From assembly GCA_947627115.1 (NCBI GenBank), contig CANQUQ010000001.1, positions 1-64,000 on the forward strand: a DNA stretch of 64,000 nucleotides, written 5' to 3'. The position numbers were made by a program, and so were the translations under genes. This DNA comes from an uncultured Acetatifactor sp. (GTDB taxonomy: Bacteria > Bacillota > Clostridia > Lachnospirales > Lachnospiraceae). The notes under the pieces were generated by a model. It saw only the letters and a program-made list of their open reading frames with translations, made no database searches and had not been told where the DNA came from. Below, piece after piece: positions 1-64,000 of the stretch; position 1 is the stretch's first letter; every line of letters begins with the position of its first letter.

Positions 1-71
1 ATATCGTTGCCAATACTTAAGCAAATTTGCTTGCAGCCCGCATAAACACCGGCTTTTTCAATCCCATTTCA

Positions 72-1616
72 TCACTCAAACTCTATCGTCCCCGGCGGCT
101 TACTGGTCACATCATATACCACCCTGTTCACATGCGCTACCTCATTGATGATCCGGCTGGTGATGCGCTTCAGCACGTCCCAGGGAATCTCCGCCGCCTC
201 GGCGGTCATAAAATCCACCGTATTCACGGCGCGCAACGCCACGGCGTAATCGTAGGTCCTCTCGTCGCCCATGACGCCCACGGAACGCATATTGGTCAGT
301 GCCGCAAAGTACTGATTGATCTCCCGGTCCAGGCCCGCCCTGGCAATTTCTTCCCGGTAGATGGCATCGGCGTCCTGCACAATCTTTACTTTCTCCGCGG
401 TCACCTCACCGATGATCCGGATGCCAAGACCCGGTCCGGGAAAAGGCTGACGGAATACCAGATGCTCCGGGATGCCAAGCTCCAGACCTACTTTGCGCAC
501 CTCGTCCTTGAACAGGTTCCGCAGGGGCTCTATGATCTCCTTGAAATCCACATAGTCGGGAAGCCCGCCCACATTGTGGTGAGACTTGATCACAGCAGAT
601 TCGCCGCCAAGACCGCTCTCCACCACGTCCGGATAAATGGTTCCCTGCACCAGGAAGTCCACCGCCCCGATCTTTTTTGCCTCCTCCTCGAAGACACGGA
701 TGAATTCTTCTCCGATGATCTTGCGCTTCCGCTCCGGTTCGGACACTCCGGCCAGCCTGTCATAAAAGCGCTGCCGGGCGTTCACCCGGATGAAATTCAG
801 CTTATAATTTCCTTTGGGCCCGAAGACGGCCTCCACCTCATCGCCCTCGTTCTTGCGCAGCAGCCCGTGATCCACGAACACGCAGGTAAGCTGCTCGCCC
901 ACCGCTTTGGACAGAAGCACCGCCGCCACGGAGGAATCCACGCCGCCGGACAGGGCGCATAGCACTCTGCCGCTCCCTACCTTTTCCCGGAGGGCCGTCA
1001 CATTCTCCTCCACAAAGGAATCCATCCGCCAGTCTCCTCTGCATCCGCAGATGCCCCGAACAAAATTGTACAGCATCTTGGAGCCCTCCACCGTGTGGAG
1101 CACCTCAGGATGGAACTGAATGGCATAGAGACCCCTTTCGGGACATTCCGCCGCCGCCACGGGACAGTTTGCGGTCTTTGCCACCGCCCGGAAACCGGGC
1201 GCCGTCTCTGCAATATAGTCAAAATGGCTCATCCAGCAGACAGTGCGCGAAGTCACGCCCGCGAACAGAGCGGAAGAATTGTCCACCTCCACCTCGGTCC
1301 TGCCGTACTCTCTGACAGCCGCCCTTGCCACTCTGCCTCCCAGCACATGGCTCATGAGCTGGGCGCCGTAGCAGAGTCCCAGGACGGGAATGCCCATCGC
1401 AAAAAGCTCCGGCGAGCAGGTAGCCGCCCCTTCCTCGTAGCAGCTGTTGGGGCCGCCGGTGAGGATGATGCCCCTGGGCTTCATGTCCCTGATCTTCTCA
1501 AGATCCGTTTTATAAGAATAAATTTCGCAGTACACATTGCACTCTCTGACGCGCCGTGCGACCAGCTGGTTGTACTGTCCGCCAAAGTCGATGACAACTA
1601 CCAGTTCTCTCTCCAT
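72..1616 (-). CDS. guaA: GMP synthase (glutamine-hydrolysing)
   Basis: Converts XMP to GMP with ATP and glutamine, the last step of guanine nucleotide synthesis, in the cytosol. The 514-residue protein has the normal family length. Residues 1-190 are a class I glutamine amidotransferase with the triad Cys82 (in GLCYGAQ), His169 and Glu171 (in FHPEV). Residues 200-390 are the PP-loop ATP pyrophosphatase domain with SGGVDSS at 223-229, and the C-terminal dimerisation domain ends in KPPGTIEFE, the standard ending of the family. The ATG has an upstream GAGAGGAAAG ribosome binding site, and a consensus promoter sits 64-92 bases upstream. No purine riboswitch was seen in the short leader. Very secure. 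Confidence 0.98.
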
Positions 1617-1679
1617 ACTTTCCTCTCGTTCCGCCGTTCTGGTGGCTTTATCTTGGAATTACCGCATTGCCTGATTCCT

Positions 1680-1708
1680 ATTATAAAATAGGCCGCAGGC
1701 TAAGTCAA
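1680..1708 (-). promoter_or_regulatory. Sigma-A promoter of guaA
   Basis: On the minus strand, TTGACT (1703-1708) and TATAAT (1680-1685) are separated by exactly 17 bases, about 64 bases upstream of the guaA start. The upstream pdaA gene ends at 1725, so this gives guaA its own promoter. Confidence 0.75.
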
Positions 1709-1724
1709 AACAATTTTGCCGGCC

Positions 1725-2612
1725 TTACTGTCGAAGCGGTCCTGTCTTCACAAAGTCCGACAGCGGCCGGAAGCTGTAGCCCATCTCCTCCCATTTGGTC
1801 AGCAGTTCATCCAGAATCTCCCCATTCGTCTTGGATGTATTGTGCAGCAGCACAATGGCACCGGGGTGGACGCGCCCTGTAAGCTTTTGGAAGGCTTCCT
1901 CATGGCTGGGCTGACTGTCCTGATTCCAGTCCACGTAGGCAAGGCTCCAAAAAAATGTGGTGTAACCCATATCCTTCGCCATCTGCAGGTTGACAGTGCT
2001 GTACTTGCCCTGCGGCGGTCTGTAGTACATGGCCAGGTCCTGTCCTGTGATATCCTTGAACTTGATGGCGACATCATCCATCTCCTTGCGGAAGGAGGAC
2101 GGATCAAAGATCTGCGACATATCCGGGTGATGATATGTATGATTGCCTACCGTGTGGCCCTCCTCCACCATTCGTTTTACCAGATCGGGAGCGGATTCCA
2201 GGTAGTGTCCTACCACAAAGAATGTAGCCGGGGCATCGTGCTTTTTCAGGGCATCCAGAATGGGCTGCGTATTGCCGTTCTCAAATCCGCAGTCGAATGT
2301 CAGGTAGATGAACTTATCTTCTCCCTCCGCCACAAAATATGCATTATATTCCTCCAGTTCCTCCGCGGTGACGTTTCCCGTTGGCTTCTGTCCCTCTTTT
2401 CCGAATCCCAGTCCCCAGTTCTGTGTCTCCTGCAGCGACTCGGAAACAGCCTGGCCGGTGGCCTGGCTGATCTCCGCGTAAGTCCTTGCCGCCGCTCTGC
2501 CCAACAGGAACATGGCTCCTACAAACAAAAGCGCCGGTACGACCTGCCTTTTATCAATGCGCCCGTCCCGGCTTACCTTTTTCAAAATATCCTTTACAAT
2601 GATCGTCTTCAT
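1725..2612 (-). CDS. PdaA-like polysaccharide deacetylase (CE4), membrane-anchored
   Basis: Probable peptidoglycan N-acetylmuramic acid deacetylase acting outside the membrane. In spore formers PdaA starts the muramic delta-lactam of spore cortex. The 295-residue protein has a short basic N-terminus, one membrane segment at about residues 24-40, then a NodB homology domain from about residue 100. FDCGFENG at 106-113 matches the variant PdaA first motif rather than the usual TFDDG. The metal-binding site is Asp107, His158 and His162 (GNHTYHHPD), with RPPQGKYS at 198-205 and LLHNT around His257. Family assignment is secure; the delta-lactam role is inferred from the motif variant and from the likely sporulating lineage. 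A general surface deacetylase is the alternative. Confidence 0.85.
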   Translation of the reverse strand: MKTIIVKDILKKVSRDGRIDKRQVVPALLFVGAMFLLGRAAARTYAEISQATGQAVSESLQETQNWGLGFGKEGQKPTGNVTAEELEEYNAYFVAEGEDKFIYLTFDCGFENGNTQPILDALKKHDAPATFFVVGHYLESAPDLVKRMVEEGHTVGNHTYHHPDMSQIFDPSSFRKEMDDVAIKFKDITGQDLAMYYRPPQGKYSTVNLQMAKDMGYTTFFWSLAYVDWNQDSQPSHEEAFQKLTGRVHPGAIVLLHNTSKTNGEILDELLTKWEEMGYSFRPLSDFVKTGPLRQ

Positions 2613-2691
2613 GACACACTACTCTTTCGCAGCTTTTTGTACCAGTATATGATACCGGCCGCCGTTTTATCCTACTTGAGAGCAGCTCACG

Positions 2692-3906
2692 CTAATAATA
2701 AAATCCGCCCCGGAGCAAGACGCACAGATAATCCGCTCCGCACACCAGATGGACCCCGAACAGAAGCCACTGCGTCAGCAGCTGCCATACGGGCTGGCCC
2801 CGGCGTACGGTCTCCCGCACCAGAACCACCGCGCCGGTGACGAACAGAAAGAACAGACCGTACATATAGCCCCACGCAAAGTTCATGTGTCCCGCCCGGT
2901 ATCCCTTTTCGGTCAGGAAGACCATCGTGAACAGCGCCGTTCCGAAGAGCTGCCAGGCGAACCTGAAGAGAGGAGCCTTTAATCCCTTTTTCCGCTGGAA
3001 CAGGAGCACGCTTAACGGGAAAGCGGTCGCAAGCAGAATTGCTCTCGGCACATTACCTGTCTTGTCCCTCCATGCGGTAAGAAATGACCATACGATCCCG
3101 TTCTCACTTCCGTACACCTCTCCGGTAAACATACCAAAATATTGGTATATCATTACGATGAAGGTGGGAAGGAATGCGATCCCGAACTGCCAAAAGGCTT
3201 TCATGCCCTTAAACCTGCTGCGGAACAGCCTCCACAGCATGATCACTCCGCACGTGCCCGCCAGTATCAGGGTAAAGCTTGGCTTTGTCAGAGTCGTCAG
3301 AAGCAGCATTGCGGAAAAAAGGACCGTTTCCTTCCGCAGCCAGGCATCCTTTTGTTCATAGGTCTGCAGGAGCTCCACTGCAAGAAAGAAGGTGACCACG
3401 GCAAAGGGTCTTGCCGCCAGATAGGTGGCATTGTGGAACGGATTGGGCGAGAAGGTCCCCAGATACCTTATCAGAAATCCTTCTTCAAGAGAACGGTATC
3501 TTCCGATATAGTGGAAGGGAAAGAGCATGGACACCACGAGCAATGAAAATGTCAACAGAGAGACCCAGCCGTCCGGACATTTTTCTTCCCCGCGATTCAG
3601 CAGCCGGTCCAACCAGTATATTAAGACACAGAAGGTCAGACCGTTCAGACAGGTCAACGTCACCGCCAGCGCATTGTTGGGCGTCATAAAAAAACAGAAG
3701 AGCTCAGCGATCCAGAACATTACGGGATAAGATATCTCACCGCCGCTGCTCATCCCCTGAATCTCGCTTATATATGCAACATTGTCGGAAGAATAGCTGT
3801 TTTCATAGAGCATGCACTGCTCATGGAACAAAAAGAACGTCATTCCCACATACGCTCCGAACAGCAGGGAAAAGAAAACCGTACGCCTAATATCTCGCTT
3901 TTTCAT
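2692..3906 (-). CDS. Polytopic membrane protein of unknown function (GT-C-like)
   Basis: A 404-residue protein with about ten hydrophobic segments. I do not recognise a named family with confidence. The pattern of an N-terminal membrane helix, a long polar loop (about residues 25-60) and many helices resembles GT-C-fold glycosyltransferases and other large membrane proteins of the surface-polysaccharide region later in this window. The start is set at the ATG with an AGGAGGGATACAA ribosome binding site immediately upstream; an open frame extends 46 codons further but has no such site and runs through an inverted repeat. It lies 78 bases upstream of pdaA on the same strand and 130 bases downstream of the subtilisin-like gene. 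Confidence 0.7.
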   Translation of the reverse strand: MKKRDIRRTVFFSLLFGAYVGMTFFLFHEQCMLYENSYSSDNVAYISEIQGMSSGGEISYPVMFWIAELFCFFMTPNNALAVTLTCLNGLTFCVLIYWLDRLLNRGEEKCPDGWVSLLTFSLLVVSMLFPFHYIGRYRSLEEGFLIRYLGTFSPNPFHNATYLAARPFAVVTFFLAVELLQTYEQKDAWLRKETVLFSAMLLLTTLTKPSFTLILAGTCGVIMLWRLFRSRFKGMKAFWQFGIAFLPTFIVMIYQYFGMFTGEVYGSENGIVWSFLTAWRDKTGNVPRAILLATAFPLSVLLFQRKKGLKAPLFRFAWQLFGTALFTMVFLTEKGYRAGHMNFAWGYMYGLFFLFVTGAVVLVRETVRRGQPVWQLLTQWLLFGVHLVCGADYLCVLLRGGFYY

Positions 3907-3993
3907 TTGTATCCCTCCTGGGCGCTCCGCACGCATACCGATCAATGCGGGAATGGCTGGCACAATGTCCTTCTGTTTCAACATTTTACACCG

Positions 3994-4019
3994 ATTTTCT
4001 GTCAAAGGAAACAGAAAAT
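3994..4019. repeat. 9-bp perfect inverted repeat downstream of the S8 protease gene
   Basis: ATTTTCTGT (3994-4002) and ACAGAAAAT (4011-4019) form a perfect stem with an 8-base loop between the protease stop codon and the next gene. It has no T run on either strand, so it is not a convincing intrinsic terminator; it may be an mRNA structure or an operator. Confidence 0.4.
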
Positions 4020-4036
4020 TTATATGGGAAAGGTTT

Positions 4037-5749
4037 TCACACACCGATCAGCGCGTCAAAGGTCCCCACCATATTCAGCCGCCCGTATCCCCACTCCCTG
4101 CTGGGATAAACGATATTGCTGCTGCGGGAGGCGCCCCGGATAAAGTAATTTTTGATCTGGCGGCTCTCCACCAGAGCATCGTTTCCCTCCACCACGGCCC
4201 ACTGCATGAACTGGGCCGCCGCGCCCGCGGTAATGGCCGCCGCCAGCGAGGTCCCCGACTCTTTTCCCCGGAAGGTAAAGATATCCACGCCCGGCGCGGC
4301 AAAGTCCGGCCGGATGGCACCGGTCCTGGAAAATCCCCTTCCCGAATTGATATAAAAGCCGTTGTTGGAGGAATCGTAGGCGGACACGCTGATGATTCCC
4401 TGGGCCATGGCCGGTTCCGTCAGGGTAATATAGGGCGTCGATTCCAGAAAGTATACCGGCGCGCTCAAAAACTGGGCGATGGGCAGCCACAGATGGAACT
4501 CCCCGTTATACACTGCCCCGGAGGCCTCCACCCGGAAGGTCCAGATCCCCGGCGTGGGATCCTGCACGCGCAGCTGGATCAGCTCCTCTCCGGAAGCCCG
4601 CTCCACCAGCGTTCCCGCAACGGTGATCTGCGTCTCCTCATAGACAAAACCGTAGGTGATACTGTCATTGATGCCCAGACGCAGCGGCGGAATGGTCTCC
4701 CCGCCCGGCGACTGCACTGAGACAGTGAACACATCCGGCACCTTCCCCCAAAGCTCCAGCAGAAAGCCCTGCGCCCCATCCTCCACTCTTACCTCCACCG
4801 GCACGCTCCCCGTACCGGAGATATCACTGTTAAAGCTGCCCTGATAATGATGGCGGGCGTTCCCCTCGTTTCCTCCTCCCACCACCACTGCCCGGCTCCG
4901 CTTTACCGCCACCAGGTCAAGATATCGGGACAGGGCGGAACTGCCCGCATGGTCTCCGCTGTTGGTGCCCAGCCCAAGACAGATCACCACCGGACGGCGA
5001 AAGACATCCGCAAAGGAATCCGCATACTGCACCGCCAGCATGATGTCGTTTTCCTGATAGGCCGGCACGTTTTCGGGTATCAGGTAGAAATCCCTGAAAT
5101 ACTGCTTGCACTCCTTGAGCTTTACCACCACAATGTCCGCGTCCGGCGCTGCCCCCTGATAGACCAGACCGCTGCGGATATTGCTGCCTGCCGCCACCCC
5201 CGCCAGAGCGGTGCCGTGTCCGATTTCGTCCCTGCTGGGCACCACGCTGAAGGGATCCTCCGACGCCAGCGCCCGATCGATCTCCTCCCTGCTGTACTCA
5301 GAGCCGTACTGAAAGCCTGCGGGGGGCGTTCCCGTCTGTACGGTCTGGTCCCAGATGGCAAGGATGCGGCTGCTGCCGTCCTCATTTCGGAAGATGGGAT
5401 TGGTATAGTCGATCCCGGTGTCAATGACACAGACCACCACCCCTCTTCCGGTGAGGGACAGAGGCGGCCTCTGCACCTGAGTGATCCCGCTGACGATCAG
5501 ACTGTTGGGATCAAAACCGGCGGCAACGGGTTCCGCCTGCATGAGCCCGTACAGCTTCGGCACGCTGCGGTATTCAAAAAAGTAACTGTCGGCGCTCATC
5601 ACATCCAGCCTGCTGAAATAGACCACATTGTATAGGTTTTCAATATTTGCATAACACAGATCGGTCCCGCCTGCTTCCAGCATTCGGATGGGAAAATCCG
5701 TGATCACATCATAATAGTCATTGGAGAGAATTCTGTTTTTACAGTCCAC
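4037..5749 (-). CDS. Subtilisin-like serine protease (peptidase S8), leaderless
   Basis: A 570-residue S8 peptidase with an intact triad: Asp110 (VIDTGID), His178 (GHGTALAG) and Ser501 (SGTSLAAA), plus the oxyanion Asn294 (GGGNEGN). No signal peptide is visible. A long insertion between His and Ser (about residues 300-440) looks like the beta-sandwich domain typical of clostridial Csp-type subtilisins. Csp proteases cleave the cortex hydrolase SleC during spore germination, so a germination or maturation role is possible, but several leaderless S8 paralogues with unknown roles occur in Lachnospiraceae. The start is GTG, with AAAGGGA eight bases upstream. That ribosome binding site forms one arm of the inverted repeat at 5757-5800. 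Confidence 0.85.
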   Translation of the reverse strand: MDCKNRILSNDYYDVITDFPIRMLEAGGTDLCYANIENLYNVVYFSRLDVMSADSYFFEYRSVPKLYGLMQAEPVAAGFDPNSLIVSGITQVQRPPLSLTGRGVVVCVIDTGIDYTNPIFRNEDGSSRILAIWDQTVQTGTPPAGFQYGSEYSREEIDRALASEDPFSVVPSRDEIGHGTALAGVAAGSNIRSGLVYQGAAPDADIVVVKLKECKQYFRDFYLIPENVPAYQENDIMLAVQYADSFADVFRRPVVICLGLGTNSGDHAGSSALSRYLDLVAVKRSRAVVVGGGNEGNARHHYQGSFNSDISGTGSVPVEVRVEDGAQGFLLELWGKVPDVFTVSVQSPGGETIPPLRLGINDSITYGFVYEETQITVAGTLVERASGEELIQLRVQDPTPGIWTFRVEASGAVYNGEFHLWLPIAQFLSAPVYFLESTPYITLTEPAMAQGIISVSAYDSSNNGFYINSGRGFSRTGAIRPDFAAPGVDIFTFRGKESGTSLAAAITAGAAAQFMQWAVVEGNDALVESRQIKNYFIRGASRSSNIVYPSREWGYGRLNMVGTFDALIGV

Positions 5750-5756
5750 AATAAAA

Positions 5757-5800
5757 ATCCCTTTCTCTTGCCTACAGTATCTTATGCAGGAGAAAGGGAT
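5757..5800 (-). terminator. Intrinsic terminator of the natAB-like unit, overlapping the protease ribosome binding site
   Basis: ATCCCTTTCTC (5757-5767) pairs perfectly with GAGAAAGGGAT (5790-5800), an 11-bp stem with a 22-base loop. In minus-strand RNA the stem is followed by UUUUAUU, the shape of an intrinsic terminator 32 bases after the permease stop codon. The downstream arm also contains the AAAGGGA site of the GTG-started protease gene. Read-through RNA would hide that site. Confidence 0.6.
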
Positions 5801-5832
5801 CGTGCCATATTTGAATCATAACTTTATGGCTT

Positions 5833-7077
5833 TTACCGTTTTTCTCTCCTCAGCTCCCTAAGCGCCGTGCTCAGCTTGATGGGATTTCCGTACCGCAGGG
5901 TGCCCATGCGGTAGATCCCCGCGCCCAGAGCCCCCGCCCCAAGGATAGAAAGGACAAGGATCAAAAAGGACAGTACCACCTCCCAGGCAGATACCGTGCC
6001 CATTGCGATCCTGGCGAACATGGTGCTGTAGGAGCTCACCGGCAGGAAGGAAAGCACCCTGATGACAGGCCCGTCCACATTTTCCAGCTGAAACAGGGAG
6101 AAAAAGTACACTGCCATGACCACCATCAGCAGTCCGCCGGCACTCTTGCTCACATCTTCGGTCTTGCTGACCAATGCCCCCATAGCCCCGTACAGGAAAG
6201 CGTAGAACAGGTATCCTCCCAGGCCGAACACCGCGAAGGTCACAAGCACCTCCGCCGGCACATGGAGGAACATGTCCAGCCTGCCGCCCCAGGCCTTTCT
6301 GTTGATCTGATAGGAAATCAGCGCGGCTCCCAGGATCGTCCCTGCCTGGAACAGACCGCCCAGGGCTCCGGCCGCCACTTTGCCAAAGAGCAGACTGTTG
6401 GAGGAGGTACTTGTCACAAGGACCTCAATGGCACGATTGCTCTTTTCATTCGTGACCGACACGGCGATCATCTGACCGTACATGACGATCAACATGAACA
6501 CAATGATCACCAGCAGATAACAGTACCAGAAGTTCTCTCCCGTGTCCTTGTTCAGGACCTGTTCACTGACCGTTATAGGCACATTGTACATACCTTGGAT
6601 CTCCTTCAGGCTCCAGCCCCGTGCCTTGCTGTAATTCTCGCGGTAAAGAGTCCGCATGACCTCGTCGAACCGATAGGAATTGGTATCGGACATAGATTTA
6701 TTGTAGACAAAATATTCATACTCTGTCTCTCCGGTGATCACAAATCCCGCCTTTGCTTTCTTTGACTCCACCCCGTCGATCAATTCCTGCCTTTGAGCCG
6801 CCGCCTGCCATTCCGCCTCCGGAAACAGCTCCCTCAGCACAGACTCCCGCACAGTTCCGGCCTCGTCCAGATAGAGAAAAAGGTCCCTGTCCTTCCGTTC
6901 CTGCCCGCTGTCTCCGCCCACGATCTTCACCCCCGTAAAACCGGACAGATCCACGAGTCTCGGAAGAAACGGCAGCACTAATGCCGCCAGGGCCAGCAGC
7001 ACCGTCACGGCCAGAAAGCCCTTGCTGGAAAAATATTCCTTCAGCTCATATTTTAAGACAATACAGAATTTTCTCAT
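5833..7077 (-). CDS. ABC-2 type exporter permease, NatB-like
   Basis: Membrane subunit of an ABC exporter that works with the ATPase encoded immediately upstream. The 414-residue protein has one N-terminal membrane segment (about 19-38), a large extracytoplasmic domain (about 40-180) and a block of six membrane helices, the layout of the ABC2_membrane_3 and NatB family. NatAB of Bacillus exports sodium and related systems export antimicrobials; the substrate here cannot be read from sequence. The start is placed at the ATG one base after the TAA of the ATPase gene, with GGTGGGGGTG as ribosome binding site. An upstream start would overlap the ATPase gene without need. Confidence 0.85.
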   Translation of the reverse strand: MRKFCIVLKYELKEYFSSKGFLAVTVLLALAALVLPFLPRLVDLSGFTGVKIVGGDSGQERKDRDLFLYLDEAGTVRESVLRELFPEAEWQAAAQRQELIDGVESKKAKAGFVITGETEYEYFVYNKSMSDTNSYRFDEVMRTLYRENYSKARGWSLKEIQGMYNVPITVSEQVLNKDTGENFWYCYLLVIIVFMLIVMYGQMIAVSVTNEKSNRAIEVLVTSTSSNSLLFGKVAAGALGGLFQAGTILGAALISYQINRKAWGGRLDMFLHVPAEVLVTFAVFGLGGYLFYAFLYGAMGALVSKTEDVSKSAGGLLMVVMAVYFFSLFQLENVDGPVIRVLSFLPVSSYSTMFARIAMGTVSAWEVVLSFLILVLSILGAGALGAGIYRMGTLRYGNPIKLSTALRELRREKR

Positions 7078-7078
7078 T

Positions 7079-7990
7079 TTACACCCCCACCTTCTCCACA
7101 AAAATGTCGTTCAGTGAGGGACAAAAGCTGCCGAACAGCTCCACGGGGATATCGGATCTGCCCAGGCGCTCCAGCACCTGGCTGCGTTCTGCATTTGCTG
7201 CGAGCTCCAGGATCAGGAAATCCTTCTGCACCCCGGACACCGACGCCAGCCCCGCCAATTCCCTCTCAGCTCTTTCTTTTAACCGGGCGGGAGCCATATC
7301 CTGCGCCGCAAGCACCAGCCGGTCTCTTCCGTACTCCCGCTTGATCTTGTTCAACTCTCCGGCCAGCACCACCCGTCCCTTGTCGATAATGACGATATGG
7401 TCGCAGAATTCCTCCACGTAGCTCATCTGGTGGCTGGAAAAGATCACAATGCGCTCCTCCGCTATCAGCCCGTTGATCACATCCTTCAACACCTGGGCAT
7501 TCACCGGATCCAGCCCGCTGAAGGGCTCGTCAAGTATCACGATCTGAGGTTCGTGGACCAGAGTGGCTGCCAGCTGTACCTTCTGCTGGTTCCCCTTTGA
7601 CAAGGTCTCAAGCTTTCGATCCGCGTACTCCTCCACCCCCAACCGCTTCAGCCATTTTTCAGCTCCGATCCGGGCAGACCTCCTGTCCATCCCCCGAAGG
7701 GACGCAAGAAAGATCATCTGGTCCATGACCTTGCGTTTGGGATAAAGTCCCCGTTCCTCCGGCAGATAACCGATCCTGTACTCTCCCGGCACAAATCTTT
7801 TTCCGTCCAGCAGCAGCTCCCCGCTGTCGGCGCGAAATACGTCCATCAAGATCCGTATGGTCGTAGTCTTTCCCGCGCCGTTCCGGCCCAGCAGGCCCAG
7901 CGCCCTGCCGCTCTCCACCTGAAAGCTCACACCGTGGAGCACCTTGTTTCCTCCGAAGCTTTTATGAATATCCCTGATTTCCAACAACAT
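7079..7990 (-). CDS. ABC transporter ATPase, NatA-like
   Basis: A 303-residue ATP-binding subunit for the NatB-like permease. It shows Walker A GRNGAGKT (35-42), a signature LSKGNQQKV, Walker B IVILDEPFSGLDP and the H-loop SSHQM, followed by a C-terminal extension of about 80 residues as in NatA and drug-exporter ATPases (DUF4162-like). The start is the ATG at MLLEIRDIHKSFGG, behind AAGGAG and AAAAGGCG sites. The frame is open for 47 codons further upstream, but this would read through the promoter region. The two genes form one operon with a promoter at 8031-8059 and the terminator at 5757-5800. Confidence 0.9.
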   Translation of the reverse strand: MLLEIRDIHKSFGGNKVLHGVSFQVESGRALGLLGRNGAGKTTTIRILMDVFRADSGELLLDGKRFVPGEYRIGYLPEERGLYPKRKVMDQMIFLASLRGMDRRSARIGAEKWLKRLGVEEYADRKLETLSKGNQQKVQLAATLVHEPQIVILDEPFSGLDPVNAQVLKDVINGLIAEERIVIFSSHQMSYVEEFCDHIVIIDKGRVVLAGELNKIKREYGRDRLVLAAQDMAPARLKERAERELAGLASVSGVQKDFLILELAANAERSQVLERLGRSDIPVELFGSFCPSLNDIFVEKVGV

Positions 7991-8030
7991 ATCGCCTTTT
8001 GCTCTCCTTTGTTTCTCCTTCACATAGATA

Positions 8031-8059
8031 AATATATAGCATGTCCCGACTATTTTCAA
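8031..8059 (-). promoter_or_regulatory. Sigma-A promoter of the natAB-like operon
   Basis: Minus strand: TTGAAA (8054-8059), 17-base spacer, TATATT (8031-8036), about 40 bases upstream of the ATPase start codon. It lies back to back with the HD-GYP promoter. Confidence 0.65.
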
Positions 8060-8118
8060 CCGCAGGGACCGATTCACCGTAATCTGATAGACCCTTCCGG
8101 AATAGTACAAACTATTCA

Positions 8119-8148
8119 TTGCCGTATGCAAATGAAGTGTGATATACT
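8119..8148 (+). promoter_or_regulatory. Putative promoter of the HD-GYP gene
   Basis: Plus strand: TTGCCG (8119-8124), 18-base spacer, TATACT (8143-8148), 45 bases upstream of the start codon. Confidence 0.5.
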
Positions 8149-8193
8149 CAGGAAAAGTACAAGAATATTTCCTGTTCCGTCAAAGGAGTCATC

Positions 8194-9309
8194 ATGGCCA
8201 TCAAGAGAAAATACATAAGCACACGTTTATTAAAGGAAGGAATGAAGATAGATCAGTCCATTGTGGACGCTTCAGGACGCTCCCTGATCGAAAAGGGGGC
8301 TTATTTGGATGACTTTCATATTGAATATCTCCAGGAAAAGGGTGTGGGCGGCATTTATATCCAGGAGGGAACGGCTGATCCCGATGAGTCCGACGCACAG
8401 AACGACCTGGAGCGTCTTCCCCAGTATACCAGAGAAGTCATAGAAAAGAACAGGGTGGAGGACCGGGCAAAGGTCCAGTTGACCGAGAGCGTGCGGAAGC
8501 GTGTGAGCGAGGGTATCCAGTTCCTGTACAACAATACGGATTCCTCCGACTTTACAGAAGCCACCAACAATGTGGCCAACGAGCTCATGGATACCATTAC
8601 CGCCAATGATGCCGTTGCTGTGGATATCAGTATGCTGAAGGTCAGCGACGAATACACCTTCAAGCACAGTGTGGATGTGGCTACCATGGCAATGATCATC
8701 GGCAGGAAACACGGTCTCAGCGACAGGGATATTCACGAGCTGGGAATTTCCGGGCTCTTACATGATGTGGGCAAGTCCAGGATTCCCAACGAGGTCCTGA
8801 ACAAGACCAGCAGACTGGATGATCAGGAATTTGCACTGATGAAGCAGCACACCCTGTTCGGCTTTGAGATACTGAAGAACAGGAATGAGTTCTCCGATTC
8901 CATTATGAGAGGCGTACTGCAGCACCACGAAAAGATCAACGGAAAGGGCTATCCCTTGGGGACCACGGGAGATAAGATACACCCCTATGCGAAGATCATT
9001 TCCGTTGCGGACATCTACGACGCGCTGGTGACGGAGCGCCCCTACAAAAGCGCCTTTGCCAAAAGTGACGCCATAGAGATGATCATGACCATGACGGGCG
9101 AGCTGGACTTCGATGCCATCAAAAGCTTTTTGAACAGTGTGATCCTGTATTCCGTGGACAGCATCGTGCAGCTTTCCAACGGCGAGAAGGCCAGAGTGGT
9201 GGCCAATACTCCGGAAAACTGTCTGCGCCCCAAGGTCGTGGGACTAAAGACCGGGAAGCTCTACGATCTGTACAACGATCTCTCCTGCGCCAGCATCATC
9301 ATACAGTAG
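8194..9309 (+). CDS. HD-GYP domain protein, probable cyclic-di-GMP phosphodiesterase
   Basis: A 371-residue cytosolic protein. Residues 1-130 resemble the DUF3391-type N-terminal domain common before HD-GYP modules. Residues 140-330 form the HD-GYP domain with His190-Asp191 (LLHDVGKSRIP), His244-His245-Glu246 (QHHEKINGKGYP) and the intact GYP at 252-254. These residues bind the di-metal centre that hydrolyses c-di-GMP (some members act on cGAMP). No receiver domain or membrane segment is present, so the input signal is unknown. The ATG has an AAAGGAG site six bases upstream. It is monocistronic and convergent with the ZIP transporter gene. Confidence 0.88.
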   Translation: MAIKRKYISTRLLKEGMKIDQSIVDASGRSLIEKGAYLDDFHIEYLQEKGVGGIYIQEGTADPDESDAQNDLERLPQYTREVIEKNRVEDRAKVQLTESVRKRVSEGIQFLYNNTDSSDFTEATNNVANELMDTITANDAVAVDISMLKVSDEYTFKHSVDVATMAMIIGRKHGLSDRDIHELGISGLLHDVGKSRIPNEVLNKTSRLDDQEFALMKQHTLFGFEILKNRNEFSDSIMRGVLQHHEKINGKGYPLGTTGDKIHPYAKIISVADIYDALVTERPYKSAFAKSDAIEMIMTMTGELDFDAIKSFLNSVILYSVDSIVQLSNGEKARVVANTPENCLRPKVVGLKTGKLYDLYNDLSCASIIIQ

Positions 9310-9335
9310 GATACCGCTTCGCCGACTGATCGATG

Positions 9336-10112
9336 TCAGCCCAGCGCCACGTCCAGGATCATCATCAGGACAAAGCCGACGGCCACCCCGACGGTGGCTA
9401 TGTTGGAATGTTCCCCGGCCTGAGATTCCGGGATCAGCTCTTCCACCACCACGTAGATCATGGCGCCTGCCGCAAGTGCCAGCATGTAAGGAAGCACCGC
9501 TGTCACCTGTTCCGCCAGTGCCAGCGTCAGCAGGGCTCCCAGCGGCTCTACCGCTCCGGACAGCACTCCGTACCAAAAGGCTCTGGGACGGGAACTCCCC
9601 GCATTTCTCATAGGCATGGAAATAATAGCTCCCTCCGGGAAATTCTGTATGGCGATCCCTATGGCCAGCACCATGGCTCCGGCCATACTGATGCCGGTTC
9701 TGTCCAGCATGGCTCCGGCCAGCGTGACACCTACAGCCATTCCCTCAGGAAGGTTGTGGAGCGTGACTGCGAGCATGAGCATGGTGGATTTCTGAAGTTC
9801 GCTCTTTACGCCCTCCGGCTTGTCGTTGTCCAGATGCATATGAGGCACCAGCGTATCCAGCAGGAGCAAAAATCCCATTCCCAGAAGAAAACCTGCCGCT
9901 GCAGGCAGCCAGATGTTCCCTCCCTGCTCCCTCGCCATCTCGATGGCGGGAATCAGCAGCGACCAGACGGAGGCCGCGATCATGACACCTGCGGCAAAGC
10001 CCAGCAGCAGCTTCTGCAGCCTGGAGCTCATCTGCCGTTTCATAAAAAATACCATGGCTGCCCCCAGGGCGGTTCCCAAAAAAGGTATGATCAAAACAAA
10101 TGCTTCTTCCAT
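9336..10112 (-). CDS. ZIP family divalent metal transporter (ZupT-like)
   Basis: A 258-residue inner membrane protein with about eight helices that probably imports Zn2+, Fe2+ or related ions. The transport helices carry HNLPEGMAVGV (His119 to Glu123) and a second motif QNFPEGA (156-162), where the usual His is Gln. A His/Asp-rich stretch HMHLDND at 91-97 lies in the variable cytosolic loop, as in other ZIP proteins. The ATG follows a GGGGAGCGAA site. No Zur box was recognised upstream. It is not obviously co-transcribed with cobA, which ends 123 bases upstream. Confidence 0.88.
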   Translation of the reverse strand: MEEAFVLIIPFLGTALGAAMVFFMKRQMSSRLQKLLLGFAAGVMIAASVWSLLIPAIEMAREQGGNIWLPAAAGFLLGMGFLLLLDTLVPHMHLDNDKPEGVKSELQKSTMLMLAVTLHNLPEGMAVGVTLAGAMLDRTGISMAGAMVLAIGIAIQNFPEGAIISMPMRNAGSSRPRAFWYGVLSGAVEPLGALLTLALAEQVTAVLPYMLALAAGAMIYVVVEELIPESQAGEHSNIATVGVAVGFVLMMILDVALG

Positions 10113-10235
10113 TTCGCTCCCCGATTTGATTCACATATTAGATGAACGTCTTACTTTCTATTACTCCATAGTATGTAACAACGCCTGTTCAAAATGCAGA
10201 TGCCCCCTTTGCGGGCTCCGCACTGCCACTGCCGG

Positions 10236-10751
10236 CTAGAATTCAATGCCTTCCCTTGCCTGTACGCCCTTTTGGTAAGGATGACGCACACAGCGCATCT
10301 CCGTGACATAGTCCGCTGCGTCTGCCAGGATGTCTGCGCAGTCCCGCCCTGTAAGTACCAGCTCCGGGCCGTCCTCCCCGACCGCCAGAAGACGCTCCAG
10401 TTTTTTCAGGTCCAGCAGATTCCATTTCACCGGATAAGTCACCTCATCCAGAACGATCATATTGCAGGCCCTTTTCTCAACGGCCGCCAGCAGTCGGTCC
10501 AAAATGGCATTGTGGACATCCGTCAGCTCCCTCTTGTCCTCCCAGGACATGGAATCGTAAAATCCGTAATTTTTATCGCTCCGCAGGATCTGTATCTGAG
10601 GAAGTGCCTGCAGCACATGCAGCTCCCCGGTGTCGCCGCCTTTCATGAACTGGGCAAAGTACACCTTCCTTCCCCGTCCCGCCGCTCTCACCGCCAGCCC
10701 TACCGCCGCCGTTGTTTTTCCCTTTCCGTCCCCCGTGTACAGATGAATCAT
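10236..10751 (-). CDS. cobA: Corrinoid adenosyltransferase (CobA/BtuR type)
   Basis: Transfers the adenosyl group of ATP to the cobalt of reduced corrinoids to make adenosylcobalamin precursors. The 171-residue protein matches the CobA/CobO/BtuR family along its length: P-loop GDGKGKTT (8-15), FMKGGDTGEL, DEVTYPVKW, LTGRDCADIL and the family C-terminus beginning HPYQKG. It starts 25 bases downstream of a MetH-reactivation-like gene on the same strand, which supports a shared corrinoid role. No cobalamin riboswitch was recognised upstream of the pair. Confidence 0.93.
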   Translation of the reverse strand: MIHLYTGDGKGKTTAAVGLAVRAAGRGRKVYFAQFMKGGDTGELHVLQALPQIQILRSDKNYGFYDSMSWEDKRELTDVHNAILDRLLAAVEKRACNMIVLDEVTYPVKWNLLDLKKLERLLAVGEDGPELVLTGRDCADILADAADYVTEMRCVRHPYQKGVQAREGIEF

Positions 10752-10776
10752 TCCTGCTCCCTCCCGCCGTCTGCGT

Positions 10777-11472
10777 TCAAAATCTTCCGAATATCCTGCT
10801 GTATCCGTAGCTCAGCGGCACATCCGGCATGCGAGCAGCCATCCTTCCCAGCTGCGGGCCTTCCTCCATCCGGTTCGGGCAGCTTCTGCTGTCGCAGCCG
10901 GTGCATATGCCCTGACAGCTGCGTGCGGCATCGCCGGTCAGTTCCGCCACGAACGCCACGCTCTTTTTGGGTATCATACAGAACGCCTCGTTGCATTTCA
11001 CGGGCAGGGCAAGACGTTCCAGCATGCCTTTTAGCCGCTCCAGTGGAAATTCCTGACCGCTGCCCGGAAAGTGATAGCGGGCGACATGGAGGGCCGTATG
11101 TTCTGCAATATATTGATTGTAGGCGGCATATCCCCGGAGCAGCAGCTCACTGGCCAGGCTCTCCACCATGTAGCACTCACTGAGGCGTCCGCGGACGGCG
11201 AACCGTTCCTGGAGAATATCAGGCCCCTTCCCCAGCGTCATCAGCACCTCTGCACAGTTATACTGCTGCTCTTCGCCTCCGTCCGCCAGGCCGGCCTCAT
11301 AGAGAAGTCCGTGATCCCAGCAGGCCTCACTGCGAACATAAGGCATCATTTTCTCCGCCACGTCCGCCAGCTCCTGCAACTGCTCCTCGCCATAATGATA
11401 TTTTTTCAGGACAGCGCGCAGAAATGCCGGAGTCGTAAATTCATTCAGCAATCCGTCAAAAAATTTTTTCAT
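10777..11472 (-). CDS. MetH reactivation-domain-like protein, probable corrinoid partner
   Basis: A 231-residue soluble protein. The middle (about residues 95-190) has the order seen in stand-alone vitamin B12-dependent methionine synthase activation domains: a helix SLASELLLRGY, a GxGxEFPLE stretch, then CNEAFCMIPKKSVAFV. It ends in a cysteine cluster CTGCDSRSCPNR, which resembles the C-terminal cysteine motif of clostridial proteins of that type. Its position directly before cobA in the same operon supports a corrinoid link. The N-terminal 90 residues are not recognised. The assignment is by pattern memory; a small uncharacterised Cys-rich family is the alternative. The ribosome binding site before the ATG is weak. 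Confidence 0.5.
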   Translation of the reverse strand: MKKFFDGLLNEFTTPAFLRAVLKKYHYGEEQLQELADVAEKMMPYVRSEACWDHGLLYEAGLADGGEEQQYNCAEVLMTLGKGPDILQERFAVRGRLSECYMVESLASELLLRGYAAYNQYIAEHTALHVARYHFPGSGQEFPLERLKGMLERLALPVKCNEAFCMIPKKSVAFVAELTGDAARSCQGICTGCDSRSCPNRMEEGPQLGRMAARMPDVPLSYGYSRIFGRF

Positions 11473-11510
11473 GAATTTACTTTAACAAACAATGTTCTAT
11501 TTTGCAATGT

Positions 11511-11539
11511 TTGACAATTTCCTGCTCATATGTTATAAT
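11511..11539 (+). promoter_or_regulatory. Perfect consensus sigma-A promoter of the AGCS symporter gene
   Basis: TTGACA (11511-11516), 17-base spacer, TATAAT (11534-11539). Both hexamers and the spacing match consensus exactly. It predicts a leader of about 115 bases before the start codon at 11663. Confidence 0.85.
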
Positions 11540-11588
11540 GCATATGATTTTTATTTATGAGAATAACGAATATCTTACGGTGACTTCG

Positions 11589-11622
11589 CAGATGAGGTTT
11601 TTATCCTTATCTGTATTTTTTT
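11589..11622 (+). promoter_or_regulatory. Terminator-like hairpin in the AGCS leader (candidate attenuator)
   Basis: CAGATGAGG (11589-11597) pairs with CCTTATCTG (11605-11613), nine pairs including one G-U, with a 7-base loop, and is followed by TA and seven T residues (11616-11622). This is an intrinsic terminator placed between promoter and coding region. ACGGT (11577-11581) can pair with ACCGT (11631-11635) around it. No known riboswitch consensus, including glycine, was recognised. Confidence 0.55.
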
Positions 11623-11662
11623 AGAGGATTACCGTGGCATTCCGTTAAGAGGAGGAAATGTA

Positions 11663-13156
11663 ATGTTAGAAATTGTCACTAAAGTCAACGATTTCGTCAA
11701 CGGCATCGTATGGGGCTGGCCGGCGCTGATCCTGCTTGCTTTCGTAGGCGTGCTGATGACCTGTCTGACAAAATTTTTTCAGATCGGGCACATCGGCCAT
11801 TGGATGAAAATGACCATCGGCGCCATTTTCAGGGATAAGCATGTAGTGGGGCATACCCAGGACAGATCTATATCCCAGTTCCAGTCTCTGTGCACCGCCC
11901 TGGCGGCTACCGTGGGCACCGGCAACATCGTGGGCGTGGCGGGCGCCATCATGGTGGGCGGTCCCGGCGCGGTGTTCTGGATGTGGCTCATCGCCTTTTT
12001 CGGAATGATGACGAACTACTCCGAGAATGTGCTGGGAATCTACTACCGCAGAAAAAATAAGCACGGCGAATGGTGCGGAGGCGCCATGTACTACCTGAGG
12101 GACGGCCTTGGCAGCAAAAAGCACTGCAGGGGCATCGGCAAGGTGCTTGCCGTCCTGTTCTCCATCTTCTGCTTTCTTGCCTCTTTCGGTATCGGCAACA
12201 TGACGCAGGTGAACTCGATCTCCGGCAATATGAAGACCGTGTTCCATGTTCCCACCTGGGTGACCGGAATCGGCATCATGATCCTGGGCGGCCTGGTGAT
12301 CGTGGGCGGTCTGAAGCGTATTGCGGCAGTGACGGAGAAGATCGTGCCCTTTATGGTAGTTATCTACATTGTGGGAAGCATTGTGATCTTCTTTACCAAT
12401 ATTTCCCATGTGGGCGCAGTGTTCAGCGCCATCTTCCGGGGAGCCTTTGCCGTGAAGGCGGCAGGCGGCGGCATCGTGGGCTATGGCATCAAGCTGGCCA
12501 TCGAGCAGGGCATGAAGCGCGGTGTATTCTCCAACGAGGCAGGTCTGGGCTCCTCCGTTATGGTACACTCCAACTCCAACGTCAGTGAACCGGTCCGTCA
12601 AGGCATGTGGGGCATCTTTGAAGTGTTCGCGGACACCATGATTGTCTGCACGCTCACCGCATTCTCCGTTCTTTCCTCCGGTCTGATCGATCTGCAGACC
12701 GGCGTGGCACAGACGGCCTACAACGGAACAGAGCTGACCAACTCCAACATGATATCCACCGTGTTCTCCATGCACTTCGGAAAGGCGGGCGCAGCCTTTG
12801 TGGCGATCGCCGTTATGCTCTTCGCCTTCTCCACCGTTCTGGGCTGGAGCCACTACGGTACAAAGGCATGCGAGTTCCTGTTCGGCGAAAAATATACTAT
12901 TGTCTACCGCGTGATCTTTGTGGCTGCCATCTTCGGAGGCGCAGTGATGAGCGACAATCTGGCATGGGATCTGGCGGATACCTTTAACGGCATGATGATG
13001 ATCCCCAACCTGATCGGTGTGCTGGTGCTCTCTCCTCTGGTATACAGGATCACCAAGAATTATGTAGACCGCGTGCTCAAGGGCAAAAAGGAAAAGCCCA
13101 TGCTCTCAGCCTTCCCCGATATCCAGGAGGAACAGGAAAAGAAAGTGAGCGCATAA
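11663..13156 (+). CDS. Alanine/glycine:cation symporter (AGCS family)
   Basis: Sodium- or proton-coupled importer of alanine or glycine, 497 residues with about eleven membrane helices. Family signatures are visible: ALAATVGTGNIVGVAGAI near residues 74-91 and FSNEAGLGSS near 290, along with the N-terminal NGIVWGWPALILL. The ATG has a strong GAGGAGG site eight bases upstream. The gene is monocistronic, with a perfect consensus promoter, a leader carrying a terminator-like hairpin, and a strong terminator just after the stop codon. Substrate choice between alanine and glycine cannot be decided from sequence. Confidence 0.95.
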   Translation: MLEIVTKVNDFVNGIVWGWPALILLAFVGVLMTCLTKFFQIGHIGHWMKMTIGAIFRDKHVVGHTQDRSISQFQSLCTALAATVGTGNIVGVAGAIMVGGPGAVFWMWLIAFFGMMTNYSENVLGIYYRRKNKHGEWCGGAMYYLRDGLGSKKHCRGIGKVLAVLFSIFCFLASFGIGNMTQVNSISGNMKTVFHVPTWVTGIGIMILGGLVIVGGLKRIAAVTEKIVPFMVVIYIVGSIVIFFTNISHVGAVFSAIFRGAFAVKAAGGGIVGYGIKLAIEQGMKRGVFSNEAGLGSSVMVHSNSNVSEPVRQGMWGIFEVFADTMIVCTLTAFSVLSSGLIDLQTGVAQTAYNGTELTNSNMISTVFSMHFGKAGAAFVAIAVMLFAFSTVLGWSHYGTKACEFLFGEKYTIVYRVIFVAAIFGGAVMSDNLAWDLADTFNGMMMIPNLIGVLVLSPLVYRITKNYVDRVLKGKKEKPMLSAFPDIQEEQEKKVSA

Positions 13157-13162
13157 TAAGAG

Positions 13163-13196
13163 ACGGCCTGCCGGCAAATTCCGGCAGGCCGTTTTT
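13163..13196 (+). terminator. Intrinsic terminator after the AGCS gene
   Basis: ACGGCCTGCCGG (13163-13174) pairs perfectly with CCGGCAGGCCGT (13181-13192), 6-base loop, followed by TTTT. It lies seven bases after the symporter stop codon. Confidence 0.9.
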
Positions 13197-13239
13197 GTCA
13201 TCGTCCCATATGGACAGTTCCCAGATCTGTACCCAGGCC

Positions 13240-15141
13240 TTATTTTATCGGTTTCACCTTCAGGCATCTGACGGCATTTAAGACCGCCAGCACCATGACC
13301 CCCACATCCGCAAAAACCGCCAGCCACATATTGGCGATGCCCAGCGCGCCAAGGAACAGGCATACAGCCTTCACAGCCAGGGCGAACACGATATTCTCGT
13401 AGACGATTCGGAGGCACTTGCGGGAGATCCGCATTGCCAGCGCCAGCTTCATGGGATTGTCGTCCATGAGAACGATGTCGGCCGCCTCGATGGCCGCATC
13501 CGAGCCGAGCGCTCCCATTGCCACGCCGATGTCCGCACGGGAAAGTACCGGCGCGTCATTTATGCCGTCCCCCACAAAGGCCAGCCTTTCACCGGGAGCC
13601 TTCTCCGTCAGAAGCTTTTCCACCGCCTCTACTTTGTCCGCAGGAAGAAGCTCGCTCTCCACGTCATCTACCCCGATCTTTTCCGCCACGCAGTCCGCAG
13701 CTGTCCGGCTGTCCCCGGTGAGCATCACCGTCTTTTTTACGCCCATGCCCTTCAGGGCGCGGACCGCCTGCACGGACTGCTCCTTTATCACATCGGAGAT
13801 CAGAATATATCCTGCATAGCGGCCGTCTATCGCCACATGGACCACGGTGCCGGCCTCCGTATTCTCCGGGCAGCCAAGCCCCAGCCTCCTCATCAGCTTC
13901 TCGCTGCCCGCTGCCACCTGCAGACCGTCCACACAGGCGATGACGCCGTGGCCGCCCATCTCTTCCACATCCGTCACTCTCTCCGCACCGATCTCCTGCC
14001 CGTAGGCCTCCCGGATGCTCCTGCCGATCGGATGGGTGGAATAGCTCTCGGCACAGGCCGCGCATTCCAGCAGTCTCTCCCCGGATTCCCCGGAGGGATA
14101 AATTCCCGTTACCTGAAATACACCCTTGGTCAGCGTTCCGGTCTTGTCAAAGACCACATACCTTGTCTTGGCCAAGGCCTCCAGATAGTTGGAGCCCTTC
14201 ACCAGAATACCGTTTGCGGACGCTCCTCCGATGCCTCCGAAAAAGCTCAACGGTATAGAGATCACCAGCGCGCAGGGACAGCTGATGACAAGGAATGTCA
14301 GGGCGCGGATGATCCAGACGCTCCAATCGGCAGAATTTCCCAGGAGCAGATTCACCGCCGAGGGAAGGATCGCCAGCGCCAGAGCGCTGTAGCATACCGC
14401 CGGAGTATAATAACGGGCAAACTTCGTGATAAAATTCTCGGCCCGCGCCTTTTTCATGCTGGAATTCTCCACCAGATCCAATATCTTGGAGACCGTGGAT
14501 TCACCGAATTCCTTGGTGGTGCGGATCTTCAAAAGACCTGTGAGGTTCACGCAGCCGCTGATGACCGCCTGGCCGTCATGCACCTCTCTGGGCACGCTCT
14601 CCCCGGTCAGGGCGCTGGTGTTCAGCGTGGAGGTCCCTTGCATCACCACGCCGTCAATGGGTATTTTTTCTCCGGGCCGCACGACAATGGTCGTTCCGAT
14701 CCGGACATCGTCGGGGTCGGCCTGCTCCAGGCTTCCGTCCTCATTCTCCACGTTGGCATAATCCGGGCGGATATCCATGAGAGCGGTAATATTCCTTCGG
14801 CTCTTCCCCACAGCTACGGACTGGAACAACTCGCCGATCTGATAGAACAGCATTACGGCGACGCCCTCGGAGAACTCCCCTGCCCGTCCCTGGGATTCGT
14901 TATAGACTCCCAACAGCATGGCGCCTAACGTGGCCACCGCCATCAGGAAATTTTCGTCGAACACTTCCCCGTGGGCGATGCCCAGCACCGCCTTTTTCAA
15001 TATATCACCGCCAATAATAAAATAGGGGATCAGATATAATACAAACCGCAGATACCCCTCCGCCGGTACAAAGTGCAGCACCGCCATGAGCAGTGCTGCG
15101 GCCAGGATCCGATATAAGACTTTTCTCTGTTTTTTCGTCAT
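13240..15141 (-). CDS. P1B-type heavy-metal ATPase (Zn/Cd/Pb exporter, CadA/ZntA-like)
   Basis: ATP-driven metal exporter, 633 residues. It shows TGES (179-182, actuator), the membrane metal site Cys288-Pro-Cys290 (SCPCALVIS), the phosphorylated Asp332 in DKTGT, an HP motif (STHPIG) in the nucleotide domain, GDGINDAP, and a last helix with [14 protein letters not shown], whose Asp is typical of the Zn/Cd/Pb subgroup rather than copper pumps. It lacks its own N-terminal metal-binding domain; that function is supplied by the separate HMA protein encoded 45 bases upstream. The operon has an ArsR/CzrA-like operator. The ATG follows a GGGGAGACAG site. Confidence 0.93.
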
Positions 15142-15186
15142 GACTGTCTCCCCGTTTCGCGTTGAGATCTCGTAGCAGGGACCGCT

Positions 15187-15408
15187 TTAGACCAGATAGA
15201 TCTCGCAGTCGCTCTCCACCCTTTTACACGCCTTCCGCACCGTCTGCATCACGCTGTCCTCGTCAGCGCCCTCCGCAAATTCCACTTTCATCTTTTGTGT
15301 CATAAAGCTTACCGCCGCATCCTGTACACCCTCCACCTTTTTCGCCGCATCCTCCATTTTCAGCGCGCAGTTGGCACAATCCACTTCAATCTTGTAGGTC
15401 CTTTTCAT
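15187..15408 (-). CDS. Small HMA-domain metal chaperone
   Basis: A 73-residue single heavy-metal-associated domain with Cys11-x-x-Cys14 in VDCANCALKM and the beta-alpha-beta pattern of CopZ-like proteins. Asp10 before the first Cys (DCxxC) is the variant seen in Zn/Cd/Pb-type domains (ZntA) rather than the copper type (MxCxxC). Its position before a Zn/Cd-type ATPase lacking an N-terminal HMA domain suggests it is a detached metal-loading domain of that pump. Strong AGGAGG site eight bases before ATG. Confidence 0.88.
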   Translation of the reverse strand: MKRTYKIEVDCANCALKMEDAAKKVEGVQDAAVSFMTQKMKVEFAEGADEDSVMQTVRKACKRVESDCEIYLV

Positions 15409-15451
15409 CGTCTCATCCTCCTCATATTTTCGGCAAGATCATGATTGCTCT

Positions 15452-15479
15452 TTCATATGAACGATTGTTCATATGACAA
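15452..15479 (-). promoter_or_regulatory. Promoter of the HMA-ATPase operon
   Basis: Minus strand: TTGTCA (15474-15479), 16-base spacer, TATGAA (15452-15457), lying directly over the inverted-repeat operator, so a bound repressor would block polymerase. Confidence 0.5.
15453..15476 (-). promoter_or_regulatory. ArsR/SmtB (CzrA-like) operator
   Basis: A perfect 10-bp inverted repeat, TCATATGAAC (15453-15462), GATT, GTTCATATGA (15467-15476). Its core TGAAC..GTTCA flanked by ATA/TAT resembles the zinc/cadmium-responsive CzrA, SmtB and CadC operators. It sits in the promoter of the metal-export operon. No ArsR-family gene is in the window. Confidence 0.7.
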
Positions 15480-15528
15480 TAATAACATACTTGGGGCAAA
15501 TGTCAACTGTTTTTAAAAAATTTTCATC

Positions 15529-15573
15529 AAAAACAGCCGGCCACAACATAGTCATGTCATGGCCGGCCGTTTT
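15529..15573 (-). terminator. Intrinsic terminator downstream of clpX
   Basis: GCCGGCCA (15536-15543) pairs with TGGCCGGC (15560-15567), extended by flanking AAAAC and GTTTT. In minus-strand RNA it is followed by a U run, 18 bases after the clpX stop. The outer A/T pairs make it potentially bidirectional. Confidence 0.75.
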
Positions 15574-15590
15574 GATCTGTCCGTCTGTTT

Positions 15591-17135
15591 TTAATTGTCT
15601 TTTCCTGCCTCATCTGCGGGAAGCTCCTTCAGCTCCTCCATCCTTTCCAGATGCTGATTGCTCCGGATATCAATGATGGGCCCTCCCGTTCCTTTGATAT
15701 AGTCTCCGGTGATGGTGACCCTGCCGATGTTGTCATCCTTGGGGATCTCATACATGATATCCAGCATAAATTCCTCAATGATAGAGCGCAGCGCCCTTGC
15801 ACCGGTGTCTCTCTCCATTGCCTTCTCCGCGATGGCCTCCAGGGCATCGTCGGAAAACTCCAGCTTCACCTCGTCCAGCTCCAGGAGCTTCTGGTATTGC
15901 TTCAGGATAGCGTTTTTGGGCTCCTTCAGTATCTTGACCATCATTTCCTGATTCAGCCCCTCCAGTGTGAAGATCACAGGGAGACGGCCGATGAACTCAG
16001 GGATCATGCCAAATTTTCTGATATCCTCCACCGTCACCTTAGACAGGATATTTTTATCCTTGTCGTATTTGTCCCGCAGCTCCGAGTTGAAGCCGATAGA
16101 AGCAGATTTGCTCAGGCGCTCCTTGATAATATCCTCCAGCTCCGGAAATGCGCCGCCGCAGATAAAGAGAATATTGCGGGTATTGACCGTTGCCAGCGGC
16201 ACCATGGCATTTTTGCTGTTCGCGCCCACAGGCACCTCCACCTCCGCGCCTTCGAGGAGCTTGAGCATCCCCTGCTGCACGCTCTCTCCGCTGACATCGC
16301 GGGTATTGGTATTCTTCTTCTTAGCTATCTTATCGATCTCGTCGATGAAGATGATCCCCTGCTCTGCTTTCTCCACATCGTTGTCGGCCGCCGCCAGGAG
16401 CTTCGATACCACCGATTCGATATCATCTCCGATATAGCCCGCCTCCGTCAGGGAGGTAGCGTCGGCAATGGCCAGAGGAACATCCAGCAGTCTTGCAAGA
16501 GTCTTTACCAGGTAGGTCTTGCCGCAGCCGGTGGGTCCGATCATCAGCATATTCGACTTTTCAATTTCTATGTTGTCCATAGAGCCCGTGGCCACACGCT
16601 TATAGTGGTTATATACCGCCACCGAGATCACCTTTTTGGCGTGTTCCTGTCCCACTACGTATTCGTCCAGACTGGCCTTTATCTTATGAGGCGCAGGAAT
16701 ATCCCGGATGTTCAGCGCCGGTTCCTGTCCTTCCTTTTTCTTCTTTTTTTTCAGCTTCTGCTTGTTGGGAATACCGCCGTCGCCCTGCAGATCCGCAAGA
16801 TTCACAAAGCTGATGTTGGGAAATCCTCCCTGTCTGGTGAGCTGATCCAGTTCGCTCTGCAGACTGGGATTATTCAGCATTCCCTGATAATCGAACTGGC
16901 TCACCGTCTCCATAGTCTTATGCATGCAGTCATTGCAGACACAGATATTGTTGGGCAGCTTGAACATTTTTCCCGTCTTGCTCTCCGGCCGGCGGCAGAT
17001 AAAACATACATCCTCGTATTCACTGTTGTCGCTCCTGCCTGCCTTCTGGGTATTGGAGGCATCGGAATGGCCTTCCGTCAGGTCGGTATCCTTTTCAGTA
17101 TCTTTCTCGGTATCCTTTTCATTTAAATCAGACAT
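15591..17135 (-). CDS. clpX: ATP-dependent Clp protease ATP-binding subunit ClpX, long form
   Basis: AAA+ unfoldase that delivers substrates to ClpP. At 514 residues it is about 80-90 longer than usual ClpX. Residues 1-40 are a polar tail with repeated EKDT units; 41-72 form the zinc-binding domain (Cys44, Cys47, Cys67, Cys70); an extended Lys-rich linker (about 85-150, six consecutive Lys around 129-134) leads to the AAA+ domain with Walker A GPTGCGKT (200-207), pore motif GYIGD, Walker B IIFIDEIDKIA, an IGF loop (SASIGFNSE) for ClpP binding and sensor-2 GARALRS. No clpP or tig is adjacent, unlike the usual arrangement. It has its own promoter and terminator. Confidence 0.92.
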   Translation of the reverse strand: MSDLNEKDTEKDTEKDTDLTEGHSDASNTQKAGRSDNSEYEDVCFICRRPESKTGKMFKLPNNICVCNDCMHKTMETVSQFDYQGMLNNPSLQSELDQLTRQGGFPNISFVNLADLQGDGGIPNKQKLKKKKKKEGQEPALNIRDIPAPHKIKASLDEYVVGQEHAKKVISVAVYNHYKRVATGSMDNIEIEKSNMLMIGPTGCGKTYLVKTLARLLDVPLAIADATSLTEAGYIGDDIESVVSKLLAAADNDVEKAEQGIIFIDEIDKIAKKKNTNTRDVSGESVQQGMLKLLEGAEVEVPVGANSKNAMVPLATVNTRNILFICGGAFPELEDIIKERLSKSASIGFNSELRDKYDKDKNILSKVTVEDIRKFGMIPEFIGRLPVIFTLEGLNQEMMVKILKEPKNAILKQYQKLLELDEVKLEFSDDALEAIAEKAMERDTGARALRSIIEEFMLDIMYEIPKDDNIGRVTITGDYIKGTGGPIIDIRSNQHLERMEELKELPADEAGKDN

Positions 17136-17191
17136 ACACTTCTCCGTTTCCCCGGCCGATTCCGGGCATTCTCACATTAGGACCTGATATG

Positions 17192-17220
17192 AGTATACTT
17201 GAAAACTCGCCTCTGTACAA
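17192..17220 (-). promoter_or_regulatory. Sigma-A promoter of clpX
   Basis: Minus strand: TTGTAC (17215-17220), 17-base spacer, TATACT (17192-17197), 57 bases upstream of the clpX start codon. No CtsR or CIRCE operator was recognised. Confidence 0.65.
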
Positions 17221-17253
17221 GTGAACTTTTTCTAAACAGTCCGGCGGGAGCAT

Positions 17254-17291
17254 AAAAGGATCCCGGACAGCCTCGGTGCCGTCCGGGATCC
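17254..17291 (-). terminator. Intrinsic terminator of htrA
   Basis: GGATCCCGGAC (17258-17268) pairs perfectly with GTCCGGGATCC (17281-17291), 12-base loop. On the minus strand it is followed by TTTTA, 31 bases after the htrA stop codon. Confidence 0.85.
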
Positions 17292-17321
17292 CTGCATATA
17301 CATTATTGTAAACGCGGCAGA

Positions 17322-18641
17322 TTAAAGCTTTTCTCCAAGAGTGATGTCCAGCTCCACGGCTTCATACTCTCCCCTCGTCACACGTTTTACCGTAATCTTC
17401 ACGGTCTCTCCTGCCTCGTAATATTGCAGGCTGTTCTGCAGATCCTCTGCGGAAGTAATCTTCTGACCGTCAAAATCAACAATGATGTCACCTTTCACGA
17501 TTCCGGCTTTTTCTGCTGCCGAATCAGGCTCCACCTCATACACGAAGGCACCCTGAGGCATGTCATACATCTGAGCCGACTGCTCCGTTACATTCTTGAG
17601 AGAGACTCCCATATAACCGCGGCGGCCTGTGTCCACCTTGCTGCTTCTTGTCTGGCGCTCCATGAGATCGGCAATGATGGGGCTTGCAGATGTGATGGGA
17701 ATGGCATATCCCATGCCCTCCACCAGCGAGCCGCCGATCTTGCTGGAATTGATGCCCACGACCTCACCCTTCAGATTCAACAGCGCGCCGCCGGAGTTGC
17801 CGGGGTTGATCGCCGCGTCCGTCTGAATAAATGTGCCCGTAGAGCCGTCATCGAAGGTAAGCTTCCTGGCCAGAGCGCTCACCATGCCGCCGGATACAGA
17901 CTGCCCGTATCCCAGAGCATTTCCGATAGCGATCACGGGTTCGCCCAGCTGCAGTTCATCGCTGTCGCCCAAGGTGGCAACCGAAATGGTACTTTTTGTC
18001 TCTTTTGTCAGATCGTCCAGGGGCACTGCGATCACTGCCAGATCCATTTCCGAGTCCAGTCCCTTCACAACGGCCTCTGCCTCGGAACCGTCAATAAAGG
18101 TCACCTTCAGATTATCATTTCCCTCCACCACGTGATTGTTGGAGACGATCAGCAGTTCGTCTTCGTTTTCAGACACAATGATACCGGAACCGCTGGACTC
18201 TGCGGGCTGGCTGTAGACTTCGCCCCAGAAGGTCATTCCGGTGTCGGTATAGTTATTGACGATAGACACCATTGCAGGCATCACTTCCTTCACCACATCC
18301 GACACATCGGTCTGCACATAAGTAATTTGGTCTGTATCGGCGGGCAGATCGCTCTGAGACGGCTTCTGCAAAATTCCCTGGGAGGATTCCTCTGTATCCT
18401 GCTCGGTATCGTCCGGAAGCTGCTCTTGCGCTTCCGTCCTGCCGCGCTCCTCCTGATAGAGCAGTCTTGCGCCCCACTGTACCGAATAAAATCCCAGTCC
18501 TGCAAACAGTCCGAAACAAAGTCCAAGACTGAGGCTGAGCATTATCTTTCCGAAAATATGGCTCTTCTTTTTCGGCTTCGCTGTGGGTCTGTCCACATTT
18601 TCCCGATGGTTGTTATCCGAATAAAATTCATTGTCATACAT
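17322..18641 (-). CDS. HtrA/DegP-like membrane-anchored serine protease with PDZ domain
   Basis: Surface quality-control protease, 439 residues. A cytosolic N-terminus with KPKKK is followed by a membrane anchor (about 30-52), an acidic linker (65-105), a trypsin-like domain with His170 (SNNHVVEG), Asp200 (SEMDLAVI) and Ser283 (NPGNSGGALL), and a C-terminal PDZ domain (about 345-439, with GDIIVDFDGQKI). All catalytic residues are present. The ATG follows AAGAGGG. Upstream lie four 11-bp phased repeats, suggesting control by a response regulator, as CssR controls htrA in Bacillus. It ends in a strong terminator. Confidence 0.93.
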   Translation of the reverse strand: MYDNEFYSDNNHRENVDRPTAKPKKKSHIFGKIMLSLSLGLCFGLFAGLGFYSVQWGARLLYQEERGRTEAQEQLPDDTEQDTEESSQGILQKPSQSDLPADTDQITYVQTDVSDVVKEVMPAMVSIVNNYTDTGMTFWGEVYSQPAESSGSGIIVSENEDELLIVSNNHVVEGNDNLKVTFIDGSEAEAVVKGLDSEMDLAVIAVPLDDLTKETKSTISVATLGDSDELQLGEPVIAIGNALGYGQSVSGGMVSALARKLTFDDGSTGTFIQTDAAINPGNSGGALLNLKGEVVGINSSKIGGSLVEGMGYAIPITSASPIIADLMERQTRSSKVDTGRRGYMGVSLKNVTEQSAQMYDMPQGAFVYEVEPDSAAEKAGIVKGDIIVDFDGQKITSAEDLQNSLQYYEAGETVKITVKRVTRGEYEAVELDITLGEKL

Positions 18642-18704
18642 ACCGTTTCCCTCTTTTCTTATCGGATACTTTTTACTTCTTACTGTAGATCAGTCTATCC
18701 CACA

Positions 18705-18743
18705 ATTGTGACGAAATTGTGTTTTCATTATGAAAGGATTGTG
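18705..18743 (-). promoter_or_regulatory. Four 11-bp phased repeats upstream of htrA (response-regulator-type sites)
   Basis: ATTGTG (plus-strand reading) occurs at 18705, 18716 and 18738, and ATTATG at 18727: four copies exactly one helical turn (11 bp) apart. The downstream-most copy abuts the presumed -35 region of htrA. Phased half-sites with 5-base gaps are the hallmark of OmpR-family regulators; the regulator is not identified. Confidence 0.6.
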
Positions 18744-18764
18744 AAATCTTCCACTTAAAATAAT

Positions 18765-20591
18765 TTATTCTACCGTGACAGACTTGGCAAGATTCCTCGG
18801 CTTATCCACATCGCAGCCCCGGCCTACCGCCACATAGTATGCGAACAGCTGCAGCGGAATAATCGCAAGGGAATTTGCAAAGCAGGGATCTGTCTGCGGA
18901 ATGTAGATCACATAGTCCGATACCTTTTCGATGGCTTTGTTCTCCTCGTTGGTCACTGCCATGACAAAAGCGCCTCTCGCCTTCACCTCCACAATATTGC
19001 TTATGGTCTTCTGAAACAGCTCAGGCTGAGTGGAGAGCGCGACTACAAGCGTGCCGTCCTCGATCAGAGAGATGGTCCCGTGCTTCAGCTCTCCTGCGGC
19101 GTATGCTTCCGAATGTATATAGGATATCTCCTTCAGCTTCAGTGAACCTTCCAGCGAAATGGCATAGTCGATCCCTCTTCCGATAAAAAAGATGTCTCTC
19201 GCCCCCAGATAGCGATTCGCAAAATGTTGAATTTTCTGCTTCTGGCCAAGCAGCAGCTCGATCTGATCCGGCAGACATCTCAGCTCTGCCAGAAGCTCCT
19301 GAAATTTTGCTTCGTCGATGGTTCCGCGCACCTTGGCAAGCTTCATGGCAAGCATATACAGAGCGGCCAGCTGAGCGCTGTACGCCTTTGTGGTGGCAAC
19401 TGCGATCTCAGGTCCCGCCCATGTATACAGACAGGCGTCTGCCTCTCTGGCGATGGAGCTTCCCACCACGTTCACAATGGCAAGCACCTGAAAGCCCCTT
19501 GCCTTCGACTCGCGCAGCGCCGCCAGAGTGTCCGCAGTCTCACCTGACTGACTGATGACGATGACCATGGCATTCTCTTCCAAAATGGGATCGCGATAAC
19601 GGAACTCGCTGGCCACATCCACCTCCACGGGTATCCTTACCATGCTCTCCAGCACATATTTCCCGCTGACGCCCGCATGGTAAGCGGAACCGCACGCCAC
19701 AATATGTATCTTGCGGATGCGCTTCAGCTCTTCGTCCGTCATTTTCAGCTCTTCGATGACAATATCGTTGTTCCGTATTCTGGGGGAGATCGTATCCGTG
19801 ATGGTCTTAGGCTGCTCGTACATCTCCTTCAGCATAAAATGTTCATAACCGGCTTTCTCGGCCGCATTTGCGTCCCAATCGACAGTGACGGACTCTTTGC
19901 TCAGCTCCTCCTCGTCCACGGAAAAGAACTGTATCCCGTCCCGGTGCAGGACGGCCACCTCCTGATTGTCCATATAGTAGACAGTCCTGGTATACTTCAG
20001 GATGGCCGGCACATCCGACGCGATAAAGCAGCCGGATTCATTCTGCCCGACGATCAGGGGACTGTCCTTTCTGGCCGCATATATCTCTCCGGGATGGTCT
20101 GCGAACAGGATCCCCAGCGCATAGGAGCCTTCCACTCTGTGCAGGACCTTGGTTATGGCCTCCAGCGGATTGCCCTTATAGTAATAATCCAGCAGATGGG
20201 CCAGCACTTCCGTATCCGTCTCGGACTTAAATACATAGTTCTTTGCCGTAAGCTTGTTCTTCAGGGAAATATAATTTTCTATAATGCCGTTGTGTACCAC
20301 CGCAATGGTCCCCGCACCATTGGTATGCGGATGGGCATTGTCGTCGCTGGGCGCACCGTGGGTAGCCCACCTGGTGTGTCCGATGCCGGAGCAGCCCGGC
20401 ATGGTCTCTCCGCCCCTGGTGAGGTTCTCCAGCACATTCAGCCGACCTATCGCCTTCTGTGTCTGTATTGTACTTCCGTCAAAAACTGCCATGCCCGCCG
20501 AGTCATAGCCCCTGTATTCCAGCTTCGCAAGGCCGTCCAGAATAATGGGGGCTGCCTGCTCTTTTCCGATATAACCCACAATACCGCACAT
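18765..20591 (-). CDS. glmS: Glutamine-fructose-6-phosphate aminotransferase (isomerising)
   Basis: Makes glucosamine-6-phosphate from fructose-6-phosphate and glutamine, the entry into UDP-GlcNAc, peptidoglycan and surface glycans. The 608-residue protein begins MCGIVGYIG, so Cys2 is the N-terminal nucleophile of the glutaminase domain (1-240). Two SIS sugar-isomerase domains follow (about 285-600), ending in KPRNLAKSVTVE. The start is fixed by Cys2 and by a GGAGG site; open frame further upstream is not used. No glmS ribozyme is visible, because the gene lies only 32 bases behind a glycosyltransferase gene, so control by that ribozyme is unlikely. Confidence 0.98.
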   Translation of the reverse strand: MCGIVGYIGKEQAAPIILDGLAKLEYRGYDSAGMAVFDGSTIQTQKAIGRLNVLENLTRGGETMPGCSGIGHTRWATHGAPSDDNAHPHTNGAGTIAVVHNGIIENYISLKNKLTAKNYVFKSETDTEVLAHLLDYYYKGNPLEAITKVLHRVEGSYALGILFADHPGEIYAARKDSPLIVGQNESGCFIASDVPAILKYTRTVYYMDNQEVAVLHRDGIQFFSVDEEELSKESVTVDWDANAAEKAGYEHFMLKEMYEQPKTITDTISPRIRNNDIVIEELKMTDEELKRIRKIHIVACGSAYHAGVSGKYVLESMVRIPVEVDVASEFRYRDPILEENAMVIVISQSGETADTLAALRESKARGFQVLAIVNVVGSSIAREADACLYTWAGPEIAVATTKAYSAQLAALYMLAMKLAKVRGTIDEAKFQELLAELRCLPDQIELLLGQKQKIQHFANRYLGARDIFFIGRGIDYAISLEGSLKLKEISYIHSEAYAAGELKHGTISLIEDGTLVVALSTQPELFQKTISNIVEVKARGAFVMAVTNEENKAIEKVSDYVIYIPQTDPCFANSLAIIPLQLFAYYVAVGRGCDVDKPRNLAKSVTVE

Positions 20592-20623
20592 AGTATCCTC
20601 CGTTCCGCCTGCTCGCAGGCCTT

Positions 20624-21553
20624 CTATCCCGCCTGGTTCCAGTACTCTATGTTTGATGTTATGCCAAGAACCCATTTGCGCGGCAGTCTCCGGTAATTCT
20701 TACCCAAGACGAACCCGGCATATTTGAAACAGCACTGTACCAGAAATGCGGGGAATTTGTATAATCTCCGGCGTTTTTTTAAATACCTCCAGGCCGTTCT
20801 CATCAGGCGCCCGCCCTCCGATTCCGACGACACGCTCCTAAATACCTCCGGATGCTCTGCCTGAGACACTCCCAGGTCAAAATTGCGCCTGAGCTGCTGC
20901 ATATTCGTATAGTTGTGAGAGTGTATGACCCTTGCCCCGGCCTGATAGACAATACTGTACCCCGCCTGTACGGCTCCCGCAGCATAGATCATATCCTCAT
21001 TAAATATAGTATGACGGATAAAACCGCCCAATTCGTCGTATATGTCCCGGCGGTACGCGGCGCACACGTTGGAGCAGAAAAAGGTCTTGATTCCCAGCGC
21101 CTTGCGGTCGGCTGCCGTCTTCACACAGGAGACCGCAGGATAATTAAAGTATCTGGATATCCGTTCCCACTCGTCGGCATCCGCCGCGGGAAGCTGCCTC
21201 GCATAAGACACGGCCGCCTTATCGGTGAGGCCTTCCGTCAGATTCCTTATCAGGTCGTCGTCCACCGGTATGGCATCCTGAGTCATGACAACAAAAACAT
21301 CCGCATCCGAGTGCATGACGCCAAGATGTCTGGTGCCCCCGTGATCGAACTCCCGGCGGGAAAGATGGTACACCTTTACATTGGGATATCTCTCTGTGAA
21401 GTCGGTGCCATGCACCAGCTTCAGAAAATACTTTTTCTCCGTGTTCATCAGAATAACATTCTGTACGGGGACTGTCTGATCCTTCAATTTGTCAAGCAAT
21501 ACAAACAATCCGCGATCCGGCTTATACACGGGGATGATCACATCTATTTTCAC
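20624..21553 (-). CDS. GT2 glycosyltransferase, rhamnosyltransferase-like
   Basis: A 309-residue family 2 (GT-A) glycosyltransferase. It begins IDVIIPVYKPDRGL and contains FDHGGTRHLG (near 69-78) and MTQDAIPVDDDLI (near 90-102), a combination typical of bacterial rhamnosyltransferases of the RfbF/WbbL group. The NEDMIYAAGAVQAGY region is the acceptor-side motif. Donor is therefore probably dTDP-rhamnose, consistent with the rml genes in this locus. The start is GTG with AGGGGGC upstream. It follows the LCP terminator and precedes glmS by 32 bases. Confidence 0.8.
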   Translation of the reverse strand: MKIDVIIPVYKPDRGLFVLLDKLKDQTVPVQNVILMNTEKKYFLKLVHGTDFTERYPNVKVYHLSRREFDHGGTRHLGVMHSDADVFVVMTQDAIPVDDDLIRNLTEGLTDKAAVSYARQLPAADADEWERISRYFNYPAVSCVKTAADRKALGIKTFFCSNVCAAYRRDIYDELGGFIRHTIFNEDMIYAAGAVQAGYSIVYQAGARVIHSHNYTNMQQLRRNFDLGVSQAEHPEVFRSVSSESEGGRLMRTAWRYLKKRRRLYKFPAFLVQCCFKYAGFVLGKNYRRLPRKWVLGITSNIEYWNQAG

Positions 21554-21569
21554 TTTTGCCCCCTGTCTG

Positions 21570-21594
21570 AAAAAGGGGAGCGTGAAAGCTCCCC
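21570..21594 (-). terminator. Intrinsic terminator after the LCP gene
   Basis: GGGGAGC (21575-21581) pairs with GCTCCCC (21588-21594), 6-base loop. On the minus strand five T residues follow (21570-21574). It separates the LCP unit from the next glycosyltransferase gene. Confidence 0.75.
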
Positions 21595-21606
21595 GGGACC
21601 TGTTCG

Positions 21607-22689
21607 CTATTGCTGATACTCAGCGTTTATTTTTCTGCTGATGCTTTGGACCTCACTGGAGACCTCGTAGGCTTCATCGGCGAACAGGAAACGGTGCAGC
21701 CATACCACATTGGATTCCAGATCCGTAGGCAGCACTACGCTGCGGCCCTTCATCCGGGCATCGCCGTCTCTCATATCCTCCTGAGGGAAACCGTTCTCAT
21801 CCACGATCCTGTAGTCATTGACATGTCCCAGAAGCTCCATGATATCTTTTTCGTCGATGTTGGTATAAACGTCGTCAATTGCGCTTTGATACACCTTGGT
21901 GAGCGTTGAAAGATCCGCCTGTTTTGCCTGATCCTCAATCGCCTTGATCACCTCCCGCTGACGTTCCGCACGCTTAAAATCATTGCCGGCAGTGTAGCGG
22001 ATACGGCAGTACGCCGTAGCCTGTATACCGTTCAGCTTCTGATAGCCTGACTGTGTGACCGGCTCATAGCTGCACTTCAGGACCTCCGCTATACTGATCT
22101 GATAGCTGTTGATATGCTGCAGCTCCGCGTTGTCAACGTCGATCCAGACGCCGCCGAGACCGTCAATGATCTCGCTCAGGCCCTTGTAGCCCACGGTGAC
22201 GAATGTCTTGATGTTCATATCCAGGTTGGTGTTCAGCATGCTCAGCGCCTGCTGTGCACCGCCGTAGGAATAAGCCGAATTGCATTTGTCATAGGTATCG
22301 TTTCCCAGATTCAGATAGGTGTCGCGATACACGCTGACCAATTTAATGTCGCCGGTCTCCAGATTGATGCTGGCAACCATGATGCTGTCGCTTCGGCTGC
22401 TCTTGAACAGCTCCTTGTCCGTCTTGGCATCCACGCCGAACAGTGCGACGTTCATATAGCCGTGCATGGCGCCGCCCTCTTCTTCCTGCTTCTGCACCTC
22501 CACCGGAATGAGCAGCTTCTCAGGATCGTCATCCAATTCCGTCACATTCGGTCTTTTGTCCGTACCGTGCAGAAATGCGGCAAGTACAATAATCATGACC
22601 AGAATGATGACCACCTCCACCGCAAAGATAATGATCTTCCGCTTCTGCCTTGCCTCTCGCCGTCTCGCACTCGTCCTTTTTGTCGCCAT
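21607..22689 (-). CDS. LytR-CpsA-Psr (LCP) family glycopolymer-peptidoglycan ligase
   Basis: Membrane-anchored phosphotransferase that moves lipid-linked glycopolymers onto peptidoglycan. The 360-residue protein has a very basic cytosolic N-terminus, a membrane helix (about 18-41) and the extracellular LCP domain (about 78-290) with SRSDSIMVASINLETG, VSVYRDTY and AGNDFKRAERQREV, which hold the Arg and Asp residues that bind pyrophosphate. It follows the initiating sugar transferase gene by 17 bases, so one transcript makes both the first and the last enzyme of the glycopolymer pathway. ATG start. Confidence 0.92.
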   Translation of the reverse strand: MATKRTSARRREARQKRKIIIFAVEVVIILVMIIVLAAFLHGTDKRPNVTELDDDPEKLLIPVEVQKQEEEGGAMHGYMNVALFGVDAKTDKELFKSSRSDSIMVASINLETGDIKLVSVYRDTYLNLGNDTYDKCNSAYSYGGAQQALSMLNTNLDMNIKTFVTVGYKGLSEIIDGLGGVWIDVDNAELQHINSYQISIAEVLKCSYEPVTQSGYQKLNGIQATAYCRIRYTAGNDFKRAERQREVIKAIEDQAKQADLSTLTKVYQSAIDDVYTNIDEKDIMELLGHVNDYRIVDENGFPQEDMRDGDARMKGRSVVLPTDLESNVVWLHRFLFADEAYEVSSEVQSISRKINAEYQQ

Positions 22690-22706
22690 AGTATTTCTCC
22701 TCGTTT

Positions 22707-24113
22707 TTAGTATGCGTTTTTATTGATAAAGCCTGTAAAGAACGTCATAAAAATAATTTTGATATCAAAACCGAGCGTCCAGTTCTCAATATAGTGCAGA
22801 TCATACTCTATCCGCTTGCGGATGGAGGTATCTCCTCTGAGGCCGTTCACCTGGGCCCAGCCCGTCAGCCCCGGCCGCACCTGATGCCGTACCATATACC
22901 GCGGTATCTCTTCGCGGAACTTCTCCACCCAGCCCGGCCTCTCAGGTCTTGGCCCCACGAGGCTCATATCCCCCTTCAGTATATTGAAGAGCTGCGGCAG
23001 CTCGTCCAGGCTGGTCCTGCGCAGGAATTTTCCTACGGGAGTGACTCTCGGATCGTTGCGCACCGTCCAGGCCTTTTTCTCTTCGCCGGGCGGCTGCTGT
23101 TCCATGCTCCGGAACTTGTACATATAGAACGGTTTGTTATGCAGGCCCACCCTCTCCTGCTTAAAGATCACGGGGCCGCGGCTTGTCGCCTTCACCAGAA
23201 TGGCCGCTGCCAGCATGATGGGGGAGGTAACGATCAGTCCGAACAGAGAACCCGCAACGTCAACGGTCCTTTTTATGATCTTATTTCCCGTGTTCGTCAG
23301 CGGAACATATCGGATGTTGATCACCGGCAGGCCCTGCAGATCCTCCGTATAAGGCCTGCTGGGAATCAGGCCGTTATAATCCGGAATGAACTTGGTGTGA
23401 ACTCCGGATTTTTCACAGACGCCCACAATGCTTTCCAGATAATCATAGTCCTTCAGGGGAAGTGTAATGGCCACCTCATCCAATTTGTTCTCCGGGAGAA
23501 TGATCTCCAGATTGCCCAGACTGCCCAGCACCTTGACGCCCCGGTAAAGAGTACCTGCCGGAATATGATTATCCAAAATGCCGCAGGCTACATAGCCCCA
23601 CTGGGGGTTGTCCAGTAATCTGTCAATATATTCCTCCGCCGCACGGGAGTAACCTACCAGAAGCATATGCTTCAGATTGTACCCCTGCCTGCGGATGGTC
23701 CTTAGACTCTTTCTTAAAAAAAAACGAAAGCCTGAGGTAAAGAACACATTAAAAAAATAAAAGAACGCGATCACCGAGCGGGAGTAGTTGATCTCTCTGA
23801 CGATCAGGTACAGCACAATGATCAGCGTCATGATTCCGATCGTATTGGCCTTCACGATACCATAGACCTCAAAGCGCAGCCTTACCGTGCGCTTTGGGGC
23901 GTAAATACTGCAAAAATAATACAGCAGCATATATATGGGCACGATCACGAACAAAAGCCGGAAATAGTCCGCAGCGGGAAGCACGCCCACTCCCGGCCCG
24001 TTATTCAGTATATAAAATTTGAAAAAGTAAGCCAGCATGAACGATGCTGCCATGATGGCAGCATCCACTATCACCATTAATCGGTTAAAAACCTTCTGAT
24101 TGTCCTTGATCAT
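22707..24113 (-). CDS. Polyprenyl-phosphate sugar-1-phosphate transferase (WbaP/CpsE-like initiator)
   Basis: Starts a surface glycan by placing a sugar-1-phosphate on undecaprenyl phosphate. The 468-residue protein has four N-terminal membrane helices (about 10-115), a Rossmann-like CoA-binding-type middle domain, a fifth helix and the bacterial sugar transferase domain (about 280-468) with FKQERVG, MYKFRSM, TSLDELPQLFNILKGDM and GPRPERP. The sugar (glucose, galactose or an amino sugar) cannot be told from sequence. The start is placed at the ATG behind GGGTGG; a GTG three codons upstream lacks a good ribosome binding site. Confidence 0.9.
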   Translation of the reverse strand: MIKDNQKVFNRLMVIVDAAIMAASFMLAYFFKFYILNNGPGVGVLPAADYFRLLFVIVPIYMLLYYFCSIYAPKRTVRLRFEVYGIVKANTIGIMTLIIVLYLIVREINYSRSVIAFFYFFNVFFTSGFRFFLRKSLRTIRRQGYNLKHMLLVGYSRAAEEYIDRLLDNPQWGYVACGILDNHIPAGTLYRGVKVLGSLGNLEIILPENKLDEVAITLPLKDYDYLESIVGVCEKSGVHTKFIPDYNGLIPSRPYTEDLQGLPVINIRYVPLTNTGNKIIKRTVDVAGSLFGLIVTSPIMLAAAILVKATSRGPVIFKQERVGLHNKPFYMYKFRSMEQQPPGEEKKAWTVRNDPRVTPVGKFLRRTSLDELPQLFNILKGDMSLVGPRPERPGWVEKFREEIPRYMVRHQVRPGLTGWAQVNGLRGDTSIRKRIEYDLHYIENWTLGFDIKIIFMTFFTGFINKNAY

Positions 24114-24185
24114 GTGCGCCACCCGAAAATACTGTATACATGCTTATTTTACAACAAAGTGTTTAGGATTTTATGAAGCACTTTC

Positions 24186-25163
24186 TTAAGTTTTCTTAAG
24201 AATTCGGATGAGGTTGACATAAAGCTGTCCCTGAATGGCAAGATAATTGCGCAGATGCTCTTTTTTAAAGGCGATCCGCCTCCTTCGACCCACTCCGGAT
24301 GCCAGTTTTTTCATGCCATCGGCCAAGCCCCTGAGATACAGCAGCCCCATTCCCTTTCTGCAGAAGAACAAATATTTTACAAGAAAGCCCGGAATCAGGA
24401 ACGGCATATTTAATAACACCTGTAATGTTGGCATGTTCTTTCCGATCACATAGATATTGTTCGCCGCCGACAGGACCGTCTTTTTTTCGTTATAGCGGGA
24501 ACCCGTGGAGGCGCTGCCGTAATGGATCACTTCTGCAGAGGGCTCATAGAAATTGCGGTAACCGTAGATACGCGCTCTCCAGCCTATGTCCAGATCTTCC
24601 AGATAGGCAAAATGGACCTCGTCGAAGAGACCGATCTCCCGAAAGACCGCTCTCCGATAAATGGCTGCGCCGCCGCAGGCCGAAAAGATCTCGGCTGCGC
24701 CGGAATACCGTTCAGCACGTTCTCCCCTGCCTCTTGCGTATGCCCAGCCCAGCGCACAGTATCGGTCTCCGGCGTCGTCCAACAGCTGCGGCCTGTCCCA
24801 CATGAGCATCCTGGCGCTGACAGAGAAAATCCTGTCATCCCTTTCGACCGCACGGCAGAGTCCTGCCACAAAGCCCGGCATGACCTTTGTGTCATTGTTC
24901 AGCAAAATAACATACGGTGTTTCAGACCGTCGGATCCCCAGGTTCACCGCATGGCAGAATCCTGTGTTCCTGGGAAGGGCAATGACATCTACCTGGGGGA
25001 ACTCCCGGCGCAGCAGCTCCAGGCTTCCGTCCCTCGAACCGTTGTCCACCACCAGGACATCATATTCCGGCGTGCCCTGCTCCTGCCGAAGCACCGACTG
25101 CAGACAGCCCCGTAAAAAACGCGCGCCGTTATAATTTGGAATAACAACCGTTACTTTTTTCAT
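24186..25163 (-). CDS. GT2 glycosyltransferase
   Basis: A 325-residue GT-A enzyme. It starts KKVTVVIPNYNGARFL, with the nucleotide site VVDNGSRDGS, the metal motif LLNNDTKV and an acceptor-side LEDLDIGWRARIYG. The overall form resembles dTDP-rhamnosyltransferases of surface-polysaccharide clusters (the family called rhamnosyltransferase in many genomes), which suits the rml genes here, but donor identity is inferred. No membrane helix beyond a hydrophobic patch near residues 265-285. It belongs to the run pgm, GT2, GT2, initiator, LCP. Confidence 0.82.
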   Translation of the reverse strand: MKKVTVVIPNYNGARFLRGCLQSVLRQEQGTPEYDVLVVDNGSRDGSLELLRREFPQVDVIALPRNTGFCHAVNLGIRRSETPYVILLNNDTKVMPGFVAGLCRAVERDDRIFSVSARMLMWDRPQLLDDAGDRYCALGWAYARGRGERAERYSGAAEIFSACGGAAIYRRAVFREIGLFDEVHFAYLEDLDIGWRARIYGYRNFYEPSAEVIHYGSASTGSRYNEKKTVLSAANNIYVIGKNMPTLQVLLNMPFLIPGFLVKYLFFCRKGMGLLYLRGLADGMKKLASGVGRRRRIAFKKEHLRNYLAIQGQLYVNLIRILKKT

Positions 25164-25223
25164 ACACTGCGCCCCCTGCGCTATGCCCTGCTGCCTTGCG
25201 GTGTTGGATGATCAGCGGGATCC

Positions 25224-26615
25224 CTATAATGCTCTGCCCCGTTCCGGCAGATACAGGATCCTGTAGCCGCCCCTGCGAAGCGCGCGGCCCAAGGCCAGAC
25301 TCACGGCAATAGGATCCGCATCTCCGGGAAGTGCGGATGCATCAAAAATATCCCCGCCCGGAAGCGTCTGCCAGGGAACGCCGACCGTCTCCCGAAACAG
25401 ACCGTACAGCTCCCTGCGGATCCGGATATTGCGGATATCCACGGCATACGCGTCCTGAGGCAGGACGGCCCGGTGGAGGTAACCGCTGAAGCCGCGGCGC
25501 AGACCTTCATAACACACGGCACCGTGCTCCGACAGCCTTCCGCCGCAAAGCTTACCGTTCCTGAACAGCGGACCGCCGATCGCTCCCACATCCTCTCTGG
25601 TCTCAAAAGGATCCCCTGAATACTCCAATCTGTAAAAACCCAGATGAGGCGTATCCACTGCTCTGGCCTTCCAGTTTTTCTCATTCACATAATGCTGGAC
25701 CGCCCTGCGTCCCGCGTCGTAAGCATATAACTTGCTCTGGGGATCCTGCGCCGTGGAGGATGAATGACAGCGCCAATGGTAGAGCACTCTGGGCACATGG
25801 ACAATACAGTCCTCCTGCCCCGCCAGCTCTGCCGCAGCCCGCAGCACAAGATCATAGTCCTGCGCCCCGTCGTATTCTCCGCGCAACAAAAGAGCCTGGA
25901 TCAGCTCCCTGTCCATCACCGTAAAATGACAGATGTAATTATTGCTCAGGAGCAGATCCAGGTTAAAATCCTCCTTGCGGTTCGGTTCATAAAATTTTGT
26001 TCCGTCACCGCTGCATTTATCCTCATCCGAGTAGAGCAGCTTAGGTATCCTGCCCCTCTTCCCGCCGTCTTCGATGGCCATGGCCATTTCGTATAAGGCA
26101 TCCGCCGTCAGCAGATCGTCATGATCCAAAAGCCCCACATAATCGCCGGATGCCTCCAGGATCCCCCGGTTGGTGTTCTCTGCGATTCCTCCGTTTTCGG
26201 GCAGACGGAGATAGCGGATCCTCGGATCCGCGTTCGAGGCGGTCCTCACGGCTCCCGCCACGCTGTCATCCTCTGTGGCATCCGCCAGGATCAGCTCCCA
26301 ACGGGGGTAAGTCTGGCGTCGGACAGATTCGATCATCTCCGACAGAAACTTCTCTCCGGAGCGGTAACAGGGGACCACGATGCTGAAGGTATAGGCAGGT
26401 CCCGATTCCTTGCACACCTGCCTCTGCCGTTCCAGAAGCTCCTCGTCGGGAGGCATCCACGGCCGCGCTTCCTCCACTCCCGGCAAAAGCCGTTCCCAAA
26501 CAGCATAACAGGTGTTCTTAAATCCGTTCCTGCGCAGATAATATAGAGTTTTCTTGACGCCGGAGCGGTCGACTCTGCCCAAAACACCACATCTCCTTTT
26601 CCCGGTTCGGAGCAC
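25224..26615 (-). CDS. GT2 glycosyltransferase with an eroded second GT2 domain
   Basis: A 463-residue protein. Residues 77-310 are a complete GT2 domain (FSIVVPCYRSGEKFL, ADATEDDS, metal motif DHDD at 164-167, NNYICHFTVMDREL, VPRVLYHWRCHSSS). Residues 341-412 match the C-terminal half of the second GT2 domain of the 673-residue paralogue at 28497-30518 (EDVGAIGGPLFRNGK against SDVGAVGAKLYYGDE), but the nucleotide-binding half, about 145 residues, is missing. The start is GTG with AGAGGG upstream; an in-frame TTG 11 codons later behind AAGGAG is an alternative. Probably active through its first domain. Confidence 0.8.
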   Translation of the reverse strand: MLRTGKRRCGVLGRVDRSGVKKTLYYLRRNGFKNTCYAVWERLLPGVEEARPWMPPDEELLERQRQVCKESGPAYTFSIVVPCYRSGEKFLSEMIESVRRQTYPRWELILADATEDDSVAGAVRTASNADPRIRYLRLPENGGIAENTNRGILEASGDYVGLLDHDDLLTADALYEMAMAIEDGGKRGRIPKLLYSDEDKCSGDGTKFYEPNRKEDFNLDLLLSNNYICHFTVMDRELIQALLLRGEYDGAQDYDLVLRAAAELAGQEDCIVHVPRVLYHWRCHSSSTAQDPQSKLYAYDAGRRAVQHYVNEKNWKARAVDTPHLGFYRLEYSGDPFETREDVGAIGGPLFRNGKLCGGRLSEHGAVCYEGLRRGFSGYLHRAVLPQDAYAVDIRNIRIRRELYGLFRETVGVPWQTLPGGDIFDASALPGDADPIAVSLALGRALRRGGYRILYLPERGRAL

Positions 26616-26641
26616 TTTGCTGCCCTCTCAAGAATGCTGTC

Positions 26642-28363
26642 TTACAGCAGCGCCTTGAGATCCTCGGTCAGCCGGTCCAGTCTCGCCTGAGCATCCTGAA
26701 GGCTGTTTCCCTTAACGCCCATATAGAACTTGATCTTTGGCTCGGTACCGGAGGGACGCGCACAGCACCATGCATCCTCCGGAAGTTCAAAGTAAAGCAC
26801 ATTGGACTCAGGCAGTCCGGCGGCTCCCTCTTCTCCGGTGACCATATCCAGGATTTTGCCGGTCTGATAGTCCCTGAATTTCAGGACCTGCAGACTGCCG
26901 AACGCCTTGGGCGGATTCTGGCGCAGCTTATCCATGATCTGCGCGATCTGTCTGGAGCCGTCGATTCCCTTCAGCGTGATCGTGTACTGGCTTTCTTTAT
27001 AATATCCATATTTCTCATAGGTATCCAGCATCATGTCCCACAGTGTCTTGCCTTGCTTCTTGCAGAATGCAGCCACCTCGCAGAGGCACATCACCGCTAC
27101 GACGGCGTCCTTATCCCTCGCATGGGTTCCCGCCAGACATCCGTAGCTCTCCTCCAGACCGAACACGTAATTGTTGCTGCCTGTCTGTTCGAACAGCTTG
27201 ATCTGCTCACCGATGTACTTGAATCCGGTGAGCACTTCGATCAGCTTTACGCCGTAATTGGAAGTGATGGCTTTCGTCATATTGGTGGTGACAATGGTAG
27301 TCACCAGGGCAGGGTCGGCCGGCATTGTCCCGGTGGCCGTCCTCTCCCGCAGAATATATTCAGCGATCAGCATACCGGACATATTTCCGGTAAAGGAAAC
27401 ATATTCCCCGGTCTTTGCATCCTTTGCATAAACTCCCAGACGGTCTGCGTCCGGGTCGGTAGCCAGCACAATATCCGCGTCCTTCTCCTTTGCCAGGCGC
27501 AGAGCGTATGTAAAGGCCTTGGGATCCTCCGGATTGGGATACTCCAAAGTCGTAAAGTTGGGATCTGGGTTCTCCTGTTCGGGAACCACATATACATGCT
27601 TAAATCCCAGCTCGGACAGAATCCGCCTCACGGGCAGATTGCCTGTTCCGCAGAGAGGTGTGTACACGATCCTGATATCGTCAGCCATCTCGGCGATCAC
27701 GTCCGGATGAATGATCTGCTTCTTCAGCTCCGCCATATAGGCGTCGTCGATTTCTTTTCCGATTACCTGATAAAGCCCCTTGGCCCCAGCGTCAGCCTTG
27801 GACATCGTCTTTACCGTATGGTAGTCCCTGATGCTCTGGACCTCCTCGATGATCTGCTTATCCTTGGGGGCGGTCACCTGTGCGCCGTCTTCCCAATATA
27901 CCTTGTAGCCGTTGTACTCCGGAGGATTATGGCTTGCGGTCACCACAATGCCCGCGGTGCAGCCCAGGGTGCGAAGCGCAAAGGAAAGTTCGGGAGTCGG
28001 TCTGAGAGAGTCGAACACATATGCCTTGATTCCGTTTGCAGCCAGACAGAGAGCCGCCTCGTCGGCAAATTCCGGCGACATGTTTCTGGAATCGTAAGCA
28101 ATGGCAACACCCTTGCCCTGTGTGCCCTGCTTTATAATAAAGTTAGCCAGGCCCTGAGTGGCTTTGCGGACCGTGTAGATATTCATGCGATTAGTACCCG
28201 CGCCTATGATGCCGCGCAGTCCGCCGGTGCCGAACTCCAGCTCCTTATAGAAACGCTCCTCGATTTCTTTCTGATCGTCCCGGATCGCCAGCAGCTCGTT
28301 CTTTGTCTCCTGATCAAAGTAATCGTCGTTCAGCCAAAAATCATACTCATCCATAAAACTCAT
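26642..28363 (-). CDS. Phosphoglucomutase/phosphomannomutase (alpha-D-phosphohexomutase)
   Basis: Interconverts hexose-6-phosphate and hexose-1-phosphate, supplying glucose-1-phosphate for RmlA and other nucleotide sugars. The 573-residue protein has the size of PgcA-type phosphoglucomutases. The active-site Ser144 lies in TASHNPPEYNGYK, the metal loop is ATDPDADRLG, the sugar loop is GLEESYG, and the phosphate loop is CARPSGTEPKIKFY near the C-terminus. The ATG follows GAGGT. It is followed closely by two GT2 genes, the initiator and the LCP gene, so it probably opens that operon; a promoter is proposed at 28440-28467. Confidence 0.95.
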   Translation of the reverse strand: MSFMDEYDFWLNDDYFDQETKNELLAIRDDQKEIEERFYKELEFGTGGLRGIIGAGTNRMNIYTVRKATQGLANFIIKQGTQGKGVAIAYDSRNMSPEFADEAALCLAANGIKAYVFDSLRPTPELSFALRTLGCTAGIVVTASHNPPEYNGYKVYWEDGAQVTAPKDKQIIEEVQSIRDYHTVKTMSKADAGAKGLYQVIGKEIDDAYMAELKKQIIHPDVIAEMADDIRIVYTPLCGTGNLPVRRILSELGFKHVYVVPEQENPDPNFTTLEYPNPEDPKAFTYALRLAKEKDADIVLATDPDADRLGVYAKDAKTGEYVSFTGNMSGMLIAEYILRERTATGTMPADPALVTTIVTTNMTKAITSNYGVKLIEVLTGFKYIGEQIKLFEQTGSNNYVFGLEESYGCLAGTHARDKDAVVAVMCLCEVAAFCKKQGKTLWDMMLDTYEKYGYYKESQYTITLKGIDGSRQIAQIMDKLRQNPPKAFGSLQVLKFRDYQTGKILDMVTGEEGAAGLPESNVLYFELPEDAWCCARPSGTEPKIKFYMGVKGNSLQDAQARLDRLTEDLKALL

Positions 28364-28415
28364 TGCTTTTACCTCGTTTCTAATATTTTATCAGGCTTTT
28401 GTAAAAATCAGAAGC

Positions 28416-28437
28416 TGACACAATGCCTTTCGTGTCA
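28416..28437. repeat. Inverted repeat just downstream of the proposed pgm -10 element
   Basis: TGACAC (28416-28421) and GTGTCA (28432-28437) with a 10-base gap, extendable to eight positions with one mismatch. Its place in the leader suggests an operator or a small RNA stem. Confidence 0.35.
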
Positions 28438-28439
28438 AC

Positions 28440-28467
28440 ATTCTACCATAAAATATCATTTCTGAAA
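28440..28467 (-). promoter_or_regulatory. Putative promoter of the phosphohexomutase operon
   Basis: Minus strand: TTTCAG (28462-28467), 16-base spacer, TAGAAT (28440-28445), 77 bases upstream of the start codon. The region between the upstream GT gene and this one is AT-rich. Confidence 0.4.
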
Positions 28468-28496
28468 ATAGGACTTGAGAAAAATAACGCGGCAGC

Positions 28497-30518
28497 TTAC
28501 GATCCGGCCCCGTCTATACGCAGGGAAAAGTCGCTCCTGTCCAGGGAAAAATTGGGATTGTAGTAAGGATCACCGGCTTCCAGCTCCTTCTTCCATTTCT
28601 CGCGGAACCGCTCCGACTCACGGCGGTAGCGCTCCGCGCGCTCTCCCCTGTCGTCCGATCCCCTGGATGCGGACTCACGGTGATAAAGCTCCGCAAAGGG
28701 AGTAAACACATTGAGCAATCCCTTTGCTCTCAGCTTCAGGCACAGATCCACATCGTTCAGCGAAACGGCAAAGCCTTCATCCAGACCGCCCACCTCAGTG
28801 AACAGACTCTTTTTCAGCAGCATACACGCCCCCGTTACCGCCGTTACGTCCTGTGCGTAAGAGAGCCGCCCCATGTAACCAAAGTTCTGACGGTGCTGCC
28901 TGTAGTGGACATGTCCCGCCGTCCTGTGGGCGCCGAGACCGATGACCACCCCCGCATGCTGTATCGTCTCATCGCCATAATAAAGCTTTGCTCCCACAGC
29001 GCCCACGTCACTGCGCTGTGCATACATGAGAAGCTCCTCCATCCAGTTGACAGTAATCACCTCCGTGTCATTGTTCAGCAGCAGAACATATTCTCCGGAA
29101 GCGCAGCTGACGCCCAGATTGTTTATCGCGGAATAGTTGAACTCCCCCTTATAGGTAACAATCGTTATTTTATTATCTCCGCTGCGCTGCACCGCACAGT
29201 CCTTTTTGTATTCATATCCGAGCAGCCGGCTGTAGTATTTTTGGATCTCTTCCGAACTGCTGTTGTTCTCCACTATGACGATCTCATAATTACTGTAGGT
29301 GGACCTTTCCAGGATCGAGGTCACGCAGCGTTCCAGGTCTTCGGCATGATCCTTATTTGCAATAACAATTGTTATTTTAGGTGAACCTGCCAGCTGATAC
29401 CTGATACGGAATATTGTTTCAAAGGCTCTTGTGCTCTCGATCACAAAATGTTCATAGCCTTGCTTTCTCAAATGTTCCGCCACTGCTCCCTTGGCCGCCT
29501 CAATAGCGTAGGGCTTGGCGCTGATGTCGGAGGCGACGCTGCCGGAATGACTGCGCCAGTAATACAGAGGCCTGGGCACATGCACGATCCTTTTGGCGTT
29601 GTCCGTCAGCCGCAGGATCATATCATGGTCCTGACTGCCGTCGAACTTCGTCCGGAACAACTCGTTGCCGTCCAGAAGCTCTCTCGCGAACACACTGAAA
29701 TGACAGATGTAATTGTTGGCCCGCAGATTGTCCGGGGCATAGTCCGGCTTGAAATGCATCGTCACCATCTTGTTGATGTCGCCCCGCTTAAAGGTAATCT
29801 CATCACAATAGAGATAATCCGCTCCCTGCCGGTTTATGGCTTTCACATATTCGTAGAGCACACTGGGGTGAAGCAGGTCATCCTGATCCAGCAGACCGAT
29901 ATATTCGCCGGTGGCCATTTTCAGACAGGCGTTGGTGTTCCCGGAAATCCCCTCGTTTCTCTCCAGGCGCTTATAAACGATCCTGCCGCCTGCCCTCTCC
30001 GCGTATTCTCGGCAGATCTCTTCAATATAACGGTGCTTTTCATCCGAACCGTCGGCAAGGCATAACTCCCAGTTCGCATAGGTCTGGTTCATGACCGAAT
30101 CAAGCATCTCTATCTGAAATTTCCGGGCATTGTTCCACAGAGGTACAAGGATACTGATCTTGACCATTCTGGGAAATACCGTTGCGCGCTCTGCCTCTGC
30201 CTGTGACTGCGTCGGAAAGCTGGCAGTGCCGAACTGCCGCATTGCAGCCCGTTCCCGTCTCTTATAATCCAGTTTCCGCAGGACTCCCTTAAAACTGCCG
30301 CAGTTCCACAGCCTGTCCTTCTGGCGTATCAGCCAGTGCACGCACCTTCTGAATGGTCTGCTCGCCTTCCAGAGTGAATTGTTGTGAATTCGGTCCAGCT
30401 TACCCTTCAATTCCTTATTTTCCGCCTCCAGATCGGCTACTCTGCCCGCCAGATCCGTGCACTTCAGGCGTTCTGCCTCATAGGCCTCCCTGTAATCCGT
30501 CTCTTCCATATCCTCCAT
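28497..30518 (-). CDS. Two-domain GT2 glycosyltransferase with N-terminal coiled coil
   Basis: A 673-residue protein. Residues about 12-45 form a short heptad-like coiled coil (AGRVADLEAENKELKGKL). The first GT2 domain spans about 119-350 (ISILVPLWNN, ADGSDE, DQDD at 211-214). The second spans about 380-600 (ITIVIANKDHAEDL, VIVENNSS, LLNNDTEV, VTGACMLLKKSLF, LNDVDLCLKLRAKG). Such tandem enzymes often add two different linkages of a repeat unit or polymerise rhamnan-like chains; here the donor is inferred to be dTDP-rhamnose from context. The adjacent ABC exporter and capping-enzyme candidate suggest it extends the ABC-exported chain. An ATG three codons later is an alternative start. Confidence 0.85.
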   Translation of the reverse strand: MEDMEETDYREAYEAERLKCTDLAGRVADLEAENKELKGKLDRIHNNSLWKASRPFRRCVHWLIRQKDRLWNCGSFKGVLRKLDYKRRERAAMRQFGTASFPTQSQAEAERATVFPRMVKISILVPLWNNARKFQIEMLDSVMNQTYANWELCLADGSDEKHRYIEEICREYAERAGGRIVYKRLERNEGISGNTNACLKMATGEYIGLLDQDDLLHPSVLYEYVKAINRQGADYLYCDEITFKRGDINKMVTMHFKPDYAPDNLRANNYICHFSVFARELLDGNELFRTKFDGSQDHDMILRLTDNAKRIVHVPRPLYYWRSHSGSVASDISAKPYAIEAAKGAVAEHLRKQGYEHFVIESTRAFETIFRIRYQLAGSPKITIVIANKDHAEDLERCVTSILERSTYSNYEIVIVENNSSSEEIQKYYSRLLGYEYKKDCAVQRSGDNKITIVTYKGEFNYSAINNLGVSCASGEYVLLLNNDTEVITVNWMEELLMYAQRSDVGAVGAKLYYGDETIQHAGVVIGLGAHRTAGHVHYRQHRQNFGYMGRLSYAQDVTAVTGACMLLKKSLFTEVGGLDEGFAVSLNDVDLCLKLRAKGLLNVFTPFAELYHRESASRGSDDRGERAERYRRESERFREKWKKELEAGDPYYNPNFSLDRSDFSLRIDGAGS

Positions 30519-30558
30519 CTCCGCATCATTGGACGAAAGCTCCCGCTCCCTGCAATGG

Positions 30559-32655
30559 TCAAAATATTTTTCTCTTTTTTAAGTTGTCCGCCATGTCCTG
30601 AGCCACGGCAAGCGGAAGCCGGATGTACTCCATCTTCACATAAAGGCTGTTCTCCGGCCTGCGGGGCAGCTGCGACAGACAAATATTGATATTGGGATCC
30701 TCCGTGGGAAAAACAATGCTGGGACAGTATGCCTTTCCCTTCTGCTGCAGCGGTCTGGCTATCCTGCCGTTGACGATGAGGACTTTCCTTTTCTCCAGCG
30801 GGACCCTCTCCCCGTTCAGGGTGATCTCCAGAATCTTGACTGCACAACACTCAAATGCCGGATCTATGCGCAGGATCTGTACATCCTCCCCCACAGTCAG
30901 CCTCAGCTCGATCAGATCCTCCCCCCGGTACGCATCCTGAACAAAATAGGAGTTCTCCTCGCTGCACCCCTCACCGCGATCCTCATAGATCTGCACGCGG
31001 TTAATGGATTCCGAATTTCGGAATCTGCCGATCCAGTTCTGCGGTTGAATGATCCGATAACCGATCAGATTCCTCAGAGCCGCCATGGAAAGATGCTCTC
31101 CGTCCACAAATTTCTGGAAATCCTGCACCTGCTTCTGCAATTCTTCCGTTTCCTCCTTACGGATGCCGAGCATATCCAGGATCCGGTCCAGCTCAAGGCA
31201 GCTGCGCTTCTCATTCTCCAGCAGATAGCAGTAGACCGCTCTGAACGCCAACTCCCTGGTCTCTATAGCCTTCCCGAAGGTCCACTCGTAATCTATCAGC
31301 GTCCACCTGTCGCCATCCACCAGAATATTGGAAAAGATTGGGTCATAATCGGCCGCAGGGAACTGACTGTTCGCACCGATGCGGTCCATGTATTCGCGGA
31401 ACAGCCTGCGAAAGCCCTCCTGATCTCCCCTTTCCAGACATTCGTCCATAAACTCCGACAGAGGATGCCCGTTCACAAAATCGAATTCTGCACAGGGCCC
31501 TCCATCCTCCTCTATCAATCTGCAGGCGTTGATTTCCAGCGGGGTCCCCTCGTAGCGCTTCAGCAGCTTCTCATAAGCCACCGCCATACTCTTCACATGC
31601 GTCACTGCCTCCTCCGTCAACGGGTACTTCCTGACGCGGCGGGGCTCCTCTCCGCCCTGTCCCTCCCGGAATATGACCGTGCTGATACGATATTCCGGAG
31701 CTCTGTCATTGGAATATTTTGCATACTCCACCCCGAAGGGCTTCCCCAGCACCGCCAGATACGAGTTGGAGAACACCGAAAACAATCCCTCTTCCAAGAT
31801 GCCGTCAAAGGCATTTTTCTCATCAAAGAGCAGCATTCTGTCTCTGTCAAAATTCCGCAGATTGTTATACAGTTCTCCCTTTCCCGGCAGTCTGTCATCA
31901 CTGTAGAGCGTGGTCATGAACTTATAATCGGGATAGGGATAATAGAAATGGGATTCCTCCACCCCACAGGCCCGGAAGATCTTCTCCAGCTCCTGCCTGC
32001 CGAACGTGCGGACATCTCCCTCGGCCACGTAATTCTCAATGCCGGAAAAAAAGGTTCCCAGATGATCCTCCTTGCATCCGGCAAAATATTTCAATCCGTA
32101 CTTATTTTCAATGGCGATAATGATCCTTCCCTCAGGTCCCAGATGCCGCAGCAGGATCTTCAGAAATTCTTCATAAGGCCTGTCACCGCCGATATACGCC
32201 TGACCGTATTCAAAAACTCCGATCAGACAGATGTAATCGTAATCCGCAGGCAGCTGAGGCTCTATATCCTTGAAATTTCCCACATGAATGGCCACGTTCT
32301 CACACTCACTGTGCCTGTATGCGTTAATGAGACTTCGCTTTTTCGACAGCTCCACACACGTAACGCTCCCGGCCTTTCTGGCCAGCGCCCCGGTGATGGC
32401 GCCGCAGCCGCTCCCTACCTCCAGCACCTTATCTGTGGGTCTCATAGGGATCCAGTCCACGATATTTTCCCGCAGGGGGGAGAGATGGTACAGAATCGGC
32501 CAGCTTTTCCGCTCCCCGATCACATCGGCATACTCTGCCGTCGGCCTCTCCTTCACAATATTCAGAAGTTCATCCTCCACCGTGCCGTCGCAGTAAAGAT
32601 CCTCCCCCGGATATTTACTGTAGTCAAGCTTCACTTTTCCGACTTCCTCTATCAT
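30559..32655 (-). CDS. Methyltransferase-kinase fusion, candidate glycan chain terminator (WbdD-like)
   Basis: A 698-residue protein. Residues about 70-230 are a class I SAM methyltransferase (VLEVGSGCG at 77-85, VELSKKRS). Residues about 320-510 look like a kinase of the aminoglycoside/lipopolysaccharide-kinase type: candidate ATP Lys343 (RVRKYPL), a catalytic-loop pattern DYDPIFSNILV (Asp436 or Asp438, Asn443) and a metal Asp455 (LIDYEW). A short helix with heptads follows (about 500-520) and then an unassigned beta-rich end. The same order, methyltransferase then kinase, and adjacency to a Wzt with a glycan-binding domain are features of WbdD, which caps the growing O-antigen end and signals export. 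Function here is inferred from architecture and context. Confidence 0.7.
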   Translation of the reverse strand: MIEEVGKVKLDYSKYPGEDLYCDGTVEDELLNIVKERPTAEYADVIGERKSWPILYHLSPLRENIVDWIPMRPTDKVLEVGSGCGAITGALARKAGSVTCVELSKKRSLINAYRHSECENVAIHVGNFKDIEPQLPADYDYICLIGVFEYGQAYIGGDRPYEEFLKILLRHLGPEGRIIIAIENKYGLKYFAGCKEDHLGTFFSGIENYVAEGDVRTFGRQELEKIFRACGVEESHFYYPYPDYKFMTTLYSDDRLPGKGELYNNLRNFDRDRMLLFDEKNAFDGILEEGLFSVFSNSYLAVLGKPFGVEYAKYSNDRAPEYRISTVIFREGQGGEEPRRVRKYPLTEEAVTHVKSMAVAYEKLLKRYEGTPLEINACRLIEEDGGPCAEFDFVNGHPLSEFMDECLERGDQEGFRRLFREYMDRIGANSQFPAADYDPIFSNILVDGDRWTLIDYEWTFGKAIETRELAFRAVYCYLLENEKRSCLELDRILDMLGIRKEETEELQKQVQDFQKFVDGEHLSMAALRNLIGYRIIQPQNWIGRFRNSESINRVQIYEDRGEGCSEENSYFVQDAYRGEDLIELRLTVGEDVQILRIDPAFECCAVKILEITLNGERVPLEKRKVLIVNGRIARPLQQKGKAYCPSIVFPTEDPNINICLSQLPRRPENSLYVKMEYIRLPLAVAQDMADNLKKRKIF

Positions 32656-32689
32656 AAGCCCATATTCCCCTCAACCTTTTTGTCATGAT

Positions 32690-34042
32690 CTATCCGATCG
32701 GACTTTCCTCCCCGTCCACAACGGTGATCCTGGAATCCATATCGTAGTACCCCACTGTATTTTTGTCTGAAATCACTGTAATATTCAAGGCATCATACAG
32801 TCTGTGGTACACCTGGAAGACATCCTTTTCAAAACCGGTAACGCCCATGGAAAGCAGGTAATCGCCGCCCTGAAGGCTCATTTTCTGCACAAACGTCACA
32901 TCCTTGACCTGACCCTCTTGTGCACTCTCCAGAAAAGCTTTTTCGATCATGGAATTGGTTCCCGTGATCTCTGTTCCCATTACATTCTTAAAAGAAAAAG
33001 CAAAGATGGGAGCCGGAATGTACCGGTGGAATTTCACCTTCATATGCAAGGTGAACTCGCTCCCCTTCATAATAGTCGTAGTGCGCACGCCCCGGTCGTC
33101 CGTCACATAGAACTCCGCTATCTCTGCGTACTTCGTACCGTATTCCAAAATGTCCGGATTGACGGCAGCATTCAACTCCCTGCCGGATTGGGAGCCCTCC
33201 GATGCCTTCTTTGCGGCAAGCTGCAGCTCCTGATCGTCGAGGAGATCCTCCCCGTTCTGAGTCCCGGCCGGCTCATACTGGCCCACCAGTACCCGCTTGT
33301 AGATATCTATCATTTCCTTGGGGCTTCCCTCTCCCAGAAGCACACCCTTGTTCAACAAAAATACTCTGTCGCAGTACTTGCTGATACTGCTGAGATCATG
33401 GCTCACGAACACAATGGTCTTGCCCATCTTTTTGAACTCTTCAAATTTGTGATAGCACTTTGCCTGAAAAAAGACATCGCCCACGGAAAGCGCCTCATCC
33501 ACGATCAGTATCTCCGGCTCAATATTGATGGCCACCGCAAAGGCAAGGCGCACGAACATACCGCTGGAGTATGTTTTCACCGGCTGATAAACATAATCTC
33601 CGATATCCGCAAATTCCAGAATCTCCGGAAGCTTTCTGTCGATCTCCTTTTCGGAAAATCCCATCATGGTACCGTTGAGATACACATTTTCAATTCCGTT
33701 GTACTCCTGATTAAAACCCGCACCCAGCTCCAGCAGCGCCGAAATCCGCCCGTTCACATGCACTTCCCCGGAGGTAGGGTGAAGCACGCCGGTAATGATC
33801 TTCAGGATCGTGGACTTGCCGGAGCCGTTGGTCCCGATAATACCTACGGTCTCGCCGCGGTCGACTCTCAGATTGACCCCCTTTAAGGCATAATGGGTCT
33901 TATGCTTTTGCTTTCGCCCCAGACCCAGCGCCTCCATCAACCGATCCTTGGGCCTGTCATACAATTTGTAGACCTTCTGAAGATCTTTCACCTCGATTGC
34001 AGGAATTTTCGTTTCCTGACCGCTCATCTGCTCCTGATCCAT
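32690..34042 (-). CDS. ABC transporter ATPase with C-terminal Wzt-like glycan-binding domain
   Basis: Energises export of a finished lipid-linked polysaccharide together with the permease encoded just upstream. The 450-residue protein has an ATPase domain (about 15-270; Walker A GTNGSGKS at 70-77, signature YSSGMFVRLAFA, Walker B ILIVDEALSVGD, H-loop FVSHD) of the polysaccharide/teichoic-acid exporter type, and a beta-rich extension (about 300-440) like the Wzt C-terminal domain that reads the capped end of the O-antigen. That domain implies cap-dependent export, in keeping with the methyltransferase-kinase encoded 34 bases downstream. Confidence 0.9.
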   Translation of the reverse strand: MDQEQMSGQETKIPAIEVKDLQKVYKLYDRPKDRLMEALGLGRKQKHKTHYALKGVNLRVDRGETVGIIGTNGSGKSTILKIITGVLHPTSGEVHVNGRISALLELGAGFNQEYNGIENVYLNGTMMGFSEKEIDRKLPEILEFADIGDYVYQPVKTYSSGMFVRLAFAVAINIEPEILIVDEALSVGDVFFQAKCYHKFEEFKKMGKTIVFVSHDLSSISKYCDRVFLLNKGVLLGEGSPKEMIDIYKRVLVGQYEPAGTQNGEDLLDDQELQLAAKKASEGSQSGRELNAAVNPDILEYGTKYAEIAEFYVTDDRGVRTTTIMKGSEFTLHMKVKFHRYIPAPIFAFSFKNVMGTEITGTNSMIEKAFLESAQEGQVKDVTFVQKMSLQGGDYLLSMGVTGFEKDVFQVYHRLYDALNITVISDKNTVGYYDMDSRITVVDGEESPIG

Positions 34043-34070
34043 ATATTATTACCCCTGTAAAAATTTTCCG

Positions 34071-35051
34071 TCAAAGTACATCCGCAAAATGTACCTTCAG
34101 CCTTTTGAACACAGCCGCCCCGATACCGAACAATACCACCGTGACGATCCAGAAATACATTGTGGAAAAGAAATCCTGGAAGAACCATTCGTGCCCGTAG
34201 ACAGCGCTGCGATAGCCGTTCACAATATATACCAGCGGATTCAGCTTCAATAGGAATGCCCATTTTGCGCTCACCGCCTCCAGATCCCAGAGGATCGGCG
34301 TTGCCCACATTCCAAGCTGCAGCGCAATGTTGATAATCTGAGACAGATCCCGAAAAAATACCACAATGGCACAGGTGCTGTAGCACAACGCCAGCACAAA
34401 AATAAAGAGACAGGCGCTGTAGTAAAAGATCTGCAGTGTGTACACCGTGGGATAATAACCGTAAATAGCCGCGACCACCAACAGGATGACAATAAAGAAG
34501 GCGTGTATGAAGGTGGCGGCAATGATTTTGATGATAGGCAGCACACTGATCTTAAAGACCACCTTTTTCACCAGATAGTTATATTCGAGCATGGCATTGG
34601 TCCCATTGTTCAGCGCCTCGCTGAAAAAGAACCAGGGCACAAGCCCCGCCGTGAGGAACAGTACAAAGGGAACATCCGCCGATCCCCTGCCGCCGGTCTT
34701 CATGATTACATCAAACACCACATAATACATTGCCACCGTTACCACGGGCTGGGCCATGGCCCACACCGCCCCCATATAAGAACCCGCATAGCGTTTCTTA
34801 AAGTCATTTTTCGCCAGCTTCCAGATCATGCGTCTGTTCTGGAAGAGTTCCACCGGCAGCGTCGTAAATTTTTCATACCCCTTGCTGAAAATAATACAGG
34901 AGACAAGGATCACCGCACAGGACAAGATCTTCTTGAGCATCTCCTCCCGCGGATCCGCAGCGGGGCCGGCCCGGTGCACAAGGATCGTCACCGCCATCAA
35001 CAGTCCCGCCAACGCAAATATAACAATTCCGCCTTTCTTGCTTATTTTCAT
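34071..35051 (-). CDS. ABC-2 polysaccharide export permease (Wzm/TagG-like)
   Basis: Membrane subunit paired with the Wzt-like ATPase. The 326-residue protein has two N-terminal hydrophobic segments, then the family block NRRMIWKLAKNDFKKRYAGS, GAVWAMAQPVVTVAMYYVVF and six helices, ending LNPLVYIVNGYRSAVYG as in Wzm and TagG. It is somewhat longer than usual (about 260-270) because of an extra N-terminal hairpin (residues about 8-55). The start is the ATG at MKISKKGG, eight bases after the rmlC stop; an upstream frame overlaps rmlC and is not needed. Confidence 0.9.
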   Translation of the reverse strand: MKISKKGGIVIFALAGLLMAVTILVHRAGPAADPREEMLKKILSCAVILVSCIIFSKGYEKFTTLPVELFQNRRMIWKLAKNDFKKRYAGSYMGAVWAMAQPVVTVAMYYVVFDVIMKTGGRGSADVPFVLFLTAGLVPWFFFSEALNNGTNAMLEYNYLVKKVVFKISVLPIIKIIAATFIHAFFIVILLVVAAIYGYYPTVYTLQIFYYSACLFIFVLALCYSTCAIVVFFRDLSQIINIALQLGMWATPILWDLEAVSAKWAFLLKLNPLVYIVNGYRSAVYGHEWFFQDFFSTMYFWIVTVVLFGIGAAVFKRLKVHFADVL

Positions 35052-35059
35052 TCCCGCCG

Positions 35060-35611
35060 TTACCTTTCCGTGCTTTTCAGTCCGCCCCACTTTGTATCCT
35101 TCTCCGAAAGGATCAGTTCCATCCCAGCCGGAATCGGCCACTCCACACCGATGTCCGGATCGTTGTAGATGATACCGCTCTCATCGCCCGGATGATAAAA
35201 GTCCGTACACTTATAACAGAATTCCGCGTAATCCGACAGCACCAGAAAACCGTGGGCAAAATTTTCGGGCACATAAAATTGTTTCCTGTTCTTTTCGGAC
35301 AGCAGAACGCCGTGCCACTTTCCGTAGGTAACCGATCCCGGCCGCAGATCCACCGCCACATCGTAGACCTCCCCGCGGATCACCCGCACCAGCTTTGCCT
35401 GGGGATGCTCGATCTGAAAGTGCAGTCCCCGAAGCACGCCCCGCTTAGATGCCGACTGATTGTCCTGAATGAACACATCGGATATTCCGGCTTCTCTGTA
35501 CGCCTCGTAGTGATATGACTCATAAAAATAGCCTCTCCCGTCTTCGAACACAGTGGGGGTAATAATCTTCAATCCCTCGATTTCACAGTTTTCTACAATG
35601 ATCTTGCCCAT
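35060..35611 (-). CDS. rmlC: dTDP-4-dehydrorhamnose 3,5-epimerase
   Basis: Third enzyme of dTDP-L-rhamnose synthesis. The 183-residue cupin shows VFEDGRGYFYESY, IQDNQSASKRGVLRGLHFQ (with the catalytic His), VRVIRGEVYDVAVDLR, FYVPENFAHGFLVLSD and the substrate region YKCTDFYHPGDESGI. Length is normal. It lies between a GH25 gene and the export permease in one operon with rmlA and rmlB. RmlD, the final reductase, is not in the window. Confidence 0.96.
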   Translation of the reverse strand: MGKIIVENCEIEGLKIITPTVFEDGRGYFYESYHYEAYREAGISDVFIQDNQSASKRGVLRGLHFQIEHPQAKLVRVIRGEVYDVAVDLRPGSVTYGKWHGVLLSEKNRKQFYVPENFAHGFLVLSDYAEFCYKCTDFYHPGDESGIIYNDPDIGVEWPIPAGMELILSEKDTKWGGLKSTER

Positions 35612-35634
35612 TTTTCGTCCTGCTCCTTTTCCTT

Positions 35635-36915
35635 TTACTGTTCGATATAGCTGATATTCATGTCCACATTACCTGAAATTCCGTCAATCCTGCCCTTCGA
35701 GGTGTACTGCCACATCTGATAGTAGCCCTGATACAGGGGCGCGCTGCGGTATTCCGCAAGCCAGATGCAATATTTTTCCAGCCGGTCCGCATACAGATTA
35801 TTGTTATACCAGTGGCGGCTGGCATAGACTCCCGCGCGGTATCCGGCATTTTCCACAGTCCGGCAAAAGGCCTCACAGACCGCCGTCCTGGTCTCCACGT
35901 CCAGACCGTCTGCCCGACCTCCGTCCGATCCTTCCGTATCGATAAATATGGGATACTCAAGCTCATACTCCCGCACCAGACGCAGCACTGCGGACGCCTC
36001 CTCCACAGCTTCCACCTCGTTCACCGCCTGCGTAAAAAAGTATACCCCCACGGGCATACCGCTGGCGGCTGCGCCCTTCATATTGGCTTCAAAATACGGA
36101 TCCTCCACAAGGCTTCCCGTCACAGAACCTCTGTATCCCGCCCGCACGACAGCATATTGCACACCGGCATTCTTCACTTTGTCCCAGTCGATATCCCCGT
36201 TCCACTTGGAAACGTCAATACCGGTCCTTGCCGACCCCGCAGTGCTCTGAAGCTGCTTGATCTCTGTGCTGTCCGCATCGGACCGGGCCTCCGTCACCGC
36301 CGTATCCTCCGCGTCGGCATCGATCTCCTCCTCCGTTTTGATCAGGAGAGATATGTCGTCTATCGCAACATATTCCACCTTATCCTTGACCCGCACTCTG
36401 GTAGGATTATTGGGCACACGGTAACCCTCTGCGGGAAGCAGCTCCACATAATATTCCCCTGCCGTCAGATCTCCGATATATATGACGCCGTCCCTGTCCA
36501 GATCCCGATACTCTCCCAGCCCCTCAAGTTCGACCAGAAAACCTTCCCCGGCAACAGGTTCTCCGTCTGCATCCACAATCTGGATCCTCAGATCCTTCTC
36601 GACGGAGGTCACTACCAACGACAGTCTCGAAGCCGTGTCCTTAGCCGCCTCCAGGATCGGATTTATCTCAGGGTCAAAAAAAGTATTGTCCCGCAGAAAA
36701 GCCGAGAGATCATTCCCGATCTGTCCCGTGTCTGCCTGAGACTCTTCACCTGCCTCCGCCTGGTCCGGCGTCTGAGGAGACGCCGTGTTCTCCGTGAGAG
36801 AACGGTTGCCATCATTTCCCTCCAGAAGAGAATCAGCGTATATTACAAGCACGACGACCAGAAGCACCGCAGCCGCAGAGACTAAAATAGCCATCTTGCG
36901 TATCCTAGAGTCCAT
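35635..36915 (-). CDS. Membrane-anchored GH25 muramidase with prealbumin-like domain
   Basis: Probable 1,4-beta-N-acetylmuramidase acting on the cell wall. The 426-residue protein has an N-terminal membrane anchor (about 8-28), an acidic linker, a beta-sandwich domain (about 104-190) resembling SpaA/prealbumin-like domains, and a GH25 domain (about 231-426) with [11 protein letters not shown] (Asp234) and the catalytic IFIDTEG (Glu328). Its first 11 bases overlap the end of rmlA, so it is translated from the rhamnose operon. It is the shorter paralogue of the protein at 39054-41801. A wall-remodelling role during polysaccharide attachment is inferred. Confidence 0.9.
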
Positions 36916-37774
36916 TTGCCACCTCGACTAAATATTTCCCGTAATTCGTTTTCATAAGCGGCTCCGCCAGCTTCATCAACTGTTCCCGATCGATAAAGCC
37001 CCTCTTAAAAGCAATTTCCTCGATACAGGAGATATAAAGCCCCTGCCGTTTCTGGAAAGCCGCCACGAAATCGGAGGCATCCAGCAGAGCATCGTGATTC
37101 CCGGTATCCAGCCACGCGAATCCCCGTCCCAGAGTTTCCACATGAAGCGTTCCCCGCCGCAGATATTCATTGTTGACAGCAGTGATCTCCAGCTCTCCCC
37201 TGGCGGACGGTCTGACATTTTTTGAGATTTCAACGACCTCATTGTCATAAAAATACAGACCCGGCACCGCATAATTGCTCCTGGGATGCTCCGGCTTTTC
37301 CTCGATAGAGAGAGCCTTGCCGTTCTCGTCGAACTCCACCACCCCGTACTCTCTGGGATCACGCACATAGTATCCGAAGATGGTGGCTCCATGCTCTCTT
37401 GCGGCCGCTTCATGCAGCACTTTGGAAAAGCTCTGACCGTAAAAAATATTATCTCCGAGTATCAGTGCCACCCGGTCGGAGCCTATAAATTTTTCCCCGA
37501 TGAGAAAGGCTTCCGCCAGTCCTCTGGGATACTCCTGCTCCGCGTAGGACAGACTCATTCCCAGCTGACTTCCGTCACCCAAAAGCTCCTCGAACACCGG
37601 AAGATCCCTGACAGTGGATATGATCAGGATATCCCGGATACCTGCCAGCATCAGAATAGACAGCGGATAATAGATCATGGGTTTGTCGTAGATCGGCATG
37701 ATCTGTTTTGAGATGGCCTTTGTCAACGGATAGAGCCGGGTTCCCGAACCGCCTGCAAGAATAATACCTTTCAT
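36905..37774 (-). CDS. rmlA: Glucose-1-phosphate thymidylyltransferase
   Basis: First enzyme of dTDP-rhamnose synthesis, from glucose-1-phosphate and dTTP. The 289-residue protein begins [16 protein letters not shown], the family N-terminus, and contains [44 protein letters not shown] and [14 protein letters not shown]. An open frame extends 38 codons upstream without a ribosome binding site, so the conventional start is used. It overlaps the downstream GH25 gene by 11 bases and lies 114 bases after rmlB. Confidence 0.97.
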
Positions 37775-37888
37775 ATAAATACCGTACCTTTCTTCTGCCC
37801 GAAGCCCATACTTCAGATGCAGATCTATGTGCTGCACAACACACCGAATGGGAACGACATTCATCGTCCCCATCGTTGTTTCGTTCAT

Positions 37889-38971
37889 TTATTTTTCGTA
37901 CATCTCGGAGTAATATTTCTGATAGTCTCCGCTGGTCACATTGTTCATCCACTCCTCATGTTCAAAGAACCAGCAAATCGTCTTGCGGATGCCTTCCTTG
38001 AACATCGTCTCCGGCTCCCATCCGATCTCTTCCCTGATCTTATCCGGGCAAATGGCATACCGGCGGTCATGGCCCTTCCGATCCTCCACATAGGTGATCA
38101 GATCCTGATTCACATAGGCTTTTCTGGGATCGCCCTCCGGCAGCATTTCCTGCAGAGTATCCAATATGATACAGATGATCTCTATATTCTGTTTTTCGTT
38201 GTGCCCGCCAATGTTGTACGTCTCGAACAGTCTGCCCTTCTCCTGCACCATATCGATTGCCTTGGCATGGTCCTCCACGAACAGCCAGTCGCGCACGTTC
38301 TTACCGTCCCCGTATACCGGAAGCTTCTTCCCCTGCAGGGCATTGTTGATGATCAGCGGGATCAGCTTTTCCGGGAACTGATACGGTCCGTAGTTATTGG
38401 AGCAGTTGGTAATATTTGCGGGGAAACGGTAGGTATCCATGTAAGCCTTCACCAGCATGTCCGACGCCGCCTTGCTCGCCGAGTAGGGGCTGTGAGGGTC
38501 GTAGGGAGTCGTCTCGTAGAAAAAGGCATTGTCGTCCTCCGGCAGAGACCCGTACACCTCGTCGGTGGACACGTGGAGAAATTTCTTATCTGCCTTAAAG
38601 CTGCCGTCCGGCTGCTCCCACGCCGCCTTGGCGCAGTTCAGCATCACGGCGGTGCCCAGCACATTGGTCTGAACAAACACTTCCGGTGTGCGGATACTCC
38701 TGTCCACGTGACTCTCGGCCGCAAAATGCACCACTCTGTCAATATCGTTATCTGCAAATATCTTTGCGATCGCAGCTTTATCACAGATATCGGCTTTGAC
38801 GAAGGTATAATTGTCCCTGCCCTCTATATCCTTCAGATTCTCAGGGTTGCCGGCATAGGTCAGAGCATCCACATTGATAATGCGTATGCTGTCGCCGTAC
38901 TTCCGGAACATGTAATGGATATAGTTGGATCCGATAAAGCCGGCACCTCCGGTAACTAAATAGGTCCTCAT
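37889..38971 (-). CDS. rmlB: dTDP-glucose 4,6-dehydratase
   Basis: Makes dTDP-4-keto-6-deoxyglucose, the branch point for rhamnose and for amino sugars made by the WecE-like enzyme at 48145. The 360-residue short-chain dehydrogenase shows the NAD motif TGGAGFIGSNY, the family THR/SER region HVSTDEVYGSL, YSASKAASDMLV with catalytic Tyr and Lys, and NCSNNYGPYQFPEKLIPL. The ATG follows AAAGGAGAACAGG. It is slightly longer than many RmlB proteins, with a normal C-terminus. Confidence 0.97.
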   Translation of the reverse strand: MRTYLVTGGAGFIGSNYIHYMFRKYGDSIRIINVDALTYAGNPENLKDIEGRDNYTFVKADICDKAAIAKIFADNDIDRVVHFAAESHVDRSIRTPEVFVQTNVLGTAVMLNCAKAAWEQPDGSFKADKKFLHVSTDEVYGSLPEDDNAFFYETTPYDPHSPYSASKAASDMLVKAYMDTYRFPANITNCSNNYGPYQFPEKLIPLIINNALQGKKLPVYGDGKNVRDWLFVEDHAKAIDMVQEKGRLFETYNIGGHNEKQNIEIICIILDTLQEMLPEGDPRKAYVNQDLITYVEDRKGHDRRYAICPDKIREEIGWEPETMFKEGIRKTICWFFEHEEWMNNVTSGDYQKYYSEMYEK

Positions 38972-39053
38972 TCCTGTTCTCCTTTGAAATTGTATATTTT
39001 ATAATAGATTACCTGCCGGTCTTTACCGGACAAGATCCGTCATAGGGTGTGAG

Positions 39054-41801
39054 CTAATATCCAAGATAGCTCAGATCCATATCCACATTTCCGCTGATGC
39101 CGTTCACTTTTCCGGTGGAACGGTACTGCCACAGATCATATCTTCCGGTGTAGGTGGGAGATGCCGCATACTGTGCCAGCCATATTTTATACGCGCTCAA
39201 CGAACCGGGATCCAATTTTGTATTCAGCCATGATTTGTTCGCGTAGATACCTGCATTGTAGCCTGCATTCTGAATCGTCTGGCAGAATGCCTTGCACACA
39301 GCGGTCCTGGTCGCCTTGTCTATCTTATCCGCCCGTCCTCCGCTGGCCTCCACATCCAGAAATACAGGATAGGAGATCGTATAGTTCTTTATCTGCTCCA
39401 GGACCATGGATGCCTCCTCCACAGCCTCTCTCTCATCGACAGCCTGGGTAAAGAAATACACGCCGACCTTGAGTCCCGCAGCCGTGGCTCCCTTGATATT
39501 GGAGGTGAATTTCGGATCCGCAATGAGGCTGCCCGCAGAAGAGCCTCTGTAGCCGCAGCGGATGATCACATAATTGATCCCGGAATTCTTCACAGCGTTC
39601 CAGTCTATATTTCCGTTCCACTTAGACACGTCAATTCCCAATGCGCCGCTCCCCGTCACAAGAGAACCGTCGCTGGCAAAATTGTACTTTGCCCCCTGGA
39701 TCACCTGTTCACCGGTCACCTTGGTGCCGTCAGCCCTGAAGAAATATACCTTTCCCTCCAGAGTCTGCCAGCCGGTATACTTTGCCTCGCCCATCAGGTA
39801 AAATTTTTCCGCCGTATAGAAATCTGCATAATGCGCTTCCCTGTAAGCATCGTTTTCAAAAACATAGAGTTGATTTCCGTAACTGTCCTTCAACGGAGAG
39901 CTTGTGTCGTTCTTGGGGTGATTTTTCACCACCACCACACATCCGGCAGACACCGGCTCGCCGTTCGGCACCGTATAAGACACTGTGATGACAGCCTGCC
40001 CGGCTCTTACGCCGTTTACGGTCACTTTGTTCCCGTTCGCGGATACCGTGGCAACGTTCGTGTCCGAAGAGACCGCGGTCACGGCAGGATGATCCGTATT
40101 GGATACCGTGGCGGTAAGAGTGATCGGCACATCAATGAACACGGAAGCCGTCGTCTTGTCCAGCGAAATGGTCTTCTGAGGATTTACAGTCACCGTGAGT
40201 CCGGCGGTAGCTGTGACCCCGTTGCAGCTTGCCTTTACGGAAAATTTTGTCGTTCCGGCCTTCACTCCCTTGCCTGTGATCTTACCGCTGCCTGAGTTTA
40301 TGGCAACTGAGGCAATGGCAGTATCTCCCCCTGAAATGCTGTAAGTCACCTTGGCATTTTTCGGCGGATTGATCACCTTGGCCACAGCGTCAAGCGAAAA
40401 GCTCTGTCCTGCGTCCACGGTGATATGAGGCTGCTTCAGCTCTAACTGAATGTCGGTCTTCCCATTGCCCCCATTGCCCGATACACTGGACGCGCGCACA
40501 AATGTCTTATCCAGAGACACCAATGTCATGGGATCGGGGATGCTGCTCTTTGGCACCTCGTTGTAAGATGCGGCGACCACGCTGCTCTCCACCCATGCCA
40601 CCGTATCATTCAGCGAGGATTCCACTACCGTCTCATTAATCTTGGTATCCTCCTGGCTGACATTGACTTCATCCTCCGACTTGATCTCATTCGCCACATT
40701 CACCTTTTTATACTCGATATTCTTCCGCACCTCCACGGGCTCGGATACGGTCGATACGGCATACTTGGCATACTTTTCGTCCTTCAGCGGCTCCATGACG
40801 ATCTGATATTTTCCGGGGGTGATATCCTTCTTGTAGATCACACCGTCCATGTCGTCATCCGACCAGATAAAGGATTTCCCGTCGGGATCCTTTACGTTTA
40901 CCGCAAAGGGCACGTTGGCAATCAGTTTATTTGTCTTTTCGTTTACAAATTTAATCTTGAGATCGCGCTGAATGGATACTAATTCCAGAACGACCGTGAC
41001 ATCCTGAGAGTACTCCTCCTCGTCATAGCCGTCCTTTCCCTCCCCGTCGCCGTCTGCAGGATTCAGACCCGCAAACTTAGCCGCCTGAGCATCTGTGATG
41101 GCCAGCAGACCGGCACCGCCGATCGTGTCAATATTCTCCAGCTGTGCTCCCACGGACACAAAATCGGCGACCTGCCTGTCCGCGATCTTGGAGCTGACCA
41201 GGATTCCCGCCACGACTGCCGCAAGGACCAGCACCGCTGCACCGGTACCCATGATCATACGGTCCATTCCGCTCATAGAAGCAAATACTCTGCGAATATC
41301 TGACCAGATCCCCGCATTCCGCTTTTCTTTTCTGCTGCGGCCCGTCGACATATCTGCGCGGTCAAAATCCTGATCTATTGTATCGTATCCGTCGTATCCA
41401 TCATTATCCTCGCCTGCGGAATAAAGATCGTCCGCCTGCACATAGCCGCCTTCATCCTCGGCAAAATAACCGTTCTGCTCCGGGGCGTAGTATGGATCTC
41501 CCTCCTCTGAAGGGATCTCCTCCGCTTCATAGACGTTATCCTCCTCTATATAGTCAGGATCTCCCTCCTCCGTGTAGAAGACTTCTCCGTCCTCTCCACG
41601 GTAAGCCTCTTCATCCTCGGAATAATAAGCTTCTCCGTCCTCTCCGTAGCAGGCTTCTTCATCCCCGGAATAGTAAGCTTCTCCGTCCTCCGAATAACGG
41701 ACATCCCTTTCCTCTTCGTCTCTGTCCCAATCATACTCGCCTTCATCGTAAGCGTCCCATTCCTGATCAGAACGCCTGGTACGGCCAAATAATTTTTTCA
41801 T
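39054..41801 (-). CDS. Membrane-anchored GH25 muramidase with Ig-like domains and acidic repeats
   Basis: A 915-residue protein. Residues 1-165 are highly acidic and probably cytosolic, with three 16-residue repeats (36-83, YxEDGEAYYSxDEEAx type). A basic stretch and a membrane helix (about 190-212) follow. Outside are a prealbumin-like domain (about 275-375) shared with the smaller paralogue, two bacterial Ig-like regions (about 440-640, ISLDKTTASVFIDVPITLTA), a short wall-binding-like repeat (FYLMGEAKYTGWQTLEGKVYF), and a GH25 domain (about 710-915, DVSKWNGNIDW and VFLDVEAS). The start is the ATG behind AGGAGG. It has its own promoter and stands before the rml genes. Confidence 0.9.
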   Translation of the reverse strand: MKKLFGRTRRSDQEWDAYDEGEYDWDRDEEERDVRYSEDGEAYYSGDEEACYGEDGEAYYSEDEEAYRGEDGEVFYTEEGDPDYIEEDNVYEAEEIPSEEGDPYYAPEQNGYFAEDEGGYVQADDLYSAGEDNDGYDGYDTIDQDFDRADMSTGRSRKEKRNAGIWSDIRRVFASMSGMDRMIMGTGAAVLVLAAVVAGILVSSKIADRQVADFVSVGAQLENIDTIGGAGLLAITDAQAAKFAGLNPADGDGEGKDGYDEEEYSQDVTVVLELVSIQRDLKIKFVNEKTNKLIANVPFAVNVKDPDGKSFIWSDDDMDGVIYKKDITPGKYQIVMEPLKDEKYAKYAVSTVSEPVEVRKNIEYKKVNVANEIKSEDEVNVSQEDTKINETVVESSLNDTVAWVESSVVAASYNEVPKSSIPDPMTLVSLDKTFVRASSVSGNGGNGKTDIQLELKQPHITVDAGQSFSLDAVAKVINPPKNAKVTYSISGGDTAIASVAINSGSGKITGKGVKAGTTKFSVKASCNGVTATAGLTVTVNPQKTISLDKTTASVFIDVPITLTATVSNTDHPAVTAVSSDTNVATVSANGNKVTVNGVRAGQAVITVSYTVPNGEPVSAGCVVVVKNHPKNDTSSPLKDSYGNQLYVFENDAYREAHYADFYTAEKFYLMGEAKYTGWQTLEGKVYFFRADGTKVTGEQVIQGAKYNFASDGSLVTGSGALGIDVSKWNGNIDWNAVKNSGINYVIIRCGYRGSSAGSLIADPKFTSNIKGATAAGLKVGVYFFTQAVDEREAVEEASMVLEQIKNYTISYPVFLDVEASGGRADKIDKATRTAVCKAFCQTIQNAGYNAGIYANKSWLNTKLDPGSLSAYKIWLAQYAASPTYTGRYDLWQYRSTGKVNGISGNVDMDLSYLGY
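41553..41696 (-). repeat. Three 48-bp tandem coding repeats
   Basis: Three in-frame 48-bp units encode 16-residue acidic repeats of the GH25 protein (residues 36-51, 52-67, 68-83). The DNA copies are similar enough (AAGCTTCTCCGTCCTC core) to slip and change copy number. Confidence 0.75.
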
Positions 41802-41849
41802 TTGGGTAAACCTCCTCAAGGGCCACACTGCTCTTAATAATTCTGTAAC

Positions 41850-41878
41850 ATTATAACATTACAGGCCTTGTACTTCAA
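41850..41878 (-). promoter_or_regulatory. Sigma-A promoter of the GH25-rml operon
   Basis: Minus strand: TTGAAG (41873-41878), 17-base spacer, TATAAT (41850-41855), 49 bases upstream of the start codon of the large GH25 gene. Confidence 0.75.
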
Positions 41879-41949
41879 GTTGTAAAAGCATTTCTTTAAA
41901 ATTTCTTAAATGTTTTTAATTCTTATTAATAATGTGGACTTTAACAACT

Positions 41950-41986
41950 TATAATAGTAAAATAATTTGAAAGTGGACCTTCAAAT
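41950..41986 (+). promoter_or_regulatory. Putative -10 element and inverted repeat upstream of the SGNH-like gene
   Basis: TATAAT at 41950-41955 has only a weak -35 partner (TAATAA at 41927). Just downstream ATTTGAA (41965-41971) and TTCAAAT (41980-41986) form a perfect 7-bp inverted repeat with an 8-base gap, about 40 bases before the start codon. GTGGACTT and GTGGACCTT form a nearby direct repeat. Confidence 0.4.
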
Positions 41987-42024
41987 TTTGATTTACGCAC
42001 GCCGAGTACAAAAAGAGGTTAAAT

Positions 42025-43164
42025 ATGAGGAAAAAACCAGACCGCACCGGGCAGACGCCCACCCGTCATCTCTATGACGATATACCCGATATAGATATCA
42101 TCGACCTGGACATGGACAGCACCGACAGTATCTCAGATTTCCCACAGGAGCCGGAAGAAGACATCCGGCCTGTCCCCTCCCGGCCCGAAAAATTTCGGAT
42201 AAACATGCACATTTTACTGCTGGCCGCAGCGGTGATCTTTATCGGAGTGATCGCTTACAGGATCACCCACTACGGAAAATTTATCAGTCAGGAAGATATC
42301 TTCAAAGACGGACAGGGAAATTATGAAGCAGAGACCTACGATGAGATCATGGCCCTGCTTGACGAGAACCAGCAGCCGATACCGCTTGACTACAGCGACG
42401 GCCTGACCATTCTTGCATTCGGGAACGCACCCTTTGCCGATGACAGAGATTCCAAGGACAGTCTGGCGAACCTGATCGCCCAAAAGGCCGATGCGACTGT
42501 GATCAACTGCGCTGTCAGCGACAGCTACCTGGCGTCCCAGTTATCTTATCTGAATTCCTCCAAGATGCCTATGGACACCTACACATTTTACTGGCTGTGC
42601 GCCCTTGCCGTAGGCGCCGAGGTGGACGACCACTTTACAAATGCGGCCGCAAACCTCGGAGACGATGTTCCGCCCGACGCAGAGGAGGTATACAACACCA
42701 TCAAGAATCTGGACATGAATACGGTGGATGCCGTTGTCGTTATGTATGATGCCAACGACTACCTGATGGGCAACCCCACCTACGACCCGCAGAATCCCAC
42801 TAATATTATGTGTGTTTCAGGGAACCTGGAGGCCGGAATCGAACTGCTGCAGAAAAATTATCCGAATATCCGCATTATCATCATGTCTGTTCCCTACGCG
42901 TATGCCATTGACGACAACGGCGAGTATGTCAGCAGCGAGAAAGTGACCTACGGCGATGCAAAGCTGTCCGACTATTTTGCCGGCCAGTATTACTCGGCCA
43001 TGGACAGGAGCGTCTCATTTGTAGACAATATGTACGGCACCTTTACGGAGGAGAACGCCGACGAATACCTGAGCGACAATATTCATTTGAACGTGAAGGG
43101 ACGCAGACTTCTGGCAGACCGCTTTGTGGAAACACTGACTTACTTTGACAGCCTGATCAAATAG
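42025..43164 (+). CDS. Membrane-anchored SGNH-like protein lacking the catalytic serine
   Basis: A 379-residue protein, the only plus-strand gene in the polysaccharide region. Residues 1-60 are acidic and cytosolic, a membrane helix lies at about 64-82, and the extracellular part (about 115-379) has the SGNH hydrolase order: block I ILAFGNAPFADD, block III VVVMYDANDY, and block V SDNIHLNVKGRRLL with Asp and His. Block I normally reads GDS; here it is GNA, so the nucleophile is replaced by Ala. It may be a non-catalytic binding protein or use another residue. AAGAGG site seven bases before ATG. Divergent from the large GH25 gene. Confidence 0.6.
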   Translation: MRKKPDRTGQTPTRHLYDDIPDIDIIDLDMDSTDSISDFPQEPEEDIRPVPSRPEKFRINMHILLLAAAVIFIGVIAYRITHYGKFISQEDIFKDGQGNYEAETYDEIMALLDENQQPIPLDYSDGLTILAFGNAPFADDRDSKDSLANLIAQKADATVINCAVSDSYLASQLSYLNSSKMPMDTYTFYWLCALAVGAEVDDHFTNAAANLGDDVPPDAEEVYNTIKNLDMNTVDAVVVMYDANDYLMGNPTYDPQNPTNIMCVSGNLEAGIELLQKNYPNIRIIIMSVPYAYAIDDNGEYVSSEKVTYGDAKLSDYFAGQYYSAMDRSVSFVDNMYGTFTEENADEYLSDNIHLNVKGRRLLADRFVETLTYFDSLIK

Positions 43165-43211
43165 CTTCGGCGGTCCGGCCTGCAATAATACCGTCAGCTG
43201 TTCTCGTTTTG

Positions 43212-43973
43212 TCAGTGTCCTTCGGGAACGATCAGCGGAACGGCGTTATCCCGCCAGACATCGTAGCCCTCGCAGCTGTAGAACAGCGACCAGCCATAAT
43301 CGGCGGGTTCTCCCAAGATCAGGCTGTCCTTTCCGAATACCACATAATGACATCCCTTTTCTCTGGACAGGGGCACCAGCCGTTCCAGGTCGATTTCCTT
43401 TTCTCTCATCAGCGTGTAGAACTCATCGTAGCTTCCCATCAACACTTCCCGGCCATAGGGCATGCATACAACGGGAGAATACTGCCGCACATACAGGATC
43501 ATCTCCGGCGGAAACGCCGCCATCACTTCCCGGCCCGGCACCTCTATGGCATCACAAATTTCCACTACACTGTCCGGAACATGATATATATTTTCCGCGC
43601 GGCTGTAAAGCGAATTGCTGTACACCGGCTTCCCGGAGACAGCGATCAGTCCGAGACAAAGCACCGCAAAGAACACCGCTCTCTTTCCCTTCAGACGATC
43701 CACTGACAGCACCGCGGAATATGAGATCACCGCCGTGACCGGCAGCAGCCAGAAAACGCGAAAATAAGTGGCTTCATCTCCCATTCTGCCAAACAGTCCG
43801 GCAAAGAGCGGATTGAAAAAGCACAGCAGGACGATCACCGGCACATAGACAAATAATATACGGCGCGGCCTTCGCTTCTCCCACACCAAAAGAAAAATGA
43901 CCGCCACCAGGAACCACACCGTGATCAGACCGGTACCCATATACTTTTGAAATGTAACGAACGCATTGTTCAT
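43212..43973 (-). CDS. Membrane protein, C-terminal part of an interrupted GT-C-like gene
   Basis: 253 residues: about four membrane helices (to residue 115) followed by a soluble C-terminal domain (about 120-253, MGSYDEFYTLMREKEID, YVVFGKDS). It is in the same reading frame as the upstream gene at 43986-45053, separated by a single TAA and four codons. Together they would give about 614 residues, close to the neighbouring GT-C-like proteins of 533-578 residues, which also end in a soluble domain. It can still be translated separately: AAGGGG lies seven bases before its ATG. No family is assigned with confidence. Confidence 0.6.
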   Translation of the reverse strand: MNNAFVTFQKYMGTGLITVWFLVAVIFLLVWEKRRPRRILFVYVPVIVLLCFFNPLFAGLFGRMGDEATYFRVFWLLPVTAVISYSAVLSVDRLKGKRAVFFAVLCLGLIAVSGKPVYSNSLYSRAENIYHVPDSVVEICDAIEVPGREVMAAFPPEMILYVRQYSPVVCMPYGREVLMGSYDEFYTLMREKEIDLERLVPLSREKGCHYVVFGKDSLILGEPADYGWSLFYSCEGYDVWRDNAVPLIVPEGH

Positions 43974-43985
43974 GAGCCCATCCCC

Positions 43986-45053
43986 TTACAGCAGATAATA
44001 CAGCAATATCATACATACCGGCAGGATACAGCATCCCAGCAGGGGCAGCAAGAGCCGCCATTTCCGGTAACACAATGCCGTACACGATCCCGCGGCCGCC
44101 AACAGCATGCAGAGCAGAAAAGCCCCCTGCGTGCTGCACAGACAGCCTGCGATCACAGCCGATGCCATCAGCAGCCAGAGACAGACGTGAATTTTTTCGT
44201 CTGCCTGTATTTTTTCGGTCACCGTCAGAAGCAGCCACAGCAGAAAGGGAAGGACAATATTGGCCAGCACCGCTTTTCCCTGCGCCGTTCTCACCAGAAG
44301 GAAATTTTCCGGAGTGTACAGGGAATACCCTCCGAACAATATCAGGACCTCAACCAGCAGCAGAAAGAACGCCTGCTTCCTCTTGTCGTCAACGAACAAC
44401 CGTCTCCCGATGAGATAATAGATCCCATAGCTCATTGTGATCAGAACTACCGGGAGCGCCACATGGGCCACGGTCACCGCCCGCATTCCGGAAAGTCTGG
44501 AGAGATATGCCACCCAGACCGGAAACGGAGCCAATCCGTGCCGCATATCAATGCCGGTGCTTCCGCCGGTATAAGGCAGCACAGCGTACATGGTATCTGA
44601 CTTTTCCGTGACGGCGGCCACAGCCACATAATAAGCATCGTCACCCTCTTCATATGCAAGGACACAGGCCAGCACCAGCTGCAGCACTAAAAGCACGGCA
44701 GCGCCCAGCCACAGAAGAGCCGCTGCCCGGTCCTTCCCACCGCCGGCCGTCACAGCTGTTGGGGGAAATGTTTTTTTCTTCGCCCTGCGTCTGACCTCCG
44801 ACACCAGGGCCAGTAGGAACATGACTGCCGTGTACACGGAAAAGAGCATCACGGCATCTCCGAACCGCCTCCCCGCCAAAATAAGCGGAACACATATGAA
44901 CTGAAGACCGGCCCAGAGAATCAATTGCCCGCTCACCCACCGAAACAGCAGGCCCGCAGTTCCCCCTGTGTCCTCTGCATCCGCACATACCGCCAGGCTG
45001 CCCACAGACACAGGCACTGCCAAAAGCAGTATCGCCAAGATCAATATCTGCAC
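43986..45053 (-). CDS. Membrane protein, N-terminal part of an interrupted GT-C-like gene (DUF6077-like)
   Basis: 355 residues with about nine helices. A polar loop after the fourth helix holds EEGDDAYYVAVAAV, an acidic motif expected in the first external loop of GT-C glycosyltransferases. The general form recalls Lachnospiraceae proteins annotated DUF6077, but this is from memory. It ends at TAA in the middle of what looks like a continuing membrane protein (see 43212-43973). The likely start is the GTG nine bases after AAGGA; a TTG two codons upstream is an alternative. Role inferred: sugar transfer from a polyprenyl-linked donor. Confidence 0.6.
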   Translation of the reverse strand: MQILILAILLLAVPVSVGSLAVCADAEDTGGTAGLLFRWVSGQLILWAGLQFICVPLILAGRRFGDAVMLFSVYTAVMFLLALVSEVRRRAKKKTFPPTAVTAGGGKDRAAALLWLGAAVLLVLQLVLACVLAYEEGDDAYYVAVAAVTEKSDTMYAVLPYTGGSTGIDMRHGLAPFPVWVAYLSRLSGMRAVTVAHVALPVVLITMSYGIYYLIGRRLFVDDKRKQAFFLLLVEVLILFGGYSLYTPENFLLVRTAQGKAVLANIVLPFLLWLLLTVTEKIQADEKIHVCLWLLMASAVIAGCLCSTQGAFLLCMLLAAAGSCTALCYRKWRLLLPLLGCCILPVCMILLYYLL

Positions 45054-45080
45054 TATCAAGCTTCCTTACATCCTTTCTGA

Positions 45081-46817
45081 TCAAAGATCCACCGCATATA
45101 CAAAGATCCGATAATAGCTGTCCGATGTCTCAAAGGGTTCCTCCCGCATGAGAGTCAGTCCCTGCTCCTCAGCATTCACGATGTAGGCGGCGGAGAACAG
45201 ATATTTGCCGCCCAGCTCCCGCAATGCCTCCGAGTTCAGTTGATAATTCTGAAAATAAAATCCGTTTTTCTCGATCGTAAAATATCCGGGACACTCGGAG
45301 CTGAAAAGATAGCAGCGATTTCCCCAGCCGTCAAAATATTCCTTGAGATAATCGCTCTTTTCCAGTTCCGGTTCGATGATCCGGCGAAAAGCGTGCTTGT
45401 ACGCAAGCGGGTAATTATTGGAATATCCGTCCAGACAGTAAAACCCATGATACAGCGCCGCAGCAGGGTCAATTCCCAAACTGACCACCCGGTACGCAGC
45501 TTGGGTCTGCCCTGTCCGGTCATACAGAAATTCCTCTACCTGTTCCATCACGCCCATGGCATAATAGTCCCGCAGGCTCAGCATGGCATAATCCGGATTC
45601 CTCAGTTTTTGAATATTGGCCTTCACGTCATTTGCCTGCAGCAGACGTACGCCTGTGACGCATACTGCCAGAAGCACCGGCAGACCGGCACACACGCAAA
45701 AGAAGCTCCTGCCATGCTCCCGTATGTACTGCCATATCAAAGCAATACCGCAGGCGCCCAGCAGATACCAGAGACAGGGTGCGATCCACAAGACCCTCTC
45801 GACCTGAAAGGCACCGAACACGCCCAGCAGACTTCTGAGACGGATCCCTGCGGCGCTCTTCCAAAGTCCTGCCGTCAGAGCAAAAAGGCAGTTCCAGCCC
45901 AGGCACACGCCCATGCTCCGAAGCAATGCCGCTCTATAAGTACCGGAGAGAGCGCGTTTTCCCGCTTTCGCCCTCAGCAGACAGACCGCGGCCGCCGCGG
46001 CCGCCAGAAGCAGCAGCCAGACATGTTCATCGCGGCTGTGCTGTCCCCCCTGCATAAGGCTTTCAAAAAACGTACCGAAAAAGGCATTCGGGCTGAGCGC
46101 ATACTCAGCCTTGTGGGAAGGCTCTCCGCCTCCTGTAAGCTGTCGGAACAGACTGAAATTTTCTGCAATATACAGAACAAGCATCATGAGCCAGGCGGAT
46201 GCAGGAAGGGCGAGCGAGGTGCCGCGCTCTTTCCTCAGCGCCCATATGATCAGCATTATCCCCCACATTCCCAAAAGTCCGAACCCCACCAGCACCAGGG
46301 AAGACGACAGCGTGAACAACGCGATGTACAGGAAGGCCCAGACCGCATGCCGCTTTTTTCTGAGCTGCAGAACACATCGGAGAAGAAGGGGGATGCCGAA
46401 CTCAGAGAGACCGTAGACCGGCAAAAAAGGAATCAGCGAATACAGGATTCCGGCTGTTGCAGCGATCCACGGTTCCCGGACCGTGTCCCGGCACAGGAGA
46501 TACATTCCGATATATCCCGCCAGCCTGCCTGCGGACAGCAGGATCACCAGACCTGTGTATGCGTCTGAGCCGAGAAAAGAAAATACCGCAAGAGGCGCCG
46601 GCAAAGTAAGGGCCGTCTTGGAGACGCCGCCCATAAATTCAGGGAGCATATCCCCTGAGAACAAATGTCTTGCCTGCAGAATATAGGCGATCAGTTCACC
46701 GTCCAACTGATCGTAATAGGTAAAGACAGCGTCCTCACCTAAGAGCATACAGGGCAATAGGGTGAGAAGCACCGCAAAAAGCCCTGCCCAGAACCACATC
46801 CTATGCCGTTTTTCCAT
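45081..46817 (-). CDS. Polytopic membrane protein, GT-C-like (DUF6044/YkoS-like)
   Basis: About 578 residues, with about eleven membrane helices and a soluble C-terminal domain of about 150 residues (from NDVKANIQKL onward). After the first helix comes TYYDQLDGELIAYILQ, an acidic external loop that recalls YkoS and other DUF6044 proteins; identification is from memory. The start is uncertain: the ATG at 46817 overlaps the upstream gene by 17 bases, and ATGs at 46838 and 46799 are alternatives. It is in a run of similar large membrane proteins and may transfer or polymerise sugars outside the membrane. Confidence 0.65.
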   Translation of the reverse strand: MEKRHRMWFWAGLFAVLLTLLPCMLLGEDAVFTYYDQLDGELIAYILQARHLFSGDMLPEFMGGVSKTALTLPAPLAVFSFLGSDAYTGLVILLSAGRLAGYIGMYLLCRDTVREPWIAATAGILYSLIPFLPVYGLSEFGIPLLLRCVLQLRKKRHAVWAFLYIALFTLSSSLVLVGFGLLGMWGIMLIIWALRKERGTSLALPASAWLMMLVLYIAENFSLFRQLTGGGEPSHKAEYALSPNAFFGTFFESLMQGGQHSRDEHVWLLLLAAAAAAVCLLRAKAGKRALSGTYRAALLRSMGVCLGWNCLFALTAGLWKSAAGIRLRSLLGVFGAFQVERVLWIAPCLWYLLGACGIALIWQYIREHGRSFFCVCAGLPVLLAVCVTGVRLLQANDVKANIQKLRNPDYAMLSLRDYYAMGVMEQVEEFLYDRTGQTQAAYRVVSLGIDPAAALYHGFYCLDGYSNNYPLAYKHAFRRIIEPELEKSDYLKEYFDGWGNRCYLFSSECPGYFTIEKNGFYFQNYQLNSEALRELGGKYLFSAAYIVNAEEQGLTLMREEPFETSDSYYRIFVYAVDL

Positions 46818-48123
46818 CGTCAGACAGCTCTGTTTCATTGGACTGTTCACTCCCCATACAGTAAAGCGCCCATAACGTCCACAGCTCTGTGGCTGCGATC
46901 GAGCACTTGTAATCTGCGATCCCGGCTCCGCGCATAATATAAAAACACAGGATTCCTCCCACACAGACCGCCCAGACCGCCAAAAAATCAAGAGAATCCC
47001 CCGGAGCGATCTTCAGCCCCGACCGCCCCCGTGTGACCGCCAACAGCGCCGTAACACCCAAAAAGACCGCGAACCACCAACAACTGTAATCCAGGTATGT
47101 CCTTGTGATCAGCGGATGCCTCATAGACATGATCTCATAGTTCCTGCCGGAGTAAGAATCATAGCCCCTTCCCGTCAGCTGCATCTGCAATACTGCCGGC
47201 GGCACAATATAGACGGCCGCATCCCACAGTATCTGTTTAATGATCTGCGTGCGGTGCAGACGCCAGGCAAGTCCGGCCATCTCCCGGTAATACTTCTGTG
47301 CCTGTTCCGCTCCCACTGCTCCCTCCACGGCAGGCTGAAGGAGCCGCTCCATGTTGCCGGAACGGTTGCAGGCGTCCCAGCGGACCTCCTCCGTGATCCT
47401 TTGAAGCTCTTCCGGCCACTGTCTGGAATCGTTCCACAGTGTGGGCCACGCCGTCCGACAGGCCATGGCGGACCAAAAAGTCCGGGAGCTTTCCTCATTT
47501 CTTTCTACAAGACTCCCCGCCCCCGCGATCATCCCGCCGAAGGCGGCAACGATCGCCAGAGAATATACGAGCCGCCGCCCGTCCCTTCTCATGGCCGGTA
47601 TGCGTACCGCCACCGCCATAAGCGGCGCAAGTCCGCCCAGCCAGCCGTACTCCGGCAGCAGACAGGCCATCGCGATCCAGCACACGCCTGCCCTTGCCAG
47701 ACACACCGCATCCAGCTTCTTTTTCACGCGCACGGCCTCCCGGCAAAAGCTCAGCTCCAGCAGCAGCAGGGATCCCACAAAAGAATAGGGCAGCAGCGCC
47801 AGGTGGCACTGCATGGCCATCGGAAACGTCAAAAGCGCCAGCACATACCAGACCCTCCAAAAGAGGCGGTGCGGGCAGATCGGCCTGACGAGCCGGTAAC
47901 CGACGGCGCCGGCAGCTCCCAGCTGCAAAAGGCAGAGCGCCTGAGGCACCTTGCCAAATACACCCGCGAGCAGCGGATAGATCCCCTCAACCGCCGGAGC
48001 AAATCTCTGTACATCCGCAAAATTGGCACACATCCAGACCAGTCCCAGAACGATCTGAACACTGAAGCCTATGAAAAGAATTCCCTTCCATATGAGACAC
48101 AACTGCGCCGCCGCTTTTTTCAT
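46801..48123 (-). CDS. Polytopic membrane protein, GT-C-like
   Basis: 440 residues with about ten helices: an N-terminal helix (about 10-33), a long run of helices and a polar loop near residues 215-300, containing SRQWPEELQRITEEVRW. No family is recognised. It lies 21 bases downstream of the aminotransferase gene and overlaps the next membrane-protein gene, so it belongs to the glycan operon. The ATG has GAAGGGAAGG directly upstream; a GTG five codons earlier is less favoured. Function as a glycosyltransferase or polymerase is inference from context only. Confidence 0.6.
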   Translation of the reverse strand: MKKAAAQLCLIWKGILFIGFSVQIVLGLVWMCANFADVQRFAPAVEGIYPLLAGVFGKVPQALCLLQLGAAGAVGYRLVRPICPHRLFWRVWYVLALLTFPMAMQCHLALLPYSFVGSLLLLELSFCREAVRVKKKLDAVCLARAGVCWIAMACLLPEYGWLGGLAPLMAVAVRIPAMRRDGRRLVYSLAIVAAFGGMIAGAGSLVERNEESSRTFWSAMACRTAWPTLWNDSRQWPEELQRITEEVRWDACNRSGNMERLLQPAVEGAVGAEQAQKYYREMAGLAWRLHRTQIIKQILWDAAVYIVPPAVLQMQLTGRGYDSYSGRNYEIMSMRHPLITRTYLDYSCWWFAVFLGVTALLAVTRGRSGLKIAPGDSLDFLAVWAVCVGGILCFYIMRGAGIADYKCSIAATELWTLWALYCMGSEQSNETELSDDGKTA

Positions 48124-48144
48124 CGTCCTTCCCTTCACACACCC

Positions 48145-49281
48145 TTACGAGTAAAATTCTACTATCTTATCACAAATATAATCCACCTCGGACTGAGTGA
48201 GCCTGTAGTACATGGGCAGCCGTGCCAGGCGTTCACTCTCTCTGGTAGTATATCTGTCCTCACCGTGGAATCGGCCGAACCTTTTTCCCGCAGGCGCCGT
48301 GTGGAGAGGAATATAATGAAATACGGAAAGAATATTATGAGATTTCAGATAAGCAATAAAAGCGGTCCTTTCCTGTATATCCTTTGTCTTCACATAGAAC
48401 ATGTGAGCATTGTGGACGCAGCCGTCCGGAATAACGGGAAGCTCCAGCTTTCCGGCATCCTCCAGCGGCTTCAGCCTCTCATAATACCGGTTCCAAAGAG
48501 CAAGTCTGTCCTGATTGATCTCGTCCGCGATCTCCAGCTGCGCATACAGATAGGCCGCATTCAGGTCGCTGGGCAGGTAAGAGGATCCAAAGTTCACCCA
48601 AGTGTATTTGTCGATCTGGCCCCGGAAGAACTTGCTGCGATTCGTTCCCTTTTCCCGGATGATCTCCGCATTCTCCACATTTTTCTGATCCCTGATCAGC
48701 AGAGCGCCGCCCTCGCCCATACTGTAATTCTTGGTCTCGTGAAAGCTATAGCAGCCGTAATCTCCGATGGTGCCGAGGGCTTTCCCTTTGTAAGAGGACA
48801 TGATTCCCTGAGCGGCATCCTCGATCACGACCAGACCGTGCCGGTCCGCAATATCCATAATGGTGTCCATCTCGCACGCCACCCCGGCGTAATGCACGGG
48901 AACAATGGCCTTGGTCTTCTCTGTGACGGCATCCTCGATCAGCTTTTCGTCCAGATTCATGGTGTCAGGCCGAATATCCACAAATACCGGGACCGCACCG
49001 CGAAGCACAAAGGCATCCGCCGTAGACACAAAGGTATATGCCGGCATGATCACTTCATCGCCCGGTCCGATATCCGCAAGCAGAGCCGCAAGCTCCGTGG
49101 CGTGGGTACAGGAGGTGGTCAGGAGACATTTCGCAGTGCCGGTGCGCTCCTCGATCCATTCATTACACTTTTTTGTGTATGCGCCGTCACCGCAGATCTT
49201 CTGCATATCTATGCATTCCCTGATGTACTGCATGGACTTTTCCACGTAGGGAGGCACGTTAAAATTGATCATTTTATTCAT
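48145..49281 (-). CDS. dTDP-4-amino-4,6-dideoxygalactose transaminase (WecE-like)
   Basis: PLP-dependent DegT/DnrJ/EryC1 aminotransferase, 378 residues. It follows the WecE/RffA pattern closely: FNVPPYVEKSMQYIRE, SCTHATELAALL, PAYTFVSTADAF, DAAQGIMSSYKGKALG, catalytic Lys184 in FHETKNYSMGEGGAL, and the C-terminal HYIPLHTAPAGKRFGR. WecE uses the RmlB product dTDP-4-keto-6-deoxyglucose and glutamate to give dTDP-Fuc4N. An N-acetylating partner (WecD) is not seen. The polysaccharide may therefore carry a 4-amino-4,6-dideoxyhexose. Another C4 aminotransferase specificity is possible. Confidence 0.85.
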   Translation of the reverse strand: MNKMINFNVPPYVEKSMQYIRECIDMQKICGDGAYTKKCNEWIEERTGTAKCLLTTSCTHATELAALLADIGPGDEVIMPAYTFVSTADAFVLRGAVPVFVDIRPDTMNLDEKLIEDAVTEKTKAIVPVHYAGVACEMDTIMDIADRHGLVVIEDAAQGIMSSYKGKALGTIGDYGCYSFHETKNYSMGEGGALLIRDQKNVENAEIIREKGTNRSKFFRGQIDKYTWVNFGSSYLPSDLNAAYLYAQLEIADEINQDRLALWNRYYERLKPLEDAGKLELPVIPDGCVHNAHMFYVKTKDIQERTAFIAYLKSHNILSVFHYIPLHTAPAGKRFGRFHGEDRYTTRESERLARLPMYYRLTQSEVDYICDKIVEFYS

Positions 49282-49284
49282 AGA

Positions 49285-50250
49285 TTACCGCCTTTCTTTT
49301 GCACGCCAGGAGCCTACTACATCTCCCTTTACGTTCTCCGTCACCCTGCTGATGATATACTTGGGCCTTCCTTTTACTTCCTCGTAGATCCTGGCCAGGT
49401 AGTGGCCGATGATGCCCAGGCTCAACATCAGAAGACCCCCTATGATCAAAAGCAGCAGGATCACCGTGGTAAAGCCTTCCACCGCCGTTCCCGTCAAAAA
49501 TCTTACCAGCGTCTGCACGGCCAGTATCACGCTGAAAAAGAGGAAGACAAAGCCGGCCATCGTCACTATCTGCAGCGGCAGAGTGCTGAAGGAAGTCGCG
49601 TTGGTGACCGCGTATTTCATCAGGCTCCAGAACGACCACTTGCTCTTTCCGTATTGCCGCTCCTGTACTTCATATTTTACCGTCTCCGTCCGGAAACCGG
49701 CCCAAAAGCTCAGTGCCCGGAAAAAGGTATTCCGCTCCGGCAGATCCAACAGCACGTTCACCACCTTGCGGTCCAACAGCTTGAAGTCGGAGGAAGAGCT
49801 CATATCCATCTTGATCAAACGGCTCATGATACGGTAGAACAGGCCGGCGGATATCTTGTATCCCAGACTCTCTCTGCCGCGGTTGCTCTTGATGCCCTCC
49901 ACTACCTCTGCTCCGTTGAGCCACAGCTTCCACATTTGCGGAATCACCTGAGGCGGATGCTGCAGATCACAGTCCATGACGATCACCGCGTCTCCGGAAG
50001 CCAGCTCCAGTCCCGCAAATATTCCCGCTTCCTTTCCGAAATTGCGGCTGAACTCCGCACCCTTGATCCTGGGATCGGACTCCGCCGCTTTCAGGATCTC
50101 CGGGAATGTACCGTCCCGCGAACCGTCGCTGATGAACACCAGCTCATAGTCTATACCGTTCTCCTTCAACAGCTTTGAAAGCACTGCGGCGGTGTTGGCA
50201 ATATTCTGTTCCTCGTTGTAGGCCGGTAACACAATTGATAACAGTGCCAT
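49285..50250 (-). CDS. GtrB-like polyprenyl-phosphate glycosyltransferase (GT2)
   Basis: Transfers a hexose from a nucleotide sugar to polyprenyl phosphate. The 321-residue protein has a GT2 domain (LSIVLPAYNEEQNI, VFISDGSRDGT, VMDCDLQHPP, RQYGKSKWSF) and two C-terminal membrane helices (about 230-285), then the basic tail ARIYEEVKGRPKYI, as in GtrB and ArnC-like enzymes. It is three bases from the aminotransferase gene and nine bases downstream of a GtrII-like gene, suggesting a GtrB/GtrII side-chain pair. The flippase GtrA is not seen. AGGAGG five bases before ATG. Confidence 0.88.
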   Translation of the reverse strand: MALLSIVLPAYNEEQNIANTAAVLSKLLKENGIDYELVFISDGSRDGTFPEILKAAESDPRIKGAEFSRNFGKEAGIFAGLELASGDAVIVMDCDLQHPPQVIPQMWKLWLNGAEVVEGIKSNRGRESLGYKISAGLFYRIMSRLIKMDMSSSSDFKLLDRKVVNVLLDLPERNTFFRALSFWAGFRTETVKYEVQERQYGKSKWSFWSLMKYAVTNATSFSTLPLQIVTMAGFVFLFFSVILAVQTLVRFLTGTAVEGFTTVILLLLIIGGLLMLSLGIIGHYLARIYEEVKGRPKYIISRVTENVKGDVVGSWRAKERR

Positions 50251-50259
50251 TTTTTCCTC

Positions 50260-51810
50260 CTAGCGGGCCGTATTTTCCGTCTTGATATACATGATCCCGT
50301 CAATGATCCGAATGGAATTCTTCCCCGGAAAGCTGTCCATGGCGATATACTCCTCGGAATAGTACATCTCCTCCATCGCCTCCGGCGGCAGTATATTCAG
50401 CGTCGCCCCAAGATAATTTTTGATAAAGGACTGATAGTTCGCCCCCGTATAGACCAGACTGTCACCGCTCAGACCGATCATATTGGAGGTGACGGGCTGA
50501 GTGATATCCGTTTCGGGGTACGATTCCTCCCCCACTACACCGATCATGGCAATGGGAATTCCCTGATAATATCCTTCTGTCTGTTCGATCCGATCCAGCA
50601 GGCGCTGGCAGTAGGCGTAAGTCTTCTCATACCGCTTCTGAAGATTGGAGTAACCGATATTGTCGGTGACGGCATAGCAGAACACCAGCACAGCCGCCGA
50701 CAGCAGGGCCGCCCACTCCAGAACGGCTCCCCTTTTGGCCAGACAGGCACGTCTGCTCACAAAGGCGATCAATCCTATGGGATACAGCACCCACTGATAC
50801 CTCATCAGCAAATGATACGTCACGTCGGGGGAAACGGCAAGGACCAGATTGGTGGCCAAGGGCAGCGCAGCCGCCGACAACAGTACCGCAATGAAGAACA
50901 GGGGTTTTTTCCACCACCTTCGGCAGCGGATCAACGCCTGAACGGAAAGTGCCGCGGCCAACAGGAGAAGAATGAGGGCCGCAAGAGAGAACTCATTCTG
51001 AAACACCACATTTCCCCTGGCCGAGAAGGCAAAAAAATCACGGTATATCTTCCCCACCGCGCGGATGATCCCCCCTGTGCCGGAAGCCGCGGGGACCATA
51101 CCGCTGATCCCCTGATAGGAAGCCAGCTCTTTCCCCTGAACCCGCAATAGGATCTGCAGGATCACATAATAAAGTATTGTGCCCAGCACTCCCATGCAAA
51201 GATATTTCAGCGTTCCCTTCGCTTTCTTCACAATGTCCTTCTCTCCGGCATACAGCATGAACAGTGCAAATACCGACAATAACGCGGCAAAAGATAAATA
51301 CGCCTGATATATTCCCATGCTGAAGGCAAGACAGACTGCCCCCCACAGAAATCCCCACCTGAACTTTTTGGTCAAGAGCACGGCCAACACCGCAAGAAGC
51401 AGAGCCAACAGGTAGCCGTCCAATGTGAACACATAGGCGAACGTCGATGCCAGCGCGGGAAAGGATACCAACAGACCGCTGATCAGCACGATGGCCCAGC
51501 CCTTGTCCACCTCGAAAAGCTCTGTCAGCGCAGCGGCCGCAAGTCCAAGATACAAAAGTCCCAGCAGGCCGATGATCCACGGAATCGTATAGTAAGACGA
51601 GGCGCCGCAGGCCGTAGAGAGGAACCATCTGCCTGAGGTGATCATGTTCTGGTCAAAATACATGCTGGCCAGCCCGTCATGGTTCGGGATATCCGACACC
51701 AGGGCAGGAAGATGGATCAGCAGGCCGATCAATTCAGCGGAAATAAAAGCCAGCTTCCACTGCCATCTGATTTTTTTATTCCAGGTCCGAAATAGGGTAG
51801 CGGGCGTCAA
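50260..51810 (-). CDS. GtrII-like membrane glucosyltransferase
   Basis: 516 residues with about eleven helices. The N-terminus has an external loop SDIPNHDGLASMYFDQNMITSGRW (given here only as positions about 38-61) and AYVFTLDGYLLALLLAVLAV, which match the Glucos_trans_II (GtrII) family that adds glucosyl side chains to polysaccharides from a polyprenyl carrier. A soluble C-terminal domain (about 395-516) follows. The start is TTG, supported by AGGAGG seven bases upstream; the nearby ATG is followed by a stop one codon later. Its donor is probably supplied by the adjacent GtrB-like enzyme. Confidence 0.8.
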   Translation of the reverse strand: MTPATLFRTWNKKIRWQWKLAFISAELIGLLIHLPALVSDIPNHDGLASMYFDQNMITSGRWFLSTACGASSYYTIPWIIGLLGLLYLGLAAAALTELFEVDKGWAIVLISGLLVSFPALASTFAYVFTLDGYLLALLLAVLAVLLTKKFRWGFLWGAVCLAFSMGIYQAYLSFAALLSVFALFMLYAGEKDIVKKAKGTLKYLCMGVLGTILYYVILQILLRVQGKELASYQGISGMVPAASGTGGIIRAVGKIYRDFFAFSARGNVVFQNEFSLAALILLLLAAALSVQALIRCRRWWKKPLFFIAVLLSAAALPLATNLVLAVSPDVTYHLLMRYQWVLYPIGLIAFVSRRACLAKRGAVLEWAALLSAAVLVFCYAVTDNIGYSNLQKRYEKTYAYCQRLLDRIEQTEGYYQGIPIAMIGVVGEESYPETDITQPVTSNMIGLSGDSLVYTGANYQSFIKNYLGATLNILPPEAMEEMYYSEEYIAMDSFPGKNSIRIIDGIMYIKTENTAR

Positions 51811-51840
51811 ACCATCCCCTCCTTTCCGCAGGATTCAGAG

Positions 51841-52692
51841 TCAAGAGTTATTGAGAAGATACTGTCCTATAATGTCGGCCAAAAGCTCACGGCCCGCATC
51901 ATTCGGATGGAAGCCGTCAATGGTATATTTTTCCCAATCCTCCCACTTTTCGTGAGGATACACATCATGATAGACATCCAGCAGCTCCACGCCCATCTCC
52001 TCGGCCACCTGCATTTCCGCCCGGATGTAATCCTCCTGTACCCCGTAGCCTACATCATACTCCTCGCATGTCTGGCCGGAACTGCGATACCAGGTATATG
52101 TGGGCGTCACAAGCACAATGCGCATGTCAGGATTTGCACGCCGAAGGGCCGTCAGAGAGCTTCTGAGCGCCCCGGTAAAAGTATACTCGTCGAAGGGATC
52201 GTCCGGATTGCTGACAGGCACCCCCGAATAGTAATCGTTCAGTCCGTGCTGGATCACCACCAGCTCCACAGAGGAAAAATCCACCCGCTCCAGTTCATCC
52301 ACCACATCGGGAAAATACTGTACGTTGCTGTCCCGGACCCTGACCGTCTGCTGCACGCCAAAGTCATCGGCGGCCACTGCCTTTGTAAGACCGACAAGCG
52401 ACAGGGCATCCTCGGTGTAGTCCATGCGGCACTCACGGTTCAGCCTGCCCACACAGGTACCGCCGAAGGCGGCATTAAATACCTGCTTGTCCAGGATCTC
52501 CCCCAGCTGCGCAGGAATACCGGTCTCATCCCGGTACATACCGGGAAGGCTGTCACCAAAGACGACCACCTGCACCTGCTGCCTCTCCAGCCGTGCGGCC
52601 CTGGGACGCAGAGTACATGCCCCCAACAGCGCCAGCAGAATGGCCGCCAGCAATCCGCATATGATTTTATCCTTGTCCAGTTTTTCCGCCAT
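51841..52692 (-). CDS. SGNH/GDSL hydrolase, membrane-anchored or lipoprotein
   Basis: A 283-residue extracellular esterase candidate. A hydrophobic N-terminus (about 10-27) ends with LLALLGACTL, which could be a lipobox (Cys at about 26). All SGNH blocks are intact: VVFGDSLPGM (nucleophile Ser), a Gly in block II (AAFGGTCVG), HGLNDYY (Asn) and IDGFHPNDAG (Asp and His). Such enzymes add or remove O-acetyl groups on polysaccharides. The start is the ATG behind AAAAGGA; an open frame upstream overlaps the pseG gene. It lies 19 bases downstream of pseG. Confidence 0.83.
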   Translation of the reverse strand: MAEKLDKDKIICGLLAAILLALLGACTLRPRAARLERQQVQVVVFGDSLPGMYRDETGIPAQLGEILDKQVFNAAFGGTCVGRLNRECRMDYTEDALSLVGLTKAVAADDFGVQQTVRVRDSNVQYFPDVVDELERVDFSSVELVVIQHGLNDYYSGVPVSNPDDPFDEYTFTGALRSSLTALRRANPDMRIVLVTPTYTWYRSSGQTCEEYDVGYGVQEDYIRAEMQVAEEMGVELLDVYHDVYPHEKWEDWEKYTIDGFHPNDAGRELLADIIGQYLLNNS

Positions 52693-52711
52693 ATGATATC
52701 CTTTTCTACTC

Positions 52712-53761
52712 TTATTCGCGCCGCTCACGGGATTGCGCCAGCGTCTGCAGGCGCCGGGCAATGCGCATGGCCCCCTGCCCATCCACCAGAGAACGCTGCC
52801 TTAGGCTGTAGGTGCGCCGCAGCTGTGCGTTGTTTCTCAGCAGGACAATATGATCGGCCACTTCTTTTATGAGCTTTTCTCCCTGCCGCAGATAATCGCC
52901 CCCATAGCAGACGATCTCACGGCGGCGAAAGCCTTCCACTATCTTTTGCTGATTGTCCACAAAAGAAAAGCAGACAATAGGAACGCCCACCGCACAGAGC
53001 TCATACATGGTAGTTCCCCCGGCAGTCACCGCAATATCACAGGACTGCATCAATTCTAACATGTTTGACACGCCGCTGTAAACTTGAACCTTGATATTGT
53101 TCTTCTCCAGATCGCGCAAATGTGTCAAATACCGGTTGTAAGCACCGCTGACCACACAGTATTCCAGATCCTCTGTACCCGGAAAATTCAGGACATATTC
53201 CAGGATCTTTCCCGCCAGATCATACTTATCGCTTCCTCCGGTGGTAATCAGGATCCGTTCTGCCCGATCTCTGACCTGGTAGGAAGCCTGCCCAAATTCC
53301 CGGCGCAAAGGCGCATATTCCGTGCCAAGCAAATATTCCTTTTCCGGAACGGACACCTCTCCCTGATAGAGGGAGGGCTCTGCAAAAATATTGTAATTGA
53401 CATGAAGCTCCGCAGGCATACCGCAGATGCCTGTGTCGTCCATATAACAGATCGGAATGTACTCACCTGCCCTGCGAAGATATGCCGCCGTCACATAATA
53501 ACTGTCCGCCAGGAGAACGCTCCGCTTCTCCTCTTTCAGAATGGGAATCAGCGTATCCAACTCCTCTTCCGGCCTCAGATAAGAACTCCCCAGCACCCTG
53601 TATTTCTGTTTTCTGCTTTCCAGAATCGGCACGGCAGAGTCGTCGGCTACCAAAAAGCATGACGGTTCTCCCAATTGCCTCAGCGCGTCGGCAACGGAGA
53701 GACATCTCATGATGTGCCCCGTTCCGATCTCCCTGCCGCCGTCTGCCCTGATCCAGATCAT
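52712..53761 (-). CDS. pseG: PseG-like UDP-sugar hydrolase of nonulosonic acid synthesis
   Basis: Removes UDP from UDP-2,4-diacylamino-2,4,6-trideoxy-L-altrose, the fourth step of pseudaminic acid synthesis. The 349-residue GT-B-fold protein begins IWIRADGGREIGTGHIMRCLSVADAL with catalytic His16 and has ITTGGSDKYDL, VTAGGTTMYELCAVGVP and FSFVDNQQ in the C-terminal half. Its start overlaps the stop of the synthase gene by four bases (ATGA), so the two are translationally coupled. The sugar could be a formyl variant, given the fused formyltransferase next door. Confidence 0.88.
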   Translation of the reverse strand: MIWIRADGGREIGTGHIMRCLSVADALRQLGEPSCFLVADDSAVPILESRKQKYRVLGSSYLRPEEELDTLIPILKEEKRSVLLADSYYVTAAYLRRAGEYIPICYMDDTGICGMPAELHVNYNIFAEPSLYQGEVSVPEKEYLLGTEYAPLRREFGQASYQVRDRAERILITTGGSDKYDLAGKILEYVLNFPGTEDLEYCVVSGAYNRYLTHLRDLEKNNIKVQVYSGVSNMLELMQSCDIAVTAGGTTMYELCAVGVPIVCFSFVDNQQKIVEGFRRREIVCYGGDYLRQGEKLIKEVADHIVLLRNNAQLRRTYSLRQRSLVDGQGAMRIARRLQTLAQSRERRE

Positions 53762-55431
53762 AGATTTTCACTGCCTTTCAGACGATTTTTGTAAGCCGCA
53801 ATATTGTCACTCCAGACAAAGGGATGTTTTTTTCGGATTTCCTCCAGTTCTGACATCGTGTGACAGGTGCCCGGACCAATCTGCTTTTGCGGGACGATCC
53901 GCCCGGCCTTGATATCTTCCCAGTTTTCCCGGAACAGCCGCATCATTTCCGCCAGCAGCTTGTCGTAAGTACTCTCAAAAGTTTCCCGCGCCTCGTCAAA
54001 TACCATTTCCCGGCGGCACAGAATATCCCCCGTATCCAATCCCTTCTCCATCTGATGGATCGTCACTCCCTTGGGCGTATCCTCCAAAAAACTGAAAAAA
54101 TTAGGAGCCGACCCGCGGTTATAGGGAAGCAGCGAAATGTGCAGATTAATGATTCGGCCCTTCAGTATTTCCAGGACATCCTCCGAAATCAGATGACGGT
54201 AATTAAAACTCACCACAAAAGAAGGCTGCAGCTGTTCTGCCATCTCCGCCGTCAATTTGTTCGTCAGTTTATATACCAACGGTTCTTTTGCCTTAAGCCA
54301 TTGGAATAATTCCTCAGTATTTTCATTGTTGGTCAAAAAAAGTACCGCGCCCTTTTTCAACACGTCAAAGGTGACAGGTTCGCCCCGCTTCAGTTCTCTG
54401 TCCGTCCTCAGTCCTAAGATATCTTTGAAATACTTTGGCTTCAGGCCATAGCCCGGACGGATGATACGGATATTTTCTTCCGTCATAGGTTCCCCTCTGG
54501 AAATATCCCTGACACAGAATACGGACCGCCGAAAGACCATGCTGCTCTCCTCCTGGGCACTTGCCCCGTAGGCAGGGACATCCACGGCCTTTTGGGCTGC
54601 TCTGACCTCGTCTGCCAGCGCACGGTATTCCTCAGGTGTCATAGAAAAAGATGCATCAGGATTTTCAATCTCACGGCTGAGGCAAAAATGCTTTTCGATG
54701 ATAGAGGCGCCCAGCGCCACCGCCGCCACGGAGCTCAGACTGCCCAGCGAATGATCTGACAGTCCCACAGGAATACCGAATCTTCGCTTCATGTCGCATA
54801 TTGTACTGAGATGCATATCCCTGGGATCGGCCGGGTATGCACTGGAGCACTTCAACAGCGCCAGCTGCCGGTTTCCGGCGGCATATACGGTCTCCACTGC
54901 CTCCCGGATCTCCTCAAGTGTCCCCATGCCCGTGGACATGATGATGGGTTTTCCCTTGGAAGCCACATATTCGATCAGAGGAAGGTCTATCATCTCAAAG
55001 GAAGCAATCTTATAAAACCGGAGCCCCAGCTCTTCCAGAAAGTCTACGGAAGTTCTGTCAAAGGGTGTGGACAGAAAGTCGATACCGACCTTATCCGCCT
55101 CCTCCTTCAGCCTTCCCTGCCATTCCCAGGGAGTGTAAGCTTTTCCGTACAGACGGTACAGATTCTCTCCCTCCCAGGTACCGTTCTTCACCTGGAAATA
55201 GGGATTGCTGCAGTCTATCGTCAATGTGTCCGGCGTATAAGTCTGTATCTTGATACAGTCCGCTCCGCTCTCCTTTGCGGCGTGGATGATCTCCTTGGCG
55301 CGCTCCAGGCTGCCTGCATGATTGGCAGACATCTCCGCGATCATATACACGGGACAGCCGTCTCCCACAGACCTGTCTCCGATTTGAATTCTGGATACTC
55401 TTTCTCCGCTGTCAGTCATTTTTTCTCTCAT
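53758..55431 (-). CDS. Pseudaminic acid synthase fused to an N-formyltransferase
   Basis: A 557-residue three-domain protein. Residues about 15-280 are the NeuB/PseI TIM barrel that condenses phosphoenolpyruvate with a 6-deoxy-hexosamine (MIAEMSANHAGSLERAKEII, STPFD, IIEKHFCLSREIENPDASFS). Residues about 300-360 are an antifreeze-like SAF domain (RRSVFCVRDISRGE). Residues about 362-550 are a formyltransferase of the methionyl-tRNA/UDP-sugar formyltransferase fold with its triad Asn429, His431 (NLHISLLPYNRG) and Asp467 (LDTGDIL). The natural reading is synthesis of an N-formylated nonulosonic acid. The fusion is not the usual PseI layout. An ATG four codons on is an alternative start. Confidence 0.87.
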   Translation of the reverse strand: MREKMTDSGERVSRIQIGDRSVGDGCPVYMIAEMSANHAGSLERAKEIIHAAKESGADCIKIQTYTPDTLTIDCSNPYFQVKNGTWEGENLYRLYGKAYTPWEWQGRLKEEADKVGIDFLSTPFDRTSVDFLEELGLRFYKIASFEMIDLPLIEYVASKGKPIIMSTGMGTLEEIREAVETVYAAGNRQLALLKCSSAYPADPRDMHLSTICDMKRRFGIPVGLSDHSLGSLSSVAAVALGASIIEKHFCLSREIENPDASFSMTPEEYRALADEVRAAQKAVDVPAYGASAQEESSMVFRRSVFCVRDISRGEPMTEENIRIIRPGYGLKPKYFKDILGLRTDRELKRGEPVTFDVLKKGAVLFLTNNENTEELFQWLKAKEPLVYKLTNKLTAEMAEQLQPSFVVSFNYRHLISEDVLEILKGRIINLHISLLPYNRGSAPNFFSFLEDTPKGVTIHQMEKGLDTGDILCRREMVFDEARETFESTYDKLLAEMMRLFRENWEDIKAGRIVPQKQIGPGTCHTMSELEEIRKKHPFVWSDNIAAYKNRLKGSENL

Positions 55432-55449
55432 TTCTTTCCATATCCGGTT

Positions 55450-56154
55450 CTAACGATTGCCGTTTTCTTTTTCCTTCAGGATCCGGTATTTCAGCTCTGC
55501 CAGTTCCCAGTCTTCCTCCGTATCTATGTCCTGGATCTCCGCCTCCGGCAGTACGAGGGGAACTGTCTTTTCCATGATCAATGCCTGCTGCCGTTCAAAG
55601 CCGGCCGTACTGAGACAGTAGAACTGTCCCACGTCGTGATAGAAGGGTTCCAGATCCTGAGATCTGGCGCTGCGGTATTGTGGCCATTTGAATTTCAGAT
55701 ACCCATCCTCCACCACTACGCCCCTCTGGGGCGGAAAACCGAACCGCACCACCGGAAGTACACTGTCCGCTTTCGTCTCTGCCAAAAGTTCCATGGCGGA
55801 TCTCAGACGCTCCGGCGTAATAAAGGGCGCCGTGGGGTAAATACAGCACACCGTTTCAAAATGCTCCCCCCGCTTTCCGTACTCTTGCAACACCTCCATC
55901 AGCACATCGCTGGTGGTGGCATAGTCATTGGCAGTCTTCTCACTTCTGAAAAACGGCACCTCTGCGCCGTACTGTCTCGCAATCCCGGCAATCTCCTCAT
56001 CGTCCGTGGACACCATCACCGTGTCGAACACACCGGATGCAATTGCCGCTTCTATGGAGTAGGCCAGAATCGGCTTCCCGCAAAATTCTTTTATATTTTT
56101 CCTTGGTATCCGTTTACTGCCTCCCCGTGCAGTGATGATCGCCGCCGTCTTCAT
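55450..56154 (-). CDS. pseF: CMP-pseudaminic acid (acylneuraminate) cytidylyltransferase
   Basis: Activates a nonulosonic acid with CTP to form the CMP-sugar. The 234-residue protein shows AAIITARGGSKRIPRKNIKEFCGKP, MVSTDDEEIAGIA, YPTAPFIT and the C-terminal DIDTEEDWELAELKY typical of NeuA/PseF. Length is normal. It is three bases downstream of a GT2 gene and 18 bases upstream of the synthase fusion. PseF rather than NeuA is chosen because of the PseG neighbour. Confidence 0.92.
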   Translation of the reverse strand: MKTAAIITARGGSKRIPRKNIKEFCGKPILAYSIEAAIASGVFDTVMVSTDDEEIAGIARQYGAEVPFFRSEKTANDYATTSDVLMEVLQEYGKRGEHFETVCCIYPTAPFITPERLRSAMELLAETKADSVLPVVRFGFPPQRGVVVEDGYLKFKWPQYRSARSQDLEPFYHDVGQFYCLSTAGFERQQALIMEKTVPLVLPEAEIQDIDTEEDWELAELKYRILKEKENGNR

Positions 56155-56157
56155 ACG

Positions 56158-57207
56158 TTACACTCCCTCCCCGTTTTTTGCCCGCCGACTGTTCTCCCGC
56201 AGCCGTCTGATCCGCAGCCTCAACCGGTATTCCCAAAAGAAGCGCAGAACCGAACGCCTCTGCTGTGCGATCAGCCTCTGTTCCTCCTGCCCCGTAAGCT
56301 GTCTGTAATATTTATTCTCCTCAAAGTCCGGAAATCTCTCTTCCACACCCTGCAGCAGCCGGCGCACAAAGGACAGTTTAGGATGCTCTACCCCCTGCAT
56401 GTACGAGAACAGGGTGATCACATAATAAAGTTCCGTGAACCGGTATTCGATCTCGCTGTGATACTGCTCCAGCCATCCCCTATTTTGGCACTCTTCACAG
56501 AAGAGCTCCATGGCTGTCATGCGGTCCCGACACTTATCTTCGGTGATACGGTGTACCGTGGAATCACCGTTCTGATAATAGTAATACAGAGGTTCCTCCA
56601 CCCGTTCGAACCGCCGGAAGTATAAAGACCAAAGAGGACCCGCACAGTTGTCCTCATAAAAAATGCCCTCCGGAAAACAGAGGTGGTTCTCCCGGATCAC
56701 ACTGTGCCGATATATCTTTACCACCATACTGCCCGGCCGCAGGATCAGCTTTTTATGCTTTTCCGCGTCCAATGCCCCGGTCTGATCCTCCCAGTTATTC
56801 CGTACCACCTGTCCCACCTCAAAGGTGTGCTCGGTCACCAGATTATAATCACATCCCACCAGATCCGCTCCGGTCTCCTCTGCTCTGGCAAGAAGCTTTT
56901 CATAATAGTCCGGCGCCACCCAGTCGTCACTGTCTATAAAGCCGATCCACTCACCTGCGGCGGCTCTTAACCCTTCATTCTTTGCGCCGCCCTGACGCCT
57001 GTTCTCAGGGTAGGTGATCACCCGGACCTTTCCCTTATATTCCCTCTCATATTGCCGCAGGATCTCCAGAGAATTATCCGTGGAGGCATCGTCCACCGCA
57101 ATGATCTCGTAATCGCCGATGGTCTGGCTCACCAGAGAGTCCATGCAGAATTTAAGTTTTCCCTCCGCCGCCATATTATAGACCGGCACAATGACACTCA
57201 GACGCAT
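56158..57207 (-). CDS. GT2 glycosyltransferase
   Basis: A 349-residue GT-A enzyme: RLSVIVPVYNMAAEGKLKFC, AVDDASTDNSLEIL, NEGLRAAAGEWIGFIDSDDW (metal motif DSDD), then a basic C-terminal helix-rich tail of about 100 residues. The donor is unknown. The start is the ATG behind AAGGAGACAACGG; it overlaps the end of the ABC transporter gene by 10 bases. It sits between the flippase and CMP-nonulosonate genes, so it likely builds the glycan carrying that sugar. Confidence 0.85.
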   Translation of the reverse strand: MRLSVIVPVYNMAAEGKLKFCMDSLVSQTIGDYEIIAVDDASTDNSLEILRQYEREYKGKVRVITYPENRRQGGAKNEGLRAAAGEWIGFIDSDDWVAPDYYEKLLARAEETGADLVGCDYNLVTEHTFEVGQVVRNNWEDQTGALDAEKHKKLILRPGSMVVKIYRHSVIRENHLCFPEGIFYEDNCAGPLWSLYFRRFERVEEPLYYYYQNGDSTVHRITEDKCRDRMTAMELFCEECQNRGWLEQYHSEIEYRFTELYYVITLFSYMQGVEHPKLSFVRRLLQGVEERFPDFEENKYYRQLTGQEEQRLIAQQRRSVLRFFWEYRLRLRIRRLRENSRRAKNGEGV

Positions 57208-58970
57208 TCCGTTGTCTCCTTCGGCAGACTGCCTCTCTCCAGCGCGGCCTTCCCATTCTCCACCCGGTACACCAGATCGCACTTTTCAATGGTCTGAAGC
57301 CTGTGGGCAATGATAATCAGGGTCTTCCTGCCGTGCAGCCTGTTGATGGAATCCATGACCGCCGCCTCCGTGTTGCCGTCCAGCGCGGAAGTGGCCTCAT
57401 CCATCACCAGCACCTCCGGATCATGGTAAAGCGCCCTGGCGATACCGATCCTCTGCCGCTGTCCCCCTGAGAGACGGATCCCGCGCTCCCCGATGCCGGT
57501 CTCCAGACCTTCCGGCAGCGTTTTGATGAACTCATCCAGCTGAGCTTCCTTCAGGACCTCCCACAGCCTGTCCTCATCGATCTCCTCCCTTGGCACGCCG
57601 AAGGCGACATTGCTGCGGATCGTGTCGTCCAGCATAAAGATCATCTGAGGAATATAACCGATATTCCTCAGCCATCCCCTGTAATTTTCCATCACATTCA
57701 CGCCGTCCGCCAGAATCTCACCGGTACGGATCTTCAAGAGGCCCAGCAGAATATCCACCACCGTGCTCTTTCCCGCACCGGTGGTGCCCACGATGCCCAC
57801 GGAGGTCCCCACGGGAATCACCAGATCCGCATGGTCGAATATCAGCTTGTCCGTGTTAGGATAGGCGTAGGTAATATCCCGCAGTTCAATGCGTTTCGTC
57901 ACCGGGAGCTTTGCTTCATTCGGGGTGAAGGCGGACAGATCCACCTTTTCTCCCTGAATCTCGTCCTGCAGATTATCGCTGACTCCCATAAAGAAGGGTT
58001 CAAAGTACGCAATGGAATTGATCTGATTGCTGATCCGATTCACACAGGGCAGAAGCACAAAGGCCGCAGCCGCCAGGGTGGAAAGCACGCTCAGCATATC
58101 CTCCGTGGACCGGCCCGTCACCACCTGGAAGATCATGTACCCCACCATGGCCGCCACACAGGCCGTCTCCAGAAGCAGCTTGGGAATATTGTTATAGAGG
58201 CTGTAGCGCTGCACCGCATCCACATAACCGCGGCCGCACTTGATATACTCACCTACAAAATACTGCTCCTTGCCGTTCACCTTCACTTCCTTGATTCCCT
58301 GCACCGTCTGGGATATCCATTTGAACAGTCCGCTGTAATAGTCCTGATTGTCCTTTCCCGCCTTGTACATGATAGGCTTTAAAATTTTTTTGACCAGGAC
58401 CATAAGCACGATCAGCACCACCGCCAGCACCATGGTCATGGTGCCGTTGGCAAGAAAACAGTAGCTGACGATGAACAGCGAGACCGCCCCGTCCGACAGG
58501 AGCTGCAGGATAGCCAGGATCAGGGCATACATGTTGTTCACATCCGAAGTGATACTGCGCTGTACCACCGCAGTGTCCGCATTGAGATAAAACTCATATC
58601 CCCGGCGCAGATAATTGCGCATCATGCGCTCGGATGTGCGGAACTGATTTCTGTACACAAAGGCAAAGGTCAGTTTCTGCTGAAAATACAGGAACAGATT
58701 CTTTACAATAAATACAGCGATCAGAAGTACCATTACCGTGACGGAAAAGCTTTCGTAGCTGTCACTCCCCAGCAGGCCATAGAGCCAGGCCACCGCACGG
58801 CTGTTGTTCAGGGCATCCGGATCGATGACCACATTCACCACCTGTACCAGCATGCCGACGCCCGCAGTCTGCAGAAAAGCACCAATCACCATCAGCACCA
58901 CCAGTCCTGCCATGATTCTCTTTTGTCTCCTGTCCAGGAGTATGCGAATTTTTTTAAATATTCGTATCAC
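57198..58970 (-). CDS. ABC transporter with fused membrane and ATPase domains (PglK-like flippase)
   Basis: A 590-residue half-transporter. Residues about 15-310 form six membrane helices with the loop ERMMRNYLRRGYEFYLNAD and VVQRSITSDVNNMY, resembling the lipid-linked oligosaccharide flippase PglK. Residues about 355-585 are the ATPase (Walker A GTTGAGKS, signature LSGGQRQRIGIARAL, Walker B VLVMDEATSALD). The start is GTG, overlapping the preceding stop by four bases (GTGA), with GGAGG upstream. Inferred to flip a polyprenyl-linked oligosaccharide separate from the Wzm/Wzt substrate. Confidence 0.85.
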   Translation of the reverse strand: MIRIFKKIRILLDRRQKRIMAGLVVLMVIGAFLQTAGVGMLVQVVNVVIDPDALNNSRAVAWLYGLLGSDSYESFSVTVMVLLIAVFIVKNLFLYFQQKLTFAFVYRNQFRTSERMMRNYLRRGYEFYLNADTAVVQRSITSDVNNMYALILAILQLLSDGAVSLFIVSYCFLANGTMTMVLAVVLIVLMVLVKKILKPIMYKAGKDNQDYYSGLFKWISQTVQGIKEVKVNGKEQYFVGEYIKCGRGYVDAVQRYSLYNNIPKLLLETACVAAMVGYMIFQVVTGRSTEDMLSVLSTLAAAAFVLLPCVNRISNQINSIAYFEPFFMGVSDNLQDEIQGEKVDLSAFTPNEAKLPVTKRIELRDITYAYPNTDKLIFDHADLVIPVGTSVGIVGTTGAGKSTVVDILLGLLKIRTGEILADGVNVMENYRGWLRNIGYIPQMIFMLDDTIRSNVAFGVPREEIDEDRLWEVLKEAQLDEFIKTLPEGLETGIGERGIRLSGGQRQRIGIARALYHDPEVLVMDEATSALDGNTEAAVMDSINRLHGRKTLIIIAHRLQTIEKCDLVYRVENGKAALERGSLPKETTECV

Positions 58971-60667
58971 AGAATGTCCTCCGTCCCTTCAAAATGCCAT
59001 ACCAGATAAGCCGCTCCGTGGGACACGGTCACGGAATCGCTCAAATACGGCGACATACCTGTCTTTTCAGTAAAATAACGCACCGTAATATTTTCCCTCT
59101 GCACATCCTCCGGCTGCCCGTCATCATATGTGATCACATAAAAATCTTTCCCGCCATCGCCGAGATAATTTCTCTCATATTCCCGGAACGCAGGCGACTG
59201 GCCGATCCAGACCCCCGAATAGATTCCGTTTCCCGGCCGATAAATGCCCGTCTCCAAGGCGCTCCCCTTGTAAGAATTAAAGGAATATGTGTCCAGTACA
59301 TACCTATCGGCGGAATGCTGTCTGCAATACTCTCTGATCTCCCTATAGCCCTGTATATATAACGCCTGTGTGTCATTGACCGCTTTGACATACCGGTATT
59401 GGTTCAGACCGGTCCGGCATCCGAAATAAGCGACGGCGGCACAGAGGCACAGGGCGGCAAATTTGCGCCAACGAGGCTCTATAGTCTCCTGCCCGTGATC
59501 CTTGAACAATATTGCCAGCAAGAACACGATCTCCGCAAAGAAGAGCGGCAGCGCCACCCGAATGGGCGTCCTGCCCCTGTAAAGGAGATAGCACCAAACT
59601 GCCGTTCGCGCCGCCCCCAGTCCCAGCGTCGGCAGGAGCATATCTCTTCTTCTCGCAAGAACCATCCAGAGCAGGGCACACGCCCACAGCAATCCCGTGA
59701 GCCGGTTGCAGATCAGAGAGGGCTCGATCAGCTTTTCCGCCAGGCTCCGCAAAAGCCCTGCCGGATCCCAGGCCGGGGAGCGGGTGTCCTTCGCGTATTC
59801 TGCCAGCTCTTCCACACAGTCTGCGTCAATATTGGAACCCAGCATGATCCAGTTGGCAAATCCTTCATACTCCGTCTCCGTGACCTGATGCCTGTCAAGA
59901 ATACTCCGGACCTCTTCATAAGGCGGGAATCCATAGTAGTCCATCAAGGATACTCTGGCGTCATAATATGCGTCGGCCCTCTTCCATTCCTCGGAATGAT
60001 AGACGATCCCGCGGCTCACCGTCCCGATCGCAAGGATGCCTGCAATGACCAGCGCCCATTTCAGGAGCAGCCTGCACTGGCTCTTCTCACGCCAGCCTCT
60101 CCGGCCAAGGAAAAAGCCGAACAGCACGGCGGCCCCCAGCGGCTGGATCATCAGCATTGCCTCGTCCCGCAGGAGAAAGCCAAACAGCTCCAGAGCCGCA
60201 AAGACCGCCACCGATTCGCCGTCCTCATTTATTATCAGACCGGCATATCCGGCGATGGCCAGCAGCGCCGCCGTCGAAGTCCACTGGATCAGTCCCACCG
60301 AATAAAGATTGACTGCAAAGAGAAAAAGGCACAGCCCCACGCCCGGAAGTATCTGTGACCTTTTCGTACAGCGGGACAGGACCGCCGAAAAAACAGCGCT
60401 GTAAGAAATGACATGGAAAAAGATCAGACACAGACCATACCACGGAATTCCGCCGGCCAGACGGTACAACAGGGCGAGCGGCGCGGAGAGCAGGCAGCTT
60501 ACCACCTGCACATAGGCACTCGGCGTTCCGGTGATTGCTCCCGATAATGCTTCGGAAATGATCCTGTCGTCATTCGTCTCAAAAAATATGCCCGCTTTCC
60601 AGTAGACGGCGCCTACGGCTATCACAGCAAGAAACACGGCCGCAGTATATCGATATGTCCTTTTCAT
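58967..60667 (-). CDS. Polytopic membrane protein, GT-C-like, unknown
   Basis: 566 residues with about eleven helices. After the first helix comes FFETNDDRIISEALSG, an acidic pair typical of the first external loop of GT-C glycosyltransferases and oligosaccharide ligases. A soluble C-terminal region (about 430-566) holds SFNSYKGSALETGIY. No named family is recognised. It is coupled to the flippase gene by a four-base overlap and lies 10 bases after the GT52-like gene, which argues for a role in transferring or ligating the flipped glycan. Start at the ATG behind GGGGGAGGG. Confidence 0.65.
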   Translation of the reverse strand: MKRTYRYTAAVFLAVIAVGAVYWKAGIFFETNDDRIISEALSGAITGTPSAYVQVVSCLLSAPLALLYRLAGGIPWYGLCLIFFHVISYSAVFSAVLSRCTKRSQILPGVGLCLFLFAVNLYSVGLIQWTSTAALLAIAGYAGLIINEDGESVAVFAALELFGFLLRDEAMLMIQPLGAAVLFGFFLGRRGWREKSQCRLLLKWALVIAGILAIGTVSRGIVYHSEEWKRADAYYDARVSLMDYYGFPPYEEVRSILDRHQVTETEYEGFANWIMLGSNIDADCVEELAEYAKDTRSPAWDPAGLLRSLAEKLIEPSLICNRLTGLLWACALLWMVLARRRDMLLPTLGLGAARTAVWCYLLYRGRTPIRVALPLFFAEIVFLLAILFKDHGQETIEPRWRKFAALCLCAAVAYFGCRTGLNQYRYVKAVNDTQALYIQGYREIREYCRQHSADRYVLDTYSFNSYKGSALETGIYRPGNGIYSGVWIGQSPAFREYERNYLGDGGKDFYVITYDDGQPEDVQRENITVRYFTEKTGMSPYLSDSVTVSHGAAYLVWHFEGTEDIL

Positions 60668-60677
60668 CGCCCTCCCC

Positions 60678-61772
60678 CTAAATCTGCTCATTCTGCCGGT
60701 GGATATCGGGATCTTCATATCGGTCCATAAAGTCCGGCCCCAGCCGCACTACCTCGTCGGCAAAGGTGATCCCCTTCATTTCCGTGAACACACCGACCAC
60801 CTTCCGAAAGTGCACTCCCGGAAAAAATCCCAGCATTTCCATGGGGACCGTGGCGTCGAACTGCGGATATTCGGGAAAAAGCTTTCGGTAATCCAGATCG
60901 TCTCTGGGATGGGGCTTCAGGAAGATCGTTCCCTCCGGCTCGTACATCCTGATGATGTCCCGGAAGATCTTTTCCCTCACGTCCAGAGTACACAGAGGGT
61001 CCGTCAGGATCAGAATCTTATCTCCCACCAGACTGCTCTCCTCAAGCTGCCGCTCCAAGGTCTCCTTATCCCTGACAAAAGCCCGCAGGATCAAATCTTT
61101 ATCCCGCCCGTCCAGCCTGTCCACCAGAGCCTGTCTGGGACATTCCACGTAATAAGGGCACGGGCGCTCTATGGAGGCAATGTCATTGACCTCCATATCG
61201 ATACAGTATTTCCCGTATCCGTTCTGCACAAAAATCAGATTCAGCCGCTTGGACAAAAAAGCTTTTAACCGAAAATGCCCGCGGTTGTCATACCTTGCCG
61301 CATCAAAATTCTTCAGACAGTTCAAGCCGTCTTCCAGGGCATGATAATAGATCCTGTTCTGATTCAGATAATAGCCGATGGGGTCAGAGTCGCAGTATAC
61401 GTAAACATTCCCGTATTCCCGAAAGTCGACCGGCAGAAAAGGCGCTTCCAGCTCGGCGTAGCGCTTTGTAAAACGCATCCTGTAATACAGATTGCCCAGA
61501 AAATTTCCGGTTCCTTTTCTCCACTTGGCAAGCTCCGGGAAAAAATCTTCCCGCTTCTCGTCAAACATATATACTTTTTGAAACAGTCCGGTACTCTCCA
61601 CTCTGTCGGCCAGATTTTCAAAATTCGTGGACATCGTAGACAGCACAAGCTCCGCCCGGCCCTGTTGTTCCTTCGGAAGGCTGAGCTCCTTTAAAAAGGT
61701 GACATATACATGATAGTAAGTGTGACACACATAAATGCGCGGTCTTTGGGGATCTTTCCTTCTTTTTCCCAT
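60678..61772 (-). CDS. GT52-like glycosyltransferase, candidate nonulosonate transferase
   Basis: A 364-residue soluble GT-B-like protein. It has IYVCHTYYHVYVT at the N-terminus, an EDG motif (HALEDGLN, 147-149) and an HP motif (FLKPHPRDDLDY, His288-Pro289), the pair of motifs shared by bacterial sialyltransferases of family GT52 and polysialyltransferase relatives. With the CMP-nonulosonate genes downstream in the same unit, it is the best candidate for transfer of the pseudaminic acid-like sugar. Family call is from motif pattern, not alignment. The ATG follows AGGGAAAG. It opens a promoter-led operon. Confidence 0.65.
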   Translation of the reverse strand: MGKRRKDPQRPRIYVCHTYYHVYVTFLKELSLPKEQQGRAELVLSTMSTNFENLADRVESTGLFQKVYMFDEKREDFFPELAKWRKGTGNFLGNLYYRMRFTKRYAELEAPFLPVDFREYGNVYVYCDSDPIGYYLNQNRIYYHALEDGLNCLKNFDAARYDNRGHFRLKAFLSKRLNLIFVQNGYGKYCIDMEVNDIASIERPCPYYVECPRQALVDRLDGRDKDLILRAFVRDKETLERQLEESSLVGDKILILTDPLCTLDVREKIFRDIIRMYEPEGTIFLKPHPRDDLDYRKLFPEYPQFDATVPMEMLGFFPGVHFRKVVGVFTEMKGITFADEVVRLGPDFMDRYEDPDIHRQNEQI

Positions 61773-61870
61773 AATTTCTTTCCCTGCAGGTCATCGTCTG
61801 CGGACGCCCTGCCGCTTTACCGTATTTCCGGTGCGCCGGGGCGCACATGGAATCAGAGACTGACACCAAC

Positions 61871-61899
61871 ATTTTACCACAAATTGCTTTTTCGGTAAA
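61871..61899 (-). promoter_or_regulatory. Putative promoter of the nonulosonate operon
   Basis: Minus strand: TTTACC (61894-61899), 17-base spacer, TAAAAT (61871-61876), in an AT-rich 182-base gap. The roughly 90-base leader contains a small GC hairpin, GTGCGC (61831-61836) with GCGCAC (61841-61846). Confidence 0.45.
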
Positions 61900-61954
61900 A
61901 TTTACTGCAATCTTTAAAAAAAATTTAAGGAAATCATCAGAATTTAAGCTGCGG

Positions 61955-63556
61955 TCAGTATCTCTGATAGAGCACCGTGGTCCCATCTCGCCATATCTCC
62001 CGGTATCCCGCCTCCCGGCAGGAAGCGTCGATCTGCCCGCCGGAAAGGCTGATCAGATACCGGCTCTTGAGAGAATCCAGATTCTCCGACACATAATCCG
62101 GCATACAGCAGCTGATGCCAAAGCCCTCCGGCAGACCGTACAACAGCTGCCAGTCCACATTGACGGTTCCCTGGGCATTGACATCCTGAAAGACCCATAT
62201 GACCACATTGTCAAAGCTGGGAGCGTTCTCCTTCTCAAGTTGAAGCTCCTCCGCAAATTTTTCTCTCCACTCCTCCACGGCATCCCGCCTCTGTTCCGTC
62301 ACGAAAGGCACCTGATAGTCATTGGGATCCACAGCCTTGTAGGAATAGAAAAAGAAAAATGTCAGCCCCAGGATCGCGGCTTTCTTATAAAACCGTGTCT
62401 CCATCAGAGAAATCACAAAAATACCCGCCGCCATAAAGGTCAGCAGATGCTTGCTGCCCTCCGTGAGCTTGTACATCAGGAGCAGCGCCAACAGCATGGA
62501 TACAAAGCTGAAGGCCAGATGCGCCTCTATGATCAGATGGCTTCCCGCGGCCTCCCGTCGCTTCTCCTCCCCGCGCTGCCGGCGCAGGGCAGAGCAGTCC
62601 CTGAGGCTCTGACAGACCAGCACGCACAGCATCACCGAATATCCCGCAAAATATGCCCCCGATGCCAGGCCGGTACGAAATCCCTGTACGATGTGCCTCA
62701 AAAAATCCGTGCCCATATAGTACAGCTTGCCCAGCGTATAACGAAGACCGCCGAACAGTCCGCGTTCAAAATAAGCGGCCGCCCAATCCGTAAAGAACAG
62801 CGGCGCAAAATACTCGGCGCCCAGATAATGTTTGATGCCTATATACAGCGCGCCTGTCGCACCGATCACCAGTGCGGATCCCAGAAATCCCTTCCATCGG
62901 CTCCTCCGGATCCACAGATACGAGGGGAGCAGCAGAAACAGCAGCATGTACGGTCTCATCAGGGTCATGACTCCGGACATGAGGAACAGGAGCACCAGCT
63001 TCCATACCTTTTCCCGGTCCAGATAATTTATGGCCAGACCGTAAAAAAGGATCAGCATACTGAAGCAGATGATCTCCGGCATACCGGAAAGCATATATCT
63101 CACGAAGGGGGTGTAAAGACAGAACAGCATCGCCAGAACGCCCAGCTGTTTCCAGGTCATCTTCACCAGCCAGACAAATCCGAAGCAGCTCAGGCACATC
63201 AGGAAGATATTACAGATAACGGGAGACAGCAGATTCCAGCCAAAAAGAAGTCCCCACAGGACCCATGGGAACACCAGCACCGGACTCCATGCCGCAAAGG
63301 ACAGCTTCAATGCTGCGCTTTCGTTAAATCCGAAATACCCCAGCGGATAACCGCAGTTCACAATAGCCTCCACCTGCTTGTAGTAGAACAGCTCATCGTT
63401 CCACTCTGAGGCGGGCAGGTAGACCTGCCCCACAGATCTGCCCTGGGCCGCGCAGTATACCACGCAGCACAGCAGAGGCAGCACTGCCAGCAGAACTGAC
63501 TTTATGAGAGTCACATACCTTTTGTCACATTTCCACCAGGCCACAAATTTTTCCAT
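61955..63556 (-). CDS. Polytopic membrane protein, GT-C-like, unknown
   Basis: 533 residues with about eleven helices. The first external loop has YLPASEWNDELFYYKQ, an acidic pair followed by aromatic residues as in GT-C enzymes. The C-terminal 150 residues are soluble. No family is recognised with confidence. The ATG follows GGGAAGG. It is 17 bases downstream of a GtrB-like enzyme at the window edge, so the two may form a donor-making and donor-using pair like GtrB/GtrII. Confidence 0.65.
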   Translation of the reverse strand: MEKFVAWWKCDKRYVTLIKSVLLAVLPLLCCVVYCAAQGRSVGQVYLPASEWNDELFYYKQVEAIVNCGYPLGYFGFNESAALKLSFAAWSPVLVFPWVLWGLLFGWNLLSPVICNIFLMCLSCFGFVWLVKMTWKQLGVLAMLFCLYTPFVRYMLSGMPEIICFSMLILFYGLAINYLDREKVWKLVLLFLMSGVMTLMRPYMLLFLLLPSYLWIRRSRWKGFLGSALVIGATGALYIGIKHYLGAEYFAPLFFTDWAAAYFERGLFGGLRYTLGKLYYMGTDFLRHIVQGFRTGLASGAYFAGYSVMLCVLVCQSLRDCSALRRQRGEEKRREAAGSHLIIEAHLAFSFVSMLLALLLMYKLTEGSKHLLTFMAAGIFVISLMETRFYKKAAILGLTFFFFYSYKAVDPNDYQVPFVTEQRRDAVEEWREKFAEELQLEKENAPSFDNVVIWVFQDVNAQGTVNVDWQLLYGLPEGFGISCCMPDYVSENLDSLKSRYLISLSGGQIDASCREAGYREIWRDGTTVLYQRY

Positions 63557-63573
63557 AGGAACCTTCCCGCCAG

Positions 63574-64000
63574 CTACAAGTTTATCTTTTCGCGTATCAC
63601 ATACTGGGGCGAATTATTGAGACAGATATAGATCCTGCCAATGTATTCTCCGATCAGTCCCAGCATCAGCATGACCATTCCGCCAAAGAACACGATCGCC
63701 GCCATGGTCGAGCTGAAGCCCATAGGTACATTGGGATTGAGCAGGCGCTTTACGATCGTATAGATCCCATAGATAAACCCTGCTGCCGCGCTGGCCGCTC
63801 CGATGGCGGTGGCGATCCGCAGCGGTTTTACGGAGAAGGCGGTAAAGCCGTTGAACCACAACCCCAGCAGCTTTTTCAGAGTATATCCCGAAGTGCCTTC
63901 CTCCCGCTCCCTGTGATCCACGGAGACATTGGCCACATTCCCGGTGGAGCGCAGTACCAGACCAATGACATAGGGGTAGGAGTTCTCATAGCGCACCATA
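63574..64000 (-). CDS. GtrB-like GT2 glycosyltransferase, C-terminal part (cut by window edge)
   Basis: At least 141 residues of the C-terminus; the 5' end lies beyond the window. It shows VDHREREEGTSGYTLKKLL, the end of a GT2 catalytic domain of the polyprenyl-phosphate type, then two membrane helices (about 61-85 and 98-120) and the tail GRIYICLNNSPQYVIREKIN. This matches GtrB and dolichyl-phosphate mannosyltransferase relatives. It is a second enzyme of that kind in the window, besides the one at 49285. Confidence 0.8.
   Translation of the reverse strand, partial: MVRYENSYPYVIGLVLRSTGNVANVSVDHREREEGTSGYTLKKLLGLWFNGFTAFSVKPLRIATAIGAASAAAGFIYGIYTIVKRLLNPNVPMGFSSTMAAIVFFGGMVMLMLGLIGEYIGRIYICLNNSPQYVIREKINL

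Follow-up and report, generated by a model that had tools for sequence, protein, structure and literature searches.

The DNA analyzed here is a stretch of 64,000 nucleotides (the window) from an uncultured Acetatifactor sp. of the Lachnospiraceae. Within it, one gene encodes a complete PseI together with a complete formyltransferase (Table 1), and the opposite, plus strand is interrupted by stops at the same place. Pfam matches to NeuB, SAF, and Formyl_trans_N (residues 392-494, 63 bits) are all above cut-off, and the formyltransferase starts directly after the SAF domain, with almost no linker. An AlphaFold2 model contains both folds (mean pLDDT, 85.8; pTM, 0.68). A sequence-only reading had described one frame holding a NeuB/PseI barrel, an SAF domain, and a complete formyltransferase, and the domain search and structure prediction that it proposed bear this description out. 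Its catalytic assignments were correct for Asn429 and His431 but misplaced the acid, which is Asp466 and not Asp467; residue 467 is a threonine.

Table 1. Features on the window, with the profile or structural evidence for each
Feature	Position	Strand	Evidence or remark
pseI-pseJ-type fusion gene	53758..55431	minus	557 aa; stop codon included
NeuB barrel (residues 48-283)	54583..55290	minus	Pfam, 288 bits
SAF domain (residues 301-358)	54358..54531	minus	Pfam, 41 bits
Predicted PseJ-type formyltransferase (residues 361-557)	53761..54351	minus	Asn429, His431, Asp466
pseG (UDP-sugar hydrolase)	52712..53761	minus	TIGR03590, 184 bits (cut-off 154)
pseF (CMP transfer)	55450..56154	minus	TIGR03584, 292 bits (cut-off 206)
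WecE-type transaminase (dTDP-4-amino-4,6-dideoxygalactose)	48145..49281	minus	TIGR02379, 638 bits (cut-off 435)
RmlA	36905-37888	minus	Above cut-off
RmlB	37889-38971	minus	Above cut-off
RmlC	35060..35611	minus	Above cut-off
TagH/Wzt-like ATPase and Wzm-like permease	32690..35141	minus	Best matches, under their cut-offs
GT52/polysialyltransferase-like protein	60678..61772	minus	PF07922, 38.6 bits (cut-off 26.1)

The same architecture recurs in other genomes. The 120 best-scoring proteins listed, among 8000 scored, have all three of these Pfam domains, with identities of 72 to 94%, and a survey of fusion frequency, also suggested by the sequence-only reading, found the formyltransferase fused in 29 of 80 loci (the best 80 of 248 relatives). 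The fusion is therefore not an assembly slip, and an artefact of this kind is ruled out. Among 72,556 plasmid records, 224 match the protein, of which 0 match across 80% of its length; thus, no fusion was seen on plasmids.

The pseG ATG overlaps the fusion TGA by 4 bases, and pseF lies 18 bases before the fusion gene. PseC and PseB are encoded 12.3 kb and 16.1 kb from the fusion, both past the window end, such that PseB, PseC, PseG, PseI, and PseF accompany the PseJ-type domain, with PseG and PseF inside the window and PseC and PseB beyond it. By profile match, the WecE-type transaminase is assigned to a second amino-sugar branch of the same cluster, for which RmlA and RmlB would presumably supply the WecE substrate, dTDP-4-keto-6-deoxyglucose. 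The ATPase and permease are a probable polysaccharide export system, and the GT52/polysialyltransferase-like protein is a candidate nonulosonate transferase.

The N-terminal half is a predicted PseI, a pseudaminic acid synthase. It scores 453 bits against NCBIfam TIGR03586 (cut-off 340), and its best Foldseek match is Campylobacter jejuni PseI (8h2c; TM 0.89 on the target), which likewise consists of a barrel and an SAF domain. Chains of 8h2c are 42 to 44% identical to the PseI half, and this 349-residue enzyme stops where the formyltransferase of the fusion starts. Lys141, Glu146, His227, His248, and Arg325 align with K129, E134, H215, H236, and R314 of meningococcal NeuB (1xuu), which we take to have catalytic roles in the NeuB family. 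Across an alignment of 47 fused proteins, the last four of these fusion residues are invariant and Lys141 is nearly so.

The C-terminal half is a predicted PseJ-type formyltransferase. By sequence, the closest solved formyltransferase is PseJ of Anoxybacillus kamchatkensis (PDB 6ci2, 6ci4, 6ci5, and 6edk), at 122 bits, followed by the LgrA F domain at 104 to 107 bits, with others, including Fmt and ArnA, at 55 bits or less. PseJ, presumably an enzyme of a pseudaminic pathway, also comes first in the list of fold matches (TM 0.87 to 0.89 at 2.0 to 2.2 Å; 36 to 37% identity) and shares the short catalytic domain. A generic Fmt, ArnA, or PurN tail was rejected because the family scores fall far under their cut-offs (methionyl-tRNA formyltransferase, 66 versus 201.5 bits; ArnA, 66 versus 777 bits) and below the PseJ score. 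ArnA and the LgrA F domain are likewise formyltransferase domains fused to other enzymes, but the ArnA domain reaches just 55 bits and is joined to a UDP-glucuronic acid oxidase, while the F domain of LgrA works for a peptide synthase. PseJ itself is a stand-alone protein, whereas here the PseJ-type domain forms the C-terminal half of a PseI. The architecture, the family of each half, the conserved catalytic residues, and the gene order are thus assigned by sequence and fold.

Asn429, His431, and Asp466, which we assume to be the formyl-transfer residues, are invariant in all 47 aligned fused proteins, as is the surrounding motif, even though some of these proteins are only 60% identical to that of the window. 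Such conservation argues against a catalytically dead formyltransferase half that acts as a folate sensor or an assembly platform. We find this idea scarcely credible.

For the substrate, order of steps, product, and any channeling, we infer the following. PDB titles for PseJ name a UDP-4-amino-4,6-dideoxy-L-sugar (6ci4) and N10-formyl-tetrahydrofolate (6edk), and by analogy with this nearest relative, formylation most likely precedes PseG and PseI. We propose, with a probability of about 0.68, that the fusion combines two enzymes of CMP-pseudaminic acid synthesis in one protein and would place a formyl group on the UDP-4-amino sugar before PseG and PseI act, yielding Pse5Ac7Fo. With N10-formyl-tetrahydrofolate as the donor, the PseJ-type domain would formylate the product of PseB and PseC, UDP-4-amino-4,6-dideoxy-L-AltNAc, at its 4-amino group; PseG, from the overlapping gene, would remove UDP; the PseI domain would condense the resulting 2-acetamido-4-formamido sugar with phosphoenolpyruvate to give Pse5Ac7Fo; and PseF would activate this product with CMP. 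Formylation by the C-terminal half and condensation by the N-terminal half would bring pathway steps 3 and 5 together on one chain, with step 4 encoded by the adjoining gene. The formyl group would replace the acetyl group that PseH would add, changing the calculated residue mass from 316.13 (diacetyl nonulosonate) to 302.11 (acetyl plus formyl).

The sequence-only reading had likewise predicted an N-formyl nonulosonate, and the PseJ-type half points most readily to N-formyl pseudaminic acid. It had also supposed that formylation is coupled to, or occurs just after, condensation. The acceptor would then be either the free diamino sugar or, within the fusion protein, the nonulosonate at its 7-amino group. 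With two domains on one chain and almost no linker, a direct handover can be imagined. However, PseJ, the nearest characterized enzyme, was soaked with a UDP-linked 4-amino sugar, as evidenced by the PDB title, and unfused copies of the formyltransferase often adjoin PseI, a position held by a GNAT in other genomes. We therefore consider formylation at or after condensation very unlikely.

The replacement of the PseH acetyl group was originally argued from the absence of PseH from the window. This statement is literally true but misleading, since the window stops 529 bases short of a PseH-like GNAT gene, which occupies positions 64529-65122 of the contig (C1; 4530-5123 of stretch L015) and lies 9.1 kb from the fusion. 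The argument from a missing PseH is unsafe for this reason, and the claim that the cell has no PseH was dropped in the form first argued; replacement of the acetyl group nevertheless remains the best reading. The best named family for this GNAT is PseH, at 81.6 bits, under the cut-off of 93.1.

This GNAT could thus be the PseH of the cell, acetylating the pseudaminic precursor. The fused domain would then either be its competitor or formylate a different substrate, the likeliest being the dTDP-4-amino-4,6-dideoxygalactose made by WecE, which is encoded within the window. Besides the family match, gene distances in the fused lineage favor this possibility: in the genome of the window, PseC is 2.7 kb and WecE 15.3 kb away from the GNAT; in four others (G301, G302, G305, and G318), the distance to PseC is about 1 kb; and where PseC and WecE are both on the GNAT contig, PseC is nearer in 12 of 15 genomes, that of the window included. 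Against it, 22 of 34 genomes of the family have WecE within 3 kb of the GNAT ortholog, and 2 have PseC that close; counted by copy, 23 of 35 orthologs have WecE within this distance, and 0 of 35 have PseI. The PseC count covers up to about 9.7 kb on either side in these 34 genomes and a shorter range near contig ends; two of the contigs (G235 and G277) are under 4 kb. Seven family genomes, including G022 of the same genus, have a separate GNAT adjoining PseI, with the ortholog elsewhere. In five fused-lineage genomes, the GNAT is 35 to 112 bp from WecE, and PseC is on a different contig or 30 kb off. Furthermore, G314, the sole fused genome of 29 without the GNAT ortholog, also lacks WecE yet keeps PseC (480 bits) and the fusion. 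Over whole genomes, the ortholog co-occurs with PseI and with WecE equally, in 31 of 34 each. In G303, the GNAT adjoins a third transaminase that scores under every named cut-off.

On these gene neighborhoods, we lean toward WecE as the partner of the GNAT, in which case the pseudaminic precursor would fall to the fused domain. A firm assignment of the GNAT to WecE over PseC was rejected, because the fused-lineage genomes with the GNAT are nearly even: of 29, 10 have WecE within 3 kb of it and 8 have PseC, the genome of the window among the 8. Acetylation of the pseudaminic precursor by the GNAT is, in our estimation, unlikely.

Formyltransferases of this family accompany pse genes in several phyla, which also speaks against a separate role for the fused domain. 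Of the 51 unfused loci (from the best 80 of 248 relatives), 47 contain one or more pse genes, and in 28 PseI lies no more than 200 bp away. GNATs were detected at a low threshold of 15 bits, with a custom profile for which 29 of 30 GNAT sequences were used (one of >250 residues was dropped). They occur within 1.2 kb of the formyltransferase in 15 of the 51, which speaks against a simple replacement of acetyl by formyl and would fit a GNAT acting as PseH. When PseB, PseC, and PseI are all in the stretch, 13 of 20 loci have a GNAT there and 7 do not; because the cluster runs past the end of some stretches, such absences are weak. Five loci encode a GNAT and a formyltransferase as one protein. 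The two activities can therefore coexist in one pse cluster. Strict mutual exclusion was rejected on the same grounds, although in one family, 0 of 68 PseI loci show the two together within 1.2 kb. There, PseI places were counted at >300 bits and formyltransferase places at >150 bits, and the GNAT-PseI distances used 65 of the listed GNAT matches, of about 42 bits and up plus one of 30 bits; by eye, no weaker match among those listed lies within 1.2 kb of a PseI.

Titles of 28 of the 29 fused loci name Lachnospiraceae or Acetatifactor, and the fusion probably arose once. On a tree built by a quick method, the fusion label needs three changes, with starred branches forcing two, because the unfused loci L078 and L123 fall inside the fused set; L078 is long-branched, and L123 ends at a contig end and is perhaps fused.

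Related chemistry has been described elsewhere. A report on Halorubrum sp. PV6 describes a formyl-legionaminic acid cluster that, like the one here, includes a predicted N-formyltransferase gene, with the formyl sugar inferred in the glycan; it differs in concerning legionaminic acid, a 5-N-formyl group, a separate gene, and an archaeon (PMC6137143). Geobacillus type III flagellin islands contain Pse genes without PseH and with a formyltransferase gene, fmt2, which differs in being a separate gene whose target the authors left open (PMC5109656).

Judging from its genes, this gut bacterium probably has a surface sugar that carries formyl where many bacteria have acetyl. A broader proposal, which we regard as doubtful, is that the fusion marks a gut Lachnospiraceae lineage with uniformly 7-N-formyl surface pseudaminic acid, made by a substrate-passing PseI-PseJ-PseG assembly. 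If so, the acyl group added in this pathway would come from a folate donor and not from acetyl coenzyme A, and the host would be exposed to a "formyl-sialic" epitope, of which a limited literature search found no description from these commensals. The fusion would predict from sequence which gut bacteria display formyl- and which acetyl-pseudaminic acid, a 14-Da difference. Of the 120 listed proteins (the best of 8000 scored), 3 carry a name given by their source; in each case it is simply "pseudaminic acid synthase," a label that gives no hint of formylation. The site beside pseI is occupied by an acetyltransferase in some genomes and by a formyltransferase, free or fused to its neighbor, in others, and gene order there may thus be readable as sugar chemistry.

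The fusion of PseI to a PseJ-type formyltransferase is real and conserved. Its gene is a single minus-strand frame of 557 residues (53758-55431), in which Pfam matched the NeuB/PseI barrel, the SAF domain, and the formyltransferase domain that the sequence-only reading had recognized, and the protein passes the PseI family cut-off at 453 bits versus 340. In the formyltransferase triad, Asn429 and His431 stand as claimed, but the acidic residue is Asp466 rather than Asp467. These three residues do not vary across an alignment of 47 fused proteins; likewise invariant are Glu146, His227, His248, and Arg325, the counterparts, by alignment, of active-site residues in meningococcal NeuB. Because an AlphaFold2 model has a mean pLDDT of 85.8 but a pTM of 0.68, the single domains are predicted well, their mutual placement less so. 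The joint is nearly without linker, the second domain starting a few residues after the first stops, and at loci L077, L098, and L104, separate pseI and formyltransferase genes overlap by 4 bases at about the same place.

Features of the fusion protein, its gene setting, and related loci (C1, C14, and C23 are contigs of the window's genome; L handles are stretches of DNA around matched loci, L015 being a stretch of C1 that reaches beyond the window end)
Feature	Position	Remark
NeuB	residues 48-283 of fusion protein	Pfam
SAF	residues 301-358 of fusion protein	Pfam
Formyl_trans_N	residues 392-494 of fusion protein	Pfam
pseF		18 bases before fusion gene
pseG		start overlaps fusion stop by four bases
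PseH-like GNAT gene	C1:64529-65122 = L015:4530-5123	ends 529 bases past window
PseC	C1:67751-68875	outside window; over family cut-off
PseB	C1:71554-72522	outside window; over family cut-off
Flagellin-like genes	C1:230143-230553, C1:252190-252600, C14:43957-44367, C23:4058-4471	all outside window
GNAT-formyltransferase fusions	L081:9488-10582, L093:9512-10588, L094:9524-10612, L095:9518-10579, L114:9434-10606	inside or near pse clusters

In a survey of 299 family genomes, two of the window's genus and the others from 297 further genera, the only in-frame fusion was the window's own. One surveyed genome (G221) has separate but overlapping pseI and formyltransferase genes; in another (G276) the two adjoin with a stop codon between, and of its two PseI genes, one adjoins the formyltransferase and the other a GNAT gene. 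A PseI-like match above 300 bits occurs in 67 genomes, 6 of which also have a PseJ-type domain above 150 bits. Of 68 PseI genes, 4 (fusion included) have a formyltransferase within 1.2 kb, 21 have a GNAT that close, none has both, and 43 have neither. Scanning the genome_contigs collection for the formyltransferase domain and keeping the best 80 of 248 relatives gave 29 PseI-fused and 51 unfused loci. Among these best 80, titles place 28 fused loci in Lachnospiraceae or Acetatifactor and call one (L056) an "uncultured bacterium"; the unfused loci span also Deferribacterota, Ignavibacteriota, Aquificota, Campylobacterota, Bacteroidota, and Pseudomonadota, with PseI within 200 bp in 28/51 and a pse gene within the stretch in 47/51. 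On the tree, the 30 fused rows, the window's included, fall inside one set of 32 with support of 97, which fits, rather than proves, a probable single origin. The other two members are L123, which ends at a contig edge, and L078, which is unfused and on a long branch; the fusion label needs 3 changes. The plasmid collection showed no fusion, none of its 224 matching records covering over 80% of the query.

Among solved structures, PseJ matches the tail best, at 122 bits, followed by the formylation domain of LgrA at 104 to 107; Fmt, ArnA, and other formyltransferases do not exceed 55. Fold comparison with PseJ entries gives a TM of 0.87-0.89 (2.0-2.2 Å, 36-37% identity). By their PDB titles, 6edk is PseJ solved with N10-formyl-tetrahydrofolate and 6ci4 is Anoxybacillus kamchatkensis PseJ soaked with UDP-4-amino-4,6-dideoxy-L-A... 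(title incomplete). The soaked sugar is the PseC product, upstream of the PseG and PseI steps, an order set out in PMC5109656. Our main reading, to which we assign a probability of roughly 0.7, is that the fused domain formylates this UDP-linked pseudaminic precursor.

PseH had been called absent from the window, and indeed none lies inside, but a PseH-like GNAT gene is found just past the edge. Its PseH profile match (C1:64553-65023) reaches 81.8 bits, below the 93.1 cut-off, and elsewhere in the genome the PseH profile gives weak matches, of 34 and 21 bits. This GNAT could instead act as the cell's PseH, with the fused domain competing with it or formylating another sugar. The same cluster holds Wzm/Wzt-like export genes along with RmlA, RmlB, RmlC, and WecE, and therefore the cell is expected to make dTDP-Fuc4N as a second 4-amino sugar.

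Most family genomes have this GNAT ortholog close to WecE, but in the nearest relatives of the window its neighbor is PseC. At E ≤1e-25, orthologs occur in 34 of the 299 genomes, as 35 copies, with WecE within 3 kb of 23 copies and PseI of 0 (26 versus 5 within 10 kb). When one copy is taken per genome together with its surrounding stretch, 22/34 have WecE within 3 kb and 2/34 have PseC (G198 and the window's own, G000); within 9 kb, the counts are 25 versus 3. Over whole genomes, WecE and PseI each accompany the ortholog in 31/34, and therefore presence alone does not decide the partner. Seven genomes (G022, of the window's genus, G135, G187, G196, G198, G208, and G290) keep the ortholog at another place and have a separate GNAT next to PseI.

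This partner signal is clearer in the wider family than in the fused lineage, for which the search covered 30 genomes, namely the window's own plus those carrying the 29 fused loci. The ortholog exceeds 110 bits in all except G314; PseC passes its cut-off in 28, G314 among them, and WecE also in 28, the other two being G320, whose WecE is a piece at the end of a contig, and G314, with distant matches only. WecE lies 35-112 bp from the GNAT in G309, G317, G320, G321, and G327 and 1.8-1.9 kb away in G306, G319, G322, G324, and G325; PseC in these ten is on a different contig, at least 30 kb off, or below cut-off (G306). PseC lies 1.0-2.7 kb from the GNAT in G000, G301, G302, G305, G308, G312, G313, and G318. 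Within 3 kb, then, WecE is found in 10/29 and PseC in 8/29. Of the 15 genomes in which both share the GNAT contig, 12 have PseC closer to the GNAT and 3 have WecE closer; that contig carries PseC alone in 3 of the 29, WecE alone in 7, and neither in 4. We lean toward WecE as the ancestral partner, with a shift toward PseC in the window's close kin. Because the GNAT may thus have changed partner there, formylation of the UDP-linked precursor becomes less certain, and a GNAT acting as PseH, which we still consider quite unlikely, becomes less so. It also weakens somewhat the proposal, which we make only tentatively, that the lineage's pseudaminic acid is uniformly 7-N-formyl, made by a PseI-PseJ-PseG assembly.

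Among the best 80 of 248 relatives, a GNAT lies within 1.2 kb of the formyltransferase in 15/51 unfused loci and 1/29 fused loci (L049, where it is an ortholog of the window's GNAT, score 255), and in the 20 unfused loci of this set with PseB, PseC, and PseI in the stretch, a GNAT is present in 13 and absent in 7, of which L109 and L115 are near copies of each other. Pfam also identified five GNAT-formyltransferase fusion proteins. Evidently, one pse cluster can hold both acetylation and formylation; the GNATs near unfused formyltransferases and these fusions speak against the simple replacement of acetyl by formyl suggested earlier. Other joined proteins include PseG-formyltransferase in Selenomonas infelix (L083:8981-10591), ATP-grasp-formyltransferase (L087:8945-10597), and PseI-GNAT in Schaedlerella arabinosiphila (L089:8464-10023). 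Probable GNAT-PseG fusions straight after PseI (L021:2522-4027, L025:2569-4044) join the acetyltransferase to the other neighbor.

N-Formyl nonulosonates are already known, and formyl pseudaminic acid occurs in Pseudomonas. A 5-N-formyl-legionaminic acid with a predicted formyltransferase gene nearby is described for Halorubrum in PMC6137143. Geobacillus flagellin islands, according to PMC5109656, have PseC, PseF, PseG, and PseI, with PseH absent, and both type III strains carry the formyltransferase gene fmt2. The PseI-formyltransferase fusion did not turn up in a limited literature search, which is weak evidence of its being unprinted. Either half alone is already known; the novelty lies in one chain that carries steps 3 and 5, followed by an overlapping gene for step 4.

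The window's genome encodes four flagellin-like proteins, and therefore flagellin is a possible second acceptor; the sugar may go to polysaccharide, flagellin, or both. A GT52/polysialyltransferase-like protein (60678-61772) is a candidate nonulosonate transferase. Between pseB and pseC, past the window end, lies an M56-type peptidase gene on the opposite strand (L015:10042-11175).
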